IMG/VR virus record: IMGVR_UViG_3300025104_000004
Span: 1-31,480 of that record
Strand: one strand, 5' to 3'
Length of the DNA stretch: 31,480 bases
Source of the DNA: a virus
Notes under the pieces: model-generated
Databases searched by the model: none
What the model saw: the letters and a program-made list of their open reading frames with translations, nothing else
What the model was told of the DNA's origin: nothing
Translations under genes and position numbers: made by a program
Shown here: positions 1 through 31,480 of the stretch, piece by piece
Layout: each line of letters starts with the position of its first letter
How positions within the stretch are numbered: position 1 is the stretch's first letter

Positions 1-78
1 TAGCAGATTTGGCAGAGAAACAAAAGGAAAAAAGCCAATGTAAAGCTTTAATATACCAAATTTAAAGGAGATTAAGAC
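1..78 (+). other. Host flanking DNA upstream of the interrupted gene
   Basis: This short stretch lies left of the prophage and just before the start of the interrupted host gene. Two plus-strand frames are open from the window edge: one ends at a TAA at 63-65, the other at a TAA at 41-43. Either could be the tail of an upstream host gene, and the sequence does not decide between them. A good ribosome binding site (AAAGGAG) sits at 65-71 and serves the next gene. Confidence 0.4.
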
Positions 79-127
79 ATGAAATTCAAAGGTATTGATA
101 CACTCGCTGTTCATGCAGGGCAGGAGC
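79..127 (+). pseudogene. 5' end of a host O-acetylhomoserine (thiol)-lyase / cystathionine gamma-synthase family gene, cut by the prophage
   Basis: An ATG eight bases after AAAGGAG opens a frame reading MKFKGIDTLAVHAGQE, then Leu and a stop that lie in phage DNA. The segment DTLAVHAGQE is typical of the N-terminus of PLP-dependent Cys/Met metabolism enzymes, especially O-acetylhomoserine aminocarboxypropyltransferases, where it is normally followed by Pro-Asp. The C at 127 would be the first base of that Pro codon. About 16 codons of a roughly 420-codon gene are present. The remainder should lie past the other phage end, outside this window. The family call rests on only 16 residues but the pattern is distinctive. 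The choice between metY- and metB/metZ-type cannot be made. Confidence 0.7.
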
Positions 128-238
128 TGTAGCGAGATGAGATAATTTTAGGGGAAAAACTGTGATAAGTGGCTTCCGAAAATGGGCTGTTTTTTTCAAA
201 TTTAGTTTGATTTTTGATGTGCCAAACTCAGTTTTTGC
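128..238. other. Prophage right terminus (attR side) and terminal non-coding region
   Basis: The boundary is placed at 127/128. The host reading frame is lost there, and the phage DNA starts with 5'-TG, the dinucleotide conserved at ends of Mu-type elements. Two similar octamers, TGAGATAA at 138-145 and TGTGATAA at 161-168, are candidates for repeated transposase-binding sites; this is tentative without the left end for comparison. The stretch up to the stop of the last gene at 239 is AT-rich and holds no gene that I can support. A weak stem (TCAAA/TTTGA) followed by T5 occurs near 199-220 in the plus direction. The 5-bp target duplication cannot be confirmed from one end. Confidence 0.65.
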
Positions 239-1045
239 CTATAATATGACCGCTTCTGCGCCAAAATAACCCCCAGCTACAAAGTCGAAACTATAATCAT
301 ATTCACCGAATAAATCAATATATGAAAGTGTCTCTTTGCTGAATCTATGCACCCATATTTTTTTTTCATCATAAGAAAGTGTGGCATTGACGCCATAGAT
401 ATATTCTTTACCTGCGGCGATGCTATGGACATAATGTTCTGCCCTGCCTTGAGCGATGATGTTTAAATTTGAATTAAGCTTAAATAACCAATACTCTCCT
501 TTATCGCCAGAAACATAGGCATAAATATAATCATTATCTGATATTAGATTGCGTGCGTAGTTGTCTTCGGGCAATATATATTCATCTAAAAAGTTGATTT
601 CCGTATCAAACATGATAATTTTTGAGCTATTAGTATCGTAATTATAACCTATATAAAACAATTTATTTTTCAGAATACATAAGCACTGACCTGAATTTCC
701 TTCTCCAACATAAACAGGCTCTATCACAACCGATAAATCGCTTTTTTTGCGTTTCTCAATAGAATGTCCTCCGTCTATCAATAATAAATATAGATATAAA
801 TCATCAACACAGGCAGCACCATATTGATTATATAAAACATCTACGCTATGAATGAGTTCATGCGGATATTCTCTGTTGTATTTTGCTATGTGCATCGTTG
901 TGTAGTTAATATTGAGGCCAGAAATATAAATAAAGTCCTTGTCTATAGCAAAGGATTTAACGGCATTTCCTGATTCGCTGATATAGTTTTCCGTAAATAT
1001 ATTTTTTGAGCAATCAAGCGAAAATAGTTTCAAATCTTGTGCCAT
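239..1045 (-). CDS. Beta-propeller-like distal tail or accessory protein
   Basis: This protein of 268 residues is the last gene before the phage right end. It is made of repeated short blocks of the type aspartate, aromatic pair, Tyr/Ala, Gly, then a Lys/Asn-rich turn (for example DFIYISG, DYIYAYVSG, EYIYGVN). That pattern is typical of beta-propeller or sheet-repeat proteins. There is no signal peptide or membrane segment. The start is the ATG at 1045, which overlaps the stop of the preceding 59-residue gene as TGATG; an in-frame GTG at 1060 is the alternative. The gene is clearly more AT-rich than the head genes, as expected of a recently acquired tail-tip or cargo gene. Its position at the end of the tail operon suggests a virion tip or host-contact role, but I recognise no family. 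Confidence 0.75.
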   Translation of the reverse strand: MAQDLKLFSLDCSKNIFTENYISESGNAVKSFAIDKDFIYISGLNINYTTMHIAKYNREYPHELIHSVDVLYNQYGAACVDDLYLYLLLIDGGHSIEKRKKSDLSVVIEPVYVGEGNSGQCLCILKNKLFYIGYNYDTNSSKIIMFDTEINFLDEYILPEDNYARNLISDNDYIYAYVSGDKGEYWLFKLNSNLNIIAQGRAEHYVHSIAAGKEYIYGVNATLSYDEKKIWVHRFSKETLSYIDLFGEYDYSFDFVAGGYFGAEAVIL

Positions 1046-1224
1046 CAATGGGTCTCCCACGTAATATAAAAATACAATGTCTCTATTTCTGTTTCTGTCG
1101 GCTCTGTCTCTGTTATAGGTATTATTTTTGGTTTCACTGGTTTCATTCTGAAGACGCTTTTCATTCTTGCATCTGTCCGCTCTTTCTCGTTGAGTTTCCT
1201 CATTGTGAATTTAATTTCGCTCAT
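1045..1224 (-). CDS. Small hypothetical tail-operon protein, 59 aa
   Basis: This short reading frame fills what would otherwise be a 175-base gap. It starts with an ATG that overlaps the upstream stop as ATGA and ends with a TGA that overlaps the next start as TGATG, so it is coupled on both sides. The product begins MSEIKFTMRKLNEKERTD, is basic in its first half, has a Thr/Glu/Pro-rich stretch (TETEPTETEIET) and ends aromatic (LYFYITWETH). Exact coupling at both ends is the main argument that it is real. Function unknown. Confidence 0.7.
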   Translation of the reverse strand: MSEIKFTMRKLNEKERTDARMKSVFRMKPVKPKIIPITETEPTETEIETLYFYITWETH

Positions 1225-1925
1225 ACCGTAAAAGTTATCTCCGTTGCCTCATAGCCCGAAGCTGTTAGATAGGCTGTGTAAGTTCCCGATAACAAGTTGA
1301 ATCTCACTTGTCCAAGCTTGTCCGTTATCTTTTTGTTGCCTTGTATTGTTACCTCCGCCCCTTCAATCGGCGGATAGCCCGCTACATCTGCATAGACGGT
1401 GATCGTAGCTACTCCCTTATCGTATGTGATTGATACTCCCCTTGTGCCTGTAGACGTTGTCTGCGTGAGCATAATTAACTCACTTATAAATAATGAATGC
1501 GAAGGCGTAACAGATAACTCATACCTGATTTTTTCTTTCTGCAAGGTTTTCTTTGTCACCAGCGCCGTTATGTCCTTTCCTATCGCCGCTCTATGCTGCA
1601 ACCTGACAGTATCCCCAACCTCAACAAGCAAGCTTCTGATATCATGCAGGATTGTTACCCTTAGTTCTGGCGTTGAACTGACCCGCAATATCATATCTGC
1701 AACCTTCTCCGCCTGCCTCGTCATTTGAATCATCTGTAGGTCAAGCGTCTTTTTTGCGTCGCCATATAGCAATTTGGAGATAGGATTATGCTTTGTAATT
1801 GATGATTTATATTGCCCATCCTCATAGTCATAGGCATAATTCAGCGTAACTTCGTTACAGAAGTCCCCTGAATACATTGAGAATTCGCTTATTTCGTCCT
1901 CCATGAAATGATATCTTACTTCCAT
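1221..1925 (-). CDS. Tail-tip protein with C-terminal Ig/CarboxypepD_reg-like domain
   Basis: This is a 234-residue protein in the tail-tip block. The C-terminal 60 residues (GYPPIEGAEVTIQG ... GTYTAYLTASGYEATEITFTV) look like a beta-sandwich of the carboxypeptidase-regulatory or PEGA type, often found on phage structural proteins. The N-terminal part, with a run of Tyr/Asp-rich beta strands and a segment ending VGDTVRLQHRAAIG, resembles the later half of siphophage tail-hub proteins. The start at 1925 is preceded by GAGG with a 5-base spacer and overlaps the upstream gene by 10 bases; the ATG at 1964 has no ribosome binding site. Together with the two preceding genes it may make one hub that is encoded by a single gene in other phages. 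Confidence 0.7.
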   Translation of the reverse strand: MEVRYHFMEDEISEFSMYSGDFCNEVTLNYAYDYEDGQYKSSITKHNPISKLLYGDAKKTLDLQMIQMTRQAEKVADMILRVSSTPELRVTILHDIRSLLVEVGDTVRLQHRAAIGKDITALVTKKTLQKEKIRYELSVTPSHSLFISELIMLTQTTSTGTRGVSITYDKGVATITVYADVAGYPPIEGAEVTIQGNKKITDKLGQVRFNLLSGTYTAYLTASGYEATEITFTV

Positions 1926-2512
1926 CTTAACCTCATGACCGACTTCCCATTGCTGATCAACCATTGGGCATGAATGTTCATAGCCAATGCATCAAGGAAT
2001 TCTCTGATGGTTTGCTCTTCTTGCAATAGGCAGGCGATCTTCAAGTCCTCCGTCAAACAGTCGCTGTAAAAATTATAGATATCCTGCAAATCAAGCGAAG
2101 CCTCATCATATCCTTGAATGTTCAAAAACACATCAAGAATAATATCCGCCGGATTCTCAATCAGTTCCCCTGTCTCTTTAATCGATCCCTTGCCAGACAC
2201 TGAAACCCTCGAATCAAATTGAGGATTATCAAACACTATAGCAGCTATGCTTTTGCCCGTCTCGTCCTGATATGCCGTATAAGCCCTGTATCCGTGTGTC
2301 TTTGGCTCTCCGTCTATAAACACTTTGCTTATCTGCTGCATCGGCTTATCTGAAATATGGTAAATCAAGCCTGCTTTATCAATAGGGATGCAAGGAATTT
2401 TAGAAAAAGAAAAGTCGCCAAAAACAATTTTTAGAGTGCTAATGTTTCTTGGGTTTCTATAGACGCTTGTTTTCCTGAGATTTAATGTATCAAATAGTGT
2501 AAACCTTCTCAT
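1916..2512 (-). CDS. Tail-tip/hub protein (middle segment)
   Basis: The product has 198 residues and no signal peptide or membrane helix. It is rich in short beta-strand blocks (KIVFGDFSFSKIPCIPIDK, AGLIYHISDKP) followed by a helical C-terminal part (IREFLDALAMNIHAQW). That layout fits a domain of a siphophage tail hub. Its ATG overlaps the stop of the 114-residue gene upstream as ATGA. I cannot assign it to a named family. The role is inferred from its place between the large tail protein and the distal genes. Confidence 0.7.
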   Translation of the reverse strand: MRRFTLFDTLNLRKTSVYRNPRNISTLKIVFGDFSFSKIPCIPIDKAGLIYHISDKPMQQISKVFIDGEPKTHGYRAYTAYQDETGKSIAAIVFDNPQFDSRVSVSGKGSIKETGELIENPADIILDVFLNIQGYDEASLDLQDIYNFYSDCLTEDLKIACLLQEEQTIREFLDALAMNIHAQWLISNGKSVMRLRWK

Positions 2513-2853
2513 GTAGTGTTAAGCCTCAATGTAGTTTCTGTCAGTTTCCAACTGCTTACTATGCCTCTATAAATCAATATCGAGTTGTGGATATAAATTT
2601 CTATGAGCTTGTTATTCGGCAGCTCTTTTTCAAGTTTTCTGCTGAAATAATAATCCTCATTAGATAGCTCAACTACTGTATTAGCTGCTTCATAGGAGGA
2701 GCCTCCAGACATGCTCGTAGTGATATCCCCAACAGAGATAAGCAGATCACTCTCCGTGTATGCCTCCGGCACCTGCCAATAGACTATAACCTTATAGTCT
2801 GGCTTAATTCCTTGTTCAATGGCTGCTATTTCAGCAAGCCCAGCCTTTATCAT
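2509..2853 (-). CDS. Tail-tip protein, 114 aa (N-terminal hub segment)
   Basis: The small protein starts MIKAGLAEIAAIEQG. It contains a beta-rich segment (KVIVYWQVP, then SYEAANTVVELSNEDYYFS) and ends with alternating strands (IYRGIVSSWKLTETTLRLN). The composition fits a distal tail or hub N-terminal domain. ATG 2853 overlaps the upstream stop as TGATG; a GTG one codon earlier at 2856 is also possible. Its stop overlaps the next start as ATGA. This tight coupling of three tip genes argues for stoichiometric synthesis. The family is not recognised with certainty. Confidence 0.7.
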   Translation of the reverse strand: MIKAGLAEIAAIEQGIKPDYKVIVYWQVPEAYTESDLLISVGDITTSMSGGSSYEAANTVVELSNEDYYFSRKLEKELPNNKLIEIYIHNSILIYRGIVSSWKLTETTLRLNTT

Positions 2854-5800
2854 CACTCAACCCCCACAATCTGCAAGGCAAGCGAGTATATTCTGTCCGC
2901 ATCTGGAGCGTTCATATCGATATCACTATCAACCTCGATAGTGTCAATGCCAACCCTTGCTCTCAGGCAAGTATTGGGGTAATTAACATTAGGCAGAAAG
3001 TAAAAAGGCATATCATTATTTTTCTTTAGGTAATCTATCATGTCAATTAATGTAAGGTAATCATCATTCGTGATGAACGAGGCATAATTAACGCTATATC
3101 CTTTATTCACATGACTATACAAACTATAAGGTTCTCTTGAATCTGTCCGTACCATTTGGTACCGTGTCATCGGCTTAATCCTATCAGCATCAAGCGATAG
3201 CCTTGTTACTCTCCCCAAGAAAACATACCCTATCTCTCTTGTGCCTGAAGGTAAGAGAAGTCTGTAATATTGAGCCTCGATTGGCTCCTCTAAGTATAAT
3301 CTGCATATCAAACTACTGACAGTAAGGATATCATCAAAGACGAGCGTAGCAAAGTCAGGGACATTAGAGGCTTGGAATCTTACAGATGTCAAGTTGTGCC
3401 GATCTATCACAAGAGCATCAATCGTTACGGGAGTCGAGAAGCTAAATACAATATTGCCTGTGCCTTTCCATTTGCTGCGGGTCGGAAACAGCAGATTAGC
3501 CACTTTGTTGGTTTGTATGCAAAGGATTTCCCACGCATCATCAACCACAAAAGACGGGCTGACTCCAAAACTGAAGGCGATTTCAAGCCCATCGTGTAAT
3601 GGCTGATATTCCTTGCTGATATTGGCAGGTGATGACCAACTGCCGCCTTCCTCCCTCCAGACGAACCGTCCGCCCTCTACGCTGAATTCGAATACATCGC
3701 CAATCGCAAACGGCACGATACCATCGGTGATCTTAAAAGATAGATTAGTATGGCTATATGGCGCTGGATTGCCTCTGTCAAGATAGTAGTTTGGAAATGC
3801 TTGATCGCCTTTCACTTCAAATACGTATGTATTATCACCAGTGACTCCGCCGTGGAAGTGAATATTCTGCTTTGCCACCGTTGGCAGGTATGTTATGTCT
3901 CCTACTTGATAGGTTTTGTTAATACTGTCGGCTGATATTTTTACTTCTATTTTGTCGCCCTCAATAAGTGTCCCTCCGCAAGGCACGGAGATATGAAACG
4001 CAAACTCTTTAGTGTTCTCGTATCTCACATCTCCGTCCGGTAGCTGCATCTCAACAGTCGAGTAATACGGTGTATCCGTGAACGCAGGCAGATATGCCTT
4101 ATCGCCTATCACATCCCAATAATATTCTGCGTCAGGGTCGTCAATGTAGCAAGTGCCGCTTATTATACTATTTTTTTTTAAGCCATGATATCGTTCATAT
4201 TCAAGGATATCATCCACGAGCGTGCCGTGTAATACTAAATTAAATGAAGTGTCTGCAACATGAGCCCATGATGTATCCAATAATTTATTCCATGTTCCCA
4301 ATTCGTCATTCCATGATATCGAGGGTGGTTCACTCCCTAAGCATGTCCACACAGCATCACCATCATTGACAGTCTGATTTTTTGTAGTGGGCCATGTTGG
4401 TTCAGTGCTTCCTGAACGCCCACTCGTTGTCTGCAAGTAATAATATGCAACTGAGTTGACTGTTCTTTTTATTATTAATGCGTTGCCGGATGAAGAAGGC
4501 AACCAGCTATCTGAAATAATATAGTTACCAGTCAAACTCTTAACCAGCGATTTGTAATCATCAACTTGTTTTTCCAGTGCGGGATAATACATTACATTCG
4601 TCCATACAGCTGTCCCATCATTGACGGTCTGATTTTTTATAGTGGGCCATGTTGGTTCAGTGCTTCCCGATGTTCCCGCTGTTGTGCATTCAAAGAGATA
4701 CCACTTATCAGATGCCATGCCTCTTATTATATCTCCTGCCACATAGCTGGTAGATTTGCGCCATATCTGAACAGATTCTTCAGGAGCAACCATAATGCGT
4801 TGCGCTATTTTCTTGAACATATTGAAGTAGCTTGTTGTTGCAGTCACAAACGAATTTTCGTATAATTCACGGGCGGAAGACGCTTCCCGCATTCTATCAT
4901 ATATCGCATCCGTCCAAAATATTAAATCAGGAACTGTATTAGCCATTTCTATCTCACCTCCTTCCTCGTTTAATCCGAGACATTTATCGCCAAACCGAAT
5001 TGTAGGACATAAACAATCGGCTGGTTTCTTCTTATATTCCAGTGTTAATGTTTGCGCTTTAGCATTGACGCCCAGCCTCATTTTAAAACATATCGGCGGT
5101 GGCGTTACACCAATTCCTCTCGTAGCATATTTAACAACATGTTTCCAATTCTCACGCTCTCCTGCGGACAATTTCGGTAACCGTTTCGGGATTGTGAACC
5201 CCACGAAGCCAAAGCCCGCTCTCTCTCCTGTTCTTGCCTCTCCCATTCTTCCTGTTGATGAGCCTGAAACTTCCCAAAGCTCACTACCGACAATTTCATT
5301 ATTGATGCACTCAATCTTTATTAATTCTGTTTTTGCATTGTTGTTGATATAGATGTTATCAAGCTGACCAGCGTATTCACTTGATTTATCTGCCTTGTAT
5401 GGCATGAGAAAATAAGCATCTGTTTTCGTGGCAAACTCACGGCAGGCAGGGCTGTCTATAGCTCTTGAGGTGTCAATAACCATTGGACTTTCTATTAATG
5501 TAGATTTGGCTTTAACTTCTCTCCAGAAGTCCGCAATGGTAATTATGTTTGTGTATTCCTCTGTTACCGCACCTTTGATAACGGAGATTTTTCTACCGCC
5601 TGTTACAAAATAAACACTTTTCCCTGTTGGCACATCTTGCCTGATTGGAGTGATAAAATAATACTTCCACTTACCTTCTTCAAATTTCTTGTATTGCAAA
5701 TAGATATTAAGCCTATCCTCTCCGAATGCAATTCTCTTTGCGGTAAGAGGCACTTTATCGCCTTGCAAGGCCACTGTTTCATAATCCCACTCTTGCCCTT

Positions 5801-6281
5801 CAAGACCTGTGTCGCCAACTCGCAATTCTTTTATTGTTGAATAATTCGTCCTTGTGAAAACCAACATACTATCATCAATTACTATATAGATATCATTCCC
5901 GCCTATGCCTTCATGTTTTGCTTGAAACAACAATCCTTCAAGTTCCACTTGTGCTTTTGTTGTGTTCGTGCCGGTTGACAGACATAATACCCTGATTTTT
6001 TGCGCCTCAAGCCCTGTAACGGTAATATCCTCGATCTTGCCTGTGCCGGCGCCGCGAAAAACAGGCTGAGAAACTACAGGTAGTGTTACTGCAGTATCAA
6101 GGATTTTCACCTCTAATCTTTTATCATTGCTGCCCGAAAATGCCCCTCTGATTTTGATATTGCCTGTGCCCTTTTTAGACAGAGGATATATAAGAGGCGA
6201 TTTTGCAGACGGCATTACATCAGCCGTGATCACAGCATCAGATAATTTATTTTTATACAAATACCCTTGCAATCCGCTCAT
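2853..6281 (-). CDS. Large tail protein (distal tail / fibre-like, 1142 aa) with duplicated carbohydrate-binding-like module
   Basis: This is the second-largest gene of the tail block and lies directly after the tape measure, overlapping it by four bases (ATGA). AAGGAG lies 8 bases before ATG 6281; upstream in-frame codons lack such a site. The N-terminal ~430 residues are beta-rich. Residues ~520-660 contain two copies of a module with the motif SGSTEPTWP followed by KNQTVNDG and a Trp (xAVWT), known from phage tail and glycan-binding proteins. The C-terminal third has a discoidin-like stretch (VTIDALVIDRHNL, then FQASN) and a terminal beta domain resembling distal-tail proteins. It probably forms the tail tip and contacts surface glycan. 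The exact role of each segment is inference. Confidence 0.8.
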   Translation of the reverse strand: MSGLQGYLYKNKLSDAVITADVMPSAKSPLIYPLSKKGTGNIKIRGAFSGSNDKRLEVKILDTAVTLPVVSQPVFRGAGTGKIEDITVTGLEAQKIRVLCLSTGTNTTKAQVELEGLLFQAKHEGIGGNDIYIVIDDSMLVFTRTNYSTIKELRVGDTGLEGQEWDYETVALQGDKVPLTAKRIAFGEDRLNIYLQYKKFEEGKWKYYFITPIRQDVPTGKSVYFVTGGRKISVIKGAVTEEYTNIITIADFWREVKAKSTLIESPMVIDTSRAIDSPACREFATKTDAYFLMPYKADKSSEYAGQLDNIYINNNAKTELIKIECINNEIVGSELWEVSGSSTGRMGEARTGERAGFGFVGFTIPKRLPKLSAGERENWKHVVKYATRGIGVTPPPICFKMRLGVNAKAQTLTLEYKKKPADCLCPTIRFGDKCLGLNEEGGEIEMANTVPDLIFWTDAIYDRMREASSARELYENSFVTATTSYFNMFKKIAQRIMVAPEESVQIWRKSTSYVAGDIIRGMASDKWYLFECTTAGTSGSTEPTWPTIKNQTVNDGTAVWTNVMYYPALEKQVDDYKSLVKSLTGNYIISDSWLPSSSGNALIIKRTVNSVAYYYLQTTSGRSGSTEPTWPTTKNQTVNDGDAVWTCLGSEPPSISWNDELGTWNKLLDTSWAHVADTSFNLVLHGTLVDDILEYERYHGLKKNSIISGTCYIDDPDAEYYWDVIGDKAYLPAFTDTPYYSTVEMQLPDGDVRYENTKEFAFHISVPCGGTLIEGDKIEVKISADSINKTYQVGDITYLPTVAKQNIHFHGGVTGDNTYVFEVKGDQAFPNYYLDRGNPAPYSHTNLSFKITDGIVPFAIGDVFEFSVEGGRFVWREEGGSWSSPANISKEYQPLHDGLEIAFSFGVSPSFVVDDAWEILCIQTNKVANLLFPTRSKWKGTGNIVFSFSTPVTIDALVIDRHNLTSVRFQASNVPDFATLVFDDILTVSSLICRLYLEEPIEAQYYRLLLPSGTREIGYVFLGRVTRLSLDADRIKPMTRYQMVRTDSREPYSLYSHVNKGYSVNYASFITNDDYLTLIDMIDYLKKNNDMPFYFLPNVNYPNTCLRARVGIDTIEVDSDIDMNAPDADRIYSLALQIVGVE
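4345..4667 (-). repeat. Direct repeat pair of 68 bp, 255 bp apart, inside the large tail gene
   Basis: Positions 4345-4412 and 4600-4667 are the same 68-bp sequence with about seven differences by eye. The 255-bp period is 85 codons, so both copies encode the same module (GSTEPTWP ... KNQTVNDG ... VWT) in frame. The high DNA identity, including silent positions, points to recent duplication or gene conversion. Confidence 0.85.
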
Positions 6282-9200
6282 AACCTCACTCCTTTTAACT
6301 GCATCATCCGCTCCCATTCCGGGAATACCGTATCCCGCAGCCATCTTCTCGTAGTCAGCTCGTCAAATGTGTTGACTTGAAATGTGTTATGTATGCTCAA
6401 ATCTTTTTGTATTGCCACATCGCTCTGCAATGTCTGCAATGTTTCACCTCCAAGCAAATCAGGGACTGCTCTTTTGATATTGTTCATTGCAGACATCATA
6501 TCATTCTGCATTGATGCAACCACCATTTTTGTCTTATTTGCGATGATCTGAACAGCGTCATGGAATGTTTTTGGCATACCCAATACCATGTCTTGATAAT
6601 CAGTCAAGCCCTTCTTGAGCATTTTCATCTGTTCATCTAAAGATCGCGCCTGCATTTTTTCAATCTCTGCCTGCAGGTCTTGCTGCATAGCAATTTTAGC
6701 TTTGTCATATTCTGCTTGGGTTATTTTGCCTTCTGCGAGATACTCAGAAAGTTTATCTGCAATGTCCTGTTGTATTTTGTCAACGCCCTTCTTATATTCT
6801 TCTGCTGTAATTAAACCCTTCTTATAGTATTCTTTGAGTTCCCACAGCAACTCAGACTTGTCAAGCATAAGAGCCGTTATGATATCGCCGGTTAAATCTG
6901 CGAGAAATTTCTTTGCTTTCATCTTTTCATCTGTAAGCCTGCCAAGCTCGCCGATTACTTCTTTTGCTTCACTTGCAACTTGTTTAATTTTCTTAGTTCC
7001 CTCAACTGACGCATTCGCAACATTTTTAATCGTTGTCGTTATCGCTGCGCCAGTGCCGACTTGGAGTTTTTTGATGGCAAGTTCTGTTTCTTTAATATCG
7101 AATAATGTCTTTGCTATTGCGTCTGCATTGATAATTGTAGCTCTTGCTCCACGTCGTAGCTCGGCAAGCAGCCTCTTCAGTTGTTGTAGCTTGAACCTCA
7201 AACGCTCAATTTTCAGCGATTTCTCCTCCATAGCAAATGAAAAGTCATCCCCTGACCCGCCCTCCTTGAATTGCATCACAAACGATGATCCTGTTGGCAA
7301 AGACTTGATTTTATCTTTCATGTATCGTATGCCTTCGGTAAACGACATACGAGGAGAGCCAGAGTATTCGGTTTCGATAACAAGTTTTTTAGTTGTTACA
7401 TCGGGGATAGATGCTAACGCTTCCCTAACTCGCTCTACTGCGTTAATTGCTTCAGAATTGTTAATGTCTATTTTACGCTGTTTGTTTATGCTCTCATCGA
7501 GTATGTCAGTTTGTTCTTTTGCGTTGGCAACGAAATCCTCAAAAGTTTTTGCAAGTTCTCTTGTGGTTTTCTTAGAGCCAACAATTACGTTAGACCAAAC
7601 CTCGTTACCCTCAGTGTCTATTGTCTTGTAGAGCTTCGTGTATGATGCTTCTATCTGTCCAAGCTCTTTTTGAACTGTCTCTCTTAAATCTTTTTCAATC
7701 TTTTTTCTCTGCTCCGCCGATAACTCTGCATCATCAAGTCTCGCTTTTTCTTTTTCTGAAAGATACTTGAAATACTCATCTTCTAAGGCTATCATATCTT
7801 TTCTGTATTGAGACATTATGCGATATAACTCACCCTCCGCCGCCGCCTTTTTCGCGGCGTCCTCGCCAGCGGCCTGAATCAAATCATTCTGCAATGAGAT
7901 TGCTGACCGGTAATAAGACTCTAACGCTTGTTTTTTTCTCTCGATGTAGTCCTTGTACGTTATCTTATCTAATTCATAAGCCTCTTTAATTCTATTTATG
8001 TATTCAGTAAGCAAAACGCTAAGAGTTTTAAGCTCCTCTCTATCGAGTCCGATTTTTAACTCTATACTGTTTAGTTTGTTTATCGCTTGTGTTGTGTTGT
8101 CAACCGCACCTTTATGCTCCTTTAATGCGCCCGTAGCCCCTTCGATATTGGTTTTATAACCAGCAATATTTTCTTTTATGTTTGTTATAGTGCTTGCAAG
8201 TTTTTCTCCTGACTTGTTAAGCTCCTCTTGTTCTTGTCTTTTAGCATATAATGAGAGACGAACATCTCTGACAACAACCAACTCTTGTCTTAACGCTGCG
8301 ATATGCTTGTCGATTCCTGACGTGTCTGCAAATCCTATAGTAATAACCTCCATCATGTATTTCTTTACTGTCTGCCAGCCAATTTGAAGATATAAAAATA
8401 AAGCATGATAGTTTGCTATTACTACTTGCACCCACTCACCGATTTTCATCCCAAAAAACTCAAGGTCGCTTATCCACTTGCCGACTTGCCAACCTATGGC
8501 AAACGCCCCAAACACCAATGTCAACTTGTTTCCTAACAACGCAGCCGCCGTTGCAGCTAAGTTCAAAGCTGTTTTCAAAGCCCCAAGATAAACAAGCCAT
8601 TCGGCGATTACTGGCAAGGATGACCCGAATATCATAAACAAATGCGACACTATGCCAGCTAATCCTTTGAATGCGTCAATCAGTGATGACATAGCCGCCA
8701 ATACTTGATTAACCCATATTTGTAGCTGTCCGCTTGCTTTTAGTTCATTTATCTTATCAATAACGCCCTGCACGGCATCCTTGATTTTCGTAAACGCCCC
8801 TGCCTCTCCAAGTGCTATCATCGTCTGCTGCCATGCTGACTTTAGCGTGGACATCATGCCACCCCATGAATCCATCATCTTTGCTGACATGCCTTTATGA
8901 GCCTTTTCCAGCTCCTTGAACATAGCGGCAAGCCCCGTTTGCGCTGAGATAGAGCCGCTTTCAACAGCCTTGAAAAATGCTTGTAAATTATCTGTTGAAT
9001 ACCCAAGACCAGCCGCCATCGCTTTCATTGCTGTTGGGATACGCTCCCCCAACTGTTGCCGCAACTCTTCCATGCTGACAACGCCCTTGCTCGCCATCTG
9101 TTGTATCGCAAGCGAGGCAAGCTTAAGGTCTTGGTCTGTGCCGCCAAACGCTGCAATAGCATCAGCAAGCGTCTGCATAGAGCCGCCCATAGGGTCTATC

Positions 9201-9583
9201 CCCGCCACTTTGAGCTTGATAAAAGATTCTTTCACCGCATCAATCGAAAACGGCATTTTGGTTGTCTGCGCAGTAAGCCACTGGAACGCCTCGTCTGCTT
9301 TTCGTGTTGACCCCATCAGCTCTGTAAGCATGATTTTCGTCTTCTCAACAGAAGCATTAATATCGACAAAAGACCTTGCCAGCGCCCCTGCACTCAACGC
9401 AGCACCCACGCCAGCAATAGCAGAGCTGAATCCCCCCAAATCGCCAGACAATCCCTTGATTCTGCCTGATAGACCTTCTACCTTCTGCTGAAAATTATCA
9501 AGACTCTGTACTGTTTTATGTATCGTTGAGGTTGCGAGGTCTTTTGCTTCGATTAGCAGTTGTATGATATGATCTTTTCCCAT
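6278..9583 (-). CDS. Tail tape measure protein (1101 aa)
   Basis: This is the longest head-to-tail protein after the chaperone pair. It sets tail length and ends up inside the tail tube. The N-terminal 80 residues are coiled-coil and Ala/Gly-rich. Residues ~75-260 match the common tape-measure domain (KTKIMLTELMGSTRKADEAF, MPFSIDAVKESF, then GIDPMGG, EELRQQLGERIP and GAMF/LAAMF-type blocks). Hydrophobic stretches occur near residues 300-375, and long charged coiled coils follow (residues ~430-720 and ~850-1010). At roughly 0.15 nm per residue, a tail of about 165 nm would be expected. The start at 9583 has only a distant GAGG and overlaps the T reading frame by 68 bases, so the exact start is less sure than the gene. 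Confidence 0.92.
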   Translation of the reverse strand: MGKDHIIQLLIEAKDLATSTIHKTVQSLDNFQQKVEGLSGRIKGLSGDLGGFSSAIAGVGAALSAGALARSFVDINASVEKTKIMLTELMGSTRKADEAFQWLTAQTTKMPFSIDAVKESFIKLKVAGIDPMGGSMQTLADAIAAFGGTDQDLKLASLAIQQMASKGVVSMEELRQQLGERIPTAMKAMAAGLGYSTDNLQAFFKAVESGSISAQTGLAAMFKELEKAHKGMSAKMMDSWGGMMSTLKSAWQQTMIALGEAGAFTKIKDAVQGVIDKINELKASGQLQIWVNQVLAAMSSLIDAFKGLAGIVSHLFMIFGSSLPVIAEWLVYLGALKTALNLAATAAALLGNKLTLVFGAFAIGWQVGKWISDLEFFGMKIGEWVQVVIANYHALFLYLQIGWQTVKKYMMEVITIGFADTSGIDKHIAALRQELVVVRDVRLSLYAKRQEQEELNKSGEKLASTITNIKENIAGYKTNIEGATGALKEHKGAVDNTTQAINKLNSIELKIGLDREELKTLSVLLTEYINRIKEAYELDKITYKDYIERKKQALESYYRSAISLQNDLIQAAGEDAAKKAAAEGELYRIMSQYRKDMIALEDEYFKYLSEKEKARLDDAELSAEQRKKIEKDLRETVQKELGQIEASYTKLYKTIDTEGNEVWSNVIVGSKKTTRELAKTFEDFVANAKEQTDILDESINKQRKIDINNSEAINAVERVREALASIPDVTTKKLVIETEYSGSPRMSFTEGIRYMKDKIKSLPTGSSFVMQFKEGGSGDDFSFAMEEKSLKIERLRFKLQQLKRLLAELRRGARATIINADAIAKTLFDIKETELAIKKLQVGTGAAITTTIKNVANASVEGTKKIKQVASEAKEVIGELGRLTDEKMKAKKFLADLTGDIITALMLDKSELLWELKEYYKKGLITAEEYKKGVDKIQQDIADKLSEYLAEGKITQAEYDKAKIAMQQDLQAEIEKMQARSLDEQMKMLKKGLTDYQDMVLGMPKTFHDAVQIIANKTKMVVASMQNDMMSAMNNIKRAVPDLLGGETLQTLQSDVAIQKDLSIHNTFQVNTFDELTTRRWLRDTVFPEWERMMQLKGVRL

Positions 9584-10186
9584 AGTCTTTAATTAAGTCC
9601 TCTATTCCAGCTTTTTTTTCTTGAAACATGCTTGTGTATTTCAGCATGTCTTTATGTCCCCCTTGCGAGGCTATATGTATTGTCCATGCGTTCTGGCATA
9701 TGTCGAGACTGCGAAGTTTGAAAACGCTCTGAACAAACAACTCAATCTGATCTACAGTGTAGCCATATATCTCTGACAAACTATGACCTGATGAAATCAG
9801 GACTTGGATTGCGTCCGCAATAGTGAAGTTATCTCCATGATCAGCTTTGCCATGTTTTTTTTAACACTGTCGTTGAAGTTTTGCTTAATAATCACTGAAA
9901 TAATTTCGATCCCATCCTCTATCATTATCTTGTCAAACCATGCTCTGTCCTTATTTAGTACCAGCCCCATTATTGTGATTATCTCATCAAACGCAACATC
10001 AAACAACGTTTGATAATCTACAGTTTCAAGATCAAGCCCCTTGCTTTGAATCGCATTAATCAGCTTAGCTGCTGCATCTGAAAAGTATTTCAGCTTGCCA
10101 AAAGGCACAGGAGAGATTGAAACAACCTCCCCAGTGCTCAATTTAACTGTCTCAGCTGGAAACAATATCTTCATTTCTTTCGTCAT
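9516..10186 (-). CDS. Tail assembly chaperone GT, made by -1 ribosomal frameshift
   Basis: This is the longer product of the chaperone pair, about 223 residues. Ribosomes slip back one base at A AAA AAC (9860-9854, minus strand) in the G frame. They then read CAT GGC AAA... through GDNFTIADAIQVLISSG and SLSEIYGYTVDQIELFV to the stop at 9516. The -1 frame is open from the slip site to the end. The junction protein reads as one smooth domain, whereas starting at the TTG at 9779 would lose the first ~25 residues. In lambda and many siphophages the G and GT proteins guide tape measure assembly. The gene overlaps the tape measure start. Confidence 0.88.
9797..10186 (-). CDS. Tail assembly chaperone G (unshifted product, 129 aa)
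   Basis: The small acidic-to-neutral protein lies between the major tail protein and the tape measure, the standard position of the G-type chaperone. It begins MTKEMKILFPAETVKLSTGEVVSISPVPFGKLKYF and has a helical middle (AKLINAIQSKG, LFDVAFDEIITIMGLVL) like other small tail chaperones of the DUF6631/XkdN-like kind. It ends at TGA 9797-9799, about 55 bases after the slippery run. The frame before the slip is shared with GT. It starts 3 bases after the major tail gene. Confidence 0.85.
   Translation of the reverse strand: MTKEMKILFPAETVKLSTGEVVSISPVPFGKLKYFSDAAAKLINAIQSKGLDLETVDYQTLFDVAFDEIITIMGLVLNKDRAWFDKIMIEDGIEIISVIIKQNFNDSVKKNMAKLIMEITSLLRTQSKS
9854..9860 (-). promoter_or_regulatory. -1 frameshift slippery heptamer A AAA AAC
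   Basis: On the minus strand the sequence reads GTT AAA AAA AAC ATG in the G frame, so the heptamer A AAA AAC is in the X XXY YYZ phase needed for simultaneous -1 slippage. The -1 frame after it has no stop for 112 codons. It lies about 60 bases before the G stop codon, which is the usual geometry of G/GT systems. Confidence 0.9.
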
Positions 10187-10189
10187 GTG

Positions 10190-10927
10190 CTATACCACCG
10201 TCCCTCGATCAATTAGTTCAAATAAGCCGGCGTAATCATTATGCAGAATGAAATCCATATTGAAACCAAAAGTTGTCCAATCCTCTCCAATAAGAGATAG
10301 GTCGCCGTTCGGAGATAACGCCGCATAACCTTTGATGTCTATTACCTTCCCGACAGGGGGGTCACCCACAAACCAGACATGTCCTTGAATGGTTGTAGTA
10401 GTTGCAGCACCCATTTTTTTTGTTGTAATAGCTGCATAAGCATAACTTATCTTTAGCGACTGTCCGTCTACTATCTCCCCAGTCGATAGACACATAATCA
10501 GTCCTGCCTTTAAATCAGCGATATAATCAACCCCCAAAACATATGTTTTTGTTTCAGCTGCATCCTTAACCACCAAGTTTGATATCATCTTTTTGCCGAG
10601 ATATATCCACCTGTCATGCGCTGATGTTACTACCTGCCCTGTTGCTGTTCCAGATGTCTGATCCTGAACTGTTGAAGCAGCCGACATAATGAACGCTCTT
10701 AAGTTGTAGTCAACCAATTCGTCAAGCGTAAAAGAGCCTGATGCCGTCTGCTTAATGACTACCTCTTTGTCCTTAACCTGTATGCCAGATCTTGAACTGA
10801 AGTGTTCTTTCTTTTCTGTGCTTATCGTGATTTTAAAATCAGGGCAGTTGCCCATATCCCGATAATTTGCCTCACCCTCAGGTTTAAAAAGCAATTTACC
10901 CTTGCCTATAGTGTAAAGTCTTTCCAT
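10190..10927 (-). CDS. Major tail (tube) protein
   Basis: This 245-residue beta-rich protein starts at ATG 10927 after AAGGAGGG. It begins MERLYTIGKGKLLFKPEG and contains strand blocks such as FKITISTEKKEHFSS and KEVVIKQTASGSFTLDEL, typical of siphophage tail tube subunits. The C-terminal half has FGFNMDFILHNDYAGLFELIDRG. It lies between the gp37-like gene and the G/GT chaperones. In contractile Mu the sheath and tube genes would occupy this place. Here there is one tail protein and no sheath, so the tail should be non-contractile. Confidence 0.82.
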   Translation of the reverse strand: MERLYTIGKGKLLFKPEGEANYRDMGNCPDFKITISTEKKEHFSSRSGIQVKDKEVVIKQTASGSFTLDELVDYNLRAFIMSAASTVQDQTSGTATGQVVTSAHDRWIYLGKKMISNLVVKDAAETKTYVLGVDYIADLKAGLIMCLSTGEIVDGQSLKISYAYAAITTKKMGAATTTTIQGHVWFVGDPPVGKVIDIKGYAALSPNGDLSLIGEDWTTFGFNMDFILHNDYAGLFELIDRGTVV

Positions 10928-10964
10928 TTATTTCCCTCCTTGATTTTTTCAATCTTCTTTCTAT

Positions 10965-11387
10965 CTATGACGACACTACCAAATAGTCTTTATACATATA
11001 CTCTTGCTCGTATATATAAGTCCTGTTTTCTATGCTGACTGCAGATTCCCTCTGCCATAATAGTATCCTATCATTAAATTCAAACCCATGCAATGCCTGC
11101 CTCATAACCTTGAGCATATCTTTTGTCTTTATCGCTTTAGCCGTGTTCATCTTCTGTGTCTTTACTACAAGATATGCTGACAACCGCACAGATACGATGC
11201 TCTTAACCGAATTTGCCCCTGCCTCGCTGACGAGTTCAGCGCCGTTATACACAAGATATACTGCTGCAGTAGTCAGCCCCTTCTGTAGATCCTCCGTATC
11301 TCCATTATAGACCTCTACTTTGCGAAATTCGCCGGTGAGTTGCAGCCTCTCTATTATTCGCTCCATCACTTCCATCACATCAATCAT
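10965..11387 (-). CDS. Mu gp37-like (DUF1834) head-tail protein
   Basis: The protein of 140 residues follows the gp36-like gene, as in Mu. It has an N-terminal helix (IDVMEVMERIIERL), a central sheet with the segment GLTTAAVYLVYNGAELVSE, and a C-terminal strand pair (RTYIYEQEYMYKDYLVV). The layout fits the DUF1834 family of head-tail connector or tail-terminator proteins. ATG 11387 overlaps the upstream stop as TGATG, and GGAGAG lies about 9 bases before it. A TTG one codon earlier is unlikely to be the start. Confidence 0.8.
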   Translation of the reverse strand: MIDVMEVMERIIERLQLTGEFRKVEVYNGDTEDLQKGLTTAAVYLVYNGAELVSEAGANSVKSIVSVRLSAYLVVKTQKMNTAKAIKTKDMLKVMRQALHGFEFNDRILLWQRESAVSIENRTYIYEQEYMYKDYLVVSS

Positions 11388-11815
11388 CAAAAACTCTCCA
11401 TAGTTTTGCGGTCAAACACCCTGTCAGATGATCTTGCCTCCACCGAGCCGTCTATTGATGCAGGCTGTGGAGATGCGCCGATGCTGACGATCCCTTTTGA
11501 TATGTCTCTTAAGAGCGATATTGCGCCGATGTGTCTGTCCTGTATCGTTTTAGGCATCTCTTTGTCCAGAGACACCCTGCTATACAGGTTATAGATAGAG
11601 ATGTCTATGCATATTTTTCTAACGATATTAGGCACCTCTGCAAATGGGACATTGTATCGGCTTCCGCAGTAAGCATCTATTACTGCGGAAGCCTGCCTTA
11701 TCGCATTTGCGGCTCTGTCAGCGTTGATCTCCCCAAAGCCCTCGTCGTCAGTCAGCTCTGTCAGCGTCTCTGATGTAATGGCTTTCTTTATATCGTCAAG
11801 CGTGCAATATGCCAT
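11387..11815 (-). CDS. Mu gp36-like (DUF1320) head completion/adaptor protein
   Basis: The product has 142 residues and begins MAYCTLDDIKKAITSETL, followed by NAIRQASAVIDAYCGSRYNVPF and VRKICIDISIYNLYSR. These are the conserved blocks of the DUF1320 (Mu gp36) adaptor family, which sits at the portal neck. The start at 11815 has GGAGG seven bases upstream and lies inside the end of the 53-residue gene, a 20-base overlap. The C-terminal ~25 residues (RSSDRVFDRKTMESF) match the usual tail of the family. Confidence 0.87.
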   Translation of the reverse strand: MAYCTLDDIKKAITSETLTELTDDEGFGEINADRAANAIRQASAVIDAYCGSRYNVPFAEVPNIVRKICIDISIYNLYSRVSLDKEMPKTIQDRHIGAISLLRDISKGIVSIGASPQPASIDGSVEARSSDRVFDRKTMESF

Positions 11816-11957
11816 CACTTGCCTCCCCAACCGCAGCTTCCACGCTCAACATTTCCGCCTCCTCATCTGTGAGCTCAATCATATCTTCCGGCATGAAAAG
11901 TTTCCCGTTGTGTATTATATACATATCTTTCACTGTATATTTCTTCGTCCCCGTCAT
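11796..11957 (-). CDS. Small head protein, Mu gp35-like (53 aa)
   Basis: This short gene lies between the major capsid and the gp36-like gene, the gp35 position of Mu-type phages. The product starts MTGTKKYTVKDMYIIHNGKL. The pattern of an N-terminal beta hairpin followed by FMPEDMIELTDEEAEML and a short Ala/Gly-rich end is typical of these small capsid-region proteins. GAGAGG lies about 7 bases before ATG 11957. Its 3' end overlaps the gp36-like gene by 20 bases, which places the next gene's ribosome binding site inside it. Confidence 0.72.
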   Translation of the reverse strand: MTGTKKYTVKDMYIIHNGKLFMPEDMIELTDEEAEMLSVEAAVGEASDGILHA

Positions 11958-12053
11958 AATCATCCTCTCTTTCGATATCTAAATATACCCCTCAGACGCG
12001 CTGTAACATGTTTACAAGGTGTCCAAAATCCAAAGACATACCAAACTATACCC

Positions 12054-12089
12054 CCACCATTCCTCCCCCACGATGGGGCGGAATGGTGG
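12054..12089 (-). other. Strong two-part hairpin after the major capsid gene
   Basis: The arms CCACCATTCC (12054-12063) and GGAATGGTGG (12080-12089) pair perfectly, and inside them CCCCA pairs with TGGGG around a 3-base loop. The hairpin begins about ten bases after the capsid stop codon. No T run follows it on the minus strand, so it is not a standard intrinsic terminator. A 3' mRNA stabiliser or partial attenuator that keeps capsid expression higher than the tail genes would fit. The rest of the gap (11958-12053) holds only a weak TGTAA/TTACA inverted repeat near 12002-12016. Confidence 0.7.
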
Positions 12090-12098
12090 CTTCCGTTC

Positions 12099-13082
12099 TT
12101 ATGTAAGCAGAGTGTCTCTCCACTTGTAACCCAGATCGAGCCCGGTGACGACTATGTCCGTCTCTTCCGCCACCTCATATACATCCTGATGCTCAGCTGG
12201 TTCTCTCCATGTGCTCAGCCTTCTTACGCTTCCGCCTTCCTGCAGCAAGCGCACCTGATATCCTGCGCTCGGTGTTTTAAGCCCTGGAGACAACGGACGA
12301 TGAAAAAGGAAACCCATACCTTTTGACGCATTCACTTCCCATATCCTTGATGCAGACCATTCAACGCCTGATTTTGTCTCTTTTGCGGTACTCATGAGGG
12401 CTTCTCCTATCAGCACCTCATCAAGCTCAAGCAGCGCCGCCAGTAAGTCAACGGTGAGCACCCCGCGCTGTGTGTATTTGATTTTGTCCAGTATGGTTGC
12501 CTCTTGCTTCAGGCTCATGAATGTTCCGTAGTCGATTATGAGGACATTGCCCTTCAGCCCTGTTTGCGACTGTATTGCTGCCTGAGCCTCAGCGATATTG
12601 GCAAGGAATGTGTTGCCGGAGCCTGCCGCCCATTTCCCGTCGGCATCCACTCCTGTAGGATTGCCGTCAAGCCATGTGTTTGCCTTGATGAGCTGCGCAA
12701 TCTTAATCTCCTTGTAAAGGTCGATCTTGTCTGAGCAGTATTCTATTGCATCCATCTCAGGCTTGAGAGCCGGTGCGTTGGGGAGTTGGGCATTCCTTCT
12801 ATCCTCATCCGTCACCTCTTTTGCAAATGCAATCTCAGTCGTGGCAATAGGAATTTCCGTAACAGGATACGAGCCTCTCTTTGCCCGTGTGCCTGCCGCC
12901 CGCAGGTCTGCCTCGTTCCTGAACCATGCGCCCTTGTGATACTTGGTTATTTTGGCTTTAGGGTTTGCCGTATCTATGATAGGAAATACCCTGTCGCCGA
13001 TATAGCTTTTGTTGCGATACTGGATGCTCACATTCTGTAAAGGTATTGATGTGAGCAGCTCTTTTATAATTGGTCCTGGCAT
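12099..13082 (-). CDS. Major capsid protein
   Basis: The 327-residue protein follows the decoration protein and scaffold, the fixed position of the major head subunit. It starts MPGPIIKELLTSIPLQNVSIQY after GGAGG, 8 bases upstream of ATG 13082. Blocks such as GDRVFPIIDTANPKAKITKYHKG, AFAKEVTDEDRRNAQLP and FLANIAEAQAAIQSQTG are typical of the HK97-fold coat proteins found in Mu-like and related phages (spine helix, then A-domain). There is no long N-terminal delta region, in keeping with the separate nested scaffold upstream. It is followed by a strong hairpin. It is not obviously close to Mu gpT itself. Confidence 0.87.
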   Translation of the reverse strand: MPGPIIKELLTSIPLQNVSIQYRNKSYIGDRVFPIIDTANPKAKITKYHKGAWFRNEADLRAAGTRAKRGSYPVTEIPIATTEIAFAKEVTDEDRRNAQLPNAPALKPEMDAIEYCSDKIDLYKEIKIAQLIKANTWLDGNPTGVDADGKWAAGSGNTFLANIAEAQAAIQSQTGLKGNVLIIDYGTFMSLKQEATILDKIKYTQRGVLTVDLLAALLELDEVLIGEALMSTAKETKSGVEWSASRIWEVNASKGMGFLFHRPLSPGLKTPSAGYQVRLLQEGGSVRRLSTWREPAEHQDVYEVAEETDIVVTGLDLGYKWRDTLLT

Positions 13083-13137
13083 TTATTTATTCCTCCTTTT
13101 TTAGTTAATCGTTTGAACCATTCACCATCTACTGTTA

Positions 13138-13896
13138 TTAGTGGACAACGGTCCCAAGGCTGTATATAGTTACAGCCGGCGATTCCACATTTGTTACTAC
13201 AGCAAGGAATCTCCTGCTGTTATTCTGAGCGATAGTCATAGTGCCTGAGAGTGTTACGCCTGTGCCTTGTGTCAGTGTGATTGTTTCAGCCGCTCCAGCA
13301 GTGTTCCTAATCGTAAACTCAAATGAAGAGCCGTTAATGCAGCCTTCAATGGCATTCACGATTTGCGTAGCAGTCGGCGTTACATCCGAGCGGTTGCCGC
13401 CGTTGGGGTTTCTCAGTATCATCCCGCCGAGCAGCTCTGCGGCGGTGTATGTCCTTGAGCCTGCTGTGCTGTCGGTTGTAACGGTGGTAATTTTTTTGAC
13501 CGCATCGTTGATTGCAGGGAATGTGCTTGTAAGAAGCACGGAGCATAAGTCGTCTGCTGCGCCAGAGGCTTCTATTACTACAGCCCTTGTATAAGCTGGC
13601 GCGCCGGCTGAATCCTTGCCTCTGCCTGCATTCGACTCCGAGACATACTCCGGCATGACGAATGTGCCTATGCCGAGTGCGGCGCTTGCATGGAGCTTGC
13701 TGACACCATAAAGCATAACGTTTGCCGCCTCGCCTGCAGCAGGCGCATTCTGGAGTATTCCCAGCGCTACTTCTGTTTCTGAGTCCGGACGCCTGACAGT
13801 GCCTGAGCTTGTAAGCACAACAAACTTGTATTGGTCATTGCTCAAGTCCTCTGCAGCCCGAAACGAAAGAGTTAATAACTTGTTTTCGCTTGCCAT
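13138..13896 (-). CDS. Capsid decoration protein (DUF2190-like) with extra C-terminal domain
   Basis: This 252-residue protein lies between scaffold and major capsid. The first ~125 residues (LSFRAAEDLSNDQYKFV, ALGILQNAPAAGEAANVMLYG) match small head-stabilising proteins of the DUF2190 kind that cap capsid axes. Residues ~140-252 form a second, Thr/Asn-rich beta domain (EFTIRNTAGAAETITLTQGTG ... AVTNVESPAVTIYSLG). That domain occurs on surfaces of many phage heads and may bind host or environmental glycan. GGAGGG lies 8 bases before the start and the gene abuts the protease stop. Confidence 0.8.
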   Translation of the reverse strand: MASENKLLTLSFRAAEDLSNDQYKFVVLTSSGTVRRPDSETEVALGILQNAPAAGEAANVMLYGVSKLHASAALGIGTFVMPEYVSESNAGRGKDSAGAPAYTRAVVIEASGAADDLCSVLLTSTFPAINDAVKKITTVTTDSTAGSRTYTAAELLGGMILRNPNGGNRSDVTPTATQIVNAIEGCINGSSFEFTIRNTAGAAETITLTQGTGVTLSGTMTIAQNNSRRFLAVVTNVESPAVTIYSLGTVVH

Positions 13897-14511
13897 CTAC
13901 TTCCCTCCTCTCAGCTCGCTGGCATATTCCTGTGCGAGCTCTGAATTTTCTTTTTGCACTTCAGCGAAGGCAACTGCATAAGACACATTCTTTGCCTTCA
14001 TCATCTCCCTTGTTTTTGCATCAAGCCTGCTCTCCGCAGTTCCCGTACCGCCTATGTCTTTAGCGCTGCCTGCTATCTCGCGGAATTCAATCTGGCTCGG
14101 CAGACTGCTAAGAAATGCCTTCATAAATTCAAGCGGAGTTTGATTTTTCTTTGCGTCTCCTTCGCTGAATTCAACAGTCGTGGAGATTGGGGCAATGGCC
14201 TGCATGAACTGCGTAATCCCCATCCCGAGCTTTTCCATTGCCGGGGTGATTATACCCTTCTTTCTAAGCCCCTCCATGAACTGCTCAATCTCCATCTTTT
14301 GAAATTCAGCCTCTTTAAGTCTTATAGCATCCTCCCTTGCCCTAAGCTCGGCATCAATCTGCCTCTGTTTTTCCTCGAATTCCCGCTCCTTCTCTTTAAG
14401 AGCTTCGCTTACTTTTGTCAGCACTTCAGACTCGCTGAAGGTAGGCGGCGCATCTTCGATAGTGACGCCTTCCTTAGCGGCATGACCCTTGATCCAGTCG
14501 AAAAACTTCAT
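13897..14511 (-). CDS. Nested scaffolding protein from an internal start
   Basis: The ATG at 14511 (codon 151 of the protease frame) is preceded by an excellent GGAGG at an 8-base spacing, better than the site of the full-length gene. Translation from it gives a 204-residue protein, MKFFDWIKGHAAKEG onward, which is almost all coiled coil (EKEREFEEKQRQIDAELRAR) plus a C-terminal capsid-binding-like tail. Mu makes its scaffold gpZ in the same way from inside gene I. The scaffold would be made in excess of protease. Confidence 0.8.
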   Translation of the reverse strand: MKFFDWIKGHAAKEGVTIEDAPPTFSESEVLTKVSEALKEKEREFEEKQRQIDAELRAREDAIRLKEAEFQKMEIEQFMEGLRKKGIITPAMEKLGMGITQFMQAIAPISTTVEFSEGDAKKNQTPLEFMKAFLSSLPSQIEFREIAGSAKDIGGTGTAESRLDAKTREMMKAKNVSYAVAFAEVQKENSELAQEYASELRGGK

Positions 14512-14961
14512 AGTTCTTTCCTCCTTCTTTTTTGAACCGTTTAAACCGTTTGACCCGTCTTCAAACTCTATAGTCAATCCGCCGTCATCGCCAAAGGCGA
14601 AATCGGGCAGCCCCTTAATAGCAGGCGGCATAGCGCCTAAAAATCCAATATGCCGCAATGTCATATCGGGATATAGCGAAATAGAGCGCTTCTTGAAAAG
14701 CCCTCTTTTAACCATATCCACAAACTCCGGGACTAAGTCTTTGAGCTTTGCGTAAAGGACGCTGCCCTTGCGCTCCAATCTCTCCACCCATCCGTATGCA
14801 GGTGCGTTGTCCTTCGGATGCCCAATCACAACCGGTGCCTCGTGCTCTTTGTGGTTGTATTTCTTGACGATGGCGTCAAGGTCTGCCTCCGTCCATGTCC
14901 TGACGTTGCCGTTTGAGTCCGTGTGAGTGCCTGCTTTGAAGACTGCTATCCAGTCATTCAT
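13897..14961 (-). CDS. Head maturation protease with in-frame scaffold (Mu gpI/gpZ-like)
   Basis: The 354-residue protein cleaves head proteins during maturation. The N-terminal protease part holds VVIGHPKD (His48), KKRSISLYPD (Ser93/Ser95) and LRHIGFLGAMPPAIKGL (His104 region), the conserved blocks of the Mu gpI serine protease. Residues 151-354 are the scaffold, with a long charged coiled coil (~190-265). Between them a degenerate 9-bp repeat has inserted in frame and encodes DGSNGLNGSKKK (136-146). ATG 14961 overlaps the gpG stop as ATGA. A second, internal start makes the scaffold alone. Confidence 0.87.
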   Translation of the reverse strand: MNDWIAVFKAGTHTDSNGNVRTWTEADLDAIVKKYNHKEHEAPVVIGHPKDNAPAYGWVERLERKGSVLYAKLKDLVPEFVDMVKRGLFKKRSISLYPDMTLRHIGFLGAMPPAIKGLPDFAFGDDGGLTIEFEDGSNGLNGSKKKEERTMKFFDWIKGHAAKEGVTIEDAPPTFSESEVLTKVSEALKEKEREFEEKQRQIDAELRAREDAIRLKEAEFQKMEIEQFMEGLRKKGIITPAMEKLGMGITQFMQAIAPISTTVEFSEGDAKKNQTPLEFMKAFLSSLPSQIEFREIAGSAKDIGGTGTAESRLDAKTREMMKAKNVSYAVAFAEVQKENSELAQEYASELRGGK

Positions 14962-15464
14962 GTTATCCGCCCCCCTTCCAACAGATAAGTTTTCAAGGCA
15001 TCTTTGATATCTGTCATGTCCCCATCAGTAACCTTAAGAAACGGTCTTGCGGGGATGTTTCTTGCAGGCAGGCGGGCTTTCTTTCTGAAGATAAATCCCT
15101 GAGCCGTCGGTATCTTAAGAGCCTTAGCATTTTTGGGGGTTATTGTCAGTGCTGGAATTCCGCCCCCGAATTGATGCACCGCCGCATAGGCTTTGTTAGT
15201 GCCTACCTGAGCGGAGTTTCTGTCATATCTCGATGAGATAGAGCTTGCAAGCTGTCCCGTATCCTGCAATGTTTTGCCTCCCTGCTTGAGCGCACGAATT
15301 GAAGGCTTCCACTTGGGGCGTCCTTCCTTTTCAAAGTTCTCCTCTACGGCATCGTGCATTATGCCCGCAACTTTTTTCATAACAGGACTCATGTCTTTGA
15401 GCCTGCCCTGTAGGTCTTTGAGCAGGGTCTGGACTTTTCTGTCGTCAATGGTGATTTTAATCAT
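14958..15464 (-). CDS. Virion morphogenesis protein, Mu gpG-like
   Basis: This 168-residue protein starts MIKITIDDRKVQTLLKDL, then PVMKKVAGIMHDAVEENFEKEGRPKWKP. It is the standard N-terminal pattern of gpG/tail-completion proteins (nF, P.W blocks), followed by LQDTGQLASSISS and YAAVHQFGGG. The start at 15464 is chosen by homology and has GGAGG 11 bases upstream. A second ATG at 15581 with GGAGG 8 bases upstream would add 39 residues that do not look like the family and are read from the antisense of the RNA gene below. The choice is therefore not fully certain. The stop overlaps the protease start. Confidence 0.83.
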   Translation of the reverse strand: MIKITIDDRKVQTLLKDLQGRLKDMSPVMKKVAGIMHDAVEENFEKEGRPKWKPSIRALKQGGKTLQDTGQLASSISSRYDRNSAQVGTNKAYAAVHQFGGGIPALTITPKNAKALKIPTAQGFIFRKKARLPARNIPARPFLKVTDGDMTDIKDALKTYLLEGGRIT

Positions 15465-15468
15465 CGTC

Positions 15469-15495
15469 TTGACAACCTCCGTTTTGTGGTATAAT
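15469..15495 (+). promoter_or_regulatory. Plus-strand promoter with exact consensus -35 and -10
   Basis: TTGACA (15469-15474) and TATAAT (15490-15495) both match the sigma-70 consensus at every base, with a 15-bp spacer, slightly short of the optimal 17. It points against all phage genes and would start a transcript near 15502. It overlaps the first codons and ribosome binding site of the gpG gene. No other exact pair of this quality was noticed in the window. Confidence 0.75.
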
Positions 15496-15501
15496 ATTGG
15501 T

Positions 15502-15607
15502 GGAAGGTTGGAGCGAGAAGCTGACTGGTGAACAGCGCCTATAGTCAGTGGAAGTTCCGGTATGGCTGTTCCATACGACATGGAAGGGACCTCCAACCTT
15601 TTATTTT
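15502..15607 (+). ncRNA. Compact three-stem RNA with a predicted kissing loop, antisense to the head operon
   Basis: This plus-strand RNA of about 105 nt fills the gap between the gpF and gpG genes. The closing stem P1 pairs AAGGTTGGAG (15504-15513) with CTCCAACCTT (15591-15600), 10 perfect pairs. Hairpin P2 pairs CTGACT and GGTG (15521-15530) with CGCC and AGTCAG (15536-15548, 3-nt bulge) and has the loop AACAG. Hairpin P3 pairs GTATGG with CCATAC (15560-15576), loop CTGTT, with TTCC/GGAA as a possible lower stem. The two 5-nt loops are exact complements. An exact-consensus promoter precedes it and a U-rich tail follows. No known family is recognised. It could regulate gpF/gpG in cis or act in trans on the host. 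Confidence 0.7.
15591..15607 (+). terminator. Terminator of the plus-strand RNA
   Basis: The 3' arm of the closing stem (CTCCAACCTT) runs straight into TTATTTT, giving a U-rich tail of nine bases with one A. The stem encloses the whole RNA rather than a short loop, so termination may depend on the complete fold. It overlaps the gpF stop codon on the other strand. Confidence 0.55.
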
Positions 15608-16920
15608 CCATAAAGCAATGCTCCTACCCTTTGCTTATTCATAGTTCTATCATTCGCCTGCATGATATTCCAAAGCAGGCTGCCGTCTTTGTTTAGCCTG
15701 ACTACGACAAGCAGATTTTCCTTGCCTGTAAAGAGTCCGATGTATCGTTCTCTCAAGCCGTCCTGATACTGTGTCAGATATATCTCATACGGATCGGTCA
15801 ATGCAGGGATTAGGTAGTTGGCATATCTTTCTCTTGGGTCAGTCTGTTTTCCCACAAGATGCGGTATAAACTCGGCTCGTAAGACAACCTGTTCTATTGG
15901 GGTCTCAATAATCCTATAGGGTTTTTTTTGCAGTTGGAGGGCATCGAGCATGATGAATGCAGCCTCTTCACGAGTTTGCGCAGCTTTTAGTAATGGCGGC
16001 GCAATTATCCTTTTATCATCGGATATGTGCCTTAAATCAGGTCTGCCGTAATCTTTCCATGTCTTTTGTCCTTTGAGAATTTTTACGCATCCGCTTTCTG
16101 TAAACCGCATGAAATTAAAACCCCCGGGGCAATCAGGAAGAAGACCATTTTTATCCCATCTGCCCCACTCCTTTCCCGGATTATAGTTCCATCCTACATC
16201 AGGGGATATCTTTTCCCCGGTAAACGGGTCGTCATAGACGGTGACAGTCGCCAGCTCGCCTGTCTTTTTAGAGACAAGGACATCTTTTTCAGTGAGTTTG
16301 CCGGTGGAGTCCGATACAATATTCCTTCTGTCTTTGATGTTTTTCTCAGACAGAGCCCTCACACGGCACCGGCAGCGAAAGCCCAGAGGCGGATAATGCG
16401 TGTTCCAGAAGGGGTCGTCATACCTGAAGACCTTGCCGTTTAGGGCGGCATGGGCGGGACGTGTCCTTGAATCCATAACGGCTACATACTGCCAGTATGG
16501 GCGGTCATCCACATTGTTCATCATCTCTTTATACCTGCCTGCCATGTATGCCGTCTGGAGGTTTGTTTGATAAATAGTCTTAAGCCTGTGCGGAGAGCCA
16601 AGCTGCACCTGCATAGCTCCTGTCTCATCCCCTACCATCTTCTTTCCCCACCAGCCTTTAGCTTTGAGCTTTGGCTCAAGCTCTTTTCTGAACTGCTCAA
16701 AGGTAATGCCATCGTCAATAGCTTTTTGTACCATGCCTCTGATGTCCTGAAGGATGTCCATCCGCATTGCTTTGGCTACTGTGAACGCCTTCGCGTGGGC
16801 TTCTTGCCATATATCGTGCCAGTCCCATGAGAAGGCATAGCCTTTGCTTTTAAAGTATTCAATAGCCTTCTCTGGAGGCAGCCCTATGGCGTATGATAGG
16901 TCAATGTTATTTATTGGCAT
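15601..16920 (-). CDS. Mu gpF-like minor head protein fused to a PBECR-type nuclease domain
   Basis: The 439-residue protein has two parts. Residues ~50-195 are the gpF/SPP1 gp7 minor head domain: helices, then VMDSRTRPAHAALNGKVFRYDDP and YPPLGFRCRCRVRALS with Cys183 and Cys185. Residues ~330-439 resemble the phage-Barnase-EndoU-ColicinE5/D-RelE-like (PBECR) toxin fold: VVLRAEFIPHLV (His354), DPRERYANYLIPALTDPYEIYL, GLRERYIGLFTG and a final NKQRVGALLYG. Such domains are known to ride on gpF-type proteins and are thought to be injected RNases. ATG 16920 has GGGTAGG just upstream and overlaps the portal by 14 bases; a GTG at 16941 lacks a binding site. Confidence 0.83.
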   Translation of the reverse strand: MPINNIDLSYAIGLPPEKAIEYFKSKGYAFSWDWHDIWQEAHAKAFTVAKAMRMDILQDIRGMVQKAIDDGITFEQFRKELEPKLKAKGWWGKKMVGDETGAMQVQLGSPHRLKTIYQTNLQTAYMAGRYKEMMNNVDDRPYWQYVAVMDSRTRPAHAALNGKVFRYDDPFWNTHYPPLGFRCRCRVRALSEKNIKDRRNIVSDSTGKLTEKDVLVSKKTGELATVTVYDDPFTGEKISPDVGWNYNPGKEWGRWDKNGLLPDCPGGFNFMRFTESGCVKILKGQKTWKDYGRPDLRHISDDKRIIAPPLLKAAQTREEAAFIMLDALQLQKKPYRIIETPIEQVVLRAEFIPHLVGKQTDPRERYANYLIPALTDPYEIYLTQYQDGLRERYIGLFTGKENLLVVVRLNKDGSLLWNIMQANDRTMNKQRVGALLYGK

Positions 16921-18409
16921 TAAGCCTACCCCACAGCTCACTTACAAAAATAGCCCTTGCAAGCATTTCTTCAATTGCCTTTGTGTCCATATCTGGATAT
17001 GTCTCTATAAGTTTTTCCATCACGGCGTTGTGATCACCGCTCTCATTGATGAGGTCAATGATGGGTTTCAATATGCCCTCCATTTGCTCTTGCAGCTGCT
17101 CGGGCGTGATGGAATCAATCGCATCATCAAGAGTCTGCTGGTCAGGATACTGCTCGAACTTAGCGCTGAAATCAGAAGTCTCTCCTTCCGCGCTTCCGAG
17201 CTTCCGAACTGCCTGCAATACTTCCTCTCTACCTCCTACAATCTCCTCCCCTTTCTTCGGCTCTGGGATTGCATAAGTCTGATAAATATAAGACAGCGGG
17301 ATAGGCACACCCATCCGTGCAAGTATCTCGTCCCTCTCTGCTAATGGCTTTGTGTCCTTTTCTTCCTCATATCTTATCCAGACCTTTGGATATCCATGCC
17401 TTCTGTCGGGGGGCGGGAAGTTATAATCTACTATCCAACGTATGAGCTGGTTGTTCTCCGCCTCGCACAAATTGTCTGCATCCGCCTTGATGTAGTCCTT
17501 TCTTACCTCCTCATGGATCCTTGCGGCTGCATAGCTGCCTGAACTGCCGATTTCGCTTGATAACGTCTGACCCAGAATTATCTGCGCTATCTGTCTGTCC
17601 ATATAGTCGCACAGAGATTCATAAGTGTTGACAGTGCCGGCGCGTTGAGCCTCAAGATACTCGATTGCCATATTGTCCGGTATCTTGATTGCCGTCTCCT
17701 GCTGTATCGCCTCCAATGCCGCAAGTAATGCATCCTGCTGTTCTTTGGATGTCCCCTGCGGATACTTGCCTATCGTTGTCGGTGAGCCGAACTTTTCAGC
17801 GAATATCATCCAGAACTTGATCGCATTCTTCTTAAACCACACAGGCCAGTAAAGCAGCCTGCCAAGTCCGTCCCCGTATGGCGAGCCGTTGTCTGATGGA
17901 TTGACAAAGACCTGAAACTTTCTGTCGGGCAGCTCCTCTCCTTCAATCATATTTGATATAGTTAGCAGCCGGAGTTTGTGGTCTTTATCAAAGACGAATC
18001 TCTTTGAGGCGCGGGGGATTATTTTTTCAATATAGACGTCCCCTTCAGAATACCCCCACATTATCTCTGCCGGCTTAAAGCCCAGCACTATCCCTGACAG
18101 GGCTGCCATTCTATATCCGTCATAGTTAATAGACTTCAGGACTTCCTTCACATATTCGGCGATCTTCACATCCTGCCGTTTTTCCGTTGCGGGCAGCACT
18201 TCCCACTCCTTGCCTACAACTGCAAGCTTGCGGGTCTGGAGAGCGGAGCCTACCTTCGCCTCTCTGAGTAAATCTTCGTATAGTTCTATCCCCTTGCCCG
18301 CTGATTCGGATTTAAGCACCTTATCAGGATTTAGAATCGTTTTTCCGATGTAGTCATGAAAGATGTCCTTCTCTATGCCTGCTATTTCGTCTGTTATGGG
18401 TTTTTCCAT
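16907..18409 (-). CDS. Portal protein (Mu gp29-like, DUF935)
   Basis: The 500-residue portal forms the dodecameric DNA gate. Typical DUF935 blocks are visible: residues ~30-80 (LYEDLLREAKVGSALQTRKLAVVGKEWEV), ~155-200 (KFQVFVNPSDNGSPYGDGLGR, WPVWFKKNAIKFWMIFAEKFG), ~270-305 (DRQIAQIILGQTLSSEIGSSG) and IRWIVDYNFPP (~340). AGGGG lies about 8 bases before the ATG. Around residue 400 the code REEVLQAVRKLGSAEGE comes from a degenerate 8-bp tandem repeat at 17184-17208, an in-frame host-type insertion. The 11-base gap to the terminase and the overlap with gpF fit one operon. Confidence 0.9.
   Translation of the reverse strand: MEKPITDEIAGIEKDIFHDYIGKTILNPDKVLKSESAGKGIELYEDLLREAKVGSALQTRKLAVVGKEWEVLPATEKRQDVKIAEYVKEVLKSINYDGYRMAALSGIVLGFKPAEIMWGYSEGDVYIEKIIPRASKRFVFDKDHKLRLLTISNMIEGEELPDRKFQVFVNPSDNGSPYGDGLGRLLYWPVWFKKNAIKFWMIFAEKFGSPTTIGKYPQGTSKEQQDALLAALEAIQQETAIKIPDNMAIEYLEAQRAGTVNTYESLCDYMDRQIAQIILGQTLSSEIGSSGSYAAARIHEEVRKDYIKADADNLCEAENNQLIRWIVDYNFPPPDRRHGYPKVWIRYEEEKDTKPLAERDEILARMGVPIPLSYIYQTYAIPEPKKGEEIVGGREEVLQAVRKLGSAEGETSDFSAKFEQYPDQQTLDDAIDSITPEQLQEQMEGILKPIIDLINESGDHNAVMEKLIETYPDMDTKAIEEMLARAIFVSELWGRLNANK
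17184..17208. repeat. Degenerate 8-bp tandem repeat (CTTCCGnG) inside the portal gene
   Basis: CTTCCG recurs three times at 8-bp steps (plus-strand reading). The same family occurs at 20072-20106 and 28067-28110. Here it is read in frame as part of a linker near portal residue 400. Confidence 0.7.
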
Positions 18410-18420
18410 TCTATTACCCC

Positions 18421-20052
18421 TTAGTAATTCGCCATTTTTGTGTATGCACGTCGGCTGCCCGCCCTTTGAAACTCAAGAGGCCCGGAGCTCTCCAGCAGGC
18501 TCTTGAGCATCTCCAACGCATCCAGTCCGTCATCATGCCCGCCTTTGCCTTTTGGCCTGTAGTGTATAATCTGCCTTACCAGCTCTCCCATGCCGTGCTT
18601 CTTCAGTCTTATCCAGCCGTTCTTGAGCCACGGCTGCAGGCTGATTATCCGGAGGTCTTTGTCCGTATTCGGCTTGAATCCTTCGACATTGATAGTAAGC
18701 CCGCGTTTGTGCGCCTCTTTCTCTAAGTGGTCTTTGAAGAACTCCTGAAACTGCACCTCTTCCATCCTGAACCTGTCAAACCTGTCCCTCTGGTGATAAG
18801 TAAGTATGTCCTCCACTATCTTGTCCGGATGCCTCCTTTCTATGTCGGCAATGGTAAGGTAGATAATGCCGTCTTTCATCCTGCCGCCTAATATCGCCGA
18901 CGGATCCGCCGCTTTCGATTTTTTACCCATTGACGGATCGCAGGCGCCGCCGTGCATGGTTCCCTTAAGATCAACATCTTTCTCGTCGTAATACTGTATC
19001 CATTCTTCAAGGAATACGGCGTCCTCCGGGTTGACCGGCTCGTTCTGCTTTTCAGATTCAAAGTATGCAGGTCCTTCCGATATCCTCATCTTCATGAGGT
19101 AATAGTAGTCTTCCACCTCCGGCCAGAGCACTTCCGCACCCTTGAGCATCGCCGCCTTATGAGTCTCAAAGAACTCATCGGCCTTCTTCTCAGCCTCCTC
19201 CTTGCCGACTGTTATGTCGGTGAATATCGCTTCCCATTTATCCCATAGTTTCGAGTCGGAGAATCTCAAGACCGCCTTGAATTTTCTGCCCTTCCATCCG
19301 GGCTTCTCAAGCAGGTTGGCAAGCAGGCTCTTGTAGTGCAGTATCGTCCCGATGACGATATATACCGTGTCTTTCTGTCCGATCTTCATCAGAGCCTTAA
19401 AAAACCACTTCTCAAGTTTTGCTCTTTGGTCAGGCGACTCCACAGCCTCATCGTTTTCGAGGTCATCAACTACAACGAGATCAGGCCTCCTGCTTCCGTG
19501 CCTCATGCCTCTCAATTTCTGTCCTGCCCCGACTCCCCTTATCTTTACGCCGTTTCTGGTAATGATAGTGTCGGCCTGCCAGATGGAGCCTTCCCCTGCA
19601 AGAGCCGGGAAGTCCTGAGCGAGCCGTTCATTATTCTCCAGCTCTAATTTGATGAACTGTACGAAGTCCGTAGCCTGTGCATTCGTCTCGGACACTATCA
19701 GCGCAAAAGAGCGGTGCTTAAATGCAGCGCACCAAAGTGGCAGTATTAGGGTCGTCCACGTTGACTTTGCATTTCCTCTGGGAGCAGCATCCGCCTCTTT
19801 ATCCCCAATGCCGGTATCTTTTGCGTTGAGTATCATTGCAGGGAATCTCTCGCAGATATACTTGTGCAGAGCTGAAGATGGAGCAGTAATGTAGTGCGGA
19901 AAGTAAGTCTTTCCGAAATACTCCATGTCCCTTGATGCCCTCTCGATTCTTTCTTTTTGAGCCTCCCGCCCCAAGTCCCGGAAAGGTTTTGCTGCAGACT
20001 GAATCAGATTCCTCAGCGCCTCAAATTCCCTATTTATCTTTTTCTCATTCAT
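18421..20052 (-). CDS. Terminase large subunit (Mu gp28-like)
   Basis: This 543-residue ATPase-nuclease packages phage DNA. The ATPase part has a Walker A-like loop APRGNAKST (residues 90-98, Lys96), then Walker B DLVVVDDLEND (191-201, with Asp196/197 and Glu199) and YIVIGTILHYKS as the coupling motif. The nuclease part starts at GGACDPSMGK (Asp372) and ends with GGHDDGLDALEM near residue 520, the acidic residues that bind metal. The C-terminus is short. No clear ribosome binding site precedes ATG 20052; an 8-bp tandem repeat occupies the space just before it, so translation may be weaker or depend on another start. Confidence 0.93.
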   Translation of the reverse strand: MNEKKINREFEALRNLIQSAAKPFRDLGREAQKERIERASRDMEYFGKTYFPHYITAPSSALHKYICERFPAMILNAKDTGIGDKEADAAPRGNAKSTWTTLILPLWCAAFKHRSFALIVSETNAQATDFVQFIKLELENNERLAQDFPALAGEGSIWQADTIITRNGVKIRGVGAGQKLRGMRHGSRRPDLVVVDDLENDEAVESPDQRAKLEKWFFKALMKIGQKDTVYIVIGTILHYKSLLANLLEKPGWKGRKFKAVLRFSDSKLWDKWEAIFTDITVGKEEAEKKADEFFETHKAAMLKGAEVLWPEVEDYYYLMKMRISEGPAYFESEKQNEPVNPEDAVFLEEWIQYYDEKDVDLKGTMHGGACDPSMGKKSKAADPSAILGGRMKDGIIYLTIADIERRHPDKIVEDILTYHQRDRFDRFRMEEVQFQEFFKDHLEKEAHKRGLTINVEGFKPNTDKDLRIISLQPWLKNGWIRLKKHGMGELVRQIIHYRPKGKGGHDDGLDALEMLKSLLESSGPLEFQRAGSRRAYTKMANY

Positions 20053-20071
20053 ATTTAGTCGTTAGGTTTTT

Positions 20072-20106
20072 GACTTCCGAGCTTCCGCGCTCCCTAACTT
20101 CCCGAC
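20072..20106. repeat. Degenerate 8-bp tandem repeat between the terminase subunit genes
   Basis: The segment reads as CTTCCGAG, CTTCCGCG and similar units on the plus strand. It fills most of the 59-bp gap between small and large terminase genes, where a ribosome binding site would be expected. Confidence 0.7.
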
Positions 20107-20111
20107 TTTTC

Positions 20112-20615
20112 TTATGCATACTTTTCCTTCGCAAAGGCGATTAAGGCGTCAAAATTACGTTCAAGCACCTGCGCGGCTTCAGGGTCGTTCTTTGTCAGAA
20201 AGATAATCAACTCCTTCATGTGCTCAATAAACATCGCTGTCTTGAATCCTGCCGTTTTAGACCTGATGTCGAATATGCTTTTAATGATTCCTGCATATGC
20301 ATACTGAGCCTGATGATCCATAGGGTTATTTTTGAAATACTCCTCGTATGCCTCTTTGCGCTCAATGAGCGAGTTCATCATCTTTTCTTCAAACGAGATT
20401 TGAGAATCCATCGTTTTCTGCCGTTCTGCATCGAGGTTTTTAAGCCTCTCTTCAAAATTGAACTTCTTCATCCACTCATAGAATGTCGGCTTGCTGAGCT
20501 TAAGTCCGTGCTTTTTATCGAGGGTGCGTAATGTCCCCTCCACATTGCCGCCCTCTTCTGCGTAGACGCGGAAGGCAAGCTCCCGATTTTTCGCTATGTA
20601 TGATTTGCCCTTCAT
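20112..20615 (-). CDS. Terminase small subunit (Mu gp27-like position)
   Basis: This 167-residue protein lies directly upstream of the large terminase. It has a DNA-binding N-terminal part of helix-turn-helix type (residues ~10-60: NRELAFRVYAEEGGNVEGTL, then LKLSKPTFYEWMKKFNFEERLK) and a helical oligomerisation part (EKMMNSLIERKEAYEEYFK). That layout is usual for small terminases. The start is the ATG at 20615, which overlaps the upstream stop as ATGA; the open frame extends 26 codons further upstream but that part overlaps the preceding gene. No strong ribosome binding site is seen, consistent with coupled translation. Confidence 0.85.
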   Translation of the reverse strand: MKGKSYIAKNRELAFRVYAEEGGNVEGTLRTLDKKHGLKLSKPTFYEWMKKFNFEERLKNLDAERQKTMDSQISFEEKMMNSLIERKEAYEEYFKNNPMDHQAQYAYAGIIKSIFDIRSKTAGFKTAMFIEHMKELIIFLTKNDPEAAQVLERNFDALIAFAKEKYA

Positions 20616-20914
20616 ATGCTTGTATCTATCCCTTTTTCGTCCGTGATGTGGCCGTCTATGAAGTCCCAGCCCGAAGCGGTTAGAGTTACCCAATCTATCG
20701 CAAAACCATGCCCCTTCCTGCTTTCCTGCTTCACATATCCCTTTTCTTCGAGGTACTTGATATGGGCGTATAAGTGCTCAATCGGCATCGCATACCCAAG
20801 ATTGTCCACAGCAAACCACAAACTCTTAGTGTCCATGCCTCCGGGATATGCGGTGTGCAGTAGCTCAAGTATGACCACTCTAATCCTTCTGTTTCTATTT
20901 GCCATAATCATCAT
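20612..20914 (-). CDS. Winged-helix protein of the Mu gp26 position
   Basis: The 100-residue protein starts at ATG 20914 after AGGTG (7-base spacer) and continues RRIRVVILELLHTAYPGGMDTKSLWFAVDNLGYAMP. It then has HLYAHIKYLEEKGYVKQESRKG and WVTLTASGWDFIDGHIT. This is the pattern of a small winged helix (helix, turn, recognition helix, wing) found between the gp25-like and terminase genes in many Mu-like phages (VpaChn25_0724-type phage proteins). It may be a packaging accessory or DNA-binding adaptor. It overlaps both neighbours by a few bases. Confidence 0.8.
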   Translation of the reverse strand: MMIMANRNRRIRVVILELLHTAYPGGMDTKSLWFAVDNLGYAMPIEHLYAHIKYLEEKGYVKQESRKGHGFAIDWVTLTASGWDFIDGHITDEKGIDTSI

Positions 20915-21233
20915 TCGTCATCACCTGACATTGCCTCTTACGTTCATAATGTTCTCTTTCTACAATCTCAAAGCCCTGCTGTTTTGCGGCTATGTATTTC
21001 AAGAGCACAAGCATCTCTCTATGTTCCGAGTTGTCCCTTGCAATATATTCCTGCAGAGATTTCGTCAGAGAGTCCATGCTTTTTGCTTGGCTCTCAAAAG
21101 CCGCAACCATCTTCATCCCCACATCCATAGTCAGCCTTGCAACCAGACGGTAGATGAGATAGATAATCAGCGCTGATATAGCGCCGCCCACCCCTGCGTT
21201 AATTACTGATGTCAGTACTTCCTTTTCCATCAT
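20895..21233 (-). CDS. Single-span membrane protein with coiled coil (Mu gp25-like, DUF2730-like position)
   Basis: The 112-residue protein has one N-terminal membrane helix (about residues 8-30, VINAGVGGAISALIIYLIYRL) and a charged coiled-coil tail (FESQAKSMDSLTKSLQEYIAR, HREMLVLLKYIAAKQQG). The same arrangement and place, just before the winged-helix and terminase genes, is found for Mu gp25-type (DUF2730) proteins. A second holin or a spanin-like role is possible from topology. The start has no clear ribosome binding site; ATG 21230 is an equal alternative. Confidence 0.7.
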   Translation of the reverse strand: MMEKEVLTSVINAGVGGAISALIIYLIYRLVARLTMDVGMKMVAAFESQAKSMDSLTKSLQEYIARDNSEHREMLVLLKYIAAKQQGFEIVEREHYERKRQCQVMTNDDYGK

Positions 21234-21240
21234 AGTGTGC

Positions 21241-22032
21241 TTAATAGCTTGCTATTTCAATATCCAAAGATGGCAAGCCCGTAGAAGTTGAGTCTGACGT
21301 GACAACTACATACAAAGCACTGTCCTCAAATACTTGCCTCATCCCTGTGCGCGACATATTGTGAACATCTCCTGCATTTGCAGCTATTACCCTGCCTTCC
21401 CAAAGCTTACGTAGAATCATGACATTGAAAGTGCCTGCCGTAGAACCAGAAGATGTTACAACATTAATCCTCTGCAGCCCGGTGTCACCAGACTGTAAAG
21501 GCAGCCTAAGCATACGACCGACTATCGGAGCAACGCCTGTTGCAATAGTGCCTGTATCTCCTGCATTGCCGTCTTGATCAAGATATTGCACTCGTATCGA
21601 CTGATTGCCCGTGAACGCTGTTACCGCCTCTATCCACAACTCCAAGCCTCGATAATCTGCGTTTGGTATTCTCGACGCAAAGGACGGTTGAGAGGTAAGC
21701 GTAATATTAGCATCAAAGTTATACGCCCCCGCCGCGAATACCCTGTCATACAATGCGATTCTACATGCAACCGAATTTGAAAAAACGACCCTTGAAATGT
21801 AACCGGTCGCACCAGACAGGAAATTTCTTATATGGGGATATCCAGCCGTTGCGTCTGTTGGCACTAAGCCATTCGCTGTGTTTCCGATTGCAAGCGCCCC
21901 TGCGCCCGGATTGCCGGCAATATCGAACATCGTGAACGGTATATTCGCAACAGAAGTTCTCGCTGTTGTTTTATGATATGGTATTACTTGCTTAACAGAC
22001 GCTAACCAATCATTTACGTTATTTATAGCCAT
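21241..22032 (-). CDS. Putative virion structural protein, 263 aa
   Basis: The product starts MAINNVNDWLASVKQVIPYHK and continues with IPFTMFDIAGNPGAGALAIGNT. It then has strand-rich Gly/Thr/Asn-rich segments (TGYISRVVFSNSVACRIALYDRV, ALYVVVTSDSTSTG). Proteins with the NPGAGA block and this composition are common in virion gene clusters of dsDNA phages, often near receptor-binding genes; function is not established. ATG 22032 with GGGGGAG just upstream is preferred over the earlier in-frame codon at 22044. It overlaps the preceding gene by 10 bases. Confidence 0.72.
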   Translation of the reverse strand: MAINNVNDWLASVKQVIPYHKTTARTSVANIPFTMFDIAGNPGAGALAIGNTANGLVPTDATAGYPHIRNFLSGATGYISRVVFSNSVACRIALYDRVFAAGAYNFDANITLTSQPSFASRIPNADYRGLELWIEAVTAFTGNQSIRVQYLDQDGNAGDTGTIATGVAPIVGRMLRLPLQSGDTGLQRINVVTSSGSTAGTFNVMILRKLWEGRVIAANAGDVHNMSRTGMRQVFEDSALYVVVTSDSTSTGLPSLDIEIASY

Positions 22033-23288
22033 GTCTCCCCCCATGCAAATAAGTCTTGCGCTGTTACCTGAGCAGGTAAGTATTTATCTACTAAGTCTGA
22101 CATTGTTATTACCGGCACTCCTGCTGCTGCAACAGCGTCAACAAATGTATTAAAGTTCGTAGTTAAATATTGATATTCAGTTGGCGCTGCTGTTACAAGC
22201 CTGTGAAACAAAATGCAACCAAGCGATTTGGTCGCCTTTACATTTGCTATCCATGTCTGTAGATCTGCAGTGCTTGTTGTATTTATAACGCTTGCGCACT
22301 GAAGATAAGCAGGCGCAAACAAGGGGACATTTGACATGCCAAGATTTACCCCGAAAGCCCCCGCTCCCCTGCCAATCAGATGATGCTTTAAAACAACATT
22401 AAATGCTGTCTCATTAGCTACCCCGTATGGATATGCAAAAAATCTCGCCCCTGACGCAAAACCGTTCTTGCTAAGATATTGCTTTAGAGATACTACCTCC
22501 TGCATCATTTGCGCCTCCGTTAACGTAGTAAAATCTGCATGAGTCCACGATTGACATGATATATCCCAGCCCACATCCTGCATAGCCTTCATTTGCGCTA
22601 TCGTCAATCTGCCCGACTGCCCGATTTGGTTTCCTACTACATAAGCTACCGCCCTATACCCATACTCATCAAGTTTAGGCTTGGCATAAATAAAATCGCT
22701 GTCGTGGCAGCCGTCAAAGTTAATCATAATTGCGCCGTTTGTCAGCGCAGAATGAGCCACCCTAATTTCGTCAAAATTAAGAGTTGCAGTATTAACACTG
22801 CCTATTGCTTCAATCATGATAGTTGCAATATTGCCAAAGTTTGGGTTTCCTGTTTTTGTCATTGACTCAATTGGGAAAACAATGTTAAACCATGCGTTAT
22901 TTGGATAGTACGCCACGTCAACGCCGAAAACTGCAAAATTGCTCCAGTTAGGCGCAAGGACAAAGATAAAGATGCCTGTTATCGTGCTTGACTTCTTGAG
23001 CCATATTGAGAGCGTCTTTCCGCTGCCGTTTACACTCATATTCTTGTAAGCAACTGCGCGATAGCTGCCTGATGTTGTCGTAAGCCTACCCGACTTTGTG
23101 CCAAATCTGTAATCAGTCGTATCCCATGCAAAAGTAGCCACTTCTTGCGTCCAGCCTGTCTCTACCGCATCAAGCAAAGAGATATTAGGGTGTGCAAATA
23201 TCTCTATCTGTATGCTTCTTCGCTCGATAATGTGCTGGGCTACATTAGCCAAGTCTTGATAGTCTGTATCAGTGCCGAGATAGCGCAT
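22023..23288 (-). CDS. Polysaccharide-deacetylase-like (NodB-fold) receptor-binding protein with N-terminal CBM-like domain
   Basis: The 421-residue protein has a jelly-roll, carbohydrate-binding-like segment (residues ~45-180; WLKKSSTITGIFIFVL, LNFDEIRVAHS) followed by a NodB-like barrel. Motif 1 reads MINFDGCHDSD (190-198) in place of TFDDG, motif 2 reads GWDISCQSWTH (240-250) with Gln246 where the first metal His is usual, motif 3 is FAYPYGVANE (284-293) and motif 5 is ILFHRL (His362). It most likely binds or de-N/O-acetylates host surface polysaccharide during adsorption. The changed motif residues mean activity is unsure. It lies within the fibre block and is followed by the 263-residue virion protein. 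Confidence 0.75.
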   Translation of the reverse strand: MRYLGTDTDYQDLANVAQHIIERRSIQIEIFAHPNISLLDAVETGWTQEVATFAWDTTDYRFGTKSGRLTTTSGSYRAVAYKNMSVNGSGKTLSIWLKKSSTITGIFIFVLAPNWSNFAVFGVDVAYYPNNAWFNIVFPIESMTKTGNPNFGNIATIMIEAIGSVNTATLNFDEIRVAHSALTNGAIMINFDGCHDSDFIYAKPKLDEYGYRAVAYVVGNQIGQSGRLTIAQMKAMQDVGWDISCQSWTHADFTTLTEAQMMQEVVSLKQYLSKNGFASGARFFAYPYGVANETAFNVVLKHHLIGRGAGAFGVNLGMSNVPLFAPAYLQCASVINTTSTADLQTWIANVKATKSLGCILFHRLVTAAPTEYQYLTTNFNTFVDAVAAAGVPVITMSDLVDKYLPAQVTAQDLFAWGETWL

Positions 23289-23289
23289 A

Positions 23290-24081
23290 TTAACCTATCA
23301 CCACTACTCTGTATTGGTTAGTTGACGGCGCTGTAGCAAATTTGATAGTAACGGCATTAACGCTTGTATGCTCAACATCGGCAAGAATTTCATCATAGTT
23401 TCCTGAGTTGCGGAATATAGTTACCTGAATGTCTCTTGTGTTGAAATTATGCGTAACCGTATATGATGTAGCTGCGCCATCTCCTATGTCCTGAGCATGT
23501 TTCCTAATCCTGCCCGACCAGTTGGCGAGCTTTAGGGGTGTTACAATTCTTTCGTCGTCTGTCCCTGTATTAGTTTCTTCCTGAGTAGCCAGTTCCGCAA
23601 TGCCCGGAGTGGTTTCCGTAGCCGCTGGCGCCGATGTCCCGAAATTTGTGAATACAACATCGTCTGTGTCCAGCACGAAGTTTACAGTCGTCTGTCGAAA
23701 GGTTGCGCCGGCGGATGTGCCTTCTTCCACAGTAACAACAGCCTGCTCAAGCTCATCCGATGTGTTGGCGTCTAATGCTCTTGTCATTGGCGTTGATGCG
23801 CCGTTCCAGATATAGATGCCATTCTGGGACTGTATTGTTTGCGCCCTCACAAGCACTCTGTCATTTACAGACATTGAGATACCGTCAATCGTTGCGCCCG
23901 GCGATGACAAGTTAATGTTGCCCTGAGTTGCCACTCTGCATGAATCCTTCCATGCAAGCCCTTCCACGAGCGAATCTACATAAGCCTTCGTTGCCGCGTC
24001 TTGCGCTGCGGCAGGATTAAGCAGATTGATACATCTCGCCTGCCCGTTGAAATCTAAATCTACTAATACCTTCGTTGCCAT
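23290..24081 (-). CDS. Tail fibre-like protein, 263 aa
   Basis: The protein begins MATKVLVDLDFNG and then NPAAAQDAATKAYVDSLVEGLAWKDSCRVA. This continues as IDGISMSVNDRVLVRAQT and NGIYIWNG, blocks shared by many tail fibre shaft proteins. The last ~60 residues (YTVTHNFNTRDIQVTIFR ... NAVTIKFATAP) form a beta-rich tip that resembles the C-terminus of the next fibre-like protein (HNF, Val/His alternation). GGAGGAG lies 6 bases before the ATG. Its stop is one base before the deacetylase-like gene start. It probably makes part of the host-binding apparatus. Confidence 0.8.
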   Translation of the reverse strand: MATKVLVDLDFNGQARCINLLNPAAAQDAATKAYVDSLVEGLAWKDSCRVATQGNINLSSPGATIDGISMSVNDRVLVRAQTIQSQNGIYIWNGASTPMTRALDANTSDELEQAVVTVEEGTSAGATFRQTTVNFVLDTDDVVFTNFGTSAPAATETTPGIAELATQEETNTGTDDERIVTPLKLANWSGRIRKHAQDIGDGAATSYTVTHNFNTRDIQVTIFRNSGNYDEILADVEHTSVNAVTIKFATAPSTNQYRVVVIG

Positions 24082-24101
24082 TATCTCCTCCTTTTTTTAA
24101 T

Positions 24102-24129
24102 AAACCGATTGACCATTTGAACCATTCAC
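24102..24129. repeat. Degenerate 9-bp repeat (TTGAACCGn family) between two fibre genes
   Basis: The plus strand reads AAACCGATTGACCATTTGAA and a further partial unit. It is one of a family found at 13111-13128, 14531-14566, 28033-28066, 28589-28614 and 28686-28724. It lies between the stop of one fibre-like gene and the ribosome binding site of the next. Confidence 0.65.
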
Positions 24130-24131
24130 TA

Positions 24132-24527
24132 TTACATTGCGTATGCCACCCCTGCGACTGGTAATGCAAAATACACCCTTGTCTGATTCAGTGATACATG
24201 CACGATCTCCGCTATCACCTTCACCATGCCGACTGAATAGACCTGCACAATCGGATGCCTGCCGAAATTGTGATTGATAATCCATTCCGCTGATGCAGTT
24301 GTCTGACTATGAACATAGTAAGCCGATGTTCCTTCCGACCATTCGGCGTCATAATCCTGCGCCGTTTTCTTTCTTAACACCTGACCTGTCTCTCCGCCAG
24401 ACGGCAGCCCAGCGGATTTAGACAGCTGGATATTAATCACATCAGGTGGCGTTATCGTTACATTAATCACATCAGGTGGCGTTATCGTTACATTAATCAC
24501 ATCAGGTGGCGTTATCGTTATGCTCAT
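24132..24527 (-). CDS. Short fibre-like protein with three N-terminal TITPPDVINV repeats
   Basis: This 131-residue protein starts MSITITPPDVINV and repeats TITPPDVINV three times, encoded by the 30-bp direct repeat at 24431-24520. A linker (GGETGQVLRKKT) leads to a beta-rich C-terminal domain, WIINHNFGRHPIVQVY ... TRVYFALPVAG, which resembles the tip of the neighbouring fibre protein. Such a layout suits a small trimeric receptor-binding or collar protein with a repeat shaft. ATG 24527 overlaps the upstream stop as ATGA. Confidence 0.75.
   Translation of the reverse strand: MSITITPPDVINVTITPPDVINVTITPPDVINIQLSKSAGLPSGGETGQVLRKKTAQDYDAEWSEGTSAYYVHSQTTASAEWIINHNFGRHPIVQVYSVGMVKVIAEIVHVSLNQTRVYFALPVAGVAYAM
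24431..24520 (-). repeat. Three near-identical 30-bp tandem repeats in the short fibre gene
   Basis: Units 24431-24460, 24461-24490 and 24491-24520 are identical except for the first base of the first unit. Each encodes ten residues. The lack of synonymous drift marks a very recent, slippage-prone expansion that could change shaft length. Confidence 0.95.
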
Positions 24528-24913
24528 CTCGTCACCTCAGGATCGACATATATCCTGCCTTCAAGCAGTCTTGTTACATACCCATCCTGAGACTCTATCT
24601 CGATGTCATAGACATAGACGCCAGCGCCTTTGTAAGTTGCGCGCCGTGATGGGTCTATATTGTCTTTATAGGCTGCGAGGGAGGCGGAAGAGTCTGCCCC
24701 TAACAATATCCTTAGCTTGCCGTCCGTCGCAGGCGGGATAATAGATACAGCAAATTCAACTGCATCAATTGCTGCATACGATGCCCTGATCTGCCCTCTT
24801 GCCGTATATCCTGTCAAGTTTATGCCGCAATTAACGAAGAACTCCCATGTCGCACCTTGCTTTGCTACGATGTCAATTGTATTATCACTGTTTTTGAGCA
24901 AGAGCAAATTCAC
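24524..24913 (-). CDS. Phage tail-associated protein, 129 aa
   Basis: The product starts (GTG, with GGAGG 8 bases upstream) and reads GATWEFFVNCGINLTGYTARGQIR, then ATDGKLRILLG and GVYVYDIEIESQDGYVTRLLEGRIYVDPEVT. This is the pattern of small beta-sandwich proteins that often precede fibre genes (similar to BppU-type N-terminal domains), probably connecting fibres to the tail. It opens the fibre block, after the lysis cassette. Confidence 0.72.
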   Translation of the reverse strand: MNLLLLKNSDNTIDIVAKQGATWEFFVNCGINLTGYTARGQIRASYAAIDAVEFAVSIIPPATDGKLRILLGADSSASLAAYKDNIDPSRRATYKGAGVYVYDIEIESQDGYVTRLLEGRIYVDPEVTR

Positions 24914-24956
24914 TATTTAAGCCTCCATACCAACCGATAATTAGGGATGTTCTCCT

Positions 24957-25006
24957 GTAGGGGCGCAATTTATTGTGTCCTTAACTTTGATGAATCAAAA
25001 CCCTAC
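24957..25006. repeat. Decayed copy of a palindromic interspersed repeat (GTAGGGG...CCCTAC)
   Basis: The segment begins GTAGGGGCGCAATTTATTG (24957-24975) and ends with TTTGATGAATCAAAACCCTAC (24986-25006), matching the two halves of the copy at 27984-28032 in a different arrangement. The outer GTAGGG/CCCTAC ends are inverted repeats, a MITE- or REP-like form. It fills the gap after the outer-membrane-like gene. The gap from 24914 holds no gene. Confidence 0.75.
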
Positions 25007-25443
25007 TACCAGCGATACATAATCGCAGTACCATAGATTGCTATCCTGTAATCCTGAAAGACAGTTTTAAAGCTCTTGACATTGTTCAAAGCTGATATTC
25101 CAATCGAAGGGATAAAAGTAAATCCTGTCTTGTCAGCTGTTTGAATGTTGTAGTTGAGCTTTATGCCTATGCCTGCAAGGTTGTCTTTTTCTGCATTGAC
25201 CCCTTTAGCAAGCGTGCCGTCTAAGTCAAGAGAGAACTTCGGAATGTCAGAATGACTCACCCTCAAGACTGTATGAGACACACCTGCTGCAAACGAATCG
25301 CTGCTTGGAAACCAAAACGCTGTCGCCGCCGTTTCCTGCGGGAATGTCAGTTTAAATCCTTTTTCTACAGGCTCTTGAGCAAAGGCATAGCCTGCAAATC
25401 CAGCCATAAACAGCAATACCAAAACCATAAATACTTTTTTCAT
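25006..25443 (-). CDS. Exported beta-barrel-like outer membrane protein in the lysis cassette
   Basis: The 145-residue protein starts MKKVFMVLVLLFMAGFAGYA and has a clear signal peptide with a probable cleavage after AFA (residue 22). The mature part is made of alternating hydrophobic strands (FTFIPSIGISALNN, YRIAIYGTAIMYRW) and ends in an aromatic residue, as outer membrane barrels do. AAGGGAGAG lies just upstream of the ATG. It follows the holin-like gene. It is too short for a large porin. It could alter the cell surface of the lysogen (superinfection exclusion) or aid outer membrane disruption. No family assigned. Confidence 0.75.
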   Translation of the reverse strand: MKKVFMVLVLLFMAGFAGYAFAQEPVEKGFKLTFPQETAATAFWFPSSDSFAAGVSHTVLRVSHSDIPKFSLDLDGTLAKGVNAEKDNLAGIGIKLNYNIQTADKTGFTFIPSIGISALNNVKSFKTVFQDYRIAIYGTAIMYRW

Positions 25444-25458
25444 TTTTTCTCTCCCTTT

Positions 25459-25746
25459 TTAGTCATACACTTTTCCGTATTCAGCATCTCTTCGCCCCTG
25501 ATGCTCAACTGCGTCTTTCAATTTATCCGCCTTGCCTGCCAATCCAAGCGCAGTAATGCCTGCCGATATTGATGCGAGACAGCCTTCCAGCGTCATATCA
25601 GGCAATTGCGACAAATCGGGGAACATAATCCTGAGCATCCCCAGCAGCCCGACAAGGATAAACCCGACTCCGCCGATCTTGGTCTTATAGCCATCGAGCC
25701 TTTTCCCGATGAATCTAAGCAGCCTTATCAAGATAAAATCCTTCAT
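25459..25746 (-). CDS. Holin-like membrane protein
   Basis: The 95-residue protein begins MKDFILIRLLRFIGKRLDGYK. It has a hydrophobic segment around residues 24-41 (GGVGFILVGLLGMLRIMF) and a second weaker one around 55-68 (ASISAGITALGLAG), then a charged tail (KADKLKDAVEHQGRRDAEYG). This topology and the place beside the cell-wall hydrolase fit a phage holin. The start at 25746 has GGAGG at good spacing and overlaps the hydrolase stop as ATGA; the longer open frame upstream lacks a site. Confidence 0.72.
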   Translation of the reverse strand: MKDFILIRLLRFIGKRLDGYKTKIGGVGFILVGLLGMLRIMFPDLSQLPDMTLEGCLASISAGITALGLAGKADKLKDAVEHQGRRDAEYGKVYD

Positions 25747-26198
25747 CTTTGCCTCCTTGCGTATTCCGCATCCCACCAGAATATGTGACGTCTGATTTGC
25801 CTGACTCTCGTCATCGCACGATTCCATGACGGCGAGACCGAATCGGCGTGGTAGTGAGTAGCATCTCCAACGTTACTATACAAAAAACCCTCAACCAGTC
25901 CTCGCGCTATCCAAAACGCTGTCCGTAACGTTTTGTTCGTTTGAATATAATCGTTCCACTTCAGAGCAAGTTGCTCCAGCACCTCTCTGTTTGGGTCGCC
26001 AGGATTGAAGCACGAAAATTGTTTCGGCTCAAGGCAGATATGCTTAATCGTCTTTTTAGTTTGTCTTGCTCTGTTGCAAACAACCGCCCCCACGCCAAGC
26101 ATACCTTCTATGCCCTCTCCCCTTGCCTCTCCATAGATGCACAGAGCCAAAATCTTCACATCATCGCAGCCTCTAAAAACCATGTCATCGTATTTCAT
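25743..26198 (-). CDS. SleB-type cell wall hydrolase (endolysin)
   Basis: The 151-residue enzyme has the cell wall hydrolase SleB fold of lytic transglycosylases: ILALCIYGEARGEG (Glu24 catalytic) followed by GVGAVVCNR, then FSCFNPGDPN and GDATHYHADSVSPSW. It lacks a signal peptide, so it would need the holin next to it. It is the first gene after the candidate Mor-dependent promoter. The start is the ATG at 26198; the upstream GGTGGATGG is only a modest ribosome site. A second ATG at 26183 is possible. Confidence 0.87.
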   Translation of the reverse strand: MKYDDMVFRGCDDVKILALCIYGEARGEGIEGMLGVGAVVCNRARQTKKTIKHICLEPKQFSCFNPGDPNREVLEQLALKWNDYIQTNKTLRTAFWIARGLVEGFLYSNVGDATHYHADSVSPSWNRAMTRVRQIRRHIFWWDAEYARRQR

Positions 26199-26231
26199 TC
26201 ACGCCATCCACCATCCAATATAGTAATCTTA

Positions 26232-26284
26232 TATAGTAATATTACTGGTTCGGGGGATAAACTATCTTTTGAAGTGCTTCAAAA
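26232..26284 (-). promoter_or_regulatory. Candidate Mor-type activated promoter of the lysis and structural genes
   Basis: An 18-bp dyad, TTTTGAAGCACTTCAAAA (26267-26284), has perfect 8-bp arms. Taking TAATAT (26244-26239, minus strand) as the -10, the start would be 26232, and the dyad centre would fall at -43.5, the position of the Mor site in Mu Pm. There is no good -35. A 12-bp palindrome AGTAATATTACT covers the -10, and ATATAGTAAT is repeated at a 13-bp period just downstream. The Mor-like gene lies immediately upstream. Confidence 0.65.
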
Positions 26285-26306
26285 CTTAATTCGAAACAAA
26301 GGGGGG

Positions 26307-26609
26307 CTATACATCAGTGAAGATGAGTCCCTGTTTGACGTCAAGGCTGTTTTTCAGGATCTCGTATATCCACCTTTCTGAATATCCTGTCTCCCTTGCA
26401 AGCTCTTTATGATTGTTTCCGTTGAAGTTCTTTTTTATGTATTTGGCCTTCTTCTTGGCTATCAGGCTATCAAGCCCGGCAAAATAAAAAGACATCTTGG
26501 CATAATGCTGGGCGAGTAATAGGGTGTTCTCCACCCCTATAATTTCTGCCATCTCCCGATACCGATCCGGGAGATCATCAATGGATATATCTTTTATCCA
26601 CTCGTTCAT
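26307..26609 (-). CDS. mor: Mor-like transcription activator
   Basis: The 100-residue protein has the N-terminal dimerisation helices (LPDRYREMAEIIGVENTLLLAQ), a Tyr/Gly-bearing strand segment (AGLDSLIAKKKAKYIKKNF) and a C-terminal helix-turn-helix (NNHKELARETGYSERWIYEIL). That is the order found in Mor/C family activators of Mu-like phages. It starts at an ATG overlapping the gemA-like stop as TAATG. It would turn on the promoter that follows it and thus the lysis, head and tail genes. No separate C activator is seen. Confidence 0.88.
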   Translation of the reverse strand: MNEWIKDISIDDLPDRYREMAEIIGVENTLLLAQHYAKMSFYFAGLDSLIAKKKAKYIKKNFNGNNHKELARETGYSERWIYEILKNSLDVKQGLIFTDV

Positions 26610-27055
26610 TAAAACTGCTCACCCACAGGCTCGACTGCTGACGCTTTATTCTGTCTTTTCAGCATCGCCTTCAAGCACTCTATCATCTTTGATGCCTCTG
26701 TTGATGTTGTGATCCTATCCTTGCCGATGACCTTTTTCATCAATCTAAAATACCCGTTATGGTGCCTCCATCGGACATCCGCCCTGAGATGCTCAAGCTT
26801 TGCCAGCTCCTGCCGGCTGACCATATTAATTATATTGTTGCCTTTCGGCCTCGGCAGGCGTCGGCGGGGCTTGATGCGGAAGCCCCGCTCTTTGAGGGAA
26901 TCTATCAGGGCGGAAGCCTGCTCATAAGATAGGTCTTTGGAGCTATTGGCGTCATATTCCCTGCCGAGAATAGCCCTGTATTCAGGCTCCCCGATGCCGA
27001 GCTGTTTAAGTGCGATATGTATCAGCTTAATCTGCTTGTCGCTAATCATGGACAT
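26609..27055 (-). CDS. gemA: GemA/gp16-like regulatory protein (DUF1018)
   Basis: The 148-residue protein starts MSMISDKQIKLIHIALKQLG and contains YRAILGREYDANSSKDLSYEQASALIDSLKERG and a basic linker. These are the conserved N-terminal blocks of the GemA family. In Mu this early gene alters host gene expression and DNA supercoiling. ATG 27055 has GAGG seven bases upstream; a TTG two codons earlier is not needed. It overlaps the winged-helix gene by 14 bases and is coupled to mor. Confidence 0.87.
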   Translation of the reverse strand: MSMISDKQIKLIHIALKQLGIGEPEYRAILGREYDANSSKDLSYEQASALIDSLKERGFRIKPRRRLPRPKGNNIINMVSRQELAKLEHLRADVRWRHHNGYFRLMKKVIGKDRITTSTEASKMIECLKAMLKRQNKASAVEPVGEQF

Positions 27056-27476
27056 CTTCAATCCTCATCTGCCCGAATATCCTTTCATACGCTTGCCTGT
27101 TTATCGCCCTGAGCCTTTTAGCCAGAGATATGATTCTGTTCTCAAGCTGCTTCACCCCTGCCATGTATTCCTCATTCGTGACGGGGTAGTAATACCCGGC
27201 AGGGCTGCCGACGGCAGAGACTATCATTATATTGTGCTCTTCCACGAGATGCTTCACTATCCGCCTTACCTCGACACTACTAAGCCCCGTCTGCTCCGAG
27301 AGAAATGACACACTCCGGGCGCTCTGCCTCCCGTGCCTGAGCAGTTCAAGCAGCCTCATCTCATGCCCCGTCATGTCGTATCTTATTTGCATCTGTCTGT
27401 CTTGCATAGCCTCATCAGTGGCGGACTTACCGCCAGACGGAGAGCCGCAGCCCTCCGTTTCGGCATTACGCCGCAT
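27042..27476 (-). CDS. Winged-helix DNA-binding protein of the early region
   Basis: The protein has 144 residues. The N-terminal ~30 residues are polar and of low complexity. Residues ~35-100 form a winged helix: MRLLELLRHGRQSARSVSFLSEQTGLSSVEVRRIVKHLVEEHN (helix-turn-helix), then a beta wing IMIVSAVGSPAGYYYP. A C-terminal helix (QLENRIISLAKRLRAINRQAY) could dimerise. GAAGGTG precedes the ATG. It lies between gam- and gemA-like genes and overlaps both, so it could regulate the early region. No named family is assigned. Confidence 0.78.
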   Translation of the reverse strand: MRRNAETEGCGSPSGGKSATDEAMQDRQMQIRYDMTGHEMRLLELLRHGRQSARSVSFLSEQTGLSSVEVRRIVKHLVEEHNIMIVSAVGSPAGYYYPVTNEEYMAGVKQLENRIISLAKRLRAINRQAYERIFGQMRIEDVHD

Positions 27477-27957
27477 CTTTCACCTTCTCGATATTAGGCT
27501 CTATCTTCAGCCTGTCCTCAATCTTTCTCGATGCCCCGATGCGGGCAAGCGTGGCGTCATCCAGATTGAGCATCAAATCCTTATCTGGCTCCTTAACGAT
27601 TCTTAAATACCCATCAAGCCCCAGAGCCTCCATAGCTGCCACACAAGCCTTCTTTGCCCTTATGATAATCTTGGTGGTGACCCTGAAGCTAATAACCCCA
27701 AAGGTTAATTCCTTTGTCCTTGTCTTTAAGAATTCGTCTTTTTTGCTCTCTGCGAAGGCTGTGACCATCTTCTCCAGAGCCTTCCTTTCACTTCTTATAG
27801 CCTCAACCTTGGCTTCAGCCTCTGCCTTTATCTCATTAATCCTGAGAGTCATATCCCCCTCGATTTTTGAGATGGCAATGTCAATCTCTCCCATGCGCTT
27901 AAGCGCCTCATCTACCTGCTCCCACGAGATTAAAACAGGCGCTGTGCTTTTTTTCAT
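27466..27957 (-). CDS. gam: Gam-like host-nuclease inhibitor (DNA end protector)
   Basis: The 163-residue protein starts MKKSTAPVLISWEQVDEALKRMGEIDIAISKIEGDM. It is mostly a long helix/coiled coil (ALEKMVTAFAESKKDEF) followed by a beta hairpin (TKELTFGVISFRVTTKI) and GYLRIVKEPDKDLML. This is the Mu Gam layout, a Ku-like dimer that binds double-stranded ends and blocks RecBCD. An exact GGAGG lies 5-6 bases before ATG 27957, so this start is well supported. The open frame, however, continues upstream without a stop through a composite repeat into a zinc-ribbon ORF. Confidence 0.88.
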   Translation of the reverse strand: MKKSTAPVLISWEQVDEALKRMGEIDIAISKIEGDMTLRINEIKAEAEAKVEAIRSERKALEKMVTAFAESKKDEFLKTRTKELTFGVISFRVTTKIIIRAKKACVAAMEALGLDGYLRIVKEPDKDLMLNLDDATLARIGASRKIEDRLKIEPNIEKVKDAA

Positions 27958-28194
27958 CTCCGCCTCCTTTTCTTTAATATTTTGGGTTTGATTCATCAAA
28001 CCCCTACTGTAGGGGCGCAATTTATTGCGCCCTTGAACCGATTGAACCGCTTGAACGGTTTGATCCTTGCTTCCGCCCTTCCGAGCTTCCGTGTTTCCCC
28101 ACTTCCGTTCTATAGCCTCTGTTATCCTGCATACTGCGCAAATGCCCGATTTGCAATTAGTTGGATTTCCGCATTTCTGACAAGCCTTTTCCAC
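27466..28194 (-). CDS. Zinc-ribbon small ORF reading in frame through host repeats into gam (possible fusion, 242 aa)
   Basis: A GTG at 28194 with GGAGG 7 bases upstream starts a small protein EKACQKCGNPTNCKSGICAVCR with two CxxC-type pairs, then an Arg/Glu helix. Its expected end is replaced by three repeat types in a row: 8-bp units (28067-28110), 9-bp units encoding TVQAVQSVQ (28033-28066) and a palindromic repeat encoding GRNKLRPYSRG (27984-28032). No stop occurs before gam. So either a 242-residue fusion is made, or both starts are used, with gam mainly from 27957. The zinc part is probably an independent small gene extended by the insertion. Confidence 0.6.
   Translation of the reverse strand: MEKACQKCGNPTNCKSGICAVCRITEAIERKWGNTEARKGGSKDQTVQAVQSVQGRNKLRPYSRGLMNQTQNIKEKEAEMKKSTAPVLISWEQVDEALKRMGEIDIAISKIEGDMTLRINEIKAEAEAKVEAIRSERKALEKMVTAFAESKKDEFLKTRTKELTFGVISFRVTTKIIIRAKKACVAAMEALGLDGYLRIVKEPDKDLMLNLDDATLARIGASRKIEDRLKIEPNIEKVKDAA
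27984..28032. repeat. Palindromic interspersed repeat pair upstream of gam
   Basis: Two perfect inverted repeats lie side by side. GGGTTTGAT and ATCAAACCC are separated by 2 bases (27984-28003), and GGGCGCAAT and ATTGCGCCC by 2 bases (28013-28032). CCTACTGTAGG joins them. A rearranged, decayed copy occurs at 24957-25006. The form is REP/MITE-like and likely host derived. Confidence 0.85.
28033..28110. repeat. Tandem 9-bp (TTGAACCGn) then 8-bp (CTTCCGnG) degenerate repeats
   Basis: Plus-strand units TTGAACCGA, TTGAACCGC, TTGAACGGT and TTGATCC occupy 28033-28066. These are followed by CTTCCGCC, CTTCCGAG, CTTCCGTG and TTCC-containing units to 28110. Both families recur elsewhere in the window. 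Here they are translated within the zinc-ribbon/gam frame. Confidence 0.8.
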
Positions 28195-28447
28195 TTTCAG
28201 CCTCCATCAAATCCCTGTATCTCTTTTCCTTCTTAATCAGCTTCTGGAGCCTGAGGCTTGCCACATCCAGATATAACGCCAATATCGCCCAGTCTGCATC
28301 GGTTGCATCTTTCCCTTCCGATAACATCAAATTCAAAGACATAGCATTATGAAACAGCTCATCCATAATGTCGAAAAAGTCTTTCCTATAGCCCGTCATA
28401 ATCTCCGAAGTCTTGTCCACAGACTCCAATTCCTCACACACCTGCAT
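28157..28447 (-). CDS. Early hypothetical helical protein, 96 aa
   Basis: The product starts MQVCEELESVDKTSEIMTGY and is almost all helix (DFFDIMDELFHNAMSLNLMLSE, ALYLDVASLRLQKLIKKEKRYRDLM). An exact GGAGG is 5-6 bases before ATG 28447; the upstream extension to 28483 lacks one. It overlaps both the zinc-ribbon gene before it (14 bases) and the zinc/gam ORF after it (38 bases). It belongs to the early operon but I recognise no family. Small helical proteins here are often host-takeover or anti-defence factors. Confidence 0.72.
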   Translation of the reverse strand: MQVCEELESVDKTSEIMTGYRKDFFDIMDELFHNAMSLNLMLSEGKDATDADWAILALYLDVASLRLQKLIKKEKRYRDLMEAESGKGLSEMRKSN

Positions 28448-28670
28448 AACCAACCTCCTTTTCCTTGATTTTTTTAATATCACTCCTTAATTTTTCTATC
28501 CACTCGTTATATCTCTCATCCCCCATTGTTGGTACCCATTTGCTCAAAAACATAAAAGCCCCCGATCCGCATGACGGACACACATGATAAACCGATTGAA
28601 CTGCTTGAACTGCCTTTACCTCATATACCTCATCGCAATTTGCACAAAGCCTTGCGTCTTTTATCTTCAT
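28434..28670 (-). CDS. Zinc-ribbon protein, 78 aa, with in-frame repeat insertion
   Basis: The small protein has two knuckles, CANC (residues 9-12) and CPSC (31-34), like a rubredoxin-type zinc ribbon. The segment between them includes VKAVQAVQSV, which is encoded by the degenerate 9-bp repeat at 28589-28614. The C-terminal half is a charged helix (WIEKLRSDIKKIKEKE). AGGAGGAG lies 4-5 bases before the ATG. Mu Com is also a small zinc protein but lies late, so equivalence is not claimed. It follows the MuB-like gene. Confidence 0.75.
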   Translation of the reverse strand: MKIKDARLCANCDEVYEVKAVQAVQSVYHVCPSCGSGAFMFLSKWVPTMGDERYNEWIEKLRSDIKKIKEKEVGYAGV

Positions 28671-28685
28671 TTCTCCTCCTGTTCT

Positions 28686-28724
28686 TTCAAACCGTTTGAA
28701 TCGCTTAAACGGTTTGAACCGTTC
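28686..28724. repeat. 9-bp family repeat with inverted arms between zinc-ribbon and MuB-like genes
   Basis: The units include AAACCGTTT (28689-28697) and AAACGGTTT (28706-28714), which are exact inverted repeats, so a hairpin can form. It fills the 54-bp gap right after the MuB-like stop codon. Confidence 0.7.
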
Positions 28725-29945
28725 TTAAATCTTCATTACCACCGCTTCCGTCACCAGCGGCTCTCCGAGTTCATACGCTTCATTCATCGCCCTGACCATG
28801 ATATTATTAATAGTCAAGGGATAAGCGTTTGATACCTTACGCTTGCGGTCGTCAATGTCTGTGAGGCGCTTTGTTATCATCTCGATAGCCTTGTCATCGA
28901 TGATCCTTCCCAGTTCAGCCCCGACACGTTTAAATTTATGAGCCAAATAATCTTTGACATTGCCGTTCAATCCCCTGATATAGGCAATCTGGCAGCGCCT
29001 TATGACCTCCCTCATTTCATAATGGTCGTTCTCGTTAAACAGGCTGCCAAGCTCCGGCTGCCCTATCAGGATAATCCCGCAGGCTTTTTTATACCCGTGC
29101 TCGATTTCATAGATTCTTTTGAGGAATTTCAACACCCTGACCGTCAGTTCATGGGCTTCTTCGATCATCAAGACCGTTGTCGCCCCTGCCCTAATCCGGG
29201 AGATCAAGAGCTTCTCCACCTGCCTGGACTTCTGCTCGAGCTTGAGCTTTGGCGTTTCATCAGACAGATCCATGACGATTGCGTCGCATAGGCTCGCTGC
29301 CGTGACCCTTGTCTTGTCAATCATCCGAGGATAGATAATCCTGCATCTTTCGTCCCTCCCCAGTTCCTCAACGACACACTTTCTTATCGCCGATTTGCCC
29401 GATCCTACTTCCCCAATCACCGCCACAAAGCCCTGATTACGGGCGGCGTCCAGCATTACTTCTTTAATAAACCGATGTTCATCCGATAAATAGATATCCG
29501 CAACGTCCCTGATGTCGTTGACAAACGGACTCCTGAATAATTTAAAATGCCTCATCGCCTCTGCTGTAAGCATCTCTACCTCCTCATTAAATTCCACATT
29601 CCCGGCATCTCCGGGAGTCATAGCCCTTATAGCCCTGTTAATGGCTATCCTCTTCCACACACCCTTCGGGGCAGCGCCTTTCAGTTCTTTGCCAAGCGGC
29701 TGCCATATATCTGATATTTTAAGATTGCGCTTTTTAAGCCACTCTATTGCCTGCTCATTTCCAGACACCAGATTTTCAATTCTCTTTTTATAATCCTTGC
29801 ATCTTGTCGGCTCATATCCATGATTGATTATGCGGTTAATCCCCGCCCTCGATAGCCCTGTCGCCTTTGCTATAGCGCCCTGTGGGATATCTAAATCAAG
29901 AAGCAACTCTTTGATAATAAAGGGGCTGATTCTTTTGTCTGTCAT
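28725..29945 (-). CDS. MuB-like AAA+ ATPase (transposition target selector)
   Basis: The 406-residue protein has an N-terminal helix-turn-helix (residues ~18-42, PQGAIAKATGLSRAGINRII), a Walker A GEVGSGKS (178-185), a Walker B VLMIEEAHE (258-266) and a sensor strand IILIGQPELGSL (291-302). It ends with a small helical domain. This is the MuB/ExeA-type layout: MuB binds DNA as an ATP-dependent filament, brings target DNA to the transposase and gives target immunity. It is somewhat longer than Mu B (312 aa). It starts 27 bases after the transposase stop with a weak ribosome site (GGTGATGAT). Confidence 0.9.
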   Translation of the reverse strand: MTDKRISPFIIKELLLDLDIPQGAIAKATGLSRAGINRIINHGYEPTRCKDYKKRIENLVSGNEQAIEWLKKRNLKISDIWQPLGKELKGAAPKGVWKRIAINRAIRAMTPGDAGNVEFNEEVEMLTAEAMRHFKLFRSPFVNDIRDVADIYLSDEHRFIKEVMLDAARNQGFVAVIGEVGSGKSAIRKCVVEELGRDERCRIIYPRMIDKTRVTAASLCDAIVMDLSDETPKLKLEQKSRQVEKLLISRIRAGATTVLMIEEAHELTVRVLKFLKRIYEIEHGYKKACGIILIGQPELGSLFNENDHYEMREVIRRCQIAYIRGLNGNVKDYLAHKFKRVGAELGRIIDDKAIEMITKRLTDIDDRKRKVSNAYPLTINNIMVRAMNEAYELGEPLVTEAVVMKI

Positions 29946-29972
29946 ATATCATCACCATCAACCATTCACTGA

Positions 29973-31480
29973 TTACATTGCTGCAGCTCGAGACGCTGCC
30001 TGCCATTTCCCGCTTTTAATCTGCTCTATCACCTCCCCTACTTTTGACTTGCTGATGCCGTCGCCATACTCCGCCCTGAGAGCCTGATTAAGCCATGGCT
30101 CGATCCTGCCAATCGCATTCTTAACCTCGACAAGCAAGTCGGTAATAGATATCTGCCTGTCAAGGATGTTTCTGGATATCTCAAAGGCATCCGCCTTGAT
30201 CGGCTTATTTTCAGGTATTTCAGGCGGGCGGATATCAAGTTCTGTGCCTTTTCGGCGGATGAAGTCAACCCTGACCTTGTCGCTTTGATGGCCAAAGACT
30301 TTCAGCGGTGTTTCGTGCCCGACCGGCGGGGCAACTGCGATGCGTTTGTCGCCACTGCCCTTCCATGTGACGCCGAATTGCTCGGACGCTATCTTTTCCA
30401 TCTCAGCCTTCGCCTTTTGCGTTGTTGTGTGCTTGACGGCTTTGTATTGCCCGTAAGTAGTGCCCTGCGAGAGCCTGCCGTATTGGTCTTTTGCAATCGG
30501 TTGTAAGAGCCATGTCCGCCCGTTAAAATGTGCTTCAATCGCAGGATATTCGTATGGATTTATTACAACCTTAATCCTGCGGTTTGCGGCGTTAGGGTCT
30601 GGGATTTGATACACCTTGCCCTTAAGCCTGATATGCATTGAGCCGTTTGCCCTGCAGTCAATCTCAGGCTTGCGGATGAGCATGGTATATATTTCACGCT
30701 CAGGGCACAATCTCAATTGCTCGCTCCTGATGGTTGACCACATGGCAGATCGCGGAGACACGCCGCGCATGTCCTTTGCGCCGTTGTACATGATGCACCA
30801 GTCCAGCGCCCATGCGTTAAGCTCTGCAAGGTCTCTCGGTCTCTGAAATTTAAGCCGCGCTTCAAAGCGGTTGATTATCTTCATAAGCCCTTCAACAGCG
30901 CCCTTTGCCCTCGGATTGCCGGGCATGTGAGGCCTTACATCTATGCGCAGCGCTCTCAAAAGATTTTGATTGGCTTTATCAATAATAATGGAGCCTCTGT
31001 CAGGTATGAGTATGAAGGGCACGCCGTGAAAGTGATACTTGCCGATCATGGATTCGGCAGCGCCGTTGAAACATTCCTTTATTATCTCGTCTTTTTGCCT
31101 GAAAGCCTTGTAGAGAAAATCAGCTCCGTCAATCGCCCTCTCACCAGAGGCATAGTAATACCAGAAGAAAAATGCGCCTGTGCAATGGTCAACAACCGCA
31201 TAACGGAGGAGTTCTTTTTTGATGGACTTGGCTGTCTTGATTATTTTGTTTTTGTATAGCTCCATATCAGCGTCTCTCTCTCCCATTCCTTTGTCGTCAA
31301 GGAAGTATTGAATGCAGTTCGTTACGTCAAACTGCCAGACATGATTGGGATGCTCGCTGAGAAGTGTCTGGTGCGGCGCAGGGCGGAGTATGTCCTTAGC
31401 CGATATTTCTCTTTCGCGCATCAAGCCGACAAAACGCGAGGTCGAAACCCCTATGTCTACCCCTGAGTCTTCAAGTATTT
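29973..31480 (-). CDS. MuA-like DDE transposase, N-terminus outside window
   Basis: At least 501 residues are open to the window edge, so the gene is partial at its 5' end. A TTG at 31424 is in frame but should not be the start, because EDSGVDIGVSTSRFVGL upstream of it reads as the end of a DNA-binding domain. The catalytic domain has VWQFDVT, then ILIPDRGS, then KGAVEGLMK. Numbered from the TTG these are Asp33, Asp142 and Glu178, with exactly 35 residues between the last two. A Mu-transposase C-terminal beta barrel follows (HIRLKGKVYQIPDP, RRIKVVINPYEYPAIEAHFNG) and then a C-terminal tail for MuB contact. MuA is 663 residues, so about 160 are missing. Confidence 0.93.
   Translation of the reverse strand, partial: ILEDSGVDIGVSTSRFVGLMREREISAKDILRPAPHQTLLSEHPNHVWQFDVTNCIQYFLDDKGMGERDADMELYKNKIIKTAKSIKKELLRYAVVDHCTGAFFFWYYYASGERAIDGADFLYKAFRQKDEIIKECFNGAAESMIGKYHFHGVPFILIPDRGSIIIDKANQNLLRALRIDVRPHMPGNPRAKGAVEGLMKIINRFEARLKFQRPRDLAELNAWALDWCIMYNGAKDMRGVSPRSAMWSTIRSEQLRLCPEREIYTMLIRKPEIDCRANGSMHIRLKGKVYQIPDPNAANRRIKVVINPYEYPAIEAHFNGRTWLLQPIAKDQYGRLSQGTTYGQYKAVKHTTTQKAKAEMEKIASEQFGVTWKGSGDKRIAVAPPVGHETPLKVFGHQSDKVRVDFIRRKGTELDIRPPEIPENKPIKADAFEISRNILDRQISITDLLVEVKNAIGRIEPWLNQALRAEYGDGISKSKVGEVIEQIKSGKWQAASRAAAM

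Follow-up and report, generated by a model that had tools for sequence, protein, structure and literature searches.

Why do two neighboring genes in the head-gene cluster of a Mu-like phage leave a gap of 136 nt between them, and what does this gap encode? The window, i.e., the whole stretch of DNA that was analyzed, is IMGVR_UViG_3300025104_000004 (31,480 nt). MuB-like, Gam, and GemA genes were identified in it, and a single frame behind Portal_Mu combines Phage_Mu_F with PBECR2. This frame is the gpF gene, encoding the MuF head protein (15601–16941, minus strand; 446 aa; Phage_Mu_F, E 3.4e-29). Residues 339–444 of gpF (15610–15927, minus strand) form a nuclease-like PBECR2 domain (PF18810, E 1.3e-20), a predicted endoRNase. 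A MuF domain followed by a C-terminal toxin-like domain, downstream of the portal gene in a temperate phage, is the architecture of MuF polymorphic toxins. The downstream neighbor, gpG (Phage_tail_S, PF05069, E 7.7e-27; 14958–15464, minus strand), has its ATG at 15464, and the gpF stop codon occupies 15601–15603, so that the gap spans 15465–15600. No small immunity-protein gene lies directly 3′ of gpF; the gap with the RNA described below is followed by gpG. A coding extension of gpG was rejected. The original prediction had named conserved protein code upstream of gpG as evidence against an RNA, and the frame across the gap (15611–15464) does not look like such code when relatives are compared, since the gap at relative L008 is 129 nt and the difference from 136 nt is not a multiple of three.

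The original prediction placed a structured RNA on the plus strand of this gap, and its promoter hexamers, closing stem, hairpins, and loops are all present. The match of a covariance model spans 15501–15610 (plus strand), and the predicted transcript of about 100 nt runs from approximately 15502 to 15608. The acceptor-like closing stem P1 has 10 bp, formed by AAGGTTGGAG (15504–15513) and CTCCAACCTT (15591–15600). Next to it is the U-rich tract TTATTTT (15601–15607), which overlaps the last codons of gpF including its stop (GGA-AAA-TAA, opposite the RNA 3′ end). Hairpin P2 consists of a 5′ arm (15521–15530; P2a 15521–15526, P2b 15527–15530), the loop AACAG (15531–15535), and a 3′ arm with a UAU bulge (15536–15548; P2b 15536–15539, P2a 15543–15548). 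Hairpin P3 (15560–15576; stem 15560–15565/15571–15576) carries the loop CTGTT (15566–15570). The P2 loop AACAG and the P3 loop CUGUU are complementary and are the putative kissing partners. Upstream on the same strand are a −35 hexamer TTGACA (15469–15474), located within the gpG leader, and a −10 hexamer TATAAT (15490–15495), with TGTGG just before it. The spacer between these exact hexamers is 15 nt, the optimum for sigma-70-type promoters being 17 nt. TGTCAA before gpG recurs in a number of relatives, and TGTGnTATAAT is found in several. The motif CCTCC at 15590–15594 had been described as locked in the closing stem, but it lies only partly inside it. A second CCTCC (15476–15480) merely mirrors, on the other strand, the Shine-Dalgarno-like GGAGG that belongs to gpG. 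An anti-Shine-Dalgarno role is not supported.

The RNA appears to be undescribed: an Rfam search of the whole 31,480-nt window returned nothing above any family cut-off, and a search of the 136-nt gap with E up to 10 gave just two chance-level matches, neither to RF00005. ARAGORN found no tRNA in the window. Statistics on the single sequence are only suggestive, so the decision falls to relatives. A promoter scan of the region found 2 promoters, with 2.5 expected in shuffles. The folding z-score is −1.23 for the whole 136-nt gap, which is not exceptional, and −3.29 for 97 nt trimmed to the closing stem, a trim chosen after the stem had been seen. The plus-strand minimum free energy fold pairs the P3 region otherwise, and the P3 hairpin is an alternative fold backed by the alignment. 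Distant DNA search in phages gave chance-level matches only, and a single-protein scan with the nuclease domain of the window found no relative. Covariance model R1, whose seed includes the window RNA, matches it at 59.8 bits (E 4.9e-11). Model R2, built without the RNAs of the window and of L277, misses the window RNA with E up to 1. In 32 other sources R2 gave nine matches, five at E < 1e-4 and four weaker, one of which (L298, 3141–3246) lies away from the gpF stop.

Comparison of relatives supports the predicted fold through covariation. The structure and kissing tests used 13 aligned RNAs, hand-picked from 35 distinct ones for a shared core after the complementary loops had been noticed. 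Among these 13, compensatory changes occur in 17 of 18 predicted pairs. The loops vary in sequence yet stay complementary, with 66 of 78 loop pairs being Watson-Crick when the P3 loops of the window and L277 are read one alignment column shifted. The maximum in 200,000 permutations was 63 (p ≤ 5e-6). Automated loop-complement tests, in which the loops paired are not always P2 and P3, gave p 5e-5 over all 35 RNAs and p 1e-5 over 33. At loci outside the 13-row alignment kissing pairs were read by eye; no loop-loop complement was seen in this way behind the PBECR2 domains of L294, L298, L301, L303, L304, and L306. Paired changes in the stems and in both loops were what the original prediction had named as support.

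The strand and the promoter are supported by conservation. The helices contain 25 GU but one AC pair, which favors the plus strand; the folding z-scores are alike on both strands (−1.42 and −1.39). Over 76 loci the antisense promoter score has a mean of 8.80; shuffles give 5.75 and the sense strand gives 5.91. Scores of at least 10 are reached at 22 of 76 loci on the antisense strand and at 1 of 76 on the sense strand. Individual promoters are weak (mean shuffle p 0.24 in the gap group). Together with the compensatory changes and the loop covariation, this recurrent antisense promoter suggests that the RNA probably acts in trans, as had been proposed.

The RNA gap and an intact nuclease domain of gpF were mostly gained and lost together, as judged from sequence comparison. 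The counts below measure the distance to gpG, not RNA detection. After rows with identical 80 nt downstream and short rows were removed, 224 of 266 gpF rows were retained; phage Mu (L108) was removed because its 80 nt are identical to those of L078. A gap of 85–170 nt follows gpF in 73 of 120 rows with a C-terminal extension of at least 130 aa, compared with 2 of 101 rows with an extension shorter than 60 aa; 22 loci with a C-terminal extension have a gap below 45 nt. Since the gap goes with the gpF extension, the RNA was assigned to gpF and not to gpG. Among 49 loci of the MuF_C-like group, the catalytic His is present in 29/29 with a gap of at least 80 nt and lost in 17/19 without a gap (Fisher 4e-11, relatedness ignored); at one further His locus no gpG was found. 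The two exceptions, L020 and L024, keep His without a gap, and their domain is chimeric. Further loci, with old, duplicate, and gpG-less ones excluded, comprise 16 with His and gap, two with neither, and one with a gap but no His, where the gap is measured from an early gpF stop. After correction for the tree, five independent RNA changes are supported, four going with His, none against it, and one without a difference (sign test p 0.125).

The PBECR2 group, to which the gpF of the window belongs, shows a similar pattern. An invariant Arg of the domain is kept in 22/22 rows of the RNA-bearing set, and the gpF domain of the window has it as well. In 398 sampled genomes, 29 loci were found and gpG was located at 24; 23 of these have a gap of at least 105 nt and keep Arg, and the single locus without a gap, L370, has Gln. 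Exceptions are L274, with Arg but no gap, and L123, with His at the Arg site and a gap of 58 nt. Phage Mu has overlapping gpF and gpG, and Thr replaces the catalytic His in its domain, which the PBECR section of PMC5512222 describes as inactive. JBD30 likewise has no room for the RNA between gpF and gpG. RNA similarity follows the C-terminal nuclease of gpF (partial r 0.289, p 0.002); it does not follow gpG (partial r 0.025, p 0.22), nor does it follow the gpF core (partial r 0.029, p 0.18). At L004, L008, and L012 other sequence precedes gpG, yet the RNA keeps to the gpF stop. Folds read by eye place the RNA behind PBECR2 frames that lack a MuF core in frame (L372, L373, L374, and L388), and L008, L374, and L388 are cassette remnants with the RNA. 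The usual absence of the gap where the domain is absent or its active site has decayed fits the expectation for an antidote. The proposed partner of the RNA is therefore the PBECR2 domain of gpF, which did not figure in the original prediction; gpG is probably not the partner.

The RNA that sister phages carry at the same position receives a tRNA score, but its anticodon loop is mostly replaced by a short one. Rfam scans covered 42 distinct loci of all RNA classes (48 scans, as six loci were scanned twice), and six of these loci reach the tRNA cut-off of 29 bits: L061 (37.9), L066 (31.8), L265 (35.9), L317 (46), L323 (35.6), and L337 (31.1). All six matches lie inside the gap, and no other family exceeds its cut-off in the 42 loci. 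In alignment A8, 16 sequences selected from the tRNA-like loci, the letters of the D-arm and T-arm are nearly invariant, and short loops stand in the anticodon-loop position. ARAGORN found no tRNA in 49 loci; in eight more it called a tRNA-Lys at L265 (4376–4450) and an undetermined tRNA at L317 (2102–2176), both antisense at the gpF stop, giving two of 57 loci in total. L265 may carry a decoding loop. Any tRNA likeness of the window RNA, which has no tRNA-family match itself, is drawn from this sister group.

Searches with the nuclease domains themselves gave little. When the PDB was searched by sequence with the two nuclease profiles, nothing relevant and no solved relative came up. The top row of Foldseek/VIA with the PBECR2 model was weak (6cp9, a BECR-type toxin; E 0.11, Z 2.5), and we did not use it as evidence. 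The matches of a second nuclease model were viral MuF-C and polyvalent proteins, with no PDB fold at E 0.001.

These comparisons suggest that the RNA is probably an antisense-encoded, tRNA-mimicking antidote to a virion-borne RNase, similar to a type III toxin-antitoxin system. The RNA of about 100 nt would be made from its own sigma-70-like promoter on the opposite strand, right behind the gpF stop. It would fold into an acceptor-like closing stem and two arms held by a loop-loop kiss, comparable to the D-loop/T-loop elbow of tRNA, and bind the nuclease domain by mimicking a substrate without being cleaved itself. Bound RNA would keep the nuclease off in a phage-producing or prophage-carrying cell. 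The nuclease may travel inside the virion and enter the cell together with the DNA; injection has a precedent in MuF and polyvalent proteins (PMC5512222). The nuclease would then be active only in cells free of the RNA, or for as long as the incoming phage needs to make its own. The fold, strand, and promoter of the RNA, its co-inheritance with the nuclease domain, and the coincidence of the RNA gap with an intact active site are supported by comparison; transcription, binding, inhibition, tRNA as the target, and injection are inferred.

The loss of the RNA gap with the active site and its co-inheritance with the domain would fit a cofactor or guide as well as an inhibitor, and the pattern is also compatible with an RNA that activates the nuclease or is cut by it. 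A nuclease that needs the RNA for activity, targeting, or packaging, so that the virion delivers a ribonucleoprotein, is nevertheless unlikely in our judgment: tRNA-like forms with a short loop for the anticodon loop suit a substrate mimic, and the PBECR section of PMC5512222 mentions no RNA requirement for enzymes of such a fold. The more specific form, in which the phage head would assemble a ribonucleoprotein effector and send it into the cell along with the DNA, its nuclease depending on or being aimed by the RNA as a cofactor, seems to us rather doubtful. Control in cis, by type I-like pairing with the gpF-gpG message or by promoter collision, could tune gpG or gpF, and the RNA is indeed fully complementary to the operon message over the gap, with its −35 hexamer inside the gpG leader. 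This reading is improbable, as pairing with mRNA does not need a structure and kissing loops kept by compensatory change, the RNA stays by gpF where extra sequence precedes gpG, and loci with a decayed or absent nuclease usually lack the gap. The independence of RNA similarity from gpG also speaks against the promoter collision on gpG that had been suggested earlier.

A closing helix that opens into a junction bearing two complementary loops, encoded near portal and head genes, resembles the packaging RNA of phage phi29 (pRNA), and intermolecular kissing of the loops could form a ring at the portal. Such a packaging role is very improbable, given the lack of room between gpF and gpG in Mu and JBD30, the absence of correlation with the gpF core, and the RNA folds read by eye behind PBECR2 frames that have no MuF core in frame. 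A self-cleaving ribozyme has hardly any likelihood: hammerhead and twister ribozymes are enriched near Mu-like phage genes, as PMC10085705 reports, but neither the window nor the 42 distinct loci contain a match to a ribozyme family above its cut-off. Chance structure, or a gpG leader overlapping a fortuitous palindrome, would agree with the near-expectation promoter scan and whole-gap fold and with the failure of held-out model R2. The original prediction held chance to be a poor explanation; the single sequence did not establish this, but recurrence and covariation across divergent phages already contradict a chance origin, which we regard as barely credible.

Among the literature matches listed, none describes an RNA that partners with a MuF or PBECR protein, and a motif in Weinberg 2017 or Roth 2014 could have been missed. 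The SuMu record holds a candidate RNA, and none is annotated there. The loss of the linked RNA with the active site makes the toxin status of MuF extensions and the protection of the producer testable together. As an antidote, the RNA would represent RNA-based, antisense-encoded immunity to a polymorphic toxin, with a tRNA-like fold that hints at the target, and would also account for the recurrent gap in Mu-like phages.

Compared with known systems, the gpF of the window has the build of the MuF polymorphic toxins (PMC5576092) and PBECR polyvalent proteins (PMC5512222), with a MuF core and a C-terminal PBECR2 domain; the sections on these proteins name no RNA partner. PMC5576092 expects MuF toxins to have immunity proteins and leaves many proteobacterial MuF C-terminal extensions without known function and their toxin status open. 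The cassette remnants with the RNA resemble the toxin-cassette exchange of these toxins. Unlike phi29 pRNA, the RNA follows the nuclease domain and not the head proteins. With tRNA (RF00005), the sister-group RNAs share near-invariant D-arm and T-arm letters and, at six loci, scores reaching the cut-off, but most of the sequences in A8 lack the 7-nt anticodon loop, and the RNAs are encoded on the antisense strand just behind gpF. The RNA of the window has kissing loops and no tRNA match. A review of type III toxin-antitoxin systems (PMC5086642) uses an array of tandem repeats upstream of the toxin gene as the search feature and describes pseudoknots. No such array precedes the putative toxin gene at this locus. 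With ToxIN, CptIN, and TenpIN, the system described here would share an RNA paired with an endoRNase, RNA tertiary structure, and, as a working idea, direct inhibition. It differs from them in that the RNA is single copy, lies downstream of the nuclease, encoded on the other strand with its own promoter, and is tRNA-like or kissing-loop rather than an H-type pseudoknot, and in that a virion head protein carries the nuclease as one of its domains.

The C-terminus of gpF carries a PBECR2 domain, a predicted endoRNase (PMC5512222), and comparisons across relatives indicate that this domain is the partner of the predicted gap RNA. A search of viral contigs with gpG and gpF of the window yielded 106 loci, profile searches added 80 loci from genome contigs and 77 new loci from viral contigs, and 12 named phage regions were opened. 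The window itself, a 31,480-base virus record, belongs to a Mu-like transposable phage with minus-strand genes for transposase-like, MuB-like, Gam, GemA, large terminase, Mu portal, gpF, gpG, head-tail adaptor and tape measure proteins. Its gap is bordered by gpF (15601-16941, minus strand) and the gpG ATG at 15464 (minus strand). The promoter hexamers, stem, hairpins and U-rich end named in the original prediction were all located there. In the window alone, without relatives, these elements are only suggestive: the promoter scan of the region gave 2 sites versus 2.5 in shuffles, and folding gave a z-score of -1.23 for the full gap and -3.29 when trimmed to the stem. At 15601-15609 the U-rich RNA end faces the C-terminal Lys codon of gpF on the other strand, and several relatives also have such a codon with an antisense U-run. 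Upstream of the terminase region, a 421-aa phage protein (22023-23288, minus strand) contains a polysaccharide deacetylase domain (PF01522, E 4.5e-15).

In relatives, gpF and gpG are repeatedly separated by about 95-150 nt of mostly unrelated sequence, and inspection by eye revealed a reverse-complement sigma-70 promoter near gpG in many of these gaps. The 200 nt behind gpF were scored for their best antisense promoter. The mean was 8.80 in the 76 loci that combine a gpF extension with a gap of 85-200 nt (shuffles 5.75, sense strand 5.91), 4.08 in 24 loci with an extension but a gap of <60 nt, and 6.47 in 101 loci without extension. Scores ≥10 occurred antisense in 22 of the 76 loci versus 1 on the sense strand, and in 5 of the 101 loci without extension. 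The -10 elements of these 22 promoters lie 73-119 nt from the gpF stop. The mean shuffle p per locus is 0.24 in the 76, and the difference is striking between groups, not for single promoters.

Behind window-type nuclease domains, 35 distinct RNAs were found, and an alignment was made of 13 chosen for their common core. RNAalifold predicted 18 pairs, 17 of them with two-sided, pair-keeping changes, and this covariation supports the RNA structure. The P2 and P3 loops, proposed to kiss in the original prediction, remain complementary in the 13 RNAs with letters differing between phages (66 of 78 positions Watson-Crick; 200,000 loop permutations gave a mean of 38.8, sd 4.4 and maximum 63). Because the 13 were picked after the complementary loops had been noticed, automated tests on mechanically found hairpins are a fairer check; these agree, with p 5e-5 over 35 RNAs and p 1e-5 over 33. 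In the 33-RNA test, 10 RNAs had at least 5 complementary bases versus 3.6 expected, with single permutations reaching 12. Complementary loops were not found by eye in the RNAs of L294, L298, L301, L303, L304 and L306. GU exceeds AC by 25 to 1 in the helices of the 13 RNAs, which favours the plus strand, though the structure had been predicted on that strand. By MFE z-score the RNA region folds more stably than controls do (-1.42 versus 0.04 and -0.38), and the two strands were not told apart (-1.42 antisense, -1.39 sense).

A covariance model of the 13 RNAs, a check suggested beforehand, was run on 100 sources (583,833 bases; six contigs present twice). All 24 matches, representing 18 places, are antisense to gpF; 13 places are the seed and five lie outside it (L286, L290, L303, L307, L309). 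Matches adjoin the gpF stop in nearly all cases, that of L303 lying ~100 nt past the assigned stop. When the window and its nearest relative were left out of the model, it found 9 matches (5 at E <1e-4) across 32 other sources but not the window RNA, which is therefore a divergent member; L008/L277 connect it to the group, with DNA 81% identical over 123 nt.

Non-redundant loci were counted by extension length. With extensions of ≥130 aa (n=120), the gap is 85-170 nt in 73, longer in 16 and <85 nt in 24, and gpG was not found in 7. With extensions of <60 aa (n=101), the gap is 85-170 nt in 2, shorter in 44 and longer in 39 (many about 830-850 nt), and gpG was not found in 16. In three Gastranaerophilales loci (L157, L168, L176), gpF lacks an extension and is separated from gpG by ~840 nt that probably hold an extra gene. 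In Alteromonadaceae phage B23 (L117, KY939598), no gpG is annotated between the genes for gpF and the I protein.

In the MuF_C-like group of extensions, all 29 loci whose gap reaches 80 nt or more have the catalytic His, and 17 of 19 without such a gap have lost it; in one more His locus gpG was not found. L020 and L024 keep the His without a gap, but their nuclease is a chimera, with a first half like active relatives and the second half replaced. Newly fetched loci comprise 16 with His and gap and 2 with neither. L356 lacks the His yet has a gap, counted from a premature stop within the domain. In phage Mu, gpF and gpG overlap and Thr stands where His is expected. All 22 rows of the RNA-bearing alignment of the PBECR2 group have the invariant Arg. 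Among the no-gap rows, L172 and L269 have Ala at this site, L274 has Arg and L264 (55 nt) a deletion; His occupies the site in L123, whose gap is 58 nt. Sampling 398 genomes gave 29 PBECR2 loci, 24 with gpG located: 23 have a gap of ≥105 nt, with Arg kept in 23/23, and the single no-gap locus, L370, has Gln. L376 has His at this site, and its gpG was not found. Tree correction (8 RNA-state and 7 His-state changes) leaves the evidence thinner, with 5 independent RNA changes on supported branches, 4 with His and 0 against (p 0.125).

Co-inheritance also separates the nuclease domain from the rest of gpF and from gpG. Over 73 loci (2,617 pairs, partial rank correlation), RNA similarity correlates with the nuclease domain (0.289, p 0.002) and not with the gpF core (0.029, p 0.18) or gpG (0.025, p 0.22). 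The RNA remains with gpF or, where a nuclease tail has been displaced, with that tail. At L008:2503-3000, a gpG start is fused in frame to the end of another PBECR2 domain, and behind it lies a second stretch bearing an antisense promoter; this looks like a displaced nuclease/RNA cassette. L374 (ORF 909-1818, minus-strand count) and L388 (ORF 1071-1842, plus) each encode a truncated PBECR2 and then a complete one in a frame without MuF core, with an RNA read from the fold behind it; these frames read as arrays of nuclease cassettes.

In an Rfam scan of 42 distinct loci drawn from all RNA classes, matches at the tRNA cut-off or above lie in the gaps of six sister loci (L061, L066, L265, L317, L323, L337). 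In 16 selected tRNA-like sequences, D-arm and T-arm letters are nearly invariant, and variable, mostly short loops occupy the anticodon-loop position. ARAGORN detected no tRNA in 49 loci; among 8 further loci it made two calls that lie antisense at the gpF stop, a tRNA-Lys in L265 (4376-4450) and a tRNA of undetermined type in L317. At its anticodon the L265 RNA can be folded into a stem of seven pairs capped by a three-base loop, so this RNA is not counted as decoding, though it may be. The 340-nt gap of L265 holds two tRNA-like RNAs, that at 4376-4450 (minus) and another further on at 4605-4684 (minus, Rfam). Among loci having both extension and gap, 21 of 90 show a T-loop motif antisense and 1 shows it sense; the antisense motif is present in 2 of 24 that have an extension but no gap, and in 7 of 99 that lack the extension. 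Haemophilus phage SuMu (L111, JF832915) has an antisense RNA candidate with a T-loop in an unannotated 147-nt stretch after gpF. A third RNA class (L010, L044, L127, L196, L235, L243, L275), with a shared core like CACGGUGAA...CUCCC...GCCGUAG, follows a gpF extension of a third type, for which the tested member L044 gave no Pfam match.

The sister group hints that the RNA imitates tRNA, and the kissing loops of the window may correspond to the tRNA elbow. The tRNA-like form points to mimicry of a substrate; as an RNA predicted from sequence, it may inhibit, activate or be cut by the nuclease. If the gpF nuclease were a toxin and the RNA its antidote, the antidote would be dispensable once the toxin is dead, and the RNA would therefore be linked to an intact active site, as observed. 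The part of PMC5576092 consulted expects immunity proteins and leaves proteobacterial extensions unexplained. Immunity proteins are likewise discussed in the consulted part of PMC3482391, where neither 'rna antitoxin' nor 'non-coding rna' occurs as a term. Type III toxin-antitoxin systems, as described in the part of PMC5086642 consulted, differ from the gpF/RNA pair in layout and RNA form, but share the working mode proposed here.

Follow-up and report, generated by a model that had tools for sequence, protein, structure and literature searches.

Short bacterial repeats join a small Cys-rich reading frame to gam in a Mu-like phage, probably by accident

Proteins of the Mu Gam family (PF07352; phrog_491), for which 2p2u is a solved relative, are encoded after MuB in the early region of Mu-like phages. 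GTAG-tagged REPs (Di Nocera et al. 2013, PMC3733652) are palindromes of 20-40 bp with GTAG at one end. REP dimers are common within ORFs, and many of the REPs that are read into the 5' ends of ORFs are thought to be non-coding, with translation starting downstream (PMC3733652). A further described arrangement is the nested protease-scaffold ORF of the Mu gpI/gpZ type. Here, we describe a locus where REP-type palindromes lie directly before a gam gene. The window, by which we mean the whole stretch of DNA that was analysed, is a stand-alone virus record of 31,480 bases (IMG/VR) with no host genome attached.

The window has a Mu-like early region on the minus strand, and gam sits within it together with a putative MuA-type transposase, a MuB-like ATPase, GemA and Mor, which is the placement of Mu Gam. 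The genes and elements of the region are as follows.

29973-31424, minus strand: putative transposase (rve, below cut-off)
28725-29945, minus strand: MuB-like ATPase (AAA_22, 7.6e-19, over cut-off)
28434-28670, minus strand: Com-like zinc-ribbon ORF
28157-28483, minus strand: ORF directly upstream of the ORF reported here
28104..28194, minus strand: Cys-rich (zinc-knuckle-type) part, from GTG 28194 with Shine-Dalgarno (SD) sequence GGAGG; VEKACQKCGNPTNCKSGICAVCRITEAIER; overlaps the end of ORF 28157-28483
28069..28107, no strand: imperfect 8-bp tandem array, CTTCCGAG type on the plus strand
28033..28065, no strand: 9-bp tandem array, TTGAACCGN on the plus strand, translated VQAVQSVQ
28009..28032, plus strand: GTAG-headed palindrome, REP type, GTAGGGGCGCAATTTATTGCGCCC; the exact element also occurs in phage L103
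27984..28007, minus strand: GTAG-headed palindrome, REP type, GTAGGGGTTTGATGAATCAAACCC; tail to tail with 28009..28032, with 1 bp between
27958..27983, minus strand: spacer with the gam SD sequence AAGGAGG, 5 nt 5' of the ATG
27466..27957, minus strand: gam (163 aa), starting at ATG 27957, which is M80 of the long ORF; own SD sequence AAGGAGG; PF07352 match, start as in relatives
27042-27476, minus strand: HTH ORF
26609-27061, minus strand: GemA (3.4e-14, over cut-off)
26307-26609, minus strand: Mor (2.9e-10, over cut-off)

The reported ORF (27466-28194, minus strand, 242 aa) runs for 242 codons without a stop, from GTG 28194 to the TAA at 27466-27468, and has two starts. The outer GTG is preceded by GGAGG at a distance of 6 nt, and the inner start, the gam ATG (27957-27955), by AAGGAGG at a spacing of 5 nt. 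The original prediction, that the Cys-rich or zinc ORF and gam each have a ribosome site and are joined without a stop through the 8-bp array, the 9-bp array and two palindromes, is confirmed in the sequence. It had also placed 79 open codons between the two genes; the frame is indeed open throughout, but the 79 codons span everything between the GTG and the ATG, Cys-rich part included. As the zinc ORF has no stop, any translation of it must yield a fusion. An independent contig, L002 (IMGVR 3300010288_000095), differs from the window by 3 SNPs in 4153 bp, all outside the ORF, and its identical copy of the ORF rules out an assembly error as the source of the join.

The Cys-rich part comprises about 30 codons, with the motifs CQKC and CAVC in the spacing CxxC-x10-CxxC, and the zinc ORF includes the peptide stretch VEKACQKCGNPTNCK. 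Its overlap with the upstream ORF 28157-28483 is 38 nt. The zinc ORF gave no meaningful match to Pfam, PHROGs or phage records; the CxxC pairs are there, but no zinc ribbon or knuckle profile in Pfam or PHROGs reached a meaningful E-value.

The repeats are stacked over 124 bp, from 28107 down to 27984, and account for about 41 of the 79 codons (aa 30-71), all stop-free in the gam frame. Roughly half of what precedes Gam is thus repeat translation, since the arrays and the REP element are read through, the latter giving the peptide NKLRPY that is also found in L103. The two palindromes (28013-28032 and 27984-28003) have perfect arms of 9 bp each and loops of 2 nt, and the plus strand across the pair reads GGGTTTGATTCATCAAACCC-CTAC-T-GTAG-GGGCGCAATTTATTGCGCCC. 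Both elements have the length and the terminal GTAG of GTAG-REPs, and together they form an inverted, tail-to-tail dimer. None of 100 shuffles reached the window counts of any of the three motifs (8-bp, 9-bp and palindrome). The 171-nt RNA of the junction folds with z = -3.26 and forms both hairpins; neither is an intrinsic terminator, as no U-run follows. A literature search on the 8-bp and 9-bp arrays found nothing useful.

The other two frames over the junction are closed by stops within the palindromes, and the TAG within the GTAG head does not fall in the gam frame. The chance of 79 open codons is ∼1% at this base composition and 0.8% in the off-frames of the phage's own genes. With the stop-free repeats taken as given, ∼38 ordinary codons are left, for which we estimate a chance of ∼11%. 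Among 39 proteobacterial prophage gam genes, the frame ahead of the Gam domain is open for 90 codons or more in six (94 here). Frame openness taken alone is weak evidence for a fusion, because some prophage genes are about as open and the repeat block is itself stop-free.

The Gam domain is well defined. PF07352 matches aa 91-233 of the long ORF (E = 1.4e-29; 103.4 bits against a curated cut-off of 28.3), covering positions 1-149 of the 149 in the profile, and family membership suggests that this Gam binds and protects DNA ends. We compared it with 76 relatives (6 phage records, 24 IMG/VR loci, 7 further records and 39 proteobacterial prophage genes), which include records that are copies of each other, the phages being at 27-68% identity. 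In these, Gam homology begins past M80, and the Gam start is at about the equivalent of M80, within a few residues, nearly always with a clear SD sequence. A two-CxxC extension on Gam was found in none of the 76, some of them mutual copies, nor did any fuse the two proteins, with or without repeats. A single-protein Gam search of genome contigs gave no match.

Three relatives are informative about the junction. The closest, L015 (Gam 67% identical), has neither 7-9-bp arrays near gam nor REP-type palindromes before it, and no zinc ORF lies directly before its gam. In L019 and L053, gam is directly preceded by a Cys-rich ORF that shares its frame and ends in a TAA 0 nt and 9 nt before the ATG, respectively. 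Homology of these ORFs to the Cys-rich part here was not demonstrable. In L019, the C-terminal tail of this ORF is a short tandem array of the 7-bp type, so repeat-driven lengthening of a small ORF before gam seems to have happened elsewhere too. Among the relatives found, none was sufficiently similar at the DNA level to display the empty site.

Repeats of the same three kinds occur at six further sites in the window.

14531-14558: 9-bp array, within a linker of the protease/scaffold ORF, directly 5' of the nested scaffold start
17185-17214: 8-bp array, in ORF 16907-18409 (portal protein), within its variable C-terminal tail
20074-20102: 8-bp array, before the terminase
24957-25003: decayed copy of the REP-type pair, between genes
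28587-28613: 9-bp array, in the Com-like protein, separating its two Cys pairs
28696-28719: 9-bp array, after MuB; L019 has a 9-bp array at the corresponding junction

Three of these six are in non-coding sequence, which makes up ∼4% of the window, and the rest are in variable linkers or a loop; by their sites, the repeats lodge at the least harmful places. The linker with the array at 14531-14558 is ∼5 residues longer than in L051. In the Com-like protein (28434-28670), the 9-bp array encodes the inter-Cys-pair loop VKAVQAVQSV, while the loop of the L015 homologue, PETVTFLDQRIVV, is two residues longer; the repeat therefore seems, on this sequence comparison, to have replaced the loop rather than lengthened it. 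The N-terminus of ORF 24132-24527 contains three perfect 30-bp tandem repeats (24432-24520; ITPPDVINVT repeats). One end of contig L002 is at these repeats, and its other end (28584) abuts the array at 28587.

Arrays of 7-9 bp are also abundant at gene junctions of the related phages L019 (2290-2972) and L017 (83-2954), with none there in L015; array abundance per phage probably follows the host. In L103 (IMGVR 3300003324_000458), the exact palindrome recurs at a gene junction, where a second GTAG palindrome accompanies it; 9-bp arrays of the TTGAAC type are nearby. There, as here, an ORF is read through the element, in that case overlapping real genes in another frame. A separate L103 ORF (4325-5260) has an apparent in-frame repeat insert, HHGAHGGHGEESLDSGFRRNDG, giving a repeat-decorated protein. 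We also looked for the repeats in hosts. The 24-bp REP pattern, with at most 1 mismatch, was absent from 398 Pseudomonadota genomes, and near matches to the element were found in Pantoea plasmids, where they are unannotated. The stacked-repeat pattern matched once in 84,980 genomes, in an apparent release-factor gene of a Thiotrichales MAG, a match that by eye is chance.

In our judgement, the junction was most probably filled by repeats accidentally, with Gam translated from its own start and no purposeful fusion protein; we favour this most because gam in relatives normally starts alone. Three kinds of short bacterial repeat, namely an 8-bp array, a 9-bp array and a tail-to-tail pair of GTAG-type REPs, would have piled up between a small Cys-rich ORF and gam in the early operon of a Mu-like phage. 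As these are stop-free in the gam frame, the upstream ORF would have lost its stop, or never had one, and would continue into gam because the frames happen to agree. The 163-aa Gam would be translated from its own SD sequence and ATG 27957, as in relatives, and would protect DNA ends. A minor 242-aa read-through form may be made, since a ribosome that initiates at GTG 28194 meets no stop before gam; the floppy N-terminal tail of this form would be tolerated, not selected. This evidence agrees with the earlier suggestion that inserted repeats lengthened a small gene; we infer the insertion event itself. Against accidental filling stand the good SD sequence and two well-formed CxxC pairs of the zinc ORF, and the fact that just one of the three frames is open, namely that of gam; the ∼1% chance of so long an open stretch counts on the same side, softened to ∼11% with the repeats given.

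The zinc ORF may be no gene at all, a reading to which we give perhaps one chance in a handful or slightly better. It would then only overlap the end of ORF 28157-28483 in another frame, with Cys codons and GGAGG arising by chance and gam still translated from its own ATG. The 38-nt overlap, the GTG start, the mere ∼30 codons before the repeats and the lack of homologues found are as expected of such a frame, but two CxxC pairs at conventional spacing and a well-placed SD sequence are not, and phages of this clade often carry Cys-rich ORFs between MuB and gam.

A little less probable, and in our view still unlikely, is a role for the repeats at the RNA or DNA level, with REP-dimer hairpins that protect the early mRNA, cause its cutting or keep translation of gam apart from that of the zinc ORF, the open frame being irrelevant. 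The stable fold of the junction RNA and the position of the gam SD sequence and ATG just 3' of the hairpins are consistent with this, as are the REPs of other bacteria, which are mostly transcribed and thought to be RNA elements (PMC3733652). L015, however, has its gam without such palindromes, and a role in termination fails on the missing U-runs. Both of these alternatives are compatible with accidental filling, and the probabilities we assign therefore do not sum to one.

We consider it improbable that the phage makes a real two-form protein, the inner start giving Gam (163 aa) and the outer start giving Zn-Gam (242 aa), in which a zinc knuckle adds nucleic-acid or partner binding and the repeats serve as a flexible linker. 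Good SD sequences at both starts, the CxxC-x10-CxxC motif, the unbroken frame by which translation of the zinc ORF gives a fusion, and an ORF identical in two assemblies all speak for it, as do the in-frame Cys-rich ORFs before gam in L019 and L053 and the comparable nested protease/scaffold ORF of the same phage. Yet no relative examined has the extension, the Cys-rich ORFs of L019 and L053 stop before gam, and the zinc part lacks a family match and is modelled with low confidence: AlphaFold, with alignment rows from the window and IMG/VR loci only, put aa 31-60 at a pLDDT of ∼50 and most of Gam at 85-94. A DNA-end protector fused to a zinc module, as originally proposed, finds no support in the relatives, which start Gam at the internal ATG. 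That the 8-bp array is a slippage switch, by which the phage population alternates between plain Gam and Zn-Gam (8 = 2 mod 3, so a one-unit change would shift the zinc ORF in or out of the gam frame), we regard as very improbable.

The locus is a clear case of bacterial short repeats and REP palindromes settling at gene junctions of a Mu-like phage. Such repeats can add dozens of probably meaningless residues to an annotated protein, and N-terminal extensions of this kind should not be taken for domain fusions. Production of zinc-Gam, if it occurs, would add a variant to the known end-protection proteins.

Compared with known systems, the protein shares with the Mu Gam family its full-length domain, start position and place after MuB, and differs in that only here is the frame open through repeats into an upstream Cys-rich ORF. 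The protease/scaffold ORF of this phage (13897-14961) is of the Mu gpI/gpZ type, with an in-frame nested start (M151) that has its own SD sequence and a 9-bp array just before it; its longer form is conserved in relatives (L051 and L052), whereas zinc-Gam is not. The REP pair of L103 shares the exact palindrome, a second GTAG palindrome, the gene junction and the TTGAAC-type 9-bp arrays, but is arranged head to head and belongs to another phage gene set. Unlike the GTAG-tagged REPs of Di Nocera et al. (PMC3733652), the elements here are in a phage, and we liken them by anatomy to the class as a whole, not to any one of the paper's 24 families. That anatomy comprises 24-bp palindromes with a GTAG end, in inverted pairs 1 bp apart and tail to tail, at a gene junction and read into the 5' end of an ORF.
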